64,000 bases of DNA from Balamuthia mandrillaris (taxonomy: Eukaryota; Discosea; Longamoebia; Balamuthiidae): assembly GCA_031835245.1 (NCBI GenBank), contig JAVKOQ010000261.1, forward strand, positions 1-64,000. Direction: 5' to 3'. The notes beneath the pieces were generated by a model. The model searched no databases. It saw nothing but the letters and a program-made list of their open reading frames with translations, and was not told the DNA's origin. This document shows positions 1-64,000 of this stretch, piece by piece. A program made the position numbers and the translations under genes. Positions within the stretch are counted from its first letter, which is position 1; each line of letters begins with the position of its first letter.

Positions 1-1164
1 ATGATAGCCATCCTCTTGCTCTTCCTCCGCATAAACGCTCCCTACTGGAATCTCATAGCCAAGCCCCATTTCAATACATTCTTTAAAGTGGCTGCTGTCC
101 TCTCTTTTTGCGAAGATGATGCCAATCACGTCTTCTTCTATAAACAGCTTATACATCAACGAAAGAGAAAAGCAACATAGAAACAACGAGAAGAAGAAGA
201 AGAAGAAGAAGAAAAAGAAAAAGAACAGAACAACAAAGAAGAGAAATAGCAAAAATAGAAGAAGAAAGAAAGAACGAAAGAAATAAACAAACGCAAGAAA
301 GAAAACGAGAATAACAAAAGAGAAACAAAAAACAATAACCTACCAGCTGTATAAATGAAAAAGTATCGAGTGCTATCCACCACGCCGTAGAGGTCGGATG
401 TGTAGGCGGAGATCAGCGCCTCATCACCCCTTTCTGCAGAGTAGGGATAGATGTGCAGTTCGTTGCCATTTAACAGACAAATGGTGGCTTGGTCGTCAAA
501 GTCTGGCCATGCCACCGCCCTGTGGTTGAAGAAACACCCAAATAAGAAAGGCAAACGAGAATAACAAAACAAGAGATAAAAAGAATGGATAAAAGTACCG
601 ATCGTAGTCGCAGGAAAGCAAAGTCGAAACAAGATAGACTTCCCACGAAGGGCAGGCATCGCTGTGGCTCAGCAATAACTTTCTTCGAAGCACCTCCTTA
701 TCCCCGTTGTTGTTTCGATCGCTTGCTTTCTCCTTCTCCTTCTCCTTTTCCTCCTCTTCCTCAAAGCTGCAAGTGTCGTCGCTGTAGTAATACAGAGGAC
801 ACTTGCGAGGAGCCTTTGGTGTTTTTGCTTCCTTTGGTGTGCGTGCTTCATCCTCAAAGAGAAGAACATCGTCCAAAGCGATAAGGCTCTGTCCCAGGAA
901 GCAAAGCTTGTTGGTGTCATCGATGAGCCGATCCACATTCTTCTCGTCGCTGTAACGCAGCAATGCAGGACCAAACACGAGGCCTAAGTTGACGGCATTC
1001 ATACGGTTAAGAGCGTGATGAGCAGCAACCTTGCGCAGCAATAGTAGCAACCGCCTAAGCACTGCTCTGTTGGCGGGTGGCAGGTCTCTCAGTGCCTGTT
1101 GTAGCTGCCTCACGTCCATTCGCAGTCGGTTCCCTTTATCTGCTCAGAGAATGAGAAGCCAAGC

Positions 1165-1203
<39 letters not shown>

Positions 1204-2199
1204 AGAGATGAGAACAGACCAGCCGTAACGCACTCCACTGTGAACAGTTGGTATCGCTCGAACGTGAGGAGCGGTTCCTTCAACTGACGCAGGTAGAGCT
1301 TGATCAGGCCGCAGACCGTATGAGCACTGGGACACCGTTTCTTGAGTACCTCTCCAAAGTCCTTTCGTCCGCTGTTTACTTTCTTGCGAAGGTCCTCTAT
1401 CTCGGTCTTGCTCCCAGGAAGCCGAAAGAGGCCTTCCACCACTAACATTCCTTTTGACGCAAAGAAAGTTGAGAAGAACAAGAAGAAGCAAGAAGAGAAG
1501 ATGAACGAAAAAGAATAAGAAGAAGAAGCAAAAGAAGAAGAACAAGAAGCAGAAGAAGAAGAAGAAGAAGAAGAAGAAGAAGAACAAGAAGCAGAACAAG
1601 AACAAGAAGAAGAACAAGAACAAAAACAAGAACAAGAACAAGAAGAAGAACAAGAACAAGAACAAGAACAAGAACAAGAACAAGAACAAGAAGAAGAAGA
1701 ACAAGAACAAGAACAAGAACAAGAACAGGAACAAGAAAAGGAATGAGAACTACAACGAGAACTACAAACCTCTTTCTTCTAGATATGAGAAAGCTTGTTC
1801 AAGGAAACGAGGAATGCCTGAGCTGTCATCCTGGACGGCCTCCTCGACGGTGCCACCGAAAAACAACGGAGAGGAGCCTTTCCTATGGAACAGTTTTTTG
1901 AGCTGCTGTTTGCCGGTCCGCTGCTCCTTTTCTTGGGGCTCTAGAGGTTTGACCTTGACCTTGACCTTGCCGCCGGAGGCAGAGAGCATGCCGCCGATCC
2001 CGTCGCCTCCGTCGGAGGGCTCGCTGGAGTCGCTCCCGCTGTTGCCTCTCATGTGCAGGAACGTACGAGTCCAACGCTTCTCCCTCTTGTTGTTGTTGTT
2101 GTGCTCTGCGCCCGTGGGACTCAAGGTGGTCTTTTTGTCAGAAGAAGTGGAAGTGGAGGAGGAGGAGCGGTCGCCTTCTTTGCTCTTCTTCTCTTCCAT
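1..2199 (-). CDS. RhoGAP-domain protein with C-terminal NECAP-like PH domain (3' end outside window)
   Basis: Predicted Rho-family GTPase-activating protein. Exons (minus): 1770-2199, 1220-1450, 599-1139, 344-519, <1-137; every join has GT-AG ends and matching phase. The start is the first ATG (2199), in the MEEKKSK context. Residues ~1-110 are a low-complexity Ser/Lys-rich lead. The RhoGAP domain follows: an FFGGTVEEA entry, the arginine-finger loop EGLFRLPGS (Arg present), the PLLTFERY helix, and the NRMNAVNLGLVFGPALL signature. After an acidic/basic linker, exons 4-5 encode VVDSTRYFFIY...VIGIIFAKRED, which resembles the PH-like (PHear) domain of NECAP adaptor-binding proteins. RhoGAP identity is firm; the NECAP likeness is inference from a short pattern. 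The C-terminus is cut by the window edge. Introns are pyrimidine rich on the coding strand. Confidence 0.85.
1140..1219 (-). other. 80-bp intron inside the RhoGAP domain with a (CT)n tract
   Basis: The GT donor is at 1219-1218 and the AG acceptor at 1141-1140. The intron is mostly a CT dinucleotide run on the coding strand, seen as (GA)n on the plus strand. It is a typical example of the compact simple-repeat introns in this window. Confidence 0.8.
1535..1740. repeat. Imperfect GAA/CAA trinucleotide tract in an intron
   Basis: About 200 bp of degenerate AAGAAG/AACAAG units on the plus strand, inside the first intron of the RhoGAP gene (1451-1769). On the coding strand it is TTC/TTG, extending the pyrimidine tract before the acceptor. 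It reads open in several frames but has no coding character. Confidence 0.85.
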
Positions 2200-2511
2200 T
2201 TCTTGGTCAAGTTTGAGAGAGACGAACTGGGGTTGGTAAACGAAGGAAGCCAAGGACAACGGGATGATTGTCCAGAAATTTATCCGATTAAAATCATATC
2301 ATTTAGCGAGACAGAATTTGCCCTCTTTCTATTTTTTTCAGCCAAAGGGAGAAGAGAAGCAGAGAAGGAGAGAAGAGAAGAGAGCAGCAGAGAAGAGAGA
2401 CGGAAGGAAGGAAGGCAAACGAAGAAGTTAAAGATGGAAAAGGGGGAAACGGGGCTAATGTGGAGGAGGGAGAGAGAGTTCCCCAATAACAACATATATT
2501 TTGTGAAAAAA

Positions 2512-2959
2512 AAAAAGCCTGGGGTGGAGTGTAACACCACCATCAACCCGGTCTTCCAACTTGTAAACAACAGAGGCTGATGGCCAAACGGCGATAGAGA
2601 GGGGTTGGCTAATGTTGGCCGCACCAGGCTGCTTTCAGCATGCATCGTGCTTCCCCTTTTGCACAGATACCTGCAAAGGAGACAAAAGAGTTATGGGAGA
2701 GAGAGCGAGAAGCAAGGAAGAAGAATATTCTCTTCTTTTTCCACTCCACTTCTCTCTTCTCTCTTCTGTTTTCCCACACACAATCGCAAAGGCCGCCAGC
2801 AGAGGAAAGGGTTTTTGTACGTCGAGGAAGGCAGGGGAGTGTTCAGCCTGATGCGGCAACTAGGTTAGCCAACCCGTCTCTCCCTGACCCATGGTCATGC
2901 AACGGTGTAGCTTTCTGCAATACGGGATGATGGTGGTGAGATCCCACCTCAGGCTTTTT
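2512..2959. repeat. Diverged inverted repeat, arms 2512-2630 and 2845-2959
   Basis: The left arm and the reverse complement of the right arm align over ~115 bp. The outer ~37 bp match closely (AAAAAGCCTG, then CACCACCATCA), the middle is diverged, and the inner ~37 bp match again (GGTTGGCTAA, CAGGCT). The arms flank ~215 bp with no convincing gene. It lies in the ~870-bp gap between the RhoGAP start and the ZNHIT1 stop. It could be an old MITE-like element or a structured regulatory region; I see no clear target-site duplication. Confidence 0.6.
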
Positions 2960-2992
2960 GTGTTTCTTTTTTTTAAAGAGAGTGAGTGAGAC

Positions 2993-3026
<34 letters not shown>

Positions 3027-3072
3027 TCTTTCTGAGGAAGAGACAAAACGGAAATGGCGAATGCAAACAATT

Positions 3073-3260
3073 TTAAACAGTAAACTTGAGGCATCGGTTC
3101 TCCTCATGGATGCCTTTGCACTTGATACAACAGTAACGCAATCCACACCGCGTGCAAGTATAACTGGACAGATATCTTTTGTTGCAAAACATAAGATTTC
3201 TTTAGTTGTCAATAAAGAAAAAAAAGAGAAGAGAAGAGAGATAGAAAGGCGAAAACGAAA

Positions 3261-3299
<39 letters not shown>

Positions 3300-4071
3300 T
3301 CAGAAGATACCCGCAAACACTACAGAAATGACGAGGAGGGAAGCGAGAAGGAGCAGCGGCGATGGTGAAGTAGGTCGGCACGTGGGGCGGATAGTTCTCG
3401 TAGCCGGCATTCTCCAAGACTTTGTTGAAATTCTTGACCAACCGCATCTGCCGTTGGACGTCTCTTTGGGTCGTCTTCTTTTTCTTTTTCTTGGGAGTGT
3501 ATGTGGCTTCTGTGTTTGTTGCGTTGATGTTAGAGAGGAGGAATAAGGGCAAAAGAGAAGAACAAACGAGAAAAGAAACGGAGAAGCAGAGCAGACACAA
3601 AACAAAGAGGAGAGAGGAGAGAAGAGCAAAGCAAAGAACGAAAGTACGAGACCAAGAGAACAAGAAAAGAGCAGGCAATTGAAGAAGGGAGAAGAAAAGA
3701 AGGGAGAAGAGAGAAGAGAGAATGGAGCAAAGAACAAATGGGTGACCTAATTCTTCGGTCTCCTCGATGATGGGCGCAGGGGCAACATCAGCCGTTTCAG
3801 CGGGTTCCTCAGCAGCGTAGTTATCATGCTCCAGCGACTCCAGCCGCTCCTCCAGCTTTTGCTGGCGAAGCAGGATGGGGTCCCGTTCCTTTATCCGTTG
3901 GCTTTGCACTCGCAGCCTGCCTTTTTTAGTTTATCCTTCCCTGCGTCAGTCTTTTGAAAGAGAGAAAAGTAGAGAAAGAAGAGAGAGAGAGAGAACCAGA
4001 TTGACGGCGTTTGTTTGGCGTGCTACCCACAGAGGAGGATTGTTTTTCTTTCGGTTGATACGCCGCATCAT
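3073..4071 (-). CDS. ZNHIT1/Vps71-like HIT zinc-finger subunit of SWR1/SRCAP
   Basis: Homologue of ZNHIT1 (p18Hamlet, yeast Vps71, plant SWC6), which helps the SWR1/SRCAP remodeller deposit H2A.Z. Well-supported exons (minus): 3747-3907, 3311-3509, 3073-3175. The N-terminal part has LEERLESLEHDNY, like the LEALENDN segment of ZNHIT1, then a KKKKKK run, the RLVKNFNKVLENAGY helix, and a C-terminal HIT finger with CSVC, YTCTRC, YCCIKC, a His and a final Cys. It ends RCLKFTV, close to the family's usual RCLKWTV. The first exon is uncertain: ATGs at 4071/4068 could open an exon spliced into 3907, but the donor there (GTGGGT) is weak. Nuclear role inferred from the family. Confidence 0.85.
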
Positions 4072-4142
4072 CTATTGTTTTTGTGAATTTTTTAAAACAT
4101 TACAAACTCACGAAAGAACCATCAAAGAAGAAGGGATAAAGA

Positions 4143-4181
<39 letters not shown>

Positions 4182-4400
4182 GCACCATCTTTCCTTTTGC
4201 TTCCTCTGCTACTTCGTTTCATCTTTTTATATTTTTTTTGTTGTAGATCAGTTAATACGTCACGAATCTTGATCACACTAATTGTCGACATATTTTGTGC
4301 GATCAATAATCATTGGAATCCTCTCAATAATTTGAAATATATCGAAAAATGCAAACAATAATTTGGTTGTCGACAACAAAATAACAGAAAGGAAAAGAAA
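4072..4400. promoter_or_regulatory. Divergent intergenic region, ZNHIT1 / Shg1-like gene
   Basis: About 330 bp between two genes transcribed away from each other, so it should hold both promoters. It contains a (GA)n run at ~4144-4174 and AT-rich sequence. I recognise no defined motif. Confidence 0.4.
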
Positions 4401-6593
4401 ATGGCCGAAGGAGAAGCTGTCTCTTCTCCCACCGTTGTTGTTGTTGCGGCTGCTATGGAGGAGGAGGCGGAGGAGGTGGAACGAGACGGGAAAAAAGAAG
4501 AGGAGGAAGAGGAACATAACAACCACCCCCACCACCGCGTGCCGATTTTATTGCATCATCCCCCAAAGCTTTCTTCTTCCGTCGATACCTCTCGTTCCAC
4601 TCCCGCTTCCTCTCCTTCTCGTTCTTCTTCCTCTTCCTTCTTTGCGAACCGCAACAACAGCAGCAATGGCGATGAAAAGCAACAGCACCAGCAACAACAA
4701 CAACAACAAGCGCCACCGCCCTACACAGCCGCTCAGGTGCTCGAGTTCATGAAGTTAGATGGCTCCTTTGATAAACTCAGACAAAGCTTTCTTCAATCTT
4801 GCGAACATTCGGTACCACTTTTTTTCAATTCTCTTCTGTTCTCTGGCTTTTCTTTTCTCTAAGACCTCCAAAAAAAAAAAAAAACCAAAGGGAGGAGCGG
4901 AAGCACTTCGACGGAGAACGAAAGAGCTGATCGAGAGCGGCCCCACTTGGGCGAATGACTTGGCGGCGGCAAAGCAGCAGCCCAACAAAGCCCGCGCTAA
5001 ACGCACGCTTCATCGCAAACTATTGAGCGAGCTCAAAAAGTTTGTTTTCTCGTCTTCTCGGATCGCGTCTCTTCTGCTCTCATTCTCATCTCTTCTCTCT
5101 TCTCTCTTCTCTCTTCTCTCTTCTCCCTTCTCCCTTCTCCCTTCTCCCTTCTCTCTTCTCTCTTCTCTCTTCTCTCTTCTCTCTTCTCTCTTCTCTCTTG
5201 CTTCTCTGCTTCTTTAAATTTGTTTTTATCTGACTTTTGTTGTTAACAAAAACAAAGGACAAAACTTGGTGAAGATGTTGATAGAGAAGTGGAGGAGGTG
5301 CTCTATCATAGCAAGCACTTTAGCAGCTCCGTAATGGAACACATCGCTGCTGCGGTGGATGCCATGCTCGCAAAGAAGAAGGCAGCAGAGGAGGAGGCCG
5401 TTCGTCAAGAGAAGCAAAGACAACTGGAACGCAAGAAACGAGAGGAACAAGAGCAGAAGCGGCGCGAAGAAGAGGAAGATGCTGAAAAGAAAAGACAGGA
5501 AGCAGAAGCGAAGAAAAAGCTTCAAGCAGCAGAAGAAAGTGAAGTTGCCCGCAACAAAAGTGAAGCAAGCAACATAGTATCGAATGGGGAAGAAAAGAAG
5601 GAACAAATAAAAGAAGAGGAGGAAGAAGAAGAGAAGAAAGTGAAAAGCAATGGCTCGATAACTGTCGAATCGGAGACCTTAACAAAATCGAAGAAAATAG
5701 TATTGGAGATAAAAGGCAGTGATGACAGTTCTTTATCCAGTTCAAGTGACCTAGAGAGTTCGGATGACGATTCTTCCTCATTGTCTACGTCTTCGCCCTT
5801 ACCTTCCTCTTCTCCTCTGACTACTTCCTCTTCCTCTTCTAGCGAGAAGGAAGAAGAAAAAGAGGAGAAAGACGAAGAAGGAGAAGAAGTAGATGTCGTT
5901 GCAGTAGAAAAAGCACCACCAAAAAAGAGAAACAACAAACGGAGAATTACCACAAGAAGAAGTTCTGCTGCTGCTGGACGAAAGAGAAGAAGAATCCAAC
6001 TTGACATTGATGATGAAGACGAGGATGAAGAAGCCAAAAGCGAGGAAGAAGAAAATAGAGGGAAATCAAAGAAGAACTCCAAAAAGAGAGCTACCACGAA
6101 GCAGCGTGAAACCGCGACAGTTGGTAAGCGACGTGCACAACGAGGCAAAACACAAATGAAAGAAGAGGAGGAAGAAGAAAAAACGGAGAGCTCGGACGAC
6201 AAAGAAAGAGAAGAGGAAGAGGAAGAGCAAAAGACGATAAACCGCAGAAGGAGCGGTCGTCAACGAACTCGACGAAAGGCTGCTGTTAGCAGCTTTCCTC
6301 ACAAGAAGCGCAGCAAGATGCTTCAGAATGAGGAGAACGAAGAAGAACAAGAAGAGGAAAATGATGAGGATGAGGACGAAGTTGACGATGAAAAAGAAGA
6401 AAAACTCAGAGCAAAAGCAAGAAAACGGTTTCAACAAGACCATCAAATCAGCTATTCTTCAAGGAGACGTCGTTCTACAACTGCTGCCACTTCTGTTCGT
6501 AAAAGCAAACGGCAGCAACGAATTCGCCTTCAACAACAACAGCAGCAGCAACAACAACAACCACTAGGACGACGCCAACGGCGGATGCGATAG
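4401..6593 (+). CDS. Shg1/BOD1-like protein with long acidic/basic C-terminal tail
   Basis: Three exons: 4401-4811, 4864-5039, 5258-6593 (~640 aa). ATG 4401 follows an A-rich leader. Residues ~1-110 are low complexity (Val/Ala, Glu, Ser, a His/Gln run). Next comes LEFMKLDGSFDKLRQ, a helix ALRRRTKELIES, then DVDREVEEVLY and AAAVDAMLAKKK. This order resembles the COMPASS Shg1/BOD1 domain (GlFDxxR motif, then a helical bundle). The last ~350 residues alternate Glu/Asp blocks with Lys/Arg clusters, typical of a nuclear scaffold tail, ending in a polyGln run and RRMR. Domain assignment is moderate; if right, it belongs to an H3K4 methyltransferase complex. Coiled coil is likely around 'EEEAVRQEKQRQ'. 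Confidence 0.6.
5085..5210 (+). repeat. (TCTTCTC)n pyrimidine repeat in an intron
   Basis: A near-perfect run of TCTTCTC / TCCCTTC units in intron 5040-5257 of the Shg1-like gene, on the coding strand. Confidence 0.85.
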
Positions 6594-6730
6594 ATGAGAG
6601 AGAGAGAGAGAGAGAGAGAGATTCTACCGGAAGAAAACTAAACGACTTACAGAAAAAAAAAACAAATTACAACAAATAGCTTTTAAAAGGAAGAAGAGAG
6701 CGAGAGAGAAAGAAGAAAGGAAAGTGGTCG

Positions 6731-8012
6731 TTAGAGGCCAAGACAAAAGGTGTAGGTGCTTCGAATGATGTCCGTCATGGAGATGACGCCGATGGGGACC
6801 ATCGCCGAGTTGACCACCCACACCTGGTGCTTGTGACGACGCGCAGACAACATCTTGAGCATGATCTCAGCCAAGTTGTCCCTGCTATGGCAAGTCAGCG
6901 GATGTACCAGCTTTCCGTCCTTCTCTCTTCCTTTCAGATAGTCCAACACCGGCAGAAGAACCTTTTATCAAGAATATCAATTAGCCTGCAAAACGAAGAG
7001 CAGATCGCGAACAGAAGAAGAAAGAGACAGAAACGAGGACAGACGGAAAGCACATAGAAATGAGGAAAAGTAAAGACGTCGTACATCCTTGAGAGAATCA
7101 TTATGAATGCCCTTCAGATCGGAAGTAGAGAGAGTGGTAATGATGCTGTTGTCCTTCTCCGCTTCCACCACTGGCAAAGCCTGCACCTCGTGCATCTTCA
7201 TCACACGAAAGCCCTCCAAAGCGGTGGCATAGCTAGGCAGCGAGGCGACCCCCTTGCCCCCTCCTAACGGGTTGACGAGGTTCAACTCCTCCACTCGCTT
7301 GTGCACCACCTCGCCCAGTTTGCTCTCGTTCTTGCTCAAGAAGCGGATGACGTCCGATTGAGTGAGCAAATAGCATTTGTCTCCCTCGCCTTCCTCGGAC
7401 TCTACCAGGCATCGGTGCACGCCTTTGTGAAAGTATTCGAGCACCGTGAAGAGGTCCGTGGACTCTGTGCAGTACCAAAGGTCTTCGCTCTCTCTGGAAG
7501 TCGCTCCCAGCAACGCACTTGCTTTGAGATCTGTTGGTTGTGTCGGCGTGTGAGACAAAACAAGTAAGAAGTTGAAGAGTGAGGGGGGCATGAAGTGAGG
7601 GAGGGAGGTTGCCAAACCGTTGAAGCGAATGGCAGAAAAGTCTTGTTCTTCGAGGCTCAGCTCTTGGTCTTTGAAGTAGGTGGCAAATGCGACGTAAGTC
7701 ATGATGTCGAACGAACCTTTCGAAAGCAAAAAGGGGATTAGAACGCACATAAGAGAGGATTAGGTACAAGAGAAGTGAAGAGGAGAGAGGACGAGTGATC
7801 ATACTGATGATGCCAACGTATTTCTTCTTGCCATGCGGTGTTTTCTCGTAGATGGGAACCGAGAGTATGTTGTTCTGAGTGAGCAGCTCCAACACGTTCT
7901 CGAGGGTAGCGTCCGAGTCGGCGTCGATGAGCGGCTTGGGGTCGGCGGCGACGAGGTCGCCCACTTTGACCTGCGATAAAAAGTTGCGCACCGTTTCTGG
8001 AGTACAAGCCAT
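6731..8012 (-). CDS. Four-CBS-domain (AMPK-gamma/SNF4-like) protein
   Basis: CBS pairs usually bind adenine nucleotides and regulate a partner or an attached domain. Exons (minus): 7805-8012, 7085-7716, 6731-6961. The start is ATG 8012 (MACTPETVRNFL). Four CBS-type repeats can be read: DSDATLENVLELL...VPIYE...VGIIS; an STDLFTVLEYF unit ending LLTQSDVIRFL; ATALEGFRVM...ALPVVE...STSDLKG; and DNLAEIMLKM...VWVVNS...GVISMTDIIRS. No other domain is present. An in-frame stretch in exon 2 (GTTTGGCAAC to CCAACAG, ~7558-7640) has intron-like ends and could be spliced out as phase 1, shortening the CBS1-CBS2 linker. Four repeats in a short protein resemble AMPK gamma subunits, but no substrate or partner is shown. 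Confidence 0.85.
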
Positions 8013-8065
8013 CGTGTGTGTGTTGTGTTATATATAGCCAAATAAAAGGGTTTTCTCCAAAGGGT

Positions 8066-8138
<73 letters not shown>

Positions 8139-8296
8139 AGGAATGAGAGACAAGTGAAGGAAAGAAGAAGGTTGAAAGAGAGGGAAAAATATATAGACAT
8201 GAGGGGAACCTTGCGTTTCGGCTTGTCGCTACCGTTTAAAAGTCGATTCATTCGATAGTCATCCAAAATGATATGAGATTTCCTTCGAATTTCAAC
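8013..8296 (-). promoter_or_regulatory. Upstream region of the CBS gene: TATATA element and (GTT)n
   Basis: Just upstream of ATG 8012 (coding strand minus) lies a TATATATA element at ~8029-8037, followed at 8067-8138 by a pure GTT run (CAA on the coding strand). The TATA-like element is so near the ATG that it is probably not the core promoter, unless the leader is extremely short. Confidence 0.4.
8067..8138. repeat. (GTT)n microsatellite, about 24 units
   Basis: Pure GTT trinucleotide run on the plus strand, (AAC/CAA)n on the strand of the CBS gene. It lies in the upstream region or 5' leader of that gene, not in its coding sequence. Confidence 0.95.
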
Positions 8297-8322
8297 AGCA
8301 CGTGATCACCTGATCACGTGCT
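8297..8322. promoter_or_regulatory. 26-bp palindrome with two CACGTG E-boxes
   Basis: The perfect 12-bp arm AGCACGTGATCA, a 2-bp CC spacer, then TGATCACGTGCT. Each arm contains the bHLH core CACGTG next to TGATCA. It lies ~285 bp upstream of the CBS gene ATG and ~130 bp beyond the ADA3 stop. Two E-boxes in mirror symmetry suggest a paired bHLH-Zip binding site; this is inference. Confidence 0.55.
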
Positions 8323-8454
8323 CAACATTATAAAAATAAACCAGAATTTTGTTTTGTTTGTGCTTTTCGCCCTTCGAAATATGTTTTTTTTGGTTTTGAG
8401 GGCGATACCAATAATAAAACCCTACATAAATATCACATCCTTGCATAATAAGCA

Positions 8455-11400
8455 TCACTTTTTCTTTCTCCGCTTCCCTTTTTTCTGCTGATGAAGAAAC
8501 ACAATGAGCTGCGAACAACAAAAAAAAAAAAGAAAAAGAAAAAGAAAAAGAAAAAAAGGAATCAGAAGAAAAAAAGGAAGGGCGACGTACAATCATACGA
8601 AGATAGCTCCGCTCCACCTCATCAAACTCCTCCCTCTCTTTGGCGCGCAGCCGCTGCTGCTGCATGAGGGGCAGGGCCAAAGAGGCCAACATCGCTCTCC
8701 GCTGATTGTTGACGTGCAGCTGCTCCTTCAGGCGCTGCTGCAACAGCCTTATCTCAGCGCAGATCTCGTCGTCCTCTCTGTTGCGGTAGTCAGCTTCCAG
8801 CTTCTTCCGCCGTTTGGCCTCCTTCTCGGCCTGGCGTTTTTCTTTCTCGCGCTCCTTCTCCAACTCTTTCTTGCTCTTCTTTTTGGTTTTGGCTGTTGTG
8901 GTAGTTGTTGTGGTAGAAGAGGACGATTTAGAACTCGAAGAAGAGCTGCCACTTGTCTTCTTCTTATCTTTGTCTTTGCTCTTCCTTTTGGATGAAGAAG
9001 ATGAGGAGGATGAACTGTTTTCCAACTCGGCGGCAAGGCTATCCAGCTCGTCTTCTTCGTTGAGATCGTCCTCATCATCATCCAATAAGCCAATGGAACG
9101 AAGCTCATACCGAATGCGATCCTCCAGGGAGAGGTAGGAAGGAAAGGAGTAGGTCTTGGTGGGCGGTTCCTCCAAAGGGATTAAGGGGTTGTCCGTCCAG
9201 TTGGTTTGAAAGGAGGTAAAGGAGGGTGGAATGCCGAGATTGTGAGGAAAGTGACTGGCGGTCACAGAAGGAGCAACACCACCGCTACTTGAAGAAGAAG
9301 CAACAGAACTTGAGAGTAAGGAAGCCGAAGAAGAAGCAGAAGAAGCGAGAGACTTTTTGGTGGATGTAGTTTTTGCTTTTTTGGCAGGACCCTTGCCACC
9401 TTTGCCACCCTTGCTTCCCACTTCCTCCTCCGCTGTCTCTCCGCCTCGAGCAGCAGCTCCTGTTGGACCTGCTAACGGTTGATGCCTGTCCACCATTCCG
9501 AGACCGACAGCTCCTCCTTTGTACTTGTTCAAGAAGCTACTTGGATTGCTGAGGAAATCTTCACCGCCTTCACCATCCAAATCTCCTCCTGCTTCTCCCG
9601 TGATCGGATGGCCTCCAATTGTAGATTGATACGACGAAGGAAGGCCACCATTGGCAGCAGCAGGGGCAGAAGTGGAGTAGGGAGGAGGAAAGATTACGTT
9701 CTCTTCGATAAGGGCGGAGAGAAGACGTGAAGTCAAATCACCACATGCTATTGTGGTACCAGCAGGAGGCATGGCAGAAGGTGGTAACTTCAGTTGGCTG
9801 TCCTTCTTGTGAGCTTCTTTCTTTTGGCTGCTCTCCTCTTTGATTGTGGTGGAGTCCTCCCGTTTCCGTTTCTTTGACGTAGTGGATGTTGTTATAGACA
9901 ATGTAGTTGCAGCTCCTCCTTGTGGGTCTAATGCAGAGAGTTTCTTCAGCCGTCCTGGACCTTTGCCTTTACCTCGTCCCTTGTTCACGCTAGACTTCCG
10001 CTTATCAACCTGGAAGTCATCTTCCTCGTCTTCCAAAATAGAGCCTATAACAAGAAGAAAAAGAATTAGCAAAGGCTAGTAGAGACAGAGAGAGAGGGAC
10101 AGAGAGACAGAGAAGAACAAACCAGCTATATCATCACCTTCAGGAAACGCATAGACATCCATCTCTGATTTCTTAGTTACACCGGTTCGCTCTACCAAGG
10201 CATCCTCTTCCTTGGATGAATCGTTGGTCATGCTATCTTCCGAGAAAATATAGTCATCATCCGACGTTTGACTAGCTTTTTTCCTGTTGCGACTGTTGAC
10301 CGAACTTGCGCGGGCTCTTCCTCTTTGTGCGCCACGCCCACGGGAGGTGGAGGGTTTGGGGCTGCTCCTATCTCCAGCGCGCCCTCCTCGAGGGCTAATA
10401 TCGAGCCCTTGATATACAGAGTCTTCTTCTTCCCACCGCTGCAGATAGTGCTTGCCAAGGGGTGGTATTTGCCATACTGGATCGTCGGGAGCGTCCACCT
10501 GAGTGCATAATCACAGTGAGAAAGAGGAAAACAAGTGAGAAGCTATTTGGGATAGAGAAAAAGAATTTTTAAAAAAAGTACATTTGGAAGCAGGCGATTC
10601 AGATCGTTTTCAGTTATTTGAGCAAAGTACGGAGCCATGGACTGCCAAAATTCATGTATAGGCTTTGTTGGCTTTAAAGGGTCATCATCCTCTGAGGAAC
10701 CTCCATCTTCTTGGGCTGGACGCCCTTTTTTCCTTCGTCCAGGCCTTGTTGCTTTTCCTGTTTTACTTCGCCGATTATTCTGCAATAATATGTGATAATG
10801 TCAGACCTCGTTTATCTAAAGGGGGGCGAAAAAAAGCGGAGAGGGAGAGAGAACCTGACGACGTGGTGAAGGAGCTTGTTTGGAGGACGAGTCAGTAGCC
10901 CTCGAGTCGGTGGGGCTTCCTGCACCAATGTCTGATCCTCCATGTTCTTGTTTCTTCTCTTCTCTCTCCTCTTCCTTGGCTTCCTTTTCCAGCTTGACAG
11001 GATTCAAACGAATGACCGTAGACACCTCCGATGGATTATCCCGACCAGAGGTCATGGATTCCGACACCATTTCCATTTCATCCAAGTCATCTAAGTCGCT
11101 CCCGCTGGCGCTGTAGTTATCATCGCTGTCTTTGTTTTTACCTTTTGATTTTCGTTTGTTCATTGTCTTCTTCTCTTTAGCCTTCCGCACGTTGTTTCCA
11201 CCTTTGTTGATTAGCTTTTTCTTGCCTTCAATGCTCTGTGCACCAGCTTTTGCTGTGTTGGATGAGGTGCCAAGGAGATCAAATTCATCCTCGCTTTCGC
11301 TGTAGTATTTCGGAGGGGCTGCAGTGCCGCTTAGTCCGCTCATCAGCAAGTCAAACTTGTACATTTCCTTCCGCCTAGCCGACCGCGTAAGGGCTGGTGT

Positions 11401-13294
11401 TGTCAGAAGGTGGTCCCCAAAGAGACTCCTTATCTTATCTCTCTCCTCCTTTGTATATACAGTACGCCCCATCGCGGCGTCGTGAGAAGTTCCAGTTAAT
11501 GTTGCGAAAGCTTCATCTGCCATTCCCCCTATCGAACCCGTGGCTGGTGTTGGTACTGCAGAGACAGCAGAAGATGAAGGCGATGAGATATGTGTGCCAC
11601 TGCCTAGTGCTGCGTTTGGAATGTTGCTGTTTGAATTGCTCCGTTTACGTTTTCCTTTGCGCGGTTGCTCTGAAGTTAATCCATATCGTGACGTAGTGGT
11701 CCCTTCCGCTTCTTCACTACCTCGGTGGAATGCTTCTGCTGGGGGTGGAGATAGAGGGGGCAAGCCTTTATGTACCCGATATTGTTTGTATTCGTCCTCA
11801 TCTGCAAAAAGGTTTTTAGGTGCGCGAAAAACGAAACTTGGGCCAACAAGAGACACGTACCTGCTACAATTGTAGACGACAGGTGCATTTCATCCCATGC
11901 CATCAGCTTTTGAAGCTCTCGCTGAATAGAAGCAAGAAAAACAGCATTGGTTGCGGACAGCTGCACCACCTCCTGCTTCAAAGTTACCAAATCCTCCGTA
12001 GGCCAATCTGACATCGGGGCGAGGCCAAATTGAGTCGGCCGGATGGAAGAGGCTTGGTGAATACGTGAGTAGTGAGACTTGCTTGGTAGATCCACGGGCT
12101 TCAACAGCAACACAGGTTCGTGTCGTTCATAATTCCAAGGAGCCGGCGAAGCGACGTTAGCACCACTATCCTTGGGAGAGTGGCCACTGCCTGCTGAAGA
12201 CTCTGTCCGATCCAACGTTATTTTGACTTTGAGATCGGGTTGTGCTTGCTGTTTCTCGATTTCCGTTTCGCCCTCTCCTCTTTCTCTTGTCCGTTCCCGA
12301 TCCCGGCTTCCTCTGCCCTTTGACCGGTCACGTTCTCGTATTTCCCCCCGCTCCTTGCTGTCTCGTTCTTTGTCCCTCTCTCTTTCTCTTCTATCACGTT
12401 CTCGGTCCCTACCATCTCGTTCTCTTTCTCGTTCATTGCTGATTCTTCCACTACGATCTCGGTCTCTGTCCCTGTCCCTGTCCCGCTCTCGAACATCTCG
12501 CTCTCGCTCTCGCTCTCGTTCTCGATCCCGTTCTCTTTCCCTCTCTCTGTCCCTGCTGCGCTCCCGTTCTCTTTCTCTGTCCCGCTCCCGTTCTCGTTCT
12601 CTCTCCCTATGGTCGCGTTCCCTGTGATCCCTGTCTCTGCTGTTTCTATCTCTGTCTCTATCCCGGCTGTCATGGTCCCTCTCCCTTTCCCTATCTCTGT
12701 TGGTTGTTCGTTCACGCTCCCTCTCTCCTCTATCCCTTTCTCCTCGTTCCCTCACTGGTTGCCCATCTTTGTCTGTTTTTCCTAGCTGCTTTAGCACGCT
12801 GTTGGTAACTTTGATGGTGAGTTTGACGCCATCACCCTCTTCCGGCACGTCCTCCTCTGTCCGTCCTTCGTCTGGCTGGGCTTTCCCGTTATGTGTCGGT
12901 GCTTCTTCCTCGTGTCTTTCTCTTGCACGGGTCGAAGCACTGCTCTTATCTGCAGAGGTGCCAGTGGAGGCAGCACTGGACGGTGGCAACGACGACGAAA
13001 GAGGGCTGTAAAGGCGAAACATCGACAATAGTCAGTACAAATTATCGATATTCGATAGGGAGAATAAAATATCGAAAGAGTTTTTGGCGATGGAAAAAGG
13101 GGGAAAAAGATGGGATCAACGCACTTTTTTCTTGGCCGTCCTGGTCCCCTTTTCTTCACCACGGGTGTGTCGGGATCGACTTGTGTCTCTGGCTCAACGG
13201 TCGTGCTGGAGGTCCCTCGTGTGGTTTTGCCGTTCGCTTTGGTGGCGCGAGCTTTGCGGGAATTTTTCGAGGGTCGCCCAGCTCGACTTTTCAT
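8455..13294 (-). CDS. ADA3/TADA3 homologue (SAGA HAT module), greatly extended N-terminus
   Basis: ADA3 bridges Gcn5 and Ada2 in SAGA/ATAC histone acetyltransferase complexes. Exons (minus): 13125-13294, 11861-13005, 10855-11801, 10582-10779, 10123-10498, 8591-10044, 8455-8508; all phases agree, giving ~1447 aa. The family core is split: IHEFWQSMAPYFAQITENDL and WQIPPLGKHYLQRW (exons 4-5), then LEDRIRYELRSIGLLDDDED and REDDEICAEIRLLQQRLKEQ (exon 6), ending in a Lys/Arg-rich tail. Human TADA3 is 432 aa and yeast Ada3 ~700, so about 800 extra residues precede the core. They hold an AT-hook (RGPGRPRK, exon 1), a ~170-residue RE/RD dipeptide block (exon 2), and a segment WPTEDLVTLKQEVVQLSA of unknown origin. 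Ser/Lys linkers fill the rest. One gene is favoured because no stop or phase break separates the parts. Confidence 0.85.
12330..12770 (-). repeat. RE/RD/RS dipeptide-encoding repeat within ADA3 exon 2
   Basis: Purine-rich hexamer repeats (CGxGAx type on the coding strand) encode a long arginine-glutamate/aspartate block with scattered Ser and His. Such blocks are typical of RNA-processing and condensate-forming nuclear proteins and are not a usual part of ADA3. Confidence 0.8.
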
Positions 13295-13782
13295 CGTCTT
13301 CCCGATTTACTTTTTTTTTTTTTGATTTTGTGAGTGTGAGTAGAGGGAGGAAAAAAAAAAAACAAAACAAACTGCGCACCTTGGGGGGAAAAAAAAAAAC
13401 AAAGCCAGTTGATCTCCACAGTTGATCAGGGGTAGAAAAAAAAAATCTCTTGGCCTATTTCTTTTTTTTTTCTTTTGTTTGGGGGACGAAGAAAAAAAAA
13501 TTTTTCAAAGTCCTTGTTCCACGCTCACCCACGGACACGCCCGCTCACTCCCAAGCACGGCACGCCAAAATATGAGCGTAAACCGCCAGCTCCCCCCCCC
13601 CAAAACGGACACAAAAAAAAAAAGGAGACAGAAAACGGTAAAAAAAATATTTGGATATCTGACATGATAATCCAAGATATTTTTGAATAGATGACATATC
13701 TGTCAATAAACATCGTACAGATTCGATATTTTTCCCTGCCATGAGGAATTTTTTTTTTTCTGCGGGGGGAGAGGACAAAGCG

Positions 13783-13827
<45 letters not shown>

Positions 13828-13968
13828 AGAAAAAAAAGAGTTTCTTCTCTCCATTTTCACTCTCTCTTTCTCCTCTCCCTCTCTCGCTCTCTCTCTTCTT
13901 CATTCTTCTTGTTCCCTTTCCCTTTTTTTTTTTTCGTTCTTCTTCTTCTTCTCTCTTCCTCGTGAAAC
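13295..13968. promoter_or_regulatory. Divergent intergenic region, ADA3 / SPX-EXS
   Basis: About 670 bp between the two ATGs, with poly-A/poly-T runs, a C-run at ~13592-13600, a (GA)n run at 13785-13820 and a pyrimidine-rich leader just before ATG 13969. No gene seen. It should contain both promoters; no core element is identifiable with confidence. Confidence 0.4.
13785..13820. repeat. (GA)n microsatellite
   Basis: About 18 GA units on the plus strand, ~150 bp upstream of the SPX-EXS start. Confidence 0.95.
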
Positions 13969-16900
13969 ATGAAGTTTGGCAAGCAGCTGCAGCACCACAT
14001 GGTGGTACAATGGGAGGACCAATACATCAGCTACTCCAAGCTGAAAAAGATCTTGAAGCAGATCAGGGCCATCCTCAACGAGGCCGCCGCCGCGCGCAAG
14101 GAGGAACGAACCAGCACCACCGAGGAGCTCTCCAAGGACCTGCTGCTCGAAGGGGAGGAGGACAACGACGGAACTACAGACGAGCTCCCTCTTCTCTCGG
14201 ACTTTCGCCCTTCCCCCGCCGACCTCGACGACGAGGAAGAACAGGAGGTGCTGATGGAGGAAGGAGGGAGAGGAGGCGGGCTGGGTCCCAACTACCTCCC
14301 GGCCCACCGACGAGCCAGCAGCAAGTCCCGCACCTGGAGCTACCTCCGCAGGAAAAGCACGGTCATGGTGGAGTCGGCCACGAAGGGGTTGGAGAACGAG
14401 TTCTTTGAGGCCCTCCGCGCGGACGTCAAGAAGATCGAGGACTTTTACCTCTCCCAGCTGGCCATCCTGGACGAGAAGCTGGTCAATGCCCAAGCCCAGG
14501 CCAAGTACATCATGTTCTTACGAGTAACTCTCTCCTTTCCTCTTCGTTTTTTTCTCTTCTCTCTCTTTTCTTCTTTCTTCCTCGTTCTGTCTTCTTCTTT
14601 GCGTCACGTTTTTTTTGTAGGTGGATTTCATTTCATTTAAAACTAGTCTTGTTCCAATGTTCCTATCGTACTATGTATTTCTACTCGAACTTTTCTGATG
14701 CGTATTCCAAACAAACGACTACAATAACAACAACCATGCTATCCTAAAACTTCAGCAAGAGAGAAAGAATGGAGATAAGACGGTGGAGAGAGGAGCGTTG
14801 GTGGTGAAGAAGGCCCTCGTCAACATATACAGACATCTTATGATGCTGTTTAACTATGTTCAGCTCAATCATACTGGCTTCTTTAAGGTACATTCTCTTT
14901 CTCTCTCTTTCTCTTTCTCTCTTTCTCTCTCTCACTCCCCTCTTTCCCCTCTCTTTCAAGTCTGTTCCTCAACACTTTGTTTTCTTATTATTTTTTTTTT
15001 GGTTTTCTGCATTTTCGTTTTTTCTTTGGTTGTCAAATAGATACTCAAAAAACATGATAAAATAACGGGACTCAACATGAAAGACACGTTTATGGACATC
15101 GTGGAAAACACTGAGTTTTACAACCAACAACGGTTGAAAGAGCTCAGCAAGGAAGCTGAGGTACGTTTCTATTTATTTCGCTCGTTTTCTCCCTTTTCAC
15201 GCCTTCCCTGTTGTCCTTTCTACATCTTCATCTGGTCTGCGCTTCCGCTTGCCTTCTTACATCATCTTCCTTTTTTTTTTCTCGCTTTCATCTTTTTTCT
15301 GCTCTAACATGTTCTGATGCGCAGGAAATGTATGCCCAAGCCTTCACAAACGGAAGCAAAGATAAGGCTAAAGCCATCCTATGGGCACGTCAGCATGACG
15401 CTTGGCATTGGAAAACGATGTTGTTGGGTTTGCTCACTGGCATGATCATTCCGCTCCTCTTTTTTATGGCATTGTTTGCTGCTGGCGGAGACTTTGTGCA
15501 CCAGGTCTCCTCATCTGATTGGAAGGAGATTTTGCCCGTTTATAGGCTCTTTTTCATTCCTATATTGGCTGTGTGGCTTTGGGGCATCAACGTTCTTGTT
15601 TGGCATAAGAGCAGGATCAATTACGTGTATATCTTTGGCTTTAAGCCAGGCCATTCGCTTGACGCCAAACAAATCTTTACTGTATGTACCTCTTCTTGTC
15701 TCTCATTTATGCTTAATTCTCACGGTGGTACTTTGAAAGTTTGCAGCATTTCTTAGCGTGATATGGTTAACCACGTTTGTGCTTTACCTTGGTACGAGCA
15801 ACGGTAACTTCACGTTTATCCGTGGCATTCCTGTTCATACTTGGCCGCTGCTGCTCACAATCATCATGAGCAGCATATTTTTTTGCCCGTTCAACATGTT
15901 TCACCGGTCAACACGGTGGATCTTGTTCAAGGTCCCTCCCCTCTTTTCCTCTTCCTCTACACCAAGACGCACCAGCCAAAACTCAACTCTTTGATTTCCT
16001 CACAACAGACAATTTTCCATGTCATCGCATCTCCGATCGGTCCTCTGCGTTTCTACGATGCATACATTGGAGATGTATTGACGAGTATGGTGAAGACCAT
16101 CGTAGACTTTCAGTATACTTCATGTTACTATCTTTCTGGCGACTTTACCCTCAATCCTCCAACTCGATGCAAGATGCCGAACAAGTTTGTTGCTCTCTTC
16201 TTCTTGTTCTTCTTGTTCTTGTTCTTCTTCTTCTTCTTCTTCTTCTTCTTCTTCTTCTTCTTGGATTATTTTGCTTATTTTGTATTTTAACCCAGATATC
16301 TTCCACCGTTTCTTGCTTTCATGCCTTTGTTTTGGCGACTAATGCAATGCTTCAAGCGGTTCGCGCAGACGTGGGACAAGCAACACCTTTTCAATGCCGC
16401 CAAATATGGCATCGGCTTTGGTGTAATCCTTTTCTCATCACTGCATGGAGACTATTCTGGTAACGCTCCAGTCTTTCCTCTCGTTCACTTAGTATCGCTA
16501 ACCACGTATCTTCTCCTATCTATAAAGTGTATTCGGACAACTGGAATGCGTCAAGAGTGTTGTGGGCAGTCCTTTTCGTGGTCAGCACGCTCTACACGTT
16601 CAGTTGGGATTATTTGATGGATTGGGGCTTTGGCGAGTGGAAAAACAATCCCCACTTCCCGCTGCGACGCAAGCTCTTCTATCCTACCAAAAAATGGGTC
16701 CGTTCGCGTGCTCTCCTTCTCTTCCTCTCTTCTGTTGTAATAGTGACACTCACTGCATTATTCTCGTTACATTGTTGCAGTTTTATTACTACGTTATCAT
16801 CACAAATTTCTTCTTCAGGTTCTTTTGGACGCTTACTATCAGCGGCTTGCCCTTTTACATTATGAACACAACTCTCTTGGGTTGGATTGCAGCTACCGTT

Positions 16901-17525
16901 GAGATTGTTCGGTATGTGCATGCCTTGTTTTTTATCTGTCAATCCTTCTGTTTTTCCTTCACTTTCTTCTTCGTCATCCTTTTATTTTTAATCCCGCTTC
17001 TTCTCTTTCTTTTCTCTTTTCCCTTCCTAATACTTGTTTCGCAATAACAGTCGTTTTCAATGGAGTATGATTCGAGTGGAATACGAACACATGTGCACCA
17101 CCCGCAACGTGCTGACCTTCCGCGATACCGACTTCATTCCTCTTCCCTTTGACGACCAGTCCATCGGCCACCACCACTCCTCCTCCTCCGGCCGCAGCTC
17201 CGACGACGAGTTCTCCAGAGAGTTTGCGCGCAAGGCTCGTCGTCACCCCCTCACCTCGCACTTCTTCTCCTCCAGCAGCAAAGAGGCCTCCCCGAAGAAG
17301 GCCGGTCACATGTCTCTGCGGACCCTATTTTCTTCCCCGTTTGACGCTTCCCGCCGCCGTCGTTCTGGAGAGGTGGACGAAGAGGAAGGAAGCGGGGGCT
17401 CGAGCGGAAACTCCTCTTCCTCTTCGGCTCCTTCTCGTTCGCTGTCGGAGGTCAGCAGCACCAGCGAGGATGAGGAGACGAGCGGCCTGCTTGCTAGGCA
17501 CCATCACTCTGGCCTTATCAACTGA
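13969..17525 (+). CDS. SPX-EXS membrane protein (XPR1/PHO1-like phosphate exporter)
   Basis: Likely exports inorganic phosphate under inositol-pyrophosphate control, as XPR1 and PHO1 do. Exons: 13969-14523, 14756-14887, 15041-15160, 15325-15681, 15740-15931, 16009-16184, 16296-16459, 16528-16697, 16781-16911, 17051-17525; phases agree, 823 aa. The SPX domain starts at residue 1 (MKFGKQLQHHMVVQWEDQYI, SKLKKILK), has an acidic insert (~residues 45-110), and ends with NHTGFFKILKKHDKIT, whose lysines are the family's ligand-binding set. Hydrophobic helices follow from residue ~285 (MLLGLLTGMIIPLLFF). The EXS region has SDNWNASRVLW, DYLMDWGFGEW and RRFQWSMIRVEYEH. The C-terminal ~140 residues are Ser/acidic low complexity, probably cytosolic. 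Exon 5 could use a different acceptor; the chosen one restores FAAFLSVIW. Confidence 0.92.
16199..16262 (+). repeat. (TTC)n tract in an SPX-EXS intron
   Basis: TTCTTG then pure TTC units on the coding strand within intron 16185-16295. It reads as polyPhe/Leu but is noncoding. Confidence 0.85.
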
Positions 17526-17679
17526 CCCTCTCCAATTTTTTTTTTTTGGCTTTTGGCTTTTTTGTTGTTTGCCTTCTTAAAGCTTTGTTGTTATTATTTA
17601 TTATTCTTTTTTCTTTTTTTTTTCAAAATAAAAAACAAAAAAATAAACAAATTTTAATATCTATGAATAAACAAAGGAG

Positions 17680-18000
17680 ATGGAGAAGAACGTGAGCAAA
17701 CGGCAGCAGTTGGACCAACGCGTGGCTGGCAGTTGGGAGTACATACGGTGGCGAAGGCGTTTGTGGGGGATGGGCCTGCTTACGGCCGGTCTGTTCGGGG
17801 GCTACCTCTATCGCGTGCTGCGGCGGGAGGACCAACCAGTTGCCTCCTCTTCTTCTTTTCCTCCTCTTCCTCCCCCTCCCCCTCCTTCTTCTTCATGGTA
17901 CGCAGACGTACCAGCCACGCTTCGAAACTTATGGCGAACCATTACCAGCCACCTTGGTCTGCCTCCAACAGCAAAACAAAAAGACAAAAAACAAGACTGA
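17680..18000 (+). CDS. 106-aa single-span membrane protein, unknown
   Basis: Single-exon reading frame starting at ATG 17680, 154 bp after the SPX-EXS stop, on the same strand. The N-terminus is basic and polar (MEKNVSKRQQ, WEYIRWRRR). One hydrophobic segment follows (LWGMGLLTAGLFGGYLY), then a Ser/Pro-rich linker with a polyproline run, an amphipathic WYADVPATLRNLW stretch and a Lys-rich end. The layout resembles small mitochondrial inner-membrane or tail-type proteins, but I do not recognise it. Its last ~65 codons and 3' flank are duplicated at 18768-19035, which suggests this is the parental, expressed copy. Confidence 0.6.
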   Translation: MEKNVSKRQQLDQRVAGSWEYIRWRRRLWGMGLLTAGLFGGYLYRVLRREDQPVASSSSFPPLPPPPPPSSSWYADVPATLRNLWRTITSHLGLPPTAKQKDKKQD

Positions 18001-18074
18001 ATAATCTGTTTTGTTCGATGGTCTGCCGCTTTCTTCTGATCGACGACACAAACCCAATGTAATGTACAGCATCA
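17807..18074 (+). repeat. Segmental duplication, copy 1 (with 18768-19035)
   Basis: This 268-bp segment covers the 3' half of the 106-aa gene and its flank. It recurs 961 bp downstream in the same orientation with about four substitutions and no indels. Weaker similarity continues to ~18135 through a CT-rich stretch. Confidence 0.9.
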
Positions 18075-18253
18075 CTGGCTCCGGTCTCTTCTCTCTCTCC
18101 CTCTCCCTCTTAAGCGTTCTTCAAACAAGTTAAAGGAAAAGGAGGAGAAAGGGAACAAAAACGCACATGGACCTGGCCTCACATGTCGGCGCTGGGAGTG
18201 GTGCTCTTAGACAAGCCAAAAAATAAAAAGTAAGCCCTTCCACTTGGCCCTTT

Positions 18254-18526
18254 TTACTGCAGGTCCAGGTGGCGCCACTCTTTACCTCCTCTCCGCCCTG
18301 AATTCGTACTGCTGTCCTTAGCGTGTAGGGTGATATCGGTATGGAATCCAGCAGCAGGAAAGGAGCACTCGGTGCATGAGCGCCTCACATGATAAGGTGA
18401 CAAATGAGGTGTTTCACGAAGCGAAGCGTCATGTAATAAGCTGGTGTGGATCTGAGTTAAGCGATTCGAGCAGTCGATTTTAAACATGGAATGTCGTTCC
18501 ATATAGAAATATATATATATATATAT
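18254..18526 (-). CDS. Possible small minus-strand reading frame (doubtful)
   Basis: Open frame of ~90 codons on the minus strand. It starts near an AT repeat, with in-frame ATGs inside the run and at ~18502, and ends at TAA 18254. It encodes HVRRSCTECSFPAAG and, near the end, EWRHL. The CxxC-x-x-PAA and RHL pattern weakly recalls ribosomal protein eL37, but one of its two CxxC pairs is missing and the spacing differs. It may be a decayed gene or chance. Confidence 0.2.
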   Translation of the reverse strand: MYIYIYFYMERHSMFKIDCSNRLTQIHTSLLHDASLRETPHLSPYHVRRSCTECSFPAAGFHTDITLHAKDSSTNSGRRGGKEWRHLDLQ

Positions 18527-18542
18527 ATCCATTCAACATTCA

Positions 18543-18761
18543 ATGACGGTCATTGACATCGATATCCAGGTTCCTCAGGCTGTTCTATTGGAAGGATATC
18601 AATCGACATGGTGGTGCAACCCTCCTTTTTTTGTTTTGCACAACCAGTCAGCAAGACTAGCCATGGAAGCACCTAATACAGGCGGCGCACTCCAGGAAGA
18701 GGGATATGCTGCTGAAGCCGACACTCTCAAAGGGAAAGGCAAGAAAACGGTAAAAAACTAG
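18543..18761 (+). CDS. Possible small plus-strand reading frame (doubtful)
   Basis: A 72-codon frame from ATG 18543 to TAG, ending just before the duplicated segment. The composition is mixed, with a Gly/Lys-rich end (KGKGKKTVKN). I recognise no family. It could be the 5' exon of a gene disrupted by the downstream duplication, or noise. Confidence 0.2.
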   Translation: MTVIDIDIQVPQAVLLEGYQSTWWCNPPFFVLHNQSARLAMEAPNTGGALQEEGYAAEADTLKGKGKKTVKN

Positions 18762-18767
18762 CTTTCT

Positions 18768-19035
18768 TCTATCGCGTGCTGCGGCGGGAGGACCAACCAG
18801 TTGCCTCCTCTTCTTCTTTTCCTCCTCTTCCTCCCCCTCCCCCTCCTTCTTCTTCATGGTACGCAGACGTACCAGCCACGCTTCGAAACTTATGGCGAAC
18901 CATTACGAGCCACCTTGGTCTGCCTCGGACAGAAAAACAAAAAGACAAAAAACAAGACTGAATAATCTGTTTTGTTCGATGGTCTGCCGCTTTCTTCTGA
19001 TCGACGACACAAACCCAATGTAATGTACAGCATCA
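18768..19035 (+). pseudogene. Duplicated 3' fragment of the 106-aa membrane-protein gene
   Basis: 98% identical to 17807-18074 but lacking the start codon, basic N-terminus and membrane segment. It keeps the LRREDQPVASS...QKDKKQD frame and stop. Two residues differ (P to R and A to E near the C-terminus). Immediately upstream is unrelated sequence, so this is a truncated copy with no obvious start. Confidence 0.8.
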
Positions 19036-19049
19036 GCACCAGCACCGGC

Positions 19050-19086
<37 letters not shown>

Positions 19087-19241
19087 TTAACTTAAAAACA
19101 AAAAGTTTTTTTTCTTCTTCAAACAACAAGTTAAAAAACACCTATAGCTCTGTATAGCATTTGAAAAGGAGAGTAAAGTGGGTAAAAAAAACATACTTTG
19201 CACTTAACGAGAAAGGCGAGTCGTTGGCGTTGTTGGTGTTG

Positions 19242-19968
19242 TTACATCGCGGACAAGCTCTTCTGCAGTTTGGACTCCCTCTGCTTCAAGATCTTGACCA
19301 ACTTCTTGTCCCCGCTGGATATCTTTCCTTTCTTCTTCGAGTCGGCGCCCTCTCCCTCCAAGCTGGCGATGAGCTGCTGCACCTTGGAGATCTCGCACTC
19401 GGTCTCCTCCTTCTTGCCCAAGACGCGATGGTAGTCGAGGCTCAGCTGGAGCTTTCCCTCTCCCGGAGGAGCGCCCTCCACTGCCGCCTCGAAGGAGAAC
19501 CAGTGCAGCTGCTTGACGCCGCCGCCTTGCTCGCTGAAGGACTTGGCCGCGGGGAACTGCAGCACGCCGATAGGGGTGGGCTTACCCATCACGTTGTATT
19601 GCACCGCCTCCACTTTGACTTTCTGTGGCTCTCCTGATTTTAGTACACTATTGCAGCAAGTGAGTTATGAAGAACATCTTCTGTCTTCTCTTCAGTCTCG
19701 CTCTCTCATACTCGCTCTAACTTGCTCACTTCTTAACAACAGAGAAGGGAGAGGAGCAAAAAGGGCAGGATACGTACAAGATAAAGCTTTCGTACCACTT
19801 GGGGTTGTTGGAGTTCATAACAACCTTGGTGGTCTCTTTGTGACGTCCCACACGAACGGTGATGTAGGCATTGGCCTTGGTAGGTTTTCCCGACTGGTCC
19901 CTCGCCACAAGGTCTTTTGCTTGCAGCACTGTTTGTCGAACGTTAACAACGTCATTCCATTTAATGCT

Positions 19969-20008
<40 letters not shown>

Positions 20009-21596
20009 ACTACAGAAGAGAAAGGAGGCATTACCATCAACGTAGAAGATGTAGGAATCCTCTCCAAGTTTGATCTTGTGTTCCTTCTTTTTGGGTCTGG
20101 GCGGTCCCAAGTTGGCAAGGCCCATTGATCCCATGATGGAGTCCTGAAAGACGCCTCCTCCACCTCCCTCTTTCTTTCTCTCCTCTCTTTCTTTCTTGAG
20201 CCTCTCCTTCTCTGCTTCTTTTTCCTTCTTGAGCCTCTCCTTCTCCGCCTCCTTTTCCCTTCTCACTCGCTCCTTTTCCATCTCTTCCAGCTGATCGTTA
20301 CGTTCCTTGAGCATGCGGTCCGCCTCTGCCACTGAGTTGCGAACGTACTCCTCCAGCATTTCTTTTTTGTTGCTGAAGTGGTCCACTTCTGTTTCTACCT
20401 TCTCAATCTCCTCCTTCAAAGCTGCTAATGTTCCTAAGAGATTTGGTAGCTTATGTTCCACTTCTCTTAATTCTTCATTTTGTGCCGTTAGTGTGGAAGA
20501 AGGAAAAGGAGGATAACAGGAAACGAACCTTTGACAGTTTTGTAGTCGCTGCTAGAGAGGAACTTGGGGACGGTGTCCGTTTGAAGAAGAAAGCTGATGG
20601 ACTTTTGGGCCTCTTCGAAAAAGTTAATATTGGGAGTGCCGGTGGAGGCCTCCAGGTTGTTCTTCTCCTCTTGCATTTGTTGTTTCACTTTAGTGTTGAC
20701 GTTGATCTCTGAGTCACTCTCCTGCAAGAGATATAAATGAGTAATGAAGATAATAACTACAGAGTATGGAAACAAAGAAAGAGAGAGAACAAAAGAAGAA
20801 ACAAAGAGGAGGAGCAGAAGTGGAAGAAGAAGAAGAAGAACAAGAAGAAGAAGAAGAAGAACAAGAACAAGAAGAACAAGAAGAACAAGAACAAGAACAA
20901 GAACAAGAAGAACAAGAAGAACAAGAAGAACAAGAAGAAGAAGAACAAGAAGAACAAGAACAAGAACAAGAAGTGCTAAGACCTCTTTCAAGTATTTTTC
21001 ATAAATATCAAAAGCTCGTTCGCGAAGAGCAGGTGCCGGTATTCCTATCTATTGTCAGCATTACAGCAAGAACAAAGCGTAAGAAAAAGAACAGAATTAA
21101 AACACAAAACGCACAAAAAAAATACACAAAAAAAACAACAAACCCTATGGTTATGTTTGAAGTCTTCCACGGCAAGGTAAAAGTCAAAATTCTCAGAACA
21201 GAAGCTCTTGGCCAGGAAGACTCTGAACATAGTCTTCAACAGCTCGTCCTTCACAATGTTCTCGGGGGTGATTTCCTCGTCCTTCAACATCTCCACCTCC
21301 CCGCCCGTGGGAATAATCCCGCGCGGCAGCAGCGAGGCCACTCCCGAAGAAGCCAAGGAGGAGGCGGAGGAGCCCCTAGCGGAGGCCGCACGCCCTCTCG
21401 CCCGCCCAACGGCCCCATGGGACTCCCCGCTGCTCGTCAGGTCCACTTCGGAAGAGGAGTCATAGTAGGCGGCAGGGCTTGTGGCGGTTGTCGAATTGGA
21501 GTTGCTGAGCTGACCCCGTTGGAAGGAAGAGTCGGAGGAAGAGGAGGTCGACGAGAAGAGCTGGCTGCCAGAGCCTCTTGGTGAATTGCTGTGCAT
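19242..21596 (-). CDS. RGS-coiled-coil-C2 protein
   Basis: Predicted regulator of G-protein signalling with a membrane-binding C2 domain. Exons (minus): 21144-21596, 20983-21048, 20529-20721, 20035-20472, 19778-19928, 19242-19647; phases agree, 568 aa. Residues 1-100 are Ser-rich. The RGS domain spans exons 1-3: MFRVFLAKSFCSENFDFYLAVEDFK carries the conserved Asn; then RERAFDIYEKYLKE; then SISFLLQTDTVPKFLSSSDY. A charged coiled coil follows (KEEIEKVETEVDHF, and KERLKKE repeats). The C2 domain reads LQAKDLVARDQSGK...DAYITV-type strands...NNPKWYESFIF, with the final strands in exon 6, and the protein ends in a Lys-rich helix. The exon 4 acceptor could be 20472 or ~10 bp further on. A GAP role on a G-alpha subunit is inferred from the RGS fold. 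Confidence 0.87.
20818..20972. repeat. GAA/ACA degenerate trinucleotide tract in an intron
   Basis: About 150 bp of AAGAAG/AACAAG units on the plus strand inside intron 20722-20982 of the RGS-C2 gene, i.e. TTC/TTG on its coding strand. Confidence 0.85.
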
Positions 21597-22424
21597 TGTC
21601 TTGCCTATGAGGTGCTTATCTTTCTAATTTTATTTTTTCTGTTCAAAAACCCCAACAAATAGTTTTTTTTAACCACAAAGAAGAATAATAATAAACAGAA
21701 GAAGAAGAATAAACAACGGCGAAGGTACCTTCTCTGTTTTTACTCCCCCGACGCGGTTCTGCTTGCTTTGTAAAAACGGTCAAACTTAAAAAACAAAAAC
21801 CTTTTTCTTTTCGGTGTTAAATGCCCCCTTCCGCGCCTTCCTCTCTTCTCTTTCTCTTTCTCTTTATTTCTTCTCTGGGCGATGAATAACCGAATAATAA
21901 TAAACAAAAAAAAATTATGGGGTGTGATTGCGTTCTCCTCTCATTTCGGTAACTCGTTGGCTTATGAATTGGACAGGGAGGGGGAAGAAATAAGGTGCCC
22001 CCGCCAACGAGTTGGCACCGCTTTGCCAAAACCCACCGCAACCACCCGCTAACCGTCGGCGGCGCCCCCCGCCATCACGGTGGCGGGCGTAACTCCCAAC
22101 CATTAATGAAAAATTTCCAAACCAGAGCGCCAGGATGACCTCACCTACCGTCAATATTGTCGACTGGAAGCGAAAAGGGAGGAGGAAGGCACCACGCACT
22201 GCCGGCAGGAGAGAGGGAGAGAGACGGGAGAGTGCAGGAAGGCCAAAGCTTGCCTGTTGCTGCCTAACAGGAAAAGCAAAAGAAAAAAAAAGTATTCCTA
22301 CTGCTGCTTTGCTTTTCTTTGCCGTCCCCTGCACTCTTAATCTCGTCTTTTTTTGTTGTTTGTTTGCCGCCCGCATTTTTTTAGAGTATAGCAAAACGAA
22401 AAAAAAAAGTAAAGAGGCGGTGCG
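21597..22424. promoter_or_regulatory. Divergent intergenic region, RGS-C2 / kinase fusion
   Basis: About 830 bp between two divergent starts. It holds an 11-bp inverted repeat (AACTCGTTGGC at 21951-21961 and GCCAACGAGTT at 22003-22013) and a GC-rich hairpin at 22068-22087 (CCCGCCA, 6-nt loop, TGGCGGG). No gene seen. These are candidate regulatory structures only. Confidence 0.45.
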
Positions 22425-25400
22425 ATGCGAAGCAATGAAGAAACCATTTTGATAAGCTCCGGCCTGATCGCCAAACATGATCCGGAGGAGATCTACGAAC
22501 TGACTGACATCCTTGGCAAAGGGTTCGTCGTTTTTCGCTCTTTGATGGTGGCTTCTCACCCAGTGGTCCTGTTTTTTTTTTAAAACTCATCACTCGCTCT
22601 CTTAAACAGCTCTCATGGGACTGTTTACAAAGCTATCAATCGTATGGATGGCACCATTGCGGCCGTTAAGAAGCTGCCGGACATCTTTCAGTCGAAGAAG
22701 GACTTGAAGGACAGCCTGAGAGAGATCACCATTCTCAAAGAGCTGAACTCCCAGTTTTGCATTGAGTACTACAACAGCTACTTCAAGAATGGAGACCTTT
22801 GGGTACCATTTTGTGTTTCTTCTCGTTCTCTTGCCCTATGGTCTTCTCATTTCTGTTTCATTATCGTTTTCGGCTATTTCTTATAACTCATGTTGCTGTT
22901 GTATATGTTGTTTTGCTTCGTTCTTTGTTCTTCTTGTTCTTGTTCTTCTCCTTCTCCTCCTTCTGCTTCTGCTTCTGCTTCTATTCATGTTTATTTTTTC
23001 TCGTTCTTACATGTGTGATTCCCATGGGATAGATCGCAATGGAGTATTTCGATGCGGGGTCGATAGGTGATTTGCTGGTGGTGAAAAAGCAAGCCCTCTC
23101 AGAGAGCCAGATTCGAATGATAGTCTACCAAGTTCTTAAAGGCCTAGAACACCTTCACTCTCGCCGCATGATCCATCGAGGCACGTTCTTCCTCCACTTC
23201 CTTCGCAAGTAGTTACAGCAACATAACGCTCATTATGAACATCTAACTTGGGAGAGCAGACATAAAAGCAGGAAACGTTCTTCTCAACAAAAAGGGACAA
23301 GTGAAGCTCGCCGATTTTGGTATCACTACTTTGGTTAGTCCCAACGAAAAGAAGAGTACCCAGATTGGAAGCCCCTTTTGGATGTCTCCTGAGTTGATTG
23401 TTGGAGATGGTTATGACCAAAAGGTCGCTTTTCCTTTTCTTTCGTGCTTAATGGTTTCTATGAAACGTTGTGTTCTGATCTCTTTGCTTTGTTACCCCAA
23501 ATTGAGCAGACTGACATTTGGTCTCTTGGCATGACAATACTTGAGCTGGCGGAACCATTTCATCCTTTTTTCTCTCAAGAGCCTCTTTCTGTACCTTCTC
23601 TCTCACCTCTCTCTCACTCTCACTCTCACTCTCACTCTCTCTCTCTCTCTCTCTCTGTTTTCCCAACGCGCGACATATTCTAATGCATATGTTTCCACAG
23701 GCGGTCTTTCAAATAGTAAGCGGACCTCCGCCACAACTGACCCGTAAAGAGGAATGGTCGCAACATTTTTTGGAGTTTCTCAATTTGTGTCTTGACAAGG
23801 ACCCACAGCAACGGCCGGGCGCAACGCAGCTCCTCCAACACCAATTTTTGAATATGCGGCCGAGAACCAACTCGACCTACCTTTTTGCCAGCCAAAGCGA
23901 GTCGAAGCAGACACCGCGAGAGAAGCTAGAGGAAATGCACAGTCCAACCACAACCAAGAAAATGGCAACCCCTTCTGGAGGTAGTGGCAACAGCAATAGC
24001 AATTCTTCAATGGACTGTCAGGCGTCTAACTCGCAGTTAGCCTGCGAGTATTTGACAGCCATGCAAGAACGGAATCTGCAAAGCCAGGTATATATTCGAG
24101 AGCGTCCTTTCTCTTCTCGTCCTTTTCCTGTTGTTTGTTGCGCTATCTCACTTTTTGTTTTCTAGCAAAAGCTGGCTGCGGATGCAAAAGAGGTAAGTTC
24201 CAAACACGTGTTTTACTTTGGTTACCATACTGAAGTTTCTTTTTATTGAACGTTAAGGCGGTGGTGAAGATATTCTTGCAAGATAATTCTTATCGCAGTT
24301 TGCTTCTTAAAGAAAACGAGCAAACGACTGAAGTTATTCAGCGGCTACGGAAAAAGGTTGGAGAGGTGCCCATGTTGCACACAGGCAATCTCAAGAAGTC
24401 TATGGTACCAGCATACAGCTCCCGCTTTGCGTTGGCTTTGTTGGTCTCCTCTTCTCCGGCAACCTCTTCCTCTCCTTCTTCATCGACCACGAAGCCCGCT
24501 CCCACTGAAATAGTGATGGGTGAACATGATGTTCCTCTCGAAGCTATGAAGCAAAAACAGGATGAAGGTGAGCTCGTGTGGCTTTTGAAAGAAGTTCCAG
24601 ACCAAAAGGTAATATTATTATTTTTATATGTCCGTTATGAGAAGAGTGAATAACTTCTCTTGCTGCTCTCTCTTTCTCTACCTCAAGGCCTTTGAGGAAT
24701 TAGTTGCCGTTATTGAAAGATATAAAAAGATGGATAGTGATGGGGAAGAAAGCGAACAAACAACAATAGAAAACAGCGTCGCTCGGTTTCTAGCAAAAGA
24801 GGGAGCAAAGGAGCTCATCAATGACTTTATCAACGTACTGCTAAAACCGCATCTGAGCGTCGTATCGGCCCTTTGTTCCAGCACAAGCGGCATTTCCCAA
24901 CACAAAATGGATTGCATCGGTAATGCCCTTATCATCGTGTTCGCAAATCATCGTCGTCTGGTAGATCTTTTCGTAAAGCTCTGCTCTATTGAAGTAGCGC
25001 ATACAGGTACCTCTTTGGTTATTGTTGTTGTTGTTGCTGCTGCTGCTTCTTCTTGTTCTGCTTCCTCTTCTTTGTTCCTCCTTTTCCTGGTGATTCAATT
25101 ATTTTGTTTTGTATAGTGTCAATAACGGACCTGTTTCTGGCGGGTAGTATGATTGGCAAAATGTTACCAGCGTACATGAAAATGGCGCTGCAACCCTATC
25201 TACGAGCGGTCCTGATGCCCGTTACCCAACTTTTATTTAAGCTGGATAAACCTCTCGTTGTACGTTTTTGCTCTCGTTTTTCCTTGTAATCAACAAGCAT
25301 TATAACCTCAAGAAATACACCAGTTGGACCCCAGCATCACTAAATCGAAAGAAGAAACAAAAAAATGCATATCCAAGGTAAAGGAGATATGCAGAGTTCT

Positions 25401-25672
25401 AATAGAACGCCTTTTCGCGTCGATGCCTGCGTTGCCATTGTACGTTTTGTTTTTTTAAAATGGCTAACTTGCAAGACGAGGGTTTTTTTTAAACATTGTT
25501 TCTTCCCATCTCTTTCTTGAAAGGACGTTTCGGCGCATCTGTCAAAGGATGCATGAAATTGTAATTAATTGCTGGCCCACGAAGAGGCACATTGTTGTAC
25601 AGTCTTTTCTCTTTACTAAGTTTTTATGCCCCGCCCTCGTTTCTCCTCAGCACTTTGGCCTAGTTGATGGTT

Positions 25673-25712
<40 letters not shown>

Positions 25713-27111
25713 GTTGACGTTTCTAATGCTAATAACGATTATCTTATGTAGCTAAAGTACCTGATAAGAGTGTATTTCGCTCCAGTGTACTTGTTTCCAA
25801 AACCATGCAAGCTATCGCTACAGGTGTTTACTTTGGAGAGCGAGAACGACACATGGCTGCACTCAACAAATTCGTGAAAGAGTGTTATCCTACTCTAGCA
25901 GAACACTTTCAAACAATAATTGTGCGTTACTCCTTTTTTTAAAAATTTCCTCTCTATGTACAAGTTATGTGTGGCTGATATTCATTCAAAAAACAAAAAA
26001 GGAATGTAAGCAACATTTACCGCCAACGCTAGCAAGCCGGACTCGCATGCAAAGCAAAACAATAGGAAGCGCTCCTCTCAAAGATGCATCCAACTCTGCA
26101 GTGAACAAGACAGAAAAACATATACGCAGCTCATGGCTTTCCAGTTCTCCTCAACTGCAAATCAGCACCAGCTGCGACTCTCTTGATGCTCAGGTGAGGG
26201 ATCGACCGTCCCTTTCCATGAACTCTCAGAAGCGGCCTTCCCTGGAGGGGCCTCCTCGCAGCATCAGCGTTGAATGCTTTCGCACAGCTCCCAAGTATGT
26301 CGAACCGGATGCGCAGAAGCGAAAGGAACGGGAAGAGCGCCGGAGAAGAGTAGAAGAGATAGAAAGAAAAATGAAAGGACTCCCCAATAACACGACCGAC
26401 ACGAAAACTCAAAGCCCTCCTGGAAGCCCTTCGCGTCTTTCGAAAAGCAGTGATGACCATCGGTACCGCCCCCAATCGACAGCAGCAGCAGCAACAGCAA
26501 CGCATTCAGTTGGTTAGCACAGCGGCATCGGCCTCATCCGCTTTGTTGGAGGGCAGACCGCTGAAAATCGGCGGTGGCAGAACTGAATACTCACAAAAGG
26601 AGGAGCGAAAGCGCCGCGTTGCTCAAATAGAGAAGAAGCTTTTGGAGAAAGTCGACGGAGGAGGAAAAGCTGCTACGGTCTCACAAACGGAAGCAACAAC
26701 TACTGTTGATGATAGTAAGGTCACTCCAGCAGCAGCGCAAGCAGAAGGAGAAAAGGAGACCGAACACACAAGAGATGAAACGCCAAAAGAAGAAGAAAAG
26801 GAGACTGAACACACAAAACAAGAACACACAAAAGCAGAAGAAGAAAAGACAAAAGAAGACGAAAGGGAAGAGAAAGAGGGAGAGGCGCGGCAAGAATGGC
26901 GAGCAGTAAGGAGGAACAGCCAAGCTGATGGCGACGAAGGGAGAGCGGTGAGCAGCAGGCGGAGGAGTCTGAAGAGGAAATGGGGCTCTGGTTTGCTGAA
27001 GAAGAGCACAGCAAAGCGGCGCTGCTGCTGCTACAATTGCTAAAGGATCCTGTTCTCTTTAATAAGGTCGCCAAGGCGATGAATGTGGAAGTTAGACTCC
27101 AACCCAGCTAA
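22425..27111 (+). CDS. Ste20/MST-like kinase fused to RA-like and RasGAP-like domains
   Basis: Sixteen exons: 22425-22522, 22610-22802, 23033-23180, 23260-23423, 23510-23590, 23701-24087, 24166-24192, 24258-24608, 24688-25006, 25117-25259, 25324-25439, 25524-25669, 25752-25921, 26002-26462, 26518-26905, 26959-27111; phases agree, 1114 aa. Residues ~20-270 are a complete kinase: LGKGSHGTVYKA, AAVKKL lysine, MIHRDIKAGN, DFG, GSPFWMSPE, DIWSLGMTILELAE. A spacer leads to an RA/ubiquitin-like fold (VVKIFLQDNSYRSLLLKENE). A RasGAP fold follows: LFLAGSMIGKMLPAYMK, FLFTKFLCPALVSP, LVSKTMQAIATG. The position of the arginine finger (LFR in p120GAP) is Leu and the FLR arginine is Lys, so GAP activity is unlikely. 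The tail has two basic repeats (KEERKRRVAQIEKK and a relative) and acidic low complexity. Likely a Ras-binding kinase; inference. Confidence 0.85.
23181..23259 (+). other. Non-canonical GC-AG intron in the kinase HRD motif
   Basis: The exon ends CATCGAG and the intron begins GCACGT; the acceptor is GAGAGCAG. Only this junction restores IHRDIKAGN. No GT donor nearby keeps the frame. Confidence 0.75.
26463..26517 (+). other. 55-bp mini-intron in the kinase-fusion tail
   Basis: Donor GTACCG and acceptor GGTTAG, phase 2. Its removal joins two overlapping open frames that both carry the KEER-RRV-IE-K repeat. Confidence 0.55.
26906..26958 (+). other. 53-bp mini-intron near the kinase-fusion C-terminus
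   Basis: Donor GTAAGG and acceptor AGCAGCAG, phase 0. Splicing switches from a Lys/Cys-rich read-through frame to a helix-like end (MGLWFAEEEHSKAALLLLQL) that stops at 27111. Confidence 0.6.
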
Positions 27112-30100
27112 GCTCATTGTTTCCTTCCCTCCTTTTTTTTTGTTTCCACAACAACAACGACTATTTGTATTGCTTACTAATTTTCGCTTCACATGCGTGA
27201 GCTTTACTATGAATTTGCCGTAGGGGCCTGTGTTCACTTTTAATGTTTTGTCGTCCACCCAATCCATCTCCACTACATCCAACATCGAAGAAAGCAATGG
27301 TAATGCTGCTCACGATACGTGGAACAGGTGAGCTAGAGAAGCGCGAAGAGAAGAGAGAAGAGAGAAGGCGTACGAGAGATTTTTGGAACGGGCGAAATTT
27401 GGATACAGTGAGGGTTGGAACCAAAGACATACAGGAATGAGGACTTGGTTCCCCAGATAACAACGTTGGAGTCTTCCATGGCGTAAGAAGCCAGCGTATC
27501 TCCTTTGCGATTGAAGAGAAGGGCGGTGATGGCAGACTTGTGTCCTCCTTCCAGAACGTGCCACTTGGTTGCTGTTTTCAAGTCGTAGATGACTATGACG
27601 GCACGTTCGCTTCCAACGGCCAGGCGTTGGGTCTTCTGATGGAAACTAACCATCGGGAAGAGCTTAACCAAAGAATGCAGAACGGTAGTTGCTCCTTTAA
27701 GGCAGCTTTCGCGGAGGTGAGGCACATTTGGATCCAAAGAACGGACCACGGTGTCTACCAAACGGGGAAGCTCCGGTAGCAGCGCAACAGGATCCTTCTT
27801 CACAAAGCTTCCAAGCAAGGCTAGCGCGTCGGAGCGCTCTCTTGTACCAATGTCCGTTCGAGCGATAATTTCTCCAATAGCATCGATGGTGGCCCTTGGC
27901 TCTTGTATACCTATCAGCATAAGGCTGTGGTGTGCAATACCAGCTATATTCGGTGGCTCGGTTACCAGCGTGAGTGCAAACAGGGCGCGCACAAGGGATC
28001 TCAAGCTCTTCACATGAGGTTTCCATATAGCAAAGCCTTTTCCTAGCAACTCTGCAGCAGTAACTCGCATGCTGTTGTTGCTCTTTTGCTTCAACAGCCG
28101 TAAAAGAGTTTTAGTAGCCTCCCGTGCCAACCTATTACCACAAAGTGTTACATTCTTCTACTAGGCATAGATTTGGAGGAGAGAGATACATTTCATCAAT
28201 GCAATCCGGACGCTCTGAGGCAAGAATGGCTAACACTAGCACCACCGACGCTCGTTTACTTTGCACGGTACTAATTCCAGAATCTGAAAGTCGCACTATT
28301 GTGGAGTTGTAAGCTGTTAATCCTTTGGCCAAACTTCTAATTTTTTAGTAGGAAAAGATACATACGTTGGCTAGACCACGACAACGCGAACGACTTGAGG
28401 GATTCAGGTGACATTCTGCTGGTTGTCGTCGAGAAGATGGATCTTGCTGATTGCATCACATCATCTGGTTGATATGTTTAAGTGTTTTGTATTTTAAGTT
28501 GCCTGAAGAAAAGAGGGAGAAGCAAACCAAACGGATCTTGCCAATAACGTGCCAAGAAAGGAAGAGATGGGCCTATATAATTTGGAGTCATATCAGGGGC
28601 TAACGCACAAAAGTAAGAGAGCAACTGGCTAGTTGCATTCTTATTGTCACCCAGTTGAAGCATAGTTTTGATAACTGTAACGGCAGAAAGGGTATGTAAA
28701 GCTGTTAGGTGACTCGAAATTTGCCACCGGCCAGCACCAGTCGCCTTTCCGGGCACTAACATGCTGTACATATTTCCTGCAGGAGTAGTGCTTTTCCACG
28801 AACAGAGAGAGAGAGAGATGAGGCGTAGTTCCATTGAGAGAGAGGGAGAGAAGGTAGTTCTTACGTTTGAATGCCAACGGTAATGGCTGGGTCAGGAGGC
28901 ATAAGACGAAGCTCCTCTCTGCATATCCGATCTAGCGAAGTGGAGGCATTCCAGGGAATGAGATAAGTGAAGAGGGATACAGATTGGGTTCTTAAACACG
29001 GATTCGTTTTCTTCCACGAGCATGGAGAACCGCTATCCTCACCACTGGAACCTCGTTCTATTGAGGAGGTGCTCTTACGATGCCCAGCTTTTTTAGTCGA
29101 GGAGGTGGTAGGCACCGATGGAGTAGAAGAAGTAGCAGATGGTTGACGCAGGTGCGTATAAAGATCATGTACGATATTCTTTATATCAAGAAGTAGAATT
29201 TGAAGAGGCGAGTGATGCTCCTGTTGGCTACGCTCTCCAACGCAAAGGCTCAACGCTTTGGCGGTCCTTTGTGAAGTGTCAATTGACGTGTTCCTTTTTG
29301 TGCACAAAGGAAAACCAAAGTCAGATACCCTTCAAACGTTTGTATAAATAAGTACGTACTCCGTGGTAAGCATGGTTGTGCTATGAAGTATTTCCATTGC
29401 GGAGCGACCGTGCACACAACTTTCAAGAATACCAGAACTCAACTATACAGCGTACAGATATGTCATTACTACTGAGAGGAGAGAGAGAGAGAGAGAAAAA
29501 AGGTACCTCCCACACCGATACAGAACCATCTTCGCAATGCACGATGAGGTAGTCTTGTAGGATTTTCAACCCAATACCTGCTATTTGAGTGGCATGGCCT
29601 CCAAATATCCGCATGCTTGTTAACAACAGAAGAGAGTCAGTCAGACTTTGACTTGGCACAACAGGATAGCAAGATACCAATTCATATTTTCCAACGAAAA
29701 GAGACCAACAGACTTATCCATGGAAACAGATAAGAACACACCAGCGGTTATAGTGCCAACGCCAGCCTTGGTGGCCACCACCATAGAATGAGTTTCTTGG
29801 GCACCAGAATCGTCTCGATCCGCCGTTTGGTCTGTTTTTACGGTGGTAGTTTTGTAGGAGAGAAAAGGAGCAGGCTTTTCTTTAAAAGGCCCGTATGGTT
29901 GGTATAGTTGTGTTACTGCGTTTGTATGTTGTGAGAACACGTGAAGCAACTCCAATGTGCGAAGATTCCAAACTTTGATCAAACAATCAGCAGAAGAAGA
30001 AACCAAAAAGTCGCGAGTTCCGGTGTGGTAGGTTAGCAGACTCGTTATCCTGGAAGAATGGGCGTGCTTTATCCGTCGAGAGGTGGCCTGTTTACGAGTT

Positions 30101-32607
30101 GGCAGGTCCCTGATGCTGATGTCACCGTTTTCGTAACCCCGAAGGAGAGTAAGGCTTTCTTCTTCGACCAATGAAAAAGTGATTTGGGAGGCAGGCGAAG
30201 TGGAGAAGGTGGAAGAGGAACTCAAAGAAGCAGAGGGCCAACCCCACGATAACGATGAATACGCCCATGGAGTAACGGTTGGCTTGACAGTAGTTGGGAT
30301 TGTAGCAGAGGAAGAGTAGTCATACGAGGGTCTTGGCACCCGCCAAACAAGGACACGACCCTGTTTGTCGGCGGCTACTAGCATGTGGTGATGACAATGA
30401 AGAAGGATGGAAGAAAAGGGCAAAGCAGTTGCTGAAGAGGGACCATCTTGCAACAGGCTGCTTATAGAAGCAGAAGACGATGAGGATAAAGCTTTGTCTG
30501 CAAACTGGTGTAGGAAAGTCTCCCCACAGTCATAAACGTGAGAAAGGACTGGAAGCTTTGGACCAGAAATGGAAGCTTTTGCAGTCTGAGTGATGGATTG
30601 GTCAGGTGATGATGATATGAACTCGTCGGAAGAGGAGGGAGACACTGTGATTTTCCACTCAGCAGTCTTCTCTCTCGTTTTGCTATTGATGAGGGTCGTG
30701 GAGGAGGATATAATTGGGGAATGAGAAGATGAGAGTGAGGACAAATGTGGGCTAGATGATGACTTAAAGATCTTCTCAGCGCGTCTATGAATACCAGGTA
30801 ATAACATCGAGCCTTGCGATTGTGCTCTATCGGTTGGTGCGGAGGAGGCAGTCCCATCTCCGGTTGTGCTCGAAGCACCATTTGTTTGGATCGCTTCGGT
30901 GATGCCAGAAGAAGAGATGCCGTTCGTGTGAGGCACATCAATGTGGCCAACACCCTGTAGGTCTGTTTCACTAAGGTTAAATGCAGGTAGGTCCTTCCAT
31001 TTTTCTGGCAGGTCATAAATAAAACTTGTCCCATTCTTAAGAAACAAAAATAAGCTCAGTGATGTCTCTATTACCAGATTAATTTTGTAGGAGTATAATG
31101 ACATGTAAAACATACCTCTGCCCATATCACAATCTGGAGTGGGCTCAAATAGGCAGCACCAGACCAACGGCTGATATCACCATACCTGTTGTTGTGCTCG
31201 CTTTGAGTTTTCGAGCCATCAGCTTCCCCACTTGCTCCTTTTATAACTGTAGGTATTGTAGGGCATTCCACAGACGCAAGCAATCTTGGGCTTTGCATCG
31301 TGTAAATCTATGCGAAAATCAATAAGAAATGGGATTAGTGAATGTTATCCCATCAAAGATGCAAGCACATTCACAAAGGTATTGACGTACAAGCCAATGA
31401 GTTTCAGTAAGTATGAGTAGAGTCTGAAGTGAAGGTGATACACTAACAGCAACGGGCAAAGCGCTATCAGGGCTAAGGCACAGCGTCTGAAGTGCAAACT
31501 CGGGAGATAGAGTCGATACAGATCCAGATGAAGAGGTGAGAGATAACCCAGCAGCACCGCCATCAGCAGCGCCACCGTTTCCGCCACCACATACTTTCAA
31601 CAGCGATGAGAAGTGAAGGATACCATCTATGCCCATAGATAGTAGACAAGGATGGTGCCTCATGCCTCCTCCCAGGTCGCAACTAAAGAGATCAATAACC
31701 CAATCCGAATGGCGCTTTATCTTGTGTACCACCTGCAATGTTTACATTGTGTTTGTACGGTTAAATATACAAGAGAGAGAGAGAGAGAGAGAGAGAGGAG
31801 TACCTTCATCATCCACAAATCAACAATGAAAACAAGGGAGCTTTGTCCAGCGCAAGCTATGTGCCTGTTGTCGGGCATGGTGACCATCTTTGTCGGACTG
31901 TCCATTCCTTCTGTTGACGTTCGATCAAAAAGTTGAGGAACGCTGTCCACGCAACAACCCTCCGTGTAGTCCCATGCACACAACGTTCCATCTTCCGACA
32001 CTGTTTCCAATCCGATACCAAATAATGAAGGGAGAGAGAGAGAGAGAGGGAGAGAGAGAGAGAATCAGTTGCGGTTGATAGCAAGCCATGTTCGGAGAGA
32101 AGCAAAGGTTGATAACGGGTCATAGACAGAGAAGCAGCGAAGCAGATAGAGAACGCACAGCTGACAACGACAGAAGTCCATTCATGAGTGCCAAAGGCAA
32201 GGGCTAAAATGGGAGAGGTGCAGCCAATGAGCATCATCAGAGGTTGCAACCGTTCATTCACCTGTGCAGTTGTTGGTAAAAGTGAGTGATAAAGAACAAG
32301 AAACAACAAGAACCGAACAAGAGAGAGAGAGAGAGAGAGAGAAGGAAAGATCAATAACCTTGATGCCTTTCTTTCTGGACAGAGTCCAAACGCATAGCTG
32401 GCCGGAGCGAGATCCGGTTATGAGGTGTTGTCCATCGGGTGAGACCACAACGCAAGTCACGCGATGCGTAGGAGGGCCATCCCATATGGCCACCGGCACC
32501 TGCAGCGGCGAGGAAGAGGCAGCAGAAGGAGGGGGCGCCCAAAGCCCTTTGGAGGAGGATTGTTTTTTGGCGCGAGGGGAGGTGCGTGCCTTCTTCGTGG
32601 AAGCCAT
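27092..32607 (-). CDS. WDR7/Rabconnectin-3 beta-like WD40 protein
   Basis: WDR7 with DMX proteins promotes V-ATPase assembly and endolysosomal acidification. Start ATG 32607 (MASTKKARTS). Main exons (minus): 32359-32607, 32159-32261, 31804-32000, 31391-31732, 31116-31307, 29678-31035, 29507-29615, 29356-29442, ~28865-29300, 28528-28790, 28366-28464, ~28190-28340, 27422-28131, 27178-27305, and a short last exon. N-terminal WD repeats include HLITGSRSGQLCVWTL, SLSEDGTLCAWDYTEG, and DFLVSSSADCLIKVWNL. IVHCEDGSVSVWEL then SGILESCVHGRSAMEIL matches the WDR7 order. A helical repeat middle (LAREATKTLLRLLKQKS) precedes two last blades (RLAVGSERAVIVIYDL, LASYAMEDSNVVIW). Exon 6 carries a long Ser-rich insert. 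The C-terminus is uncertain: a splice to 27092 or read-through to 27040, both meeting the kinase gene's 3' end. Confidence 0.85.
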
Positions 32608-33275
32608 AGGAAACGATTTCAACAAAAACACACACAAATAGTCTGATTTCAGGGCTTTGGTCCTTGCAAGGAAGAAGAATAAGTAGCAGCAGCAGAAGAA
32701 GCTAGCCGCAAAGGGTATTCCTTCAGCGCAGCAGCAGGCCTGCTTCCAACTCTTTCTCTCTCTCCTCCTTCCTCCTTTTCTTTTTCAACAAGGGCTTCCT
32801 TTTCGTGTCGCGATGACGTGTATGCTTACCAAAACATAGATCGGTTACATCATTTATTTCTATAAATAGCAATGATGACGCATCCCTCCTGATTTATGGG
32901 CAGATGAGTATCTGATTACGTCAAAATTTACTATGAAAGGAAATCGTGACCTCACCAAAAACGCGATAATTAATCAAAAGGAATAGAAAAAAAGAATAAT
33001 AGAAAGAGAGAGAAGGAAAAGAAAAACGAAGAGAGAGAGACACGTTTGGCAAAAAGGATTAAAACCTGTTGTTGTTTGCCACCGTGAACCTTATCGTTTT
33101 TTTTTTTAAAAAAAAAGGTATTACTGCTCTTTTTTTCTATTCTTTCATTTTTCTTGGCCTTAACCCGGCCACCGCTGCGAAGAGGTGAAGAGGCCGTGAG
33201 GTGAACGAAGGATAACCGTACCGGCCAGTTGAATTATTCTCGTTACCTTTGGGAAGCAACGCATCATAGCGTATC
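32608..33275. promoter_or_regulatory. Divergent intergenic region, WDR7 / SH3-PH-LRR
   Basis: About 670 bp with poly-A/T, GA-rich stretches and a TTTTTTTTTTAAAAAAAAAA-type run near 33100-33117. No gene seen; expected to contain both promoters. Confidence 0.4.
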
Positions 33276-35852
33276 ATGAAAAAGTCGCTCAAAAAGTTGG
33301 GCCACACCAGCCTTCACCCTGGGTCCCTCAAAGACAAACTGGGAGGGCGCCCCCCCACGGCCGGCGCGCTGGAGGCCGCCGCCGAAGGGGAGGACCACGA
33401 GGGAAAAATAGGCACGCCGGCCTTGGTGGAGGCCATCTTCGACTACCAAGCCACGGAAGCCAAAGAGCTCACCTTTCGCAAAGGAGATCGCTTCCATCTT
33501 CTGTTTTTGGTTGGTTTTGTTTGTTGTTTTGTTTCTTAAAATTTTGAAGCCTTTGTTAGGCAGTTCCTGCTCCTGACCAAGAAAACGCGCTGCAGGATGC
33601 AACTGGGTGGGCCATCGGTCAACTGTCCAACGGCACTCAGGTACTCTTTAAAACTTTATTTTAATCAAAAACGAACAAACTCGAGCGGGTGCTTACCGCT
33701 TTATAACTACACAACAGGGCTGGTTTTCCATAGAGTTTGTTCAAGTGCTGGAAGAGGGTGTGACCATGCCTGCTGCTGTGGAGGAGGGTGGCGGCAGTAA
33801 TAACGCCCCCTCCATTGCTATCGGCAAAAGAGAGAAGCTCCCACCCAGCGAGGCCTCTTCTGAAAGCGATGGCCACAAAGACGAAACACAGGCACCTCCA
33901 CAGCAGGAAAATGCTGAAACAGTGGCAGCGATTGAGGTGAAGCCAGAGGACAGTGGCACCGTTGCTTCTGTTGAAAGACCGGTATGCCTTGTGCCTCCTC
34001 TTTTTATCCTGGTTCCTCTTCGTCAGCATCGCCTTTTTCTCACCATAGTGCGTGCTATAGGTTAAACTGCACAAAAGTGGAAAGTTGTTGAAGAAAAAGA
34101 AGCAACTGCGAACGCCAACTGACTACGACAGCATTGAAAATGAGGTTCGTTGCCTTGTCTCCTCCTGCTTTTTGTTCCCGTCAAACTAACAAGTAAACCA
34201 AACAACATCAAATGAAAATAATTGCTGATGAAGGTGTTGATATGTGGTTGGCTCAACAAGAAAGGAAGAACCCGAAGGAACTGGAAAAAGAGATGGTTCC
34301 AACTCAAAGTACGCATTAAGTTGCTCTCTCTCTTTTCCTCTGCTCTCGGTCTCTCTCTCTCTCTCTCTCTCTGCCTGACAAATACGTGGCTTTCAATAAC
34401 AATATAGGGACCACATTTAACTTATTTTGCGAAAGAAGGAGAGAAAGAACCTATCAACTCCATTCACTTTGATAGTTGTATAGTGGACGAGTTGAAACTC
34501 AGAGAAGGCAGCGCTAGGGTATCTATACGTGCCCTATTTCTCTGTCTTCGCACTTTATCAAGAATACTGACCAAGGTTATTGCAAGCCATGTAACCTGTT
34601 AATAACAGAAGGAAGAAAACTTTATTTCTACGCAGATGATGACGACGAAAACATACGATGGCATCTCCTCTTCACCTGTAAGAGTGCCGAATTGGCCTAC
34701 GTGAAAAAGATGAAGGTTCAGAGCCAACCCCTTAATCTCAACCTGGTACAATTCCTGCATCATCCGTTTGTGAAGAAACTTTATCTGGACGAAACCTCGG
34801 TGTCTCTGGAGGGCATGGTTGCTCTCTCCCAGGTAGTGCGCCACCACAAAACGTTGCAAGTGCTCTCGTTGAAGCAGACCGGGCTTGATAAGCTTGGTCT
34901 GGACTCCCTCTGTGATGCCCTGAAGATCAACCAAAGCCTCCTCTATCTCGATTTGAGCTACAACGGCATCGACGCTGAAGGAGCCAGATCATTGCAAGAG
35001 GTTCGTGGGCCTTGCTTCAAACTTCAAAAGCACCTCGCCTCTAACTCGTCGTAACGCCATTAAGGCATTAAAGCAAAACACAAGCATACAAGGGCTTAGT
35101 CTTACAAACAATCCGTTGGGCGAAGCTGGGGTTCAACTTCTATCCGAGTGTTTAGACAACCACCGGTTCGCTTTTCTCACTTTTCTCTTGCCTTATCTCA
35201 TTTCGGTATATAAATTTATAAACAGCCAATTGGAGGAATTGCGATTAAAACGCACCGCCATGACTGATAATGCCGTTAAGCATCTTTGCGAAGCACTTAG
35301 TAGGCCTCATGTCCTTCCTGCTCTTCACTTGGATGGAAATAAAATCGGTAACCCCTTCTCTCTCTCTCTCTCTCTCTCTCTCACATTATCTCCTCTCATC
35401 TTGGAAGCCAACGCTCATTTTCCCTATTACTAAATTGAAAATTAAAATAACAGGGGTAGCAGGCATACGACATATCGCCAAGCTGCTGAAATGCAACCAA
35501 AGCATCACCTCCCTCCATTTGGAAAAGTGCGGGTTGGACTCTGCGGCACTTGCCCTCCTTGCCAAGGCCGTTGGCAAGAGCGCCACCGTCAAGGAACTCT
35601 TCCTGGCCGGGAATTCCATGGATCCTTCCGCTATACGTCCTGTCATCTTAATGGCTGCTGTAAGTATTCTTCTTCTCTGTTCTTTTTTCCCTGCATCTTT
35701 GCTTTGCTGTTCTCATTTCCAACGGAACAAAGGAGCACAAAGAACTACGAAGCGTGGACATTGGTTACAAACTGAACAGTAGCAATCTAGAGCTGCTTCG
35801 GGTGCTGTATGCATGTGGCTTGTTGGCTACCAATAACAGTGCATCCTCGTAA
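33276..35852 (+). CDS. SH3-PH-LRR protein
   Basis: Probable cytoskeletal or membrane signalling adaptor. Exons: 33276-33509, 33560-33640, 33718-33981, 34061-34144, 34234-34308, 34408-34528, 34609-35000, 35065-35165, 35226-35347, 35454-35659, 35733-35852; 599 aa. The SH3 domain has ALVEAIFDYQATEAKELTF, the GW pair at ATGWAIGQL, and GWFSIEFVQVL. After a Ser/acidic linker comes a PH domain: ICGWLNKKGRTRRNWKKRWF, LTYFAKEGE, and the final Trp in NIRWHLLF. A C-terminal RNH1/RanGAP-type LRR array follows (VLSLKQTGLDKLGLDSLCDA, LYLDLSYNGIDAEGARSL, LEKCGLDSAALALLA). PH plus LRR recalls CARMIL, but CARMIL lacks an SH3 domain and is longer. Ligands are unknown. Confidence 0.88.
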
Positions 35853-35955
35853 TCATGGTTGTTCGCTGCTGCTGGATCGAATGGATCACCAAACACATGA
35901 ATAATGTACTATAACAATTACTATTACTATTGCTATACGTTTGAAAAAGAGCAAA

Positions 35956-37091
35956 CTAGTCGGATGCATTGCTGGCGGACGTCGATTTGATCTCTGGATT
36001 CTTCTTCAACCTCAGAATGGTTATCTTCTGATGTTGGTAGATCGGATCCAACTCACTCTCCGCAACCTGCGTGTTGCATTCATAGAAAAAACCAAAAAAT
36101 GCAAGTTTTTAGCGTTCATGTTCTCAGGAATTGCACGATGTGCATTTGGAGCATACCCTGTCTCCGCTAAAGTAATTGTACACGAGGCTCCAGAACACGC
36201 GCACTGACTCGGGGTTGTGTTCCTGAAAGCCAAAGAGGATTTCGGTGTCCTCATCGGCCAGAGCCCAAATGGTGGCCAGCAGGTCCGGGACCTTCTTGTC
36301 TAGGTACACTGTGTCAGCGGCCAGCACCATGTCAAAGTGGCCCAGCCCTTTGTAGTCGCTCTCGTTTCCCCTTGTTTTGCGTTTTTTGATGAGGCAGAGA
36401 ACGAGAGCAGGAATAGAAAAAACAGAGAGAGAGAGAGAGAGCAGGAGGAGAGGAAGCAGAGGAAAGAGGGAGAGAAAGTGAGAGAGAACAAGGAGAAGAA
36501 CAAGATACCAAAACAATTCTTGAACGACCAATTGGCCATCGGTAATGAGGGAGGCATTCTTTTGGGCGTTAAGCTTCATGAGAGGGACGATCCATTTGCA
36601 GTCGGTGCCTATGACGTTGGCCCCAAGCACGGCTGCCGACAGACTGAGCACGCCACAACCACCGCCCACTTCTATGATCCGTTTGCCGACGACGGAGGAA
36701 GGGTCCTGGCTCTTGCGATGCTCCAAAAACTTGCTCAACACGATGCTCTTTGTTATTGTTTCAGTGTAAGATGGGATGGCACGAAAAAGGAGGAGGCAAA
36801 AAGGAGTCAAAGAAAAAAGTTTACCGAGTCCCAAACGGTGAGGCCAACGATTTCGACCGAGTTGGCGAGGCCTTGGTGGATGACAAGCTTTTTGCCCTCC
36901 ACCTCCAGCTCAAAGTCGTCGAGGTAGCGTTCCTTGTCGGTCTTTTTCAGCCTTCTCCATGTGTCGCTGCCTTCCTGCTTATTCTCCTCGGTCTCCTCCT
37001 GCGGGGCCTGTTGTTCCTCCGCCTCCGCCTGTTCCTTCTCCCCGCCGCCTCGTTGGGCGCCGCGCAAGACCAGTGGCACCGCGGAGCTCAT
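35956..37091 (-). CDS. METTL21-type (Methyltransf_16) protein lysine methyltransferase
   Basis: Seven-beta-strand SAM-dependent methyltransferase of the METTL21/EFM family, which methylates lysines on chaperones or elongation factors. Exons (minus): 36825-37091, 36509-36747, 36157-36358, 35956-36066; phases agree, 272 aa. Start ATG 37091 precedes a Glu/Gln-rich lead. Family landmarks: VEIVGLTVWDSSIVLSKFLE, SAM motif I IIEVGGGCGVLSLSAA, the post-I acidic TDCKW, and MVLAADTVYLDKKVPDLL. The end has DPIYQHQKITILRL, as in METTL21 proteins. It converges with the SH3-PH-LRR gene, with only ~100 bp between stop codons. The substrate cannot be told from sequence. Confidence 0.88.
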
Positions 37092-37122
37092 TACGCTTTA
37101 CGTCCTCCTCCTCCTCCTCCTC

Positions 37123-37186
<64 letters not shown>

Positions 37187-37605
37187 GGTGGTGGTTGTGG
37201 TCGTTGGTGGTTCCTGTTCACCATTTGTTACGATAATTATTGGTGAATTATCGACAATAATCCTGATGGCTTATTTCGGGTCGACACAATCAGAACAGTG
37301 TTCCGGTTGACGCCACACGAAAGTTGGCAGACGCCCTGCTGAAAAGTGGCAGAAAGGGGAGGGAGAACAAATGACCAACCGCTGTGCTCTGCCCCGCTGC
37401 CCCGCTGCTAGTAATTATTACGGATAGATATCAAGATACCAGCTGCTGCTGCTGCTGCTGCTGCTGCTTCGTCTTGCCCAGTAGCAGAATATTTTCGAGG
37501 GCAAGCTTTTGGTCTCTCTACTCCGCCTGGTGGCTTTTTTTTGGGGGAATTCACGAACTGCTGTTGCTGCTGCGGAGAAAGAACCAACTTTTTTTTTTTT
37601 TGACG
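37092..37605. promoter_or_regulatory. Divergent intergenic region, METTL21 / DPE2, with CTG repeats
   Basis: About 510 bp. (CTC)n then (CTG)n run at ~37104-37187 on the plus strand, CAG on the METTL21 strand and within its likely 5' leader. A second (CTG)n is at 37442-37467. No gene seen. Confidence 0.5.
37104..37187. repeat. (CTC)n(CTG)n compound microsatellite
   Basis: About 8 CTC units followed by ~20 CTG units on the plus strand, starting ~13 bp upstream of the METTL21 ATG on the other strand. Read on that strand it is CAG-GAG repeat in the 5' leader. Confidence 0.9.
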
Positions 37606-38033
37606 ATGACGAGCTCCACCGTCAAACTGTGCTTCCGAGTGAACTACAAGACGGAATGGGGTCAAGAGGTGGCGCTTGTGGGAGACCTTCCTAGCCTCGG
37701 CCTCTGGAACCCTGTGCAGTCAGTGAGGTGGGTGGCGCTCTCTTTCAGTGTCCTCTTTCACTGTAAACCTTTTTTTTCCCATAGCTCACCGAACAAAACA
37801 ACAGGATGAACTGGGTGGCGGAGGAGGGCGACTGGGAAGGGGAAGTGGAGTTGGAGCCCCATCTCAACATAGAGTATAAATTTGTGGTAGTTAACAGTCA
37901 CAGCCGTATTGCCGTCCGTTGGGAGGGTGACCCCAACAGAACCCTTCGTGTGCCGCCCACCAATGCTTTGCTTTCTCATGTTTGGCAGGTGAGTCCCTTG
38001 CTCTTCTCTGCAAGCTATTTTTCCACTTCTCCA

Positions 38034-38082
<49 letters not shown>

Positions 38083-41000
38083 TACTCTTCTCTCTCTTCT
38101 CTCTCTTGTCGTTCTTTTTGGTCTTCTCCAAACGCTGATGCCTCTCTCTCTCTCTCTCTCTCTCTTGCTCGCTCTCCCTTGGCTGGTTGAACACGAATAG
38201 GAAGGGTTGGGCCCCTTCGAAGAAGTGAAAAGGACGGCAGCCTTCAGCAAGGTCATCTTTAGAGGGAAGAACTCGGACGCCCCGTCCCCAAGCATTGCCC
38301 AAGAAGAGCTCAATGAGGCATTGCGTGAAGGCCTGGAGAAGCGAAACGATGGTCGGTGTTAACAGCTTGTTCAATGCTTGTGTGCTTGTCTTTCTTTGGG
38401 GTGAGCTAACAGAAAAACCACTTACAGACTCTTCAAGTGTTTTACTTCAACTCAAGTTGCGTCATGACTATGTGGGCAGCTCAAAATCCATTTGCGTTGT
38501 TGGAAGTTGTGAGACTCTGGGCTCCTGGTACCCCAGTCGAGCATTGCCTCTCTCTAGAGTAGGAGAGTCGCTTTGGCAGCTTACCATACTAGTTCCCGAG
38601 GATGACATACCTTTCGAGTATAAATACATCCTTCGCGACAGTTCTTTCACAGAGGTACCCTGTTTTACTGAAGGAGACTCTTTATTGCTTTGCTTATAAC
38701 GCTAACACCAAAATTTTTGAATGCGTAGGTGGCATGGGAGAGTGGTCCCAATAGAGTATTCAATGCATTTCCTGACCAACTAGAGGACATGCCTCTGTTT
38801 CTCTTTGATGATGGCTTGTTTAGGGTAGTTTTTCCCGCTTGTGTGACTGTTCATATGTATGTCCTCTCGACATGCTAACGAATATTTATAACTAACTCCA
38901 ATTGAACTAGTCCGAGATAGGGCCATGGAAAGGAGCTGGCGCTGCTGTACCCGTTTTTTCGCTGCGCAGTGAGAATGGTTTGGGAGTGGGTGAATTTCCC
39001 GATATCAAGCTGTTGATTGATTGGGCCAAGTTGGTGGGCCTTCAGCTCATCCAGCTTTTGCCTGTCAACGATACCACCGCCCATGGCATGTGGTGGGATT
39101 CTTATCCTTACAGGTATCTTGGTTCCCTCTTGTAGTGCTTTACTTCCGCTCCTCTTCTCCTGTACTTATCATTGGCGTCTTGATTCTGTTGCATAGTGCA
39201 ATCTCCGTGTTTGCCTTGCATCCGATTTACCTCAACCTTCAGCAGCTGGACCCGCCTGCGAACGTTCTAAAGAAGATCCAACGACATGTTAAAGCAATGA
39301 AAGGAGATGCACCACTTGACTACGAGGTTCCCTCCCTTTTTCTTTTTCTCCCCTTGTTTTGTTCTCCTTTTTGGCTTATGATACATATTTTTCCGCATTC
39401 ACAGAGAGTTATGGCCATTAAAAACAAATATCTTAAAAGGATATACAGCCATTACAAACAGGCGTGGCTGCATAGCTCCGAACTTAAAGCATTCGTAAAA
39501 GAGCACGAGTCATGGCTCCCAGCCTACGCTCTCTTCTCCTATCTGAAGGAACTCAACTCCACAGCTGACTTTCACAAGTGGCCAAAATACACCACCATCA
39601 CAGAGGTATAGCAGTTAGTTGATTTCACCTTTGCAACATTGGCGGGAATTAACGTAGAGGTACAACTTTACAGGAAGTCATCGCTACTCTTACCAGTCCC
39701 ACAAGTGATATCTATGAGGACAATATTGCTTACCACTACTTTGTGCAATACCATCTTTCCCGGCAGCTTTCCGATGCATCAAGATATGCAGCGGAGAAAG
39801 GGGTGGTAATAAAAGGAGACTTGCCTATTGGTGTGGATCCTCTCAGTGTGGATGCGTGGCTACATCCTCACCTGTTCAACCTTGATAAGCAGACTGGAGC
39901 ACCACCTGACTATTTTGGTGTGTAACCTTTGTTGTCATCCGAGTTACGAATCTTGCTAACCAAAAATCATTATCCTTAACCCTATGGTGTTTAGCCAAGT
40001 ATGGTCAAAACTGGGGCTTTCCCACTTACAACTGGGAAGAAATGGCGAAAGATAATTACAGTTGGTGGCGGCAGCGCCTGCAAGTGCTTTCCAAGTATTT
40101 CCATGCGTACGTATCTCAGAGCATTAGCTATTTTATTTTTTCGTTTTTTCGTTGTTATTGACCATAACCATTCCAGCTACCGAATCGACCATGTTTTGGG
40201 CTTCTTCCGCATTTGGGAGATACCTGGTCATTGCATTAACGGCCTATTGGGCAGACTGAATCCCAGCATTCCCATTTGGAATTGGGAGTTGGAAGGAAAA
40301 GGCGTTTGGGATTTCCGCCGCCTTACAGGTAAATTGCATCACTACTGCTGAAACATTATAATGAAGACGAAGAGCTGATCCTTTGTGTTTTGCATAGATC
40401 CCTACGTTACTGATGAATTGTTGCAAACGAGCTTTGGAAAGGAATGGCAGAATATAAAAGCTCGCTTCTTTAATGTGGGTGAAAGTACTCAACGGATTCA
40501 ATTCAAACCAGAGTATCTAACTGAAAAAGCCCTTCAGGTAAATGTCCCCTCAGCCCCGTTTGGCTGGGTCTTTAATTATCTGCTTACTCTATTGTATAGG
40601 AAGCCTTTGATGAGGACCACAGTCTTCCTGAAAAGCAGAAAGCGGAAACTTTGAAGAAGTTGTGGGATCTGCTTGGCAATGTAATACTTTTGAGGTATAA
40701 AATGTTCTTCCTTTTTTTTTTCTTTTCCTTCTTCTCCTCCTTCTTCTTTGCCTTTGGTTTTTTCTTTGCTCAATGGATTACTCGCCTCTCACTTCGTTTG
40801 GCCCAAACGAATGAAGGGATGAAGAGGACCCAGAAAGAAAATTCTACCCCCGAGTGGATATGATGACCACATCCTCCTTCGCAGAGTTGCACAATGAAAG
40901 TATCCAGAATGCATTACGGGACCTTTACTGTGACTATTTCTATCGTCGTCAGGACAACGAGTGGAGAAAGGGTGCATTGAGTAAGTGATATTAAACTATT

Positions 41001-42006
41001 GCTTTTTAGGGCCTCTTACTGTTTTACCAGAGAACGCTAACCAAACACTGCTCAGAAAAACTTTCTGTTATGCGCTCCGCCTCAGACATGTTGATTTGTG
41101 CTGAAGACCTTGGAATGTTGGCTAATTGTGTTCCAAGGGTACTAGAAGAACTTGCTATTCTTGCGTTGCGTGTGCAGCGCATGCCTAAAGACGTCGGGGT
41201 CGAGTTTGCTCGTTGTGAAAGCTATGAATATCTGAGTGTTTGTACGCCATCCACTCATGATACCTCAACCCTTAGGTACTTTGTCGCTTCTCTCTCTCCT
41301 CTCTCTATCTCTCTATCTCTATCTCTCCTTCATTTGAGTTGCTCATTGAGGTTGCTACTCATAATAGGGGGTGGTGGGAGGAAGATCCAGAAGCCACCCA
41401 GCGATACTACAACGATATTCTTGGCGTGCAGGGCACTGCTCCTAAAGAATGTGAGCCCGCTATTATACACAAGATACTGGACCAACATCTAGCGTCTCCG
41501 AGCATGTGGGCCATTTTTGCCGTTCAAGTAAGCATCTTCTTTCTGGACGTTTGTTTGTGGCGCGCTCTAATACTGCGTTGTTAGGATTTGTTTGCTTTGA
41601 AGCAAGAATTGAGAAAGCACAGCCCACAAGAGGAGCGTATAAACGAGCCAGCAGTTCGTCATCACTATTGGAGGTACATTCTCTGTTCTCTGGCCGGTGT
41701 TAACCACAAGCGAGTCACTTATCCTGCTTCTAACGTTTGCTATTAATTGTGGATAGATATCGCATTCCATTCACATTAGAGGAATTGTGCTTCCAACAGG
41801 AGCCACATGAGGACGATGGAGTTAACGAGCTCAGCGTGAATCAGCTCCAGCTTGAAGAAGGCGACGAGACAAAGAAGAAGAAAGAAAAGAAGAGAAACTT
41901 ACTCGTAACCGCAATAACGTCTCCCTTAGCTTCCAATCCCTTTGCTGACCTAGCACAGCAGCTCAGCTCCCTTATTCAAAAGCATCATAGAGAACCTTGG
42001 TTGTGA
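37606..42006 (+). CDS. DPE2-type 4-alpha-glucanotransferase (two CBM20 plus GH77)
   Basis: Disproportionating enzyme 2 transfers glucose from maltose to glycogen-like acceptors in the cytosol. Eighteen exons from 37606-37727 to 41757-42006, phases all consistent, giving 979 aa (Arabidopsis DPE2 is ~955). Two N-terminal CBM20 starch-binding modules: VALVGDLPSLGLWNP...EYKFVVVN, and ICVVGSCETLGSWYPSRALP...FEYKYILRD. The GH77 domain starts at GAAVPVFSLRSENGLGVGEF. It has GQNWGFPTYNWEEM, the nucleophile Asp in RIDHVLGFFRIWEIP, the acid/base Glu in CAEDLG, and the third Asp in STHDTSTLR, and a DPE2-type insert is present within the GH77 domain. AATAAA lies 11 nt past the stop. Confidence 0.95.
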
Positions 42007-42016
42007 TCCTCGTTTG

Positions 42017-42022
42017 AATAAA
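42017..42022 (+). terminator. AATAAA polyadenylation signal of DPE2
   Basis: The hexamer AATAAA lies 11 nt after the DPE2 TGA. The convergent thioredoxin-like gene ends ~220 bp further on. Confidence 0.5.
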
Positions 42023-42242
42023 TAGACTTCTTAAGGTCTTTACAAATTAACCTTCTTTCTCAGCGCAAATGTTTGTGGTTTTTTTAGTTGTCTGCATCCC
42101 TTCCTAGCAGCAGCTGTGGACGTTGGTAGAAGTGAATGGATAGTAAATAGGCGGACAGCAGGTTAGTGTTTACATTTCTTATTTAGTGTTTATTCCAACA
42201 ACTAGAGAAAAGTGAAGCTTTCCAAAAGTTGGTGGCGTGTGT

Positions 42243-42996
42243 TCAAGGGTTGCCCACAAGCCATGCCTCGCTCTCAATGCAGTGATTGATCCGTTGGCGC
42301 GTCAGTTGATCGGGAATTAGACGCTCGGACTCAACGCCTTCTTTCAGGACAAGCAATGTAGGAAAAGATGAACCAGCCACCTCCAGGCGTTGAGCAAGCT
42401 CAGGATAACTAGAGGCCTTCAACCGGCAAAAGAGTACCCTCCCGTCAGTTCGCGCACACTCCCTTCTTATCAGTTCAGCTGCAGCACGCGTCGCTTCATC
42501 CTCCCTGTTATTTTACCATTAGCCGGAGTTGGTAGTAAGAGCTCTCTGTCTCCTCTCTCGCTCTCTCTCGCTCTCTCTCTCTCTCAGATGCTCTCCTCTT
42601 GTACATCTCTCTCTCCCTCCCTCTCCCTCTCTCCCTCCCTCACTCCCCTGTCTGACTTTGAGACCAAGGTGCTTACTGGGTGAAACACAAAAGAGCAACA
42701 GGAAGGGACTCGTAAATGATGCGCTCGAAGAAGTCTTCTCTAGTCACCAACTCGTCTTTCTCTGAGGGAGGAGAGGGCAGCGGAGCGAAGTGAACTGTAG
42801 ATTGGTTGCTGTTTTCGTGAGTGGCAGGTCGAGGGCCAGTGGAAGCACTGGCGTAGTTTCTGCTTGACCACGAGGGTAGAGTAGCAGCCAGGCCCAAACG
42901 AGGAGCGCGCAGAAAAGAAGTCGCTGCAATCCTAGGAGCAAGAGGTCTCTTAAGCGCCAGACCGGCAATGGCGTTGCCACGGGAGCCCAGCCTCAT
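42243..42996 (-). CDS. Thioredoxin-fold protein, probable mitochondrial, lacking CxxC
   Basis: Exons (minus): 42677-42996 and 42243-42504; 193 aa. The N-terminal ~50 residues are rich in Arg, Ala, Ser and Leu with no acidic residues (MRLGSRGNAIAGLALKRPLA), fitting a mitochondrial targeting peptide. The remainder follows thioredoxin order: FFERIIYESLPVALLCFTQ, a helix AAAELIRREC, RVLFCRLKASSYPELAQRLEV, FPTLLVLKEG with the cis-Pro, and a last helix. The position of the CGPC motif is FTQED, so no redox pair exists. It may act as a scaffold or chaperone. The fold is inferred from pattern; family not named. Confidence 0.6.
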
Positions 42997-43663
42997 TCTG
43001 CTTGCTTGCCTTTAGCTTGCTTGCCTTTAGCTTGCTTGCTTGCTAGCGTTGTCGTTCCTGCTACACAGCGACACAGCGTGAAATTCCCCTCCTCTGCTAG
43101 AAAGTGACCCCTCATCCTGAAACAAAAAAAAAAGGCGCACTGCGGCTCCAGCCAGCCCAGCCCAGCCCAGCCCGTTGTTACAATGCCGGAGGTTGGTTAT
43201 TTTTTTCGCTGTCTCATTGATCGACTTGATCTTGGCGCCCCGCTGGAAAAACAAAGTGTACTTTATTCATACAAACGCTTCAGCACAAAAAGAGGGGAGA
43301 TAAATGCGCCGCCTTAGTCTTTACCGCCACCACCACCACCACTCCACCATCACTATCCATTTGGGAGAGGGTGGTGGCGCATGGCCTGCCTTTTCCTCAT
43401 TCAGAAGGTGGAGGAGGAGCAGGAGGAAGGAGGAGAGCTGACAACGATGACGATGATGGGTAGCTGGGCAGATGGGTAGATGTACGGGCCAGGTAAGGTG
43501 GAGAAATAGAGGGCATTCTCAAACAGAGGGAGGCATGAGGTAGGTTTGCAGTTGGGACGGATGACTGAAGGAGGCCTCCACCTAGTTCGGCAGTTGGAGG
43601 GAGGAAGAGGAAGGGAGAAAGGGGGAGTAAAGAGTCGGGTGCTGGCTATATCATCATCTGTCT
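42997..43663. other. Gene-free stretch between the thioredoxin-like and ankyrin genes
   Basis: About 670 bp. It contains TTGCTTGCCTTTAGC-type direct repeats at ~43003-43045 and a CCCAG repeat at ~43156-43172, then the 3' flank of the ankyrin gene. No coding frame is supported. It should hold the thioredoxin-like gene's promoter. Confidence 0.5.
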
Positions 43664-44449
43664 CTAGTTGTCCTTGACGATTTGTTTTTTGATCAAGCTT
43701 TTGGAGGCAAGGTCTGCTGCTGTCTGTCCTTCCTTGTTGTGTATGGAGGGGTCGGCACCAGCGGCCATGAGGGCCTTCACCGTACCGAGCTTGTTCTTCT
43801 TGGCGGCCTCGTGCAGGGGGGTGTTTCCTCGCTCGTTGAGGGCGTTGACCTGGGCGCCATACTTGAGCAGCAGGTTGAGAGCGTCGGTTTGGCCCCAAAA
43901 GGCGGCTGTGTGGAGAGGGGTTTGGCCGTCGGGGGCCTTGCCTTGCACAGCTGCGCCTTTGGTCAGGAGCAGCTGCATGCCCTCCAGCCAGCCGGTCTGG
44001 CTGGCAATGGCGAGTGGGGTGGAGCCTTGCTCGTTGGCCTCATCAAAGGGAACGCCTTGGTCTATGGCAAACTGAAGGAAGGCAGGATTGCCCAGGGTGG
44101 CCGCCTTGTGGCAAATACTCTCGTCGGCGTCTGTGAGGGCCTTGGGGTCCACCCCTTTCTCTTTGACGAGGTACTGGAGGACCTCCCAGTTGCCGTCCCT
44201 AACGGCCAGGTGGAGGGGCAGCCTCCCTGCCAATGACTTTATGTGAACGTCTGCACCTTTGGCCACGCACAGCTTGAAGCACTCCAACGTGCCGTCGTCG
44301 CTGGCAAGGTGGTGCAGCACCGTGTAACCCTCTATGGGGTCGGCGTAGTTGGGCGGCGCTCCGGCCTCCAACGCCTCCTCCACTCCAGCAAAGTCTCCGT
44401 TCTCAGCCGCCGCTAAGAGTTGCTCTCCCAGTTCCCTCTTGGTAGCCAT
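43664..44449 (-). CDS. Ankyrin-repeat protein (261 aa)
   Basis: Intronless coding sequence from ATG 44449 to the stop at 43664. It consists almost wholly of about six to seven ankyrin repeats with canonical cores: GYTVLHHLASDDG, RLPLHLAVRDGNWEVLQYL, GSTPLAIASQTGWLEGMQLL, GQTPLHTAAFWGQTDALNLL, GNTPLHEAAKKNKLGTVKAL and GQTAADLA. There is no signal peptide, membrane segment or catalytic domain. A cytosolic protein-protein interaction role is inferred. A leader intron (44461-44567) precedes the start codon. The next gene upstream is also an ankyrin protein on the same strand, but the two are not close copies. Confidence 0.93.
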   Translation of the reverse strand: MATKRELGEQLLAAAENGDFAGVEEALEAGAPPNYADPIEGYTVLHHLASDDGTLECFKLCVAKGADVHIKSLAGRLPLHLAVRDGNWEVLQYLVKEKGVDPKALTDADESICHKAATLGNPAFLQFAIDQGVPFDEANEQGSTPLAIASQTGWLEGMQLLLTKGAAVQGKAPDGQTPLHTAAFWGQTDALNLLLKYGAQVNALNERGNTPLHEAAKKNKLGTVKALMAAGADPSIHNKEGQTAADLASKSLIKKQIVKDN

Positions 44450-44460
44450 CTGTTTGCAAC

Positions 44461-44567
44461 CTGCAAAATATATTGGGGCAGGGCGTTACGGTGAGTGGGT
44501 GTCAACGACGAGCTGCTGCTCGCCCAACAAACATCAAAAACAACAGGCTGCCGCACAAATAGCTTAC
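44461..44567 (-). other. 5'-UTR intron of the ankyrin gene
   Basis: Donor GTAAGC after AAAG and acceptor TATTTTGCAG, 11 nt before ATG 44449. The consensus ends and the position argue for a leader intron. A TATATA element lies further upstream at ~44680-44686. Confidence 0.55.
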
Positions 44568-44679
44568 CTTTGCTTGGCGTGTCTTTCTTCCTCTTCTTCT
44601 CCTCTTTACACACGGCGAATGAAAAAACTTATTCCCCCTCCTCCTCCGCTTTCTTCTCTCTTTTCTGGTGCCAAAAGGG

Positions 44680-44686
44680 ATATATA
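44680..44686 (-). promoter_or_regulatory. TATA-like element of the ankyrin gene
   Basis: The palindromic ATATATA lies ~115 bp upstream of the proposed leader exon's donor, a plausible core-promoter distance. Sequence pattern only. Confidence 0.35.
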
Positions 44687-45048
44687 GCAACGCGGATACG
44701 GCTATCCGCACACAGCAAATGCCCCCAGCGTTGGTCGGTCGGTCGGTTGCTAGGTTTGTTTGCCCCACCAGCAGACGGGCAAGAGAAGAGAGAAGAGAGA
44801 AGAGAGATGAAGAAGAGCCTTGGGGAAGAAGACAAGCTACATTACAACAGTTTCGTTTGGTTTATTATTCACAAGTGCTGCTAAAAGCAAGGAAGAGAGA
44901 AAGTAATGACACAATAGAATCGTAGTAGAGGAAAACAACAAAGGTTACAAAGAAGGGTCCAATCCATCCAACCGTGAGCACGGGAGAGCAAGCTTCCCAA
45001 CAAATCCACACACACTATCGGCAAATAAAAACAGAAGGGGTTCTGCAT

Positions 45049-46017
45049 TTAAAAGGCCACGGGCAGAGCACTTCGTCCAGTGGCGGTAGGGAAAGGTGGG
45101 TTGCTGTGCTTCTCGCGGAGGGAAAGGCTTCCCAAGTTGTGGTTAGCCAGAGCCAGCTCTTTCCCTAACATCTCTACGCTAAGGAGGTGGCCAGGCTGCT
45201 GCTGCACGTTATCATCACAGGAGGCAGCATAGAAGAGCTCCCAGGACTTGTTACCGGCAACGGCTTGCAAGAGGGAGGCAATGCACATGACCATGGCTTG
45301 GTCTTGGCAAGAGGAAGCCAGGTCGAGGGGGGTCTCGCCGTCCTCGTTGGGTAACGCAAGGGAGGCTCCAAGGGCCACCAAGAGGCGAACGCAATCCGGG
45401 TGCTCCTCACGCACGGCCCAGTGAAGCGCGGTGTCACCTTCGTGATCTCGGGCGTTGAGGGGGGCGCCGTGTTTGGCCAAGACCTCCACGATCTCCTCGT
45501 CACCAACAGCGGCGGCGGCATGGAGGGCGGTGGCCCCGTCCATGGTAGTCACAAAGACGTTGGCTCCATTTTCCAGCAGAAACTCTACCTTCTCCACCAT
45601 TCCAAGTTGGGAGGCTCTGTACAAAGCAGTCTCACCGGCGTAGTTTTGGATATTTACATCTGCGCCGTGGTCCACAAACGCCTCCATAAGCTCCTCCGAA
45701 CCGTTAGAAGCCACCGCCCACATCAAAGGGGTGTTGCCTTCCGCGTCCCTAGAGTTTTTGTCCATCCCGTTCTCCAAAAGAAAATTCACTATGTCCACGT
45801 TGTTAAGGGAGGCGGCAAAGTGGAGGGGCCCATAGCCTGCCAGCATCTCATTCTTGCCTCGTCTTACTTCCTCTACCAGCCCTTGTAGCACCTTGAGGTT
45901 TCCCTCCCAAGCGGCCCTACACATGCCTCCCTGTCCCCTCGTTTCATCCTCTTCCGTATGTAGATGCTGACTGGGTGAGGAAGAAGGGGGATAACTAAAC
46001 AGAACAGTGGATTGCAT
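45049..46017 (-). CDS. Ankyrin-repeat protein (322 aa)
   Basis: Intronless, start ATG 46017. A 30-residue polar lead is followed by seven or so ankyrin repeats: GYGPLHFAASLNNVDIVNFL, GNTPLMWAVASNGSEELMEA, GETALYRASQLGMVEKVEFL, GATALHAAAAVGDEEIVEVL, GDTALHWAVREEHPDCVRLL, GETPLDLASSCQDQAMV. The C-terminal ~70 residues are not ankyrin and end in Ser/Pro-rich sequence. No enzymatic or membrane part. It is a tandem same-strand neighbour of the 261-aa ankyrin protein, with different repeat sequences and a longer tail, so any duplication is old. Confidence 0.93.
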   Translation of the reverse strand: MQSTVLFSYPPSSSPSQHLHTEEDETRGQGGMCRAAWEGNLKVLQGLVEEVRRGKNEMLAGYGPLHFAASLNNVDIVNFLLENGMDKNSRDAEGNTPLMWAVASNGSEELMEAFVDHGADVNIQNYAGETALYRASQLGMVEKVEFLLENGANVFVTTMDGATALHAAAAVGDEEIVEVLAKHGAPLNARDHEGDTALHWAVREEHPDCVRLLVALGASLALPNEDGETPLDLASSCQDQAMVMCIASLLQAVAGNKSWELFYAASCDDNVQQQPGHLLSVEMLGKELALANHNLGSLSLREKHSNPPFPTATGRSALPVAF

Positions 46018-46500
46018 GTTGATGTGGTAGTAGGATGGGGGGGAAGAATATCAAATTACAAGGGGCAGCAACAATCCAAAACGTTTGAAAAACGAAAACG
46101 AAAAGGTGGGGTGTGTTGGGTGCTGCTGGTTGTATAGAAAGTGCAAAATATAAAGAATCTTGCTTGCTCTTTGTTGCTGTTGCTGTTCAAGTGTTATGCG
46201 AAAGAGGAAAAACAAAGAAAAAAGAAATAAAAAGTGGAAAAAGCCAGAAAATAGACAGAGCTGGGCCTAGGAATTAATACAGAAAGGTACCAGGAAAATA
46301 ACTAGTACCGTGCCGCAACGCAAAAGGCGGGAACGGTTTCCTCTGAGAAAAACCAGCGAACAGGGGCCGGTAGGATTTCGTGCGGAGTTACGGAAAATTT
46401 TCTCCAATAGGAACAATGTTCCACAAAAGGAAATGGTGTACAACAACCCTTTATTGTCGACGGACGAAATTTTTCTCGCTTTCTTTAGATCTTATGATCT
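46018..46500. other. Region between SNF8 stop and ankyrin start
   Basis: About 480 bp with the upstream region of the 322-aa ankyrin gene and the SNF8 3' flank. The latter has AATAAA on the minus strand at 46450-46455. A 13-bp palindrome GGAACAATGTTCC is at 46410-46422. No gene seen. Confidence 0.5.
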
Positions 46501-46901
46501 TCAATAAAACTGGGTCATCAACGCAGGGAACCAGTACTGCGTTTCGGAGGCCTGCTCATCAACCCATGCCATGCCTTCCTGCAGCATTAGGTTCTGTTTT
46601 CTTGTTGTTTAGTTCATGGCCACCCTGCAGGTGTTCAGGGAATAAAAGTAAGCAGTCTGCTAGCTTACCAATACAGCGTCTATCCGGTGTTGAACCCAAC
46701 CGAGTTCGTTGCGAAGTTGACCCTGGGTCACATAAAAGGTGTCTTGGGCTAGACTAAGAACAGCACTGTGGTCACTACTGAGCTCGCATGGGACGGATTG
46801 TACAATCAACTTGCATCCCACAGGAAGAATTTTAAAGCCGTTGCCTAATGTATTCAGCTTTTTGATGGCACGCTCGATATCATCCCTGTTGCCAGAACAA
46901 C

Positions 46902-46985
<84 letters not shown>

Positions 46986-47767
46986 AAAAGAAGGAAGAAG
47001 GGAGATATTTGAGGACTCAAATTTACAAATGAAAGGATTACCACGTACCGTGTTATGGTTTGTTGGTGAAGTCCTACTCTCATTTTTTCGAGGTGTTTCT
47101 GCAGCTCCGAAAGTTCAATCAGACCGCCGTTGGTTGGTCGGGTTCGCAAGCACACATCCACTATTTGCACTGCCAACTCATAGTAAAAATTCCCAACCCC
47201 CAACAACTCCGCCCAGAATCCTTTGTTTGCTTCCGTACGAGAAGGAAGAGGAGAGGGAAGAGGTGCGCAACGGAGAACGCATAACATTGACGGGAGAAAA
47301 GAGGGAGAAAGGTAGATTAACACAAGGAGTGTGGAATAGGAGAAAGCGCTTACAAGCTAATGGGTCAACGCCAATGGAAGCACACATGCTTTGGAACTGC
47401 TGGCGGAACTCGGGGTTTTTGTTTATCTCTTTCTTGTATTTAGCAGCAAACTTGGCCAAGTTCTCTCGGAACAAGCCAAGTTGTTGTTGCATCTACTTAG
47501 ACTCTAGTACATAAGCACCCAAAACAAACAAACTAATGCGAACATGATGCAAAAGGCAATGGAGACCCATACCCATTTTACTCTCTCTTCTTCCAGTTGG
47601 GAGCCCGCCAGGCTAAACGTTTCCTGTTGGCCGCTTCCGTGTTAAACACGCCTGAGAGGAGAGAGGAGAGAGGAGAGAGGGAGGGCGCAAGGAGGAGGAG
47701 AGACCTTGTGTTGGTGCAACCGTTGCAAGCCGGAAATGCCAACGCCCCTTCTTCTTCGCTGGGCCAT
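46501..47767 (-). CDS. SNF8: SNF8/VPS22 (EAP30), ESCRT-II subunit
   Basis: ESCRT-II subunit that sorts ubiquitinated cargo into multivesicular bodies. Exons (minus): 47721-47767, 47573-47633, 47354-47492, 47049-47229, 46669-46885, 46501-46578; phases agree, 240 aa (human ~258). Start [16 protein letters not shown] matches the family's RRGVG lead. Then [58 protein letters not shown] and [10 protein letters not shown]. The second winged helix has [16 protein letters not shown] and ends EGMAWVDEQ...YWFPAL. The acceptor of exon 2 is the least certain junction; about five residues are missing there relative to relatives. The intron at 46886-47048 carries a long (CT)n run on the coding strand. Confidence 0.92.
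46907..46982. repeat. (GA)n microsatellite in an SNF8 intron
   Basis: About 38 uninterrupted GA units on the plus strand, (CT)n on the SNF8 strand, directly preceding the acceptor region. Confidence 0.95.
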
Positions 47768-47979
47768 CCCCGCTTTCCCCCCCCTTTGCTAAGTCTTCAC
47801 TATTAGGTTGGGGCATTCATGCACAAATGGTTACACCACCCCTCAGATGATTTTCGGAGTTTCGGCGTGTTCTGTCCAATCACCCCCTCCCTTTTTAGTC
47901 TAAATAGAGAGTCTGGTCGTTTGGCCAACAGCGCTGAAAGGAAGCAAAGAAAGAGGGAGAGAAGAGGCACCGCCCAAGG
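47768..47979. promoter_or_regulatory. Compact divergent promoter, SNF8 / secreted protein
   Basis: Only 212 bp separate the two ATGs. CCAAT is at 47876-47880 and a TAAATA element at 47901-47906, oriented correctly for the plus-strand gene. Motif calls are by eye. Confidence 0.4.
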
Positions 47980-49279
47980 ATGCAGCGCACTCGAGTTGTG
48001 CTAGGTGCCCTGGCATTACTGGTGCTGTGTAGCGTGACGGCGACGGTTGCACAAGGATTTAGTGCTTGGGCTTATGTGTTCAAGAATGACGATTTGGGGG
48101 GAGGGGCCAGAAGGTCTTTGGATGTTGGAGAGTTTCAGCGAGAAGCGGGTATCAAGCACGACTTCATGAAGGTCATACGTCAACAGAAACAACAGATGAA
48201 TGAGTTACGCACTTTTGAAGCACAGCATAGAAATGACGATAACCTCGGCCAACAACTTCGCAATCTTGCCCCTCGGGTGGACCTGTTGGACCCCGAACCA
48301 GGTGAGTGAAATATCGTTTTCCCCACACTTTTCTCAAAACGCCACGCGGTACCCTCGAGTGGTGGATGTTTCGTAGGCGGACGATCTTATAGTCCTCTGG
48401 CATCACGGCATCTATCAGCCTCCCGCCACCAGTCCTGATTAACATCATAGTCCGAATTTTCTCACATTCGTGAATATATTTCTATCAGGAACCTCCCAGG
48501 TAATAGGAAGTGGTATAGGTGGCTCCCTTCCACTTGCTGGATTCTCCTTCGATCTTGACTTTTCAAGACTGTACACCTTCGCGAGAGCGGGAGTATCACA
48601 CAAAACCGTCGGACCCCTTGTCATGTACAGGCGCCCGGATGAAGTCAGCCCTCTGTGGTTTGAAGGTGGGTTTTCTCTTTGGTTATTTATCGTTCTACCG
48701 CCTCTCATCTTATCTCCAATCATTGTAACAATCTTTTTTCAGCTGCTGCCAACACAGTTGTTGGAGACAGCTTGGAGCCCCCCACTTTCGAGCTTGTTTT
48801 ATTTGTTCAGTCTTATGCTCAGCAAACTGCCCGGCTTCCTGTCACAGTGGTTCGCATGCGAAATGCAGTCGTTAAGCACTACACTGCTGATTATAGAGGT
48901 TTGGTCACATGTGGCTCTTCTTTTTCTCTTCTCCGCCCTAACCTCACTTCTTGCTGACCCTCATCCAACCATTATACTTTGTTATTGTTTATCATCCTGA
49001 TCTGTTTTCCTTGATTGACACCGTTTCAAACTTGTTGTTACCCTTATAATGGCAGTCGTGGCGGATGCGCAGTCTCCAACTCCTAGATACATCGAGGCCA
49101 TCACGTTTGATGGTCCTCTCTACGAATTTGGTTTCCTTGACACCATTGAAGGGTCATGCACTACCACAGCCTGCCCTCCAAACGCTCGGACCGCATTCAA
49201 CTGCCCCTTTTTCGACGACTACCCCAGCCTCAGCTATGTTGATCTCCAAGTCCCTGAATGTGGACCTTCTCCTCCTTAA
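47980..49279 (+). CDS. Secreted protein of unknown function (292 aa)
   Basis: Exons 47980-48301, 48489-48665, 48743-48898, 49056-49279; each internal exon is phase 1-1. The N-terminus is a clear signal peptide: MQRTR, then VVLGALALLVLCSVTATVA and a probable cleavage at AQG. The mature protein starts FSAWAYVFKNDDLGGG, has a Gln-rich helix (IRQQKQQMNEL), a beta-like middle (IGGSLPLAGFSF, FELVLFVQSYAQQ) and a C-terminal part with four Cys (SCTTTAC, FNC, PEC) that could form two disulphides. No membrane anchor follows. I do not recognise the family. The all-1-1 exon phases are typical of extracellular modular genes. It may be released or lie in a vacuole or cyst wall; inference. Confidence 0.75.
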
Positions 49280-49423
49280 AATAAGCGAAGATTCCTTTGT
49301 CATGTCTCGTCTCTCGTTTGTATGCACTCTCTCTTACTTTGATTCACCCCATCCGGTCTTTATCTGGTTGTTTTGTAATGAGTAGATATAGAACATGAGC
49401 AGAGATGTGAGAGAGCGAGATTT

Positions 49424-50765
49424 TTAAAGTTTATTTTTGTTAGGACGTTGGATGGTGGCAACTATGACGCAAACATCATCTAGCTTACCCCCAAGATAGC
49501 GAAGGCCACGCATTTTGTAACAATTTACACCGAAGGGCACCTCCACGTTTGGTTTCTTGGCAATAGCTTGGGCATTCTTTGCGAGCAGTTGGGCTATAGC
49601 TTCTTCGCTCATACCTTTTTGCTTTGCTTGGTTCACCAGATCTAAAATTTGCTTGTCAAACATGTTGTCGAAGAGTCCATCTGTACCCACAATGATAATG
49701 TCGCCCTCTTGCATTTCCAGTGTCGTCTCCACAGCCTTTCTTGGGGAGTCCCCATCAGAACCAAGCTGGTATGGGCAATTGAAGTCTTTACAAGAGGAGA
49801 GAGAGAAAGGAGAAAGAAAGAGCGGAAAATGATGAAGAGAGCAAGAACAAAGTGTTAAATGCTGTGGCAGCAAAAAAAAAAAAAAAAAAGAACGGGAAGA
49901 GATACAGTGCTGCTGCTCTTCTGAACGGTGAATAATTTGGCTGTCCCGAATGACCATAAAGGAGGAATCGCCCAAATAGGAGGCGTTCAGCACACAATCA
50001 TCCAACAGCAAAACTAGGGCAGTACTTGAACCTGACGAGACAAATCATCCAACAGCAGCAGAGGTCAGGCGATAACACAAAAACAAACAAAAAAATGGCT
50101 TGGAGGACTGAAAAAAAAACCTGTAATGTGCTTGGTCTTCTGCAAAGCCATGTCAAGGATGTCGGTTGTGACTAGCGGTGATTTGTGTTGCTTTGCTTCC
50201 TCCTGGTGAAGTCGTTCTTTGCTCTCCATTAACATTTGTTTGACTTTAATATCAGCTGCTTTGTGTGCCTCTTCCATGAGCTTTCTGGAGAATAGGGCAG
50301 GATCGATGTTGTGAGTGGCCCACCCTCCTACCTGTTGGTTGGGATTAGTGGTTGTGCCGCATTTTAAAAAAAGAAGGGCCAAAATACCCCATCAGCGACG
50401 CCAAGACTTTTCTCAGTGTCAGAGATGTAGTAAGCATCTTCTCCGCCTTTTTGTGCCTTATCAGGGTGAGGGAGGTTGTAGGCCGCTGCCCGGAAGTGAA
50501 AGTTGCAACCAACGCGCGCATGTTTGGTGGTGGTCTGGCCAGCGGCTCCACTTCCCACACCTCCGCCCGAGGCATGCGTTGTGGAGGCAAAACAACGCCG
50601 AGGTTGTAGTTGACACAACGTGTTGAAGCCCACTCTGAGGTGGGCAAGTGGCGCCCGCCGTTGTCCCGCAATCAGCTTGCAGGTCAGCCCACCACCTCTT
50701 GCGGCGGCAGTGGCGAGCAAGACGGGTCTATGGACGGAGAGATTGGAGCTCCAGCTCATCATCAT
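49424..50765 (-). CDS. PP2C-family phosphatase of the PPTC7/Azr1 type
   Basis: Metal-dependent Ser/Thr phosphatase. Exons (minus): 50388-50765, 50121-50331, 49906-50031, 49424-49785; phases agree, 358 aa. First ATG is 50765. The N-terminal ~75 residues are Arg/Ala/Leu/Ser rich with few acids (LLATAAARGGG, QPRRCFAST), fitting mitochondrial import as in PPTC7. Motifs: GGEDAYYISD, GVADGVGGWATHNIDPALFS with a metal-binding Asp, GSSTALVLLLDD, ASYLGDSSFMVIR, EEQQHYFNCPYQLGSD, EGDIIIVGTDGLFDNMFD, and KLDDVCVIVA with the last metal Asp. These are the PPTC7/Azr1 branch signatures. Mitochondrial matrix location is inferred. A short polyA-like run sits in the intron at 49872-49889. Confidence 0.92.
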
Positions 50766-51257
50766 CACTCTGGCACAGGCGTGGGTGGGTGGGTAGTTGC
50801 AAGAAGACAGAAAGTGAGGCTTCTCTCTTCCTATTAGGGTGAATAGTTGTTTGAGGCGGCTGGCTTGCTATATTTGGAAAAGTGCTTAGCTTGCTGCTCT
50901 TCCTGCTCATAATGTTTATATATTTTTTTACAACTTTGCTTGCACTGTCTCATCTCTTGTTGTTATAATTCATCTCATTTGCTAGGAACCATGCTTTTCC
51001 TCAGTTCAACTTTTATGATTTGAAGATTTTGAACTCACTGACTACAATTTTCCCTTCAAGTTTCAGTTATAGAATATAATCCATCAGAATAATAATTACA
51101 CCAGCCTTTATCTTCAGTATTTTTAATCCATCCTCTAAAGCACATGAGCTCTTTCCACCTTGATCTTCCTAGTGTTCTATGATATGATTCCTTAGTTAAA
51201 GCCATATTCCTTTAACCATTTTATTCTATGGAGCTCTAGCTTTGTTGCTTATGAACA
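50766..51257. other. Boundary between the gene-rich part and the transposon cluster
   Basis: About 490 bp. The first ~150 bp is the PP2C upstream region. From ~50930 the sequence becomes AT-rich and begins with TTTACAACTTTGCTTGCACTG-like sequence, related to the LINE ORF2 3' part on the minus strand. The rest is unrecognised degenerate sequence. Confidence 0.5.
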
Positions 51258-51660
51258 GCTAATAGTAGTTATAAGAAGTTTATAAATGTTTATCTGCTCT
51301 TTATTTGCTCTAAGAGCAACATCAAACCATATATAAAAAGTAAGCATTGTACATACTTAGTGTACTTTTACTGTTCTTACTCCTTCATCCTCAATCCCTT
51401 TTCAATTGTTTACTAAAACAAGTGAAAAGAGTTGAAAGCTTTTAGACTAGCTTTGCACTATTTGTATCCTCCTTTTTTCTCTATCTTTTTTTTTTACAAT
51501 CTCCTTTGCTTTTTTTAGATTACTCCTAAGGATTGATGAAATGCTGACAATATCCACACTTTCAAATTGCTTTTACTGCCCATGATCTGTTTACAACTTT
51601 GCTTGCATTGTTTTATCTCTTGTGCTTTGTTGCATTTCTTTCACTTGACAAAAGCTTTGT

Positions 51661-52908
51661 ATAAAGGGTGTCCAATAAATTTCAGTAATTTTCTTTTTCT
51701 TCTAAAAGAAAAAAGCAAAATGGAGAGTAAGTGTGAGGATGAGACCATGACAATCAAGTCTTTACTCAGGTGCAAGCATAGCTCTGGCAGCCCAACTGTA
51801 GTTGAGAAACTGTACCTAAAGGGCAAGAAGCACTTCGACTCAAAATTCAAACTTTATATCTTGATGATGGCCTCATAGCAGCACAGATCAGTCAGCACTT
51901 GAGTTGCCCTTCAACTATGGTCCACAGATGGATTAACAGCATCAATAAACGTCCATTTACAAACGACAAACCAAGCTCAGGATGACCACAAAAACGTAAC
52001 CCTTAAGTCTAAAAAAAGATGAAGAAGAAAACACAAGGAAAGTTCCCCTGCTTTACACACCTCAATTGATTGAAATCAGAGGAATTAAACATTAGCAAGA
52101 GCACCATTCATAATGAGCTCAGAGAAGGGGGAATAATACCACTCCAGCAAGTAAAACAGTAAACATTGACTCCACAATAAAAGCAACAAAGACTTCACTT
52201 TGCACAGGCCTACCTCTCTCACAACTGAGAAGAAACTCTCATAACTGGCGAGAAACACTTCCCCTTGTTCAGTGCTCCTAACTGCAAAAACAATGTGGGA
52301 TTATCCTGGTGTGGAGTATGTTTTTGAGCATGTGAAACACCCTTCTACTTACTGTGTCTAGGGAGGCATTTCCAGCTTTGGAGCCACCCCTCCTATCAGC
52401 TACAAAGGAAATGTCAAGACTGAAACCTATGTGGACATACTGACCCACGCCCTGCCTAACATCAACAAAATGTTTGGTTTAACCATTTGATGTCTTCAAC
52501 AAGATGGGGCCTCTGCTTATACATCAAAGGCAAGTACAGAATTCATCCATCAAAACTTTGTGATGTTTATTCCCCCAGATGATTGGCCTTTGAACTCTCT
52601 AGACTTGTCTTTGATACAAAACCTCTGGGCCATCATCAGTGACAAAGTTCAAGCTCAGAACCCAAAGACACTCAAGGAACTGCAAGAAGCTATGAATGCT
52701 GCATGGGATGAAATTTCTTTGGCTCAGATAAAAAGGCTGGTTTCTTTCATCCCTTCTCATCTTCAATCATGTAATGAAAACAATGGGAGCTGGACGTATT
52801 AATACCTGACTGTTGTAGTTTTTTTTGCACTCTATTTTATTAAAAAAAGTTTACTTGAGGCTTAGTAACTTTTATTTAACATGTACCACAATTTTTTGAA
52901 CACCCTTT
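51661..52908 (+). mobile_element. Decayed Tc1/mariner-like transposon
   Basis: Inserted in the minus-strand LINE at a TA. Ends are imperfect inverted repeats: AAAGGGTGTCCAATAAATTT on the left, and on the right the complement of AAAGGGTGTTCAAAAAATTG. The transposase frame (plus strand, ~51720-52802) is interrupted by stops and shifts. Pieces remain recognisable: a GGISSFGATPPISYKG-like segment, QQDGASAYTS with the second catalytic Asp, and WPLNSLDLSLIQNLW. In the last, the usual PIE has become LIQ, so the third catalytic acidic residue is lost. The final piece, 52560-52802, ends GSWTY, like the family's G-TKY end. Confidence 0.85.
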
Positions 52909-53164
52909 AGTCATATGATTAGCTTTTTAACTTGTTCTTCATTTCAGTTGTTTATACTCTGGATATCAAAGTTATTTTCCCAAAGAGTTGAACATCTTAA
53001 CAGGAGGTGTTCTACTGTTTCCTCCTCAGCATATAGAGCACATACTATCCTCTTCAGATTGTTGAACAATTCTCTAACTATGAGCAGCTGTATACCTTCC
53101 TTGGTGATTACTGAGCTATGTCCAATTGAATACCTTTCACTAGTTTAGAAGTTCTACCACAGCT

Positions 53165-53380
53165 ATGCTTTTATAAAATGTCTTCTTTCATTTTGTCTTT
53201 CTCTTTCCTGTCTTGGTTCTTTGCTTTGGTTCTAATAGTGATGTTAGCAGTTAGAGCCACATTTAGTCTTCTCTGAAGCTTAAAAGGATCGCTGGTCACC
53301 ACTGCCAAATCATCTGCAAACAACAAGCAAATATTTCCTTTTCCTCTGCCGTAGCTTTCTTGCCACCACATCAATCAATA
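53165..53380 (-). pseudogene. RT fragment of the truncated LINE (FADD box)
   Basis: Minus-strand fragment GKGNICLLFADDLAVVTSD, aligning with the RT palm of the intact ORF2. The FADD catalytic box is intact, but the surrounding frame is disrupted. Confidence 0.7.
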
Positions 53381-54307
53381 TACACATTGAACAAGAAGGG
53401 AGACAAAACTCCTCCTTGCTTAACTCTTCTTTCTACCCGAAATTCCTCAGAGAGTTGCCCATTCACATGAATGACACTTGTCATCCCACAGTACAACTCT
53501 GCAATGATGCCCACTGCTGCCTCTTCTGCTTCTCTTTTGTGCAATGTCCTTGCCAGTATGTTATGGTCAAGCATGTCGTATGCCTTGCTGATATTCAACA
53601 GAGCAAATATAAGTGAATTCTTTGCTTCTCTTCATCAGGCATTTCTTCAACTGCCATACTTGATCCATGACTCCTCTTCCTTTTCTAAATCTGCCCTGGC
53701 AATCACTTATTCACCCATGCTCTCTTGCTTGTATGTTCAACTGCACCAAGATAGCTCCCTCAAACACCTTGGCTGCTTTGCATAGGAGGGTAATACCTCT
53801 ACAGTATGCTGGGTTCTGGGGATCTCCTGCCTTATACAAGGGGATAACCATCCCGTGTTCCCACTCCTTGGTTCTCAATGGCCTTGATCAGTGTCCAAGT
53901 TGTGTTTTGCACATGTTTACCTCCATACTTCATCATTTCCCCATCGATATTATCCACTTCAGCTGCTTTGCCCATCCTCAATCTTTTCTTCCATGCAAGA
54001 TTAAAGCTCTTTTTCTTAAGCCAGTTGCTGCCAGACCAAGACAGTCCTTCTGGACCTGCTTCCTCTTGATGCAAGCTCCCAATGGAAGAATCCTTCCTTC
54101 CCAGCTTTGCCCAATGTTCCTTCAAGGCTGCCATGCTACCATGGTGCTTAATAACTGCTTTGGTCTCTGCTTTATGCTTTGCCACTATCCTCCACATGTT
54201 GCCAATCCATTTCTGCATTTCCTTGATGTTCTCTTGTCTCTTTCACTTCATCCAGTCCTTCTTTTCTTAATAAAGGAGGAACCCAGGTGAAGTATAGTAT
54301 AACAAGT

Positions 54308-54344
54308 AGTTTTTGTTACTATAGTATCTATGTTAACAAAAACT
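54308..54344 (+). other. Hairpin in the LINE 5' leader
   Basis: The perfect 11-bp inverted repeat AGTTTTTGTTA (54308-54318) and TAACAAAAACT (54334-54344), with a 15-nt loop, ~20 bp before ATG 54366. Confidence 0.6.
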
Positions 54345-54365
54345 AGGTTATAGATAATAGTAAAA

Positions 54366-55721
54366 ATGCGGAAAAATAGGACTCTGCCACGCAAGAGCAC
54401 TGAATTGATTGACAGTCAGGAGAGGGAACAGGTCCTACGTCGATGGGTGGATCTGGCCATGAAGGAACGTCTTAGACTGGGGACCCTAAACGGTAATCGT
54501 TCGTGGAAGCCCGCTTTGCAAGCTGTGCAAAAAGAGGCAAAGATCCCCGAGGGTTTTGTCAAAGGGGACAAGCTAAATCAGTTTCTGGAGGAAGCGTTCA
54601 AGTTGGCGGTGGAAAAGTATGGGCACCTGAACACTACCACAGTCAAGATTCCTTCTCCCAGGGTGAACCAAAAGGAGGAGGACGACAGAGGGGCAGAGGA
54701 TCAGTGTAACTCGGTAGCGGATTCGCCCCGCCGAGAGGAAGGGACAAGTGTTGTGCCCAAGGGGAAGATTGATTCGGACTCAGTCAGTGCAGCCGGCGTT
54801 AAGGAGCGAACCAATAGTCAAGTGGCGCTGCTGTTTGATTGTATTAGCCGTGTTTCTCACGAGTGTGGTAAGCTCTCCGAGGCAGGCGTACTCTCACTCG
54901 CAGTGATTGTACGATTCAGGGACCTGATTGAATCCCTCGACAAGGAGATCAATAATCTTATGGTGGAAAAAGGAAGTGCAAATAGTACCAAAGGCGGCCT
55001 TACTCTGGGTTCCCAACGGTCTTACGCGGAGGTGGTCGGATCAGCTCCGCGGTGTGATATGATTACTGCGGAAAGGAATTTCCCTCCACCGGCAACTACG
55101 GTCAGCGCGCCAAGCTTGGAATACTGGAAGGAAGAAATGGCAAAGGAACAAGGGATATGTTGGCAGGATAACTCCAACATATACAGGAGGACGTGGACCA
55201 AAGATACAGTAACCGACCCGAACTATTGGTCTACAGTAAAACCAAAGTATGGCTTTGCCAGTCCCTACTCCAAGGTAGGGGCGGTGGAGGGCAGATCGAT
55301 TGTGGTGAGCGGTAAGGACCTTAAGAAGGAAAAGGTAAGTGAGAGGATCTTCGCGCTGGGGCTCAAGCACGTCGGAGTGTGGAAAGTAGGAGAGAAGAAT
55401 GGCACGCAGCATTGGGGAGTTACTTTGGAGACGGCCCAGGCTGCCGAAGACATTATTGCGGAAAGAGCCAGGCTGTATGCTTTTACCCGCTGGTGGGTGG
55501 GCAAAGCCCGAATTGAAGAAGCCAAGAATGAAGGTAAACCGCGGTGGAAGCCTAAAGAGCAAAGAAAGATGGAGAAGAAGAAGGAAAAGGAGGAGAATGT
55601 TGGAACAGTGGCCTTGGACAGCTCTTTGGAACTCTCAAGCATCGCGCTGGCTGAGGAGGAGTATCATGGTGCTGCCAACTGGTCTGACATTGTGGAGGAG
55701 GAAGGAGAGGAGACCCAATGA
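54366..55721 (+). CDS. LINE ORF1 protein (451 aa)
   Basis: First ORF of the intact LINE, expected to bind element RNA. ATG 54366. The N-terminal half is basic (MRKNRTLPRKS, a helix EREQVLRRWVDLAMKERLRL) and has a predicted coiled-coil-like stretch around residues 150-210 (LFDCISRVSHECGKLSEAG, LIESLDKEINNL). Residues ~300-390 (GRSIVVSGKDLKKEKV, HVGVWKVGEKNGTQHWGVTL) look like an alpha-beta RNA-binding fold. A Lys/Glu-rich end follows. No CCHC knuckle is seen. Stop TGA overlaps the ORF2 start. Degraded copies of the same protein occur in the minus-strand element at ~61.3-62.5 kb. Confidence 0.85.
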   Translation: MRKNRTLPRKSTELIDSQEREQVLRRWVDLAMKERLRLGTLNGNRSWKPALQAVQKEAKIPEGFVKGDKLNQFLEEAFKLAVEKYGHLNTTTVKIPSPRVNQKEEDDRGAEDQCNSVADSPRREEGTSVVPKGKIDSDSVSAAGVKERTNSQVALLFDCISRVSHECGKLSEAGVLSLAVIVRFRDLIESLDKEINNLMVEKGSANSTKGGLTLGSQRSYAEVVGSAPRCDMITAERNFPPPATTVSAPSLEYWKEEMAKEQGICWQDNSNIYRRTWTKDTVTDPNYWSTVKPKYGFASPYSKVGAVEGRSIVVSGKDLKKEKVSERIFALGLKHVGVWKVGEKNGTQHWGVTLETAQAAEDIIAERARLYAFTRWWVGKARIEEAKNEGKPRWKPKEQRKMEKKKEKEENVGTVALDSSLELSSIALAEEEYHGAANWSDIVEEEGEETQ

Positions 55722-58700
55722 CTTCAGTAGCGTTTGTCAACTCTAGGGGCTGGGGACAAGAGGAATTGGTCAGCTGTTGGGCTGACAGTAAGCAATTTGA
55801 CATTATTGGAGTGTGCGAACATAGGAGGATGGTTGCCCCTCGATTGGTGGGGTATCGGTGGATGGGTGGAGGGGCTGCTCCAGGGAGGAGTGGCTATGGA
55901 AGGGGTGGCGCAGGTTTCTTTGTTCGAGAGGGCTTCAAGGGGAACATCGGAGAAAGGAAAGAGTGGCGAACACCCAACTCCACTTGGGTGGAACTGGCGG
56001 GACAGGGGTGCATCTTTATAATCGGTATAGTGTATCTCCCTCCAGGAGGTACCGTGGACAACTTTAAGGTCACCTTGGCTGCGATTGAGAAAAGAATCCT
56101 GGACGTGGTCAAGGAAGGAAGACCCCTGATTATTGGAGGTGATTGGAACGCCAGGGTTGGAAAGGGATGGAATGGTAGAGGTGAATCTACTTACAACACG
56201 AGAGGAAAGGTGTTGGTGGAGGCTTTCAAAAGGCTGGCCCTCTCGTTGCCTCAGCTCGAAGAGGAAGCGCCAGTATTTACATGGAGAGCTGGAAAACGAA
56301 AGAGCATTGTGGACTATGTGGTAGCATGGAGATGGACGGGCAAGGTAGTTGGTGACAGATGGCAAGCTTGGACCGATCATCGCCCACTGGTAGTCGAGTT
56401 GAAGGACCCAGCAGATAATTGTGGCGGGGTTTGGATGGAACGATGGAAGTGGAAGTCCTACTCGGAGGAAGATCGCAAGAGGAGGTGGAGGGAGTACAAA
56501 CGCGGGTGCAAGCGTTTCTTCAAAGGAGAGGAATGGAAGGCCATGGTCAAGAAAACCCGGGAGGGAACAGCTACTGTTGAAGATCTTTGGAGCAAGTGGA
56601 AAAAAGGATTGTGGGATTGTGCAATGAGATGGTTTGGTAGAGAAAGGAGACTGATAGGAGCAACAACGAGCAGGGCAAGGAAGCCATGGTGGACAGCAGA
56701 GTTAACATCCTTGAACAAGCAGGTAGTGATAGCCCATGCTCAGTGGCTAAGAGAAGGAAAGAATGATGGAAAGGCCAGAGAGGAATTTGTGGAACTCAGG
56801 AAAAGGTTTGTGAAGTTGTGGAGAGCCAACAAATGGGACTGGATGAAGTGGAAAAGACAAGAGAACATCAAGGAAATGCAGAAATGGATCGGCAACATGT
56901 GGAGGATAGTGGCAAAGCGTAGAGCAGAGCCCAAAGCAGTTAGGGCGCACCACGGTAGCACGGCAGCCTTCAAGGAACATTGGGCAAAGCTGGGAAGGAA
57001 GGATTCTTCCATTGGGAGCTTGCATCGAGAGGAAGCAGGTCCAGAAGGACTGCCTTGGTCTGGTAGTAACTGGCTTAAGAAGGAGAGTTTTAATCTTGCA
57101 TGGAGGAAAAGATTGAGGGTGGGCAAAGCAGCGGGGGTGGACAATATTGATGGGGAAATGATGAAGTATGGAGGCAAACATGTGCAAGATGCAACTTGGA
57201 CGCTGATCAAGGTCATTGAGAACCAAGGCATATTCCCCAAGGAGTGGAAACAGGGGGTGGTTATTCCCTTGCATAAGGCAGGAGATCCCCAGAATCCAGC
57301 AAACTATAGAGGTATTACTCTCCTATGCAATGCAGCCAAGGTGTTTGAAGGAGCTATCTTGGTACAATTGAACATACAAGCAAGAGAGCAAGGGTGGATA
57401 AGTAATTGCCAGGGTGGATTTAGAAAAGGAAGGGGAGTCATGGATCAGGTGTGGCGGTTGAAGAAATGCCTGATGAAGAGAAGCAAAGAACGTACCTATA
57501 TTGCTCTGTTGGATATCAGCAAGGCATATGACATGCTTGACCATGACATACTGGCAAGGACATTACGCAAAAGAGGAGCAGAAGAGGCAGCAGTGGGTAT
57601 CATTACAGAGTGGTACCATGGTATGACGAGTGTTATTCGCATGAATGGGCAGCTTTCAGAGGAATTTCTGGGGGAAAGAGGAGTTAAGCAAGGAGGAGTT
57701 TTGTCTCCATTCTTGTTCAATGTATACATTGATGTGGTGGCAAGAAAGCTACAAGCTGCAGAGGAGAAGGAAAGAGGAGATAAAGCAAGGAATGTTTGCT
57801 TGTTGTTTGCAGATGACTTGGCAGTGGTGGCCAGCGACCCATTTGAGCTTCAGAGAAGATTGAATGTAGCAGTGGAGGCAGTGAATGCTCTGGGACTTCA
57901 GTTCAATGCAAAGAAATCAGTGGTGCTAGTACAAGGAAAGAAGGCTCATTTTCAAGAGTGGAGACTGAAGGGGGAGGCGGTGAAACGGGTGAAGGAGGCC
58001 AAGTACCTGGGACTGTGGTTTGAAGAAAGTGGGGAATGGACAACTCATGCCAAGGAGAGGATCACCAAGGCCAAGCAAGCCCTCTACAGCCTTAGGCAGC
58101 GGGGAGCCATTGCCCAAGGCCTTGGTACACGCACTGCCCAGATTGCTGCAGAGGCTATTATTGTCAAGTCTACCTTGTCATATGGATTATGTATGACAGA
58201 GCTTTCCAAATCATGGTGGAAGAAGATCGAAGCAGTGTGGAATGAGACAGCAAGAAGTGTATTGCAAGTTCTTCGAAGGACTGTGGCGGGGGTTTGTAGA
58301 GCAGAATTGGGCTGGTTGACCATCAAGGCCTACTGTGAGTTGGAAAGACAAGCAGTAATTCATCATGCTGAGAGGCAAGATGGCCACTTTGAGCTACTTG
58401 AAGAGGTAAGCCAAGCAAGTGAAGAGGAAGGGGAGAAGAATGAAGGTGAGGGAGGTGACGGAACGACAGTTGTTGAAAAGAAAGCCAAGAGGATGAGGGC
58501 CTTAACTCGAGTAGCCAAGATGGAGTATGCAGCTGAAGGAGAAAGAGGAACAAGAGCATGGCTATGGCATAACTTCTTGACAAATGGAAGATGTTTGGTT
58601 GGACAACAACGGAGCTTAGTGATTACCAACCCAAGGAAAGAACGTTTGATGAATGCTATTCGCTGTGGTGGCCTGCCTATTGGAAAAAAGTGGGGATCCA

Positions 58701-59026
58701 TTCAGCAGTCTGAGGTGGATAGCAAGTGCCCTGCATGTGATGCTGAGGAAGAAACAGCAGAACACTTCCTGTTAAGGTGTCCTAACCTTTGGGAAGATCG
58801 CTTTAGAATCTGGAGTGTGGACAATGGAAGTGAAGAACAAGTCAGAAAGCTGATTATTGAAGACTGTACAACAAAGCTCCTGTCAAGTGGAAAGAAATGT
58901 AACAGAGCTCAAGAGATGGAACAATGTAAGCAAAGTTGTAAACGAGTCTGGAGATTATGGGCAGCAAGAGCAAGTTGGAAGCATGGAAGTTCTTCTGCAC
59001 TTTATCAATCTTTGGAAGTAATGTAA
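55718..59026 (+). CDS. LINE ORF2: APE endonuclease-reverse transcriptase (1102 aa)
   Basis: The enzyme nicks the target and reverse-transcribes the element. The endonuclease (~1-240) has FVNSRG, the Glu in IGVCEHR, GIVYLPPGG, GGDWNARVG, SIVDYVV and the final TDHRPLVVEL. The RT (~460-760) has AGDPQNPANYRGITLLCNAA, NCQGGFRKGRGVMDQV, LDISKAYDMLDH, KQGGVLSPFLFNVYID, the catalytic CLLFADDLAVVAS and a thumb-like YLGLWFEESGEW. The C-terminal knuckle is CPACDAEEETAEHFLLRCP (CCHC). No RNase H domain. Start ATG overlaps the ORF1 stop as ATGA, implying termination-reinitiation. All catalytic residues I can place are present, so the protein may be active. Confidence 0.93.
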   Translation: MTSVAFVNSRGWGQEELVSCWADSKQFDIIGVCEHRRMVAPRLVGYRWMGGGAAPGRSGYGRGGAGFFVREGFKGNIGERKEWRTPNSTWVELAGQGCIFIIGIVYLPPGGTVDNFKVTLAAIEKRILDVVKEGRPLIIGGDWNARVGKGWNGRGESTYNTRGKVLVEAFKRLALSLPQLEEEAPVFTWRAGKRKSIVDYVVAWRWTGKVVGDRWQAWTDHRPLVVELKDPADNCGGVWMERWKWKSYSEEDRKRRWREYKRGCKRFFKGEEWKAMVKKTREGTATVEDLWSKWKKGLWDCAMRWFGRERRLIGATTSRARKPWWTAELTSLNKQVVIAHAQWLREGKNDGKAREEFVELRKRFVKLWRANKWDWMKWKRQENIKEMQKWIGNMWRIVAKRRAEPKAVRAHHGSTAAFKEHWAKLGRKDSSIGSLHREEAGPEGLPWSGSNWLKKESFNLAWRKRLRVGKAAGVDNIDGEMMKYGGKHVQDATWTLIKVIENQGIFPKEWKQGVVIPLHKAGDPQNPANYRGITLLCNAAKVFEGAILVQLNIQAREQGWISNCQGGFRKGRGVMDQVWRLKKCLMKRSKERTYIALLDISKAYDMLDHDILARTLRKRGAEEAAVGIITEWYHGMTSVIRMNGQLSEEFLGERGVKQGGVLSPFLFNVYIDVVARKLQAAEEKERGDKARNVCLLFADDLAVVASDPFELQRRLNVAVEAVNALGLQFNAKKSVVLVQGKKAHFQEWRLKGEAVKRVKEAKYLGLWFEESGEWTTHAKERITKAKQALYSLRQRGAIAQGLGTRTAQIAAEAIIVKSTLSYGLCMTELSKSWWKKIEAVWNETARSVLQVLRRTVAGVCRAELGWLTIKAYCELERQAVIHHAERQDGHFELLEEVSQASEEEGEKNEGEGGDGTTVVEKKAKRMRALTRVAKMEYAAEGERGTRAWLWHNFLTNGRCLVGQQRSLVITNPRKERLMNAIRCGGLPIGKKWGSIQQSEVDSKCPACDAEEETAEHFLLRCPNLWEDRFRIWSVDNGSEEQVRKLIIEDCTTKLLSSGKKCNRAQEMEQCKQSCKRVWRLWAARASWKHGSSSALYQSLEVM

Positions 59027-59159
59027 GCAAGGAAAAGAGGAAAAAGGAAAGGGAAAGAAAAGGATAGCTAGATGATACAAAGTTGGTCTGAAATCTCATT
59101 CAACTCCTTTCACTTGTGAATTGAGTAACAATTGGGAAGGCATTGAGGATGAGGGAGTA

Positions 59160-59345
59160 AGAAAAGTAAGAGTACACTATGTATGTACAAGGCTTACTTT
59201 TTATGTATAGATTGGTGTTGCTCTCAGAGCAAATAAACTTTTTATTACTACTAAGATAATAGTAACAAGAAGTTTATTTACTCTGAGAGCAACACCAACT
59301 TATACATAAAAAGTAAGCATTGTATATACATAGTATACTCTTACT
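59160..59345. repeat. Palindromic junction of two LINE 3' ends
   Basis: The plus-strand LINE tail (GTACACTATGTATGTACAA, then CTTACTTTTTATGTATAGA, then GTTGCTCTCAGAGCAAATAAA) meets its near mirror image (TTTATTTACTCTGAGAGCAAC, then TATACATAAAAAGTAAGC). The arms are ~80 bp, around a centre near 59250. Confidence 0.85.
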
Positions 59346-62300
59346 TTTCTCACTCCCTTCTCAATTGTTTTAGTTCACAAGTGAAAGGTGTTATATGAGC
59401 TTTCAGACTAACTTCATATCATCTAGCTATCCTTTGCTTTCTCCTTTTCTTTCTTATCTTTTCCTTAGTGTTAATTTACTTCCATGTTTCTAACTTGCTC
59501 TTGCTTTCCATAATCTCCAGCTCGTTTACAACTTTGCTTACATTGTTCCATCTCTTTAGCTCTGTTGCATTTCTTTCCACTTGACAAGTGCTTTGTTGTA
59601 CAATCTTCAATGGTCAGCTTTCTGACTTGTTCTTCATCTCCATTGTATACACTCTAGATTATAAAGTGATCTTTCCAAAGGTTTGGACATCGTAACAGAA
59701 AGTGTTCTGCTGTTTCTTCCTCAGCATTGCATGCAGGGCATATACTGTCCTCTTCAGATTGCTGAATAGCTCTCCACTTTTTTCCCATTGGCAGTCCATC
59801 ACAGCGAATAGCATTCATCAATCGTTCTTTCCTTGGATAATCACTAAGCTCTGTTGTTGTCCAACTAAACATCTTCCATTTGTCAAGATGTTATGCCAAA
59901 GCCATGCTCTTGTTCCTCTTTCTCCTTTAGCTGTGTACTCCACCTAGTCTATACATAAAAAGTAAGCATTGTACATACATAGTGTACTCTTATTTCTATC
60001 ATTTCCTCATTCTCAATGCCTTGCCAATTGTTTTTACACATAGGAGAGTAATTCCTTTGTATTTTGCTGAGTTCTGGGGATCTCTTGCCTTATGCAAAGG
60101 GATAACCACCCCTTGTTTTCACTCCTTGGGAAATACACCTTGGTTCTCAATAGTCTTAATCAGTGTCCAAGTTGCATCTTGCACATGTTAACCTCCATAC
60201 CTGATCATTTTTCCATCAATGTCGTCCACTCCAGCTGCTTTGCCCATCCTCAACATTTCTTCCATGCAAGATTAAAGCTTTCCTTCTTTAGCCAGTTGTT
60301 GCCAGACCAAGACGGTCCTTCTGGACCTGCTTCCTCCTCTTAATGCAAGCTTTCAATAGAAGAATCCTTGCTTCCAATCATTCTTTACTTCTCTTAGCCA
60401 CTGAACATGAGCTTTTACTACCTGCTTGTTCAAGGATATTAACTTTGCTGTCTACTATGGCTTCCTTGTTGTTGCTCCAACCAGTCTCCTTTCTCTTATT
60501 AAAACCTAAGCATAGAACTAAGATAGGAACAAATAGAAAGACAGGAGCCAAACGTATCTAATGAGAAAAAGAGAACAAGTGTGTTTTAAGTGTGTTGTTG
60601 TTGCTTCATTCCTGCTTGTGTTCTTGGTTGTGGGAAAAGTATTTATAGTTATGAAGGCAACCAAGGAAAGAAAGAGGCTCAGGGTTGGGAGAATGACTTT
60701 GGGTTTGTTCTTAAGTTCTAGGCTCAGGAAAGTTCCAGGGCAGGAGAAAGATCTTTGGAATGGCTGGGTGTTGATTTTAAGAAAAGATCGATGACAGTTG
60801 GTGAGAGATTGTCAACAGAGAAGAGAAAAGAACAAAGAAAGAAACAAAGAACGAGTTGGTTATATTGACAGTTGCCAACTCTCTACCAAACCATCTCATT
60901 GCACTATTCCACAATTCTTTTTTCCACTTGTTCCAAAGATTTTCAATAGTAGCTGCTCCTTATGCATGTTCCTCATCTCTCTTCTTGAAGAAATGCTTGC
61001 ATCCACGTTTGAAGCCCTCTTGAATGAAGAACTATGCACCACTTTTTCCATAGCCATTCCTCTTTGGAGCAGCCCCACCACCCATCCACCAATACACCTC
61101 CATGCAAGGGGCAACCATCCTCTTATATTTGCAAGCTTTAATAATGTCAAATGGCTTACAGCTGACTCATTCTTCTTGCCTCTAGTCCATAGAGTTGACA
61201 AATGCCATTGAAGTTATTGGGTTCCTTTCCTTCTTTATCCACATTGTCGGACCAGTTGACAGCACTTGGATGCTGCGCCTCAGCCAGTGTGAAGCCAGAG
61301 TCTTCCAATGAGCTGTTTCAATATTTTCCTTCTTTTTCATATTTCTTTGCTCTTTAGGCTTCCACAGCAGTTTGCCTTCATTCTTGGCTTTAATTCAAGC
61401 TACCCACCAGTATACTATAGCATACAGCCTGGCTCTTTTCACAATACTTCAACAAGCTTGAGCCCTAGCTTGAAGATCCTCTTGCACACCTTTTCCTCCT
61501 TAAGGTCCTTACCACTTATCATAATCAATATACCTTCAACAGCCCTTACCTTGGAGTAAGGACTGGCAAAGCCATACTTTGGTTGTGCTGTAATTCAGGT
61601 CAATTACTGTATCCTTGGTCCACATTCTCCTGTATATATATGTTGAAGTTATCCTGCCAACATATATCTTGTTCCTTTGCTCCAGTATTCCAAACTTGGT
61701 GCACTTGCTGTAGTTACTGTTTAGGGGATAATCCTTTTCATAGTAATCTTATCACACCACAGAGCTTAACTACCTCTATATATGACTGTTGATTTTGAGA
61801 ACTTGGAGCAGGACTTTTTTACTTTTTCCTTCACCATAAGATTATGTGTTAACGTGGGATAAATCAGGCAAATCAAGAAAGTGACTCTGGGTTTATTCAC
61901 AAGAGAAGAGGTGTGAACCAAAGTGTGTGCTTTGAATGTGTTGCAAGGAAAAAGGGATAATAAGAGGGATGTGAGGAATTTAGGGTATGTAGAGTGTCGA
62001 CAGGAAGTCATAATGAAGTGAATCATTGGTTTTCCAATATATTGATCTCCTAGTCAAGAGATTCAATCAAGACCCTGAATTGTACCACCACTGCGAATGA
62101 GTGTACACCTGCCTCAGAGAGCTTACCACACTTGTCAGAAACACCACTGATACAATCAAACAGCAGCATCACTTGTCTGTTGGTTCTCTCCTTAATGTCA
62201 TTTGCACTAATTAAGTTCAAATCAATCTTTCTCTCAGGCACAACATGGGTCCCTTCCTGTCGGCAGGGCGAATCCACTACATTGATCCTCTGCACCTCTG

Positions 62301-62470
62301 TTGTTTTCCTCCTTTTGGTTAACCTGGAAAGGAGGAATCTTGACTGTGGTATTGTTCAGGTGTCCATACTTTTCCACCACTAACTTGAACATTTCCTCAA
62401 AACTAATTTAGCTTGTTTCCTTTAATAAAACACTTGGGGATCTTTGCCTCTTTTTGCACATAGCTTGCAA
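59265..62470 (-). mobile_element. Scrambled minus-strand LINE copy/copies
   Basis: Inverted LINE pieces in order: ORF2 C-terminus with a CCHC relic (59654-59872, CPACNAEEETAEHFLLRCP); a second LINE 3' end at ~59950-60035; the RT linker region (60040-60360); part of the region before the RT (60360-60480); unrelated sequence (60490-60880); endonuclease/linker parts (60890-61200); and ORF1 from ~61210 to 62470. Numerous stops and deletions. The second 3' end shows at least two elements are involved. Nothing here is functional. Confidence 0.75.
60490..60880. other. Unassigned insertion within the scrambled LINE
   Basis: About 390 bp that do not match the intact LINE. It includes an open frame from 60561 (77 codons) with one hydrophobic stretch (ASFLLVFLVVGKVFIV) and a basic end. 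No family recognised, and the context argues for repeat-derived sequence. Confidence 0.4.
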
Positions 62471-62474
62471 AGCA

Positions 62475-62640
62475 GGCATCCATGATCAGTAACATCAGTA
62501 AGATCATTGATGCCCTCACCATTGCAGGCCTCCTTCTCTGCCTCAAGAAATGCCAGTTTGGATATGCTTGAGTGTACTCCTTGGTCATATTGTATCAATA
62601 GATGGCTGCTTAACTAACTGAGAGCATACTCCACTTTTGC
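62475..62640 (+). pseudogene. Ty3/gypsy reverse-transcriptase fragment
   Basis: One frame reads KIIDALTIAGLLLCLKKCQFGYA, and after a stop and a frame change VLLGHIVSIDGCLTN. This order (LxxAGLxLxxxKCxFG, then LGHIVSxDG) is the classic motif of Ty3/gypsy RT palm/thumb sequences. Only about 50 codons remain. Confidence 0.7.
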
Positions 62641-64000
62641 TACTCTGCCTATTCCAACCACAGGCAAACAATACAGAGCTATTTATACACTAGTTTTGCA
62701 GTTTTTCCGCAGTTTTTGGCAGTGTTTCTATCAGTTGCCAAAAACTGTCCATATAAACTTAGCTGGGCAGAAAAACCACCAATTTCTTTCATATAAAATT
62801 TATAAAGACTGTAAACTAGCACAAACACAACCAAGCACTATTGCTATTGCAATTGTTGTTATCATTGCCTTTGATATTGTCATTATCAGTTTGTAAAAGA
62901 GTTTACTATTTCTTTCAGGTTTCAAGGATAAGGGAGTAAAAGAAGTAGAAGTAGTGGAGTTATAGTCTTTTTGTAGGGCTAGTGGGGGAAAAATGCAGAA
63001 AAAATAGGGCAATGGTAATAGTTTGTAGATGATTAGTTAGTGCCAGAGGGAGGCAAAGCTGATGAAGGAAATGGTGATGAAGGTGGCCATAGTGCCAAAG
63101 CTGGTTGCTAAGATGGTGATGTCTATGTGTTGGTTGAATCCAACCTTAAGAATAAAAGAGTTGGTGACAAGACAAAAAGTGTATTTCAGAGAATAGAGGA
63201 AGGACAACGAGAGGGAATCTCTGATATTGCTTCAAAGTACACTGAGAAAAAGGGGAAAAGGGAGAAAAAAAGGATGGAGAATACAAAAAAAAGGAGAGCT
63301 GAGAGTCTAGGATGGATCCAATATGAGGAGTCTTGAGATAAGTGTTCGTGATTTTACCAACTTGCACTTGGCCCGAGTTGAGTGCTGCAGGCTGGCAGGG
63401 TTTATGCTGAGAATCAGGATGCCAGGGCGCTGAGCACTTGCAGCAGGTGTGCTTGTTGAAGGATGGAGAATGTATTGATGGTAAGGAAGAAGATGAGGAG
63501 GACTCATTGTTGTTGCTGTTGTAGTATTGGCCAGTGTTGGCCTTGCTGGGCTTTGGGTGCCATCTTTCATCTGTATAATATGTTTACATTCAGCTGAGTG
63601 TTCAAATGTTGGGGCAGCTGGTGCTAGAGGAAGCTTGTGTGTAAAGAGTAGCTTTAACACAAAGGGCTATCTGTATGACTTTATCATACTTCTCTGTGTT
63701 CCATGAAAGGAGTATGTTGATAACCAATCCCAGGAGACAAGAGTTGAGGCAATGTTTCAGTGCTGCTGAAATGGATGGCATAGACATCTCTGGTCTGATG
63801 TAATGACAAGCAAGGTATGATCGACAAGTCTATCTTTGAGTGCTATAAAACAATCATCACAGACACTATCACATGTGCACACAGCCAGTTGGACAATCCC
63901 TTTCTCTCACACAACGCTCACAAAGTAGAGATAAGATTGGTGTGGTTCTTGGTTTGCTCTTATTAGAAAGACCTGCTTCGTGTGTACAGTTTCTCTCCTT
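62641..64000. other. Repeat-derived, gene-poor end of the window
   Basis: About 1.36 kb of AT-rich sequence. Short open frames exist on both strands (e.g. 63127-63336 plus; 63307-63660 minus, Thr/Pro/Ala-rich), none with a recognisable domain. It may be the remainder of the gypsy-like element or its gag region. No gene supported. Confidence 0.5.

What the first reader, a model, noticed from the sequence alone, without database searches (positions are those of the whole stretch)
22425..27111. Ste20-like kinase fused in one protein to a RasGAP-like domain that lacks the arginine finger
Sixteen exons with matching phases join an intact Ste20/MST-type kinase (Lys, HRD, DFG, SPE all present) to an RA/ubiquitin-like fold and a RasGAP fold. 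In the GAP fold the catalytic Arg of LFR is Leu (DLFLAGS) and the FLR Arg is Lys (FLFTK). As in IQGAPs, such a domain can bind Ras-type GTPases without hydrolysis. The protein therefore looks like a built-in Ras effector kinase, an architecture I do not know from named families.
Basis: partly seen in the sequence, partly recalled or inferred. Interest (0 to 1): 0.85.

Follow-up and report, generated by a model that had tools for sequence, protein, structure and literature searches.

The report
Hippo-like kinase fused to dead RasGAP
An amoeba gene encodes one protein that joins a Hippo-type (MST-like) kinase to a Ras-binding-type domain and a Ras-switch-off domain that has lost its key arginine; relatives in other microbes share the layout and some still have the arginine, so the family may record how a Ras off-switch became part of a Ras-reading kinase.

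Summary
The window is Balamuthia mandrillaris. Fourteen in-phase exons (22425-26517) give a 952-aa protein identical to NCBI's 'TAO kinase 1a'. It joins an intact MST-like kinase, a Ras-association (RA) domain and a RasGAP fold with Leu597 at the arginine-finger position and Lys708 for the FLR arginine. All four assembled copies agree.

Six other sequences, from transcriptome and contig collections, have the same order; three keep the finger arginine and three, like Balamuthia, lack it. A kinase-only tree groups the fingerless proteins (99/96) inside one fusion clade (100/100).

Most likely it is a Ras/Rap effector kinase: the RA domain reads the GTPase, and the GAP fold is catalytically dead and serves as a regulatory or docking surface. 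The IQGAP analogy is weak, since IQGAP GRDs do not bind Ras (PMC12871552). Binding, activity and the Balamuthia mRNA were not tested. Ten paper searches, several with capped lists, showed no description of this architecture.

The parts
22425..26517 (+). whole gene as read in this haplotype: 14 exons, 952 aa, identical to NCBI protein P0001
22494..23850 (+). kinase domain (residues 24-278), exons 1-6; Lys53, Glu71, HRD 145-147, DFG Asp165, activation-loop Thr180, P190-E191 all present
   Evidence: Pfam; best PDB match MST1/2; residues
23180..23261 (+). codon of the catalytic Asp (HRD) split by a 79-base GC-AG intron; GC in both alleles
24258..24608 (+). exon 8, holds the Ras-association domain (strands and helices 366-478), ubiquitin-like fold; basic positions Lys370, Arg379, Lys399 (taken, by my reading of the alignment, as the R20/K32/K52 positions of RalGDS)
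   Evidence: PMC3607560 passage
24793..26004 (+). RasGAP fold (residues 519-782), exons 9-13 and the first codon of exon 14
25137..25139 (+). arginine-finger position, codon CTG = Leu597 (p120GAP R789)
25615..25620 (+). FLR motif position: Thr707-Lys708 (p120GAP L902-R903)
26518..27111 (+). tail outside the frame of this haplotype; it carries a C-terminal motif (..NKVAKAMNVEV) that the C694 allele reads in frame and that resembles the end of the relatives

Best explanation
A Ras/Rap effector kinase in one chain. Shown by sequence: an intact MST-like kinase, an RA domain with three basic positions where RalGDS contacts Ras, and a RasGAP fold without the finger arginine. Inferred: GTP-loaded Ras or Rap binds the RA domain and gathers the protein at the membrane; the kinase then activates itself through activation-loop Thr180, as MST1/2 do (recalled); the GAP fold can no longer speed GTP hydrolysis and acts as a regulatory or second GTPase-docking surface, so the bound switch stays on while the kinase signals. 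In animals similar wiring is made in trans: RASSF5 carries an RA domain and pairs with MST1/2 through SARAH helices. Evolution (inferred from trees and outgroup RasGAPs): one fusion, in a form with the finger arginine, then one loss of the finger in the branch that leads to Balamuthia.
Confidence: 0.6

Rival explanations
1. The GAP fold is still a GAP, using another residue, or acts on a GTPase other than Ras.
For: The gene is under constraint; GAPs for other small GTPases use other catalytic residues (PMC9408373, passage). Basic residues at p120 positions 928, 935 and 949 are kept.
Against: The residue at the finger position varies (L, V, V, H), which does not look like a substituted catalyst; the FLR arginine is also gone.
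Confidence: 0.12
2. The pseudo-GAP is only an internal brace or autoinhibitory lid for the kinase and binds no GTPase; the RA domain alone does the reading.
For: Finger and FLR mutants of IqgC lose RasG binding (PMC12871552, passage); FLR Leu and Arg are both changed here.
Against: Lys at the FLR Arg position and Arg at p120 K949 are identical in 4 of 4 fingerless proteins, and position 755 is one of only two GAP columns fixed differently between the two groups, which hints at a kept charged surface. Weak, with seven sequences.
Confidence: 0.35
3. Two neighbouring genes wrongly joined by gene prediction.
For: No Balamuthia transcript was examined; the NCBI model could repeat a prediction error.
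Against: Six other sequences carry the same order in one reading frame, among them P0011 and P0012 with transcript names and contigs of 2.5-4.8 kb; phases match at 13 of 13 junctions.
Confidence: 0.02
4. The RA-like region is a plain ubiquitin-like or FERM-F1-like spacer that binds no GTPase.
Against: The family profile ranks GTPase-binding RA domains first and the three basic positions are kept.
Confidence: 0.2

Closest known systems
MST1/2 (STK4/STK3) Hippo kinases with RASSF5
   Same: Closest solved kinase domains; in both, an RA domain is tied to an MST-type kinase, and in animals Ras acts through it (PMC11316025 passages).
   Different: There RA and kinase are separate proteins joined by SARAH helices; here one chain, no SARAH match in the Pfam scans, plus a RasGAP fold; the RA sequence is nearer to RGL1, RIAM and afadin than to RASSF5.
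RasGAPs: p120GAP/RASA1, neurofibromin
   Same: Same fold family, phmmer 9e-21 and 4e-18; relatives P0011, P0012 and P0014 keep the finger, P0012 and P0014 also the FLR arginine.
   Different: Balamuthia lacks finger and FLR arginines; p120GAP and NF1 have no kinase or RA domain (recalled).
IQGAPs and Dictyostelium DGAP1/GAPA
   Same: RasGAP fold without a finger arginine (IQGAPs: PMC12871552 section 4; for DGAP1/GAPA the section says only that they lack the activity IqgC has).
   Different: No CH, IQ or RGCt match in Pfam; IQGAPs have Thr and YYR, here Leu/Val/His and F-x-K; IQGAP GRDs do not bind Ras (PMC12871552).
TAO kinases (NCBI name of the protein)
   Same: Ste20 group kinase.
   Different: Kinase closer to MST1/2 (272 against 214 bits).

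Membership tests
Ste20/MST-type protein kinase | full kinase domain with catalytic residues | tested here: met
MST1/2 (Hippo) subfamily proper | C-terminal SARAH domain | tested here: not met
   no SARAH family in Pfam scans of P0001, of allele P0002 with its longer tail, and of seven relatives; the kinase tree leaves the relation to MST unresolved
RA domain | score above the Pfam RA cut-off | tested here: inconclusive
   6 of 8 fusion proteins pass; Balamuthia (13.3 bits, allele 15.4) and P0011 do not; profile and fold support RA
RA domain | GTP-dependent binding to Ras or Rap | not testable with these tools
   needs purified protein
RasGAP fold | Pfam RasGAP above cut-off | tested here: met
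   69.5 bits against 28.3
catalytic RasGAP | arginine finger and FLR arginine | tested here: not met
   Leu597 and Lys708
IQGAP | RGCt domain after the GAP-related domain | tested here: not met
   no RGCt match in Pfam
kinase-RA-RasGAP family described here | kinase, RA and RasGAP in this order | tested here: met
   P0001 and six relatives
kinase-RA-RasGAP family described here | C-terminal motif MNVLP or similar | tested here: inconclusive
   found by a loose regex in P0002, P0004, P0005, P0007, P0011, P0012 and by eye in P0014; absent from P0001; no statistic was made

The most novel reading that the evidence does not exclude
The ancestral protein was a self-terminating Ras effector: its RA domain read Ras-GTP, its kinase sent the signal and its own GAP ended it. 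One branch lost the arginine finger once, turning the built-in off-switch into a clamp or second sensor, so the kinase fires only on paired or clustered Ras and keeps it on. Living members of both states would let the change from GAP to effector be studied within one gene family.
Probability: 0.3. Interest if true: 0.85.

Novelty: new variant of a known kind. Interest (0 to 1): 0.62.

Why it matters
Ras, Hippo-type kinases and RasGAPs are studied as separate parts. Here they sit in one chain, with relatives that differ in whether the GAP keeps its catalytic arginine. That makes two questions directly testable: how a Ras off-switch becomes part of a Ras reader, and whether the Ras-RASSF-MST link of animals has a counterpart built by fusion. 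It also questions an annotation ('TAO kinase 1a').

Tried and rejected
One pair of mini-intron joins into the tail (20 and 17 bases) gave stops after the first join and was rejected; other joins were not tried. A Pfam scan of Balamuthia alone would have missed the RA domain. A protein search with the RA-GAP part found 3 proteins, all Balamuthia (only the 7996 candidates sharing most words were scored); the kinase-region search found the relatives (292 hits at 1e-30, 120 listed); a profile search of the C-lobe-RA-GAP part (32 hits; 7994 candidates scored) did not return P0004, P0005, P0011, P0012 and P0014, which are members, so these searches are not exhaustive and absence from a lineage is not shown. 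The new RasGAP hit, P0122, has no kinase and served as an outgroup. The plasmid search was uninformative and should not have been run. The Foldseek search with the full-length model (mean pLDDT 62.8, pTM 0.42) showed only kinases in its 50 rows, so the GAP fold rests on sequence, not on a fold search.

A survey of all RasGAPs in the genome for the finger residue could not be done: 8 of 109 matches were in hand as loci; a regex, with chance hits set aside by eye, found the finger in 5 of 8 (L005 and L007 look like near copies), all Arg, and the FLR in 5 of 8, all Arg. Whether other Balamuthia RasGAPs lie next to kinases was not tested. The species behind P0004, P0005, P0007, P0009, P0011, P0012 and P0014 are not named; an amoebozoan survey is open. 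That 'lgn' means SRA-derived (Logan) contigs is my reading of the source tag.

Papers: ten searches; aimed at the architecture; some searches listed only part of what they found. No title or abstract start shown describes it. Seen: PMC12871552 (section 4 and passages), PMC9408373, PMC3607560, PMC11316025, PMC8569187, PMC13299636, PMC1420674, PMC4053784 (passages only). The term RasGAP has 0 occurrences in the main texts of the Dictyostelium kinome and the Acanthamoeba genome papers.

Full report
What is in the window. The window is contig C260 of a 64.8-Mb, 775-contig genome. The protein encoded at 22425-26517 is in the protein collection as 'TAO kinase 1a [Balamuthia mandrillaris]' (P0001). 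My 14-exon model translates to exactly that protein. Thirteen introns join in phase; twelve are GT-AG and one, which splits the codon of the catalytic Asp, is GC-AG. The locus occurs four times in the assembly: C36 and C222 are identical to the window over the 6.5 and 7.8 kb compared, and C694 is a 97.3% allele. Between the alleles, 934 codons show 15 synonymous base differences and 11 nonsynonymous codons (pS 0.024, pN 0.005), which points to constraint. The finger exon is identical in all copies, and the FLR residues are the same.

A family. A search with the kinase region gave 292 hits, of which the best 120 were listed; RasGAP is annotated in eight of these: the two Balamuthia alleles and P0004, P0005, P0007, P0011, P0012 and P0014. 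The six fall in four lineages (P0004/P0005; P0007; P0011; P0012/P0014). P0009 has kinase and RA, and its GAP is cut off. P0011 and P0012 bear transcript names, so the fusion is probably a single mRNA there. The members that reach the C-terminus share a short motif, MNVLP or similar, found by a loose regex in P0002 and five relatives and by eye in P0014. In this haplotype Balamuthia's own copy of the motif lies beyond the stop at 26517; allele C694 reads it in frame (P0002).

Finger loss. The finger position is Arg in P0011, P0012 and P0014, Leu in Balamuthia, Val in P0004 and P0005 and His in P0007. The FLR Arg is Lys in all four fingerless proteins, Thr in P0011, and Arg in P0012 and P0014. 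The p120GAP Lys949 position is Arg in all four fingerless proteins and Lys in the other three. It is one of two GAP columns fixed differently between the groups. On a kinase-only tree of 22 sequences, 14 of them hand-picked outgroups, the eight fusion proteins are one clade (100/100) and the fingerless ones, with P0009 whose finger is unknown, are one clade inside it (99/96). On a GAP tree without the trait columns the fusion proteins group together (94/96) and the fingerless ones less firmly (81/87; long branches). The whole-protein tree without those columns splits fingerless from finger at 100/99. One fusion, followed by one finger loss, is the simplest reading.

How it works. Loss of catalysis is inferred: replacing the finger abolishes RasGAP activity (PMC9408373, passage). 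The RA domain is therefore the likely Ras or Rap contact. In animals RASSF5 (RA plus SARAH) links Ras to MST kinases in trans (PMC11316025, passages); this protein would make such a link in cis, without a SARAH match. The likeness is one of wiring: RASSF5's RA domain matches the family profile only at E = 1.2. What the pseudo-GAP does is open: brace or lid, or a second GTPase-docking surface. A varied finger position with fixed Lys and Arg elsewhere in the interface leans towards a kept surface, but weakly.

Novelty. The parts are known; the combination, and the series from finger-bearing to fingerless within one family, are in no title or abstract start shown by my ten searches, some of whose lists were capped. 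The library holds only open-licence papers. Three protein searches cannot show that the family is absent from other lineages.

Noticed in passing
window 21072-21623 (-): Upstream on the other strand, an exon with the start of an RGS domain (PF00615, 1.2e-6).
   Followed up: no
window 27333-28157 (-): Downstream on the other strand, an exon with WD40-propeller matches below the curated cut-offs.
   Followed up: no
window 26463-27111 and contig C694: The low-complexity tail differs in length between the two alleles, so that this haplotype stops early while the other reads through to the C-terminal motif; a real allelic difference or a consensus error.
   Followed up: partly
contigs C36, C222, C260, C694: The locus is present four times, three of them identical over the stretch compared: probably duplicated haplotypes kept in the assembly.
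   Followed up: partly
whole genome G000: 109 RasGAP exon matches, a number of them in pairs with equal scores; RasGAP genes look numerous in this amoeba even after halving for haplotypes.
   Followed up: no
P0002 (contig C694): The NCBI model of the C694 allele starts inside the kinase domain and so lacks most of the kinase, although exons 1-5 are there without a mismatch.
   Followed up: yes
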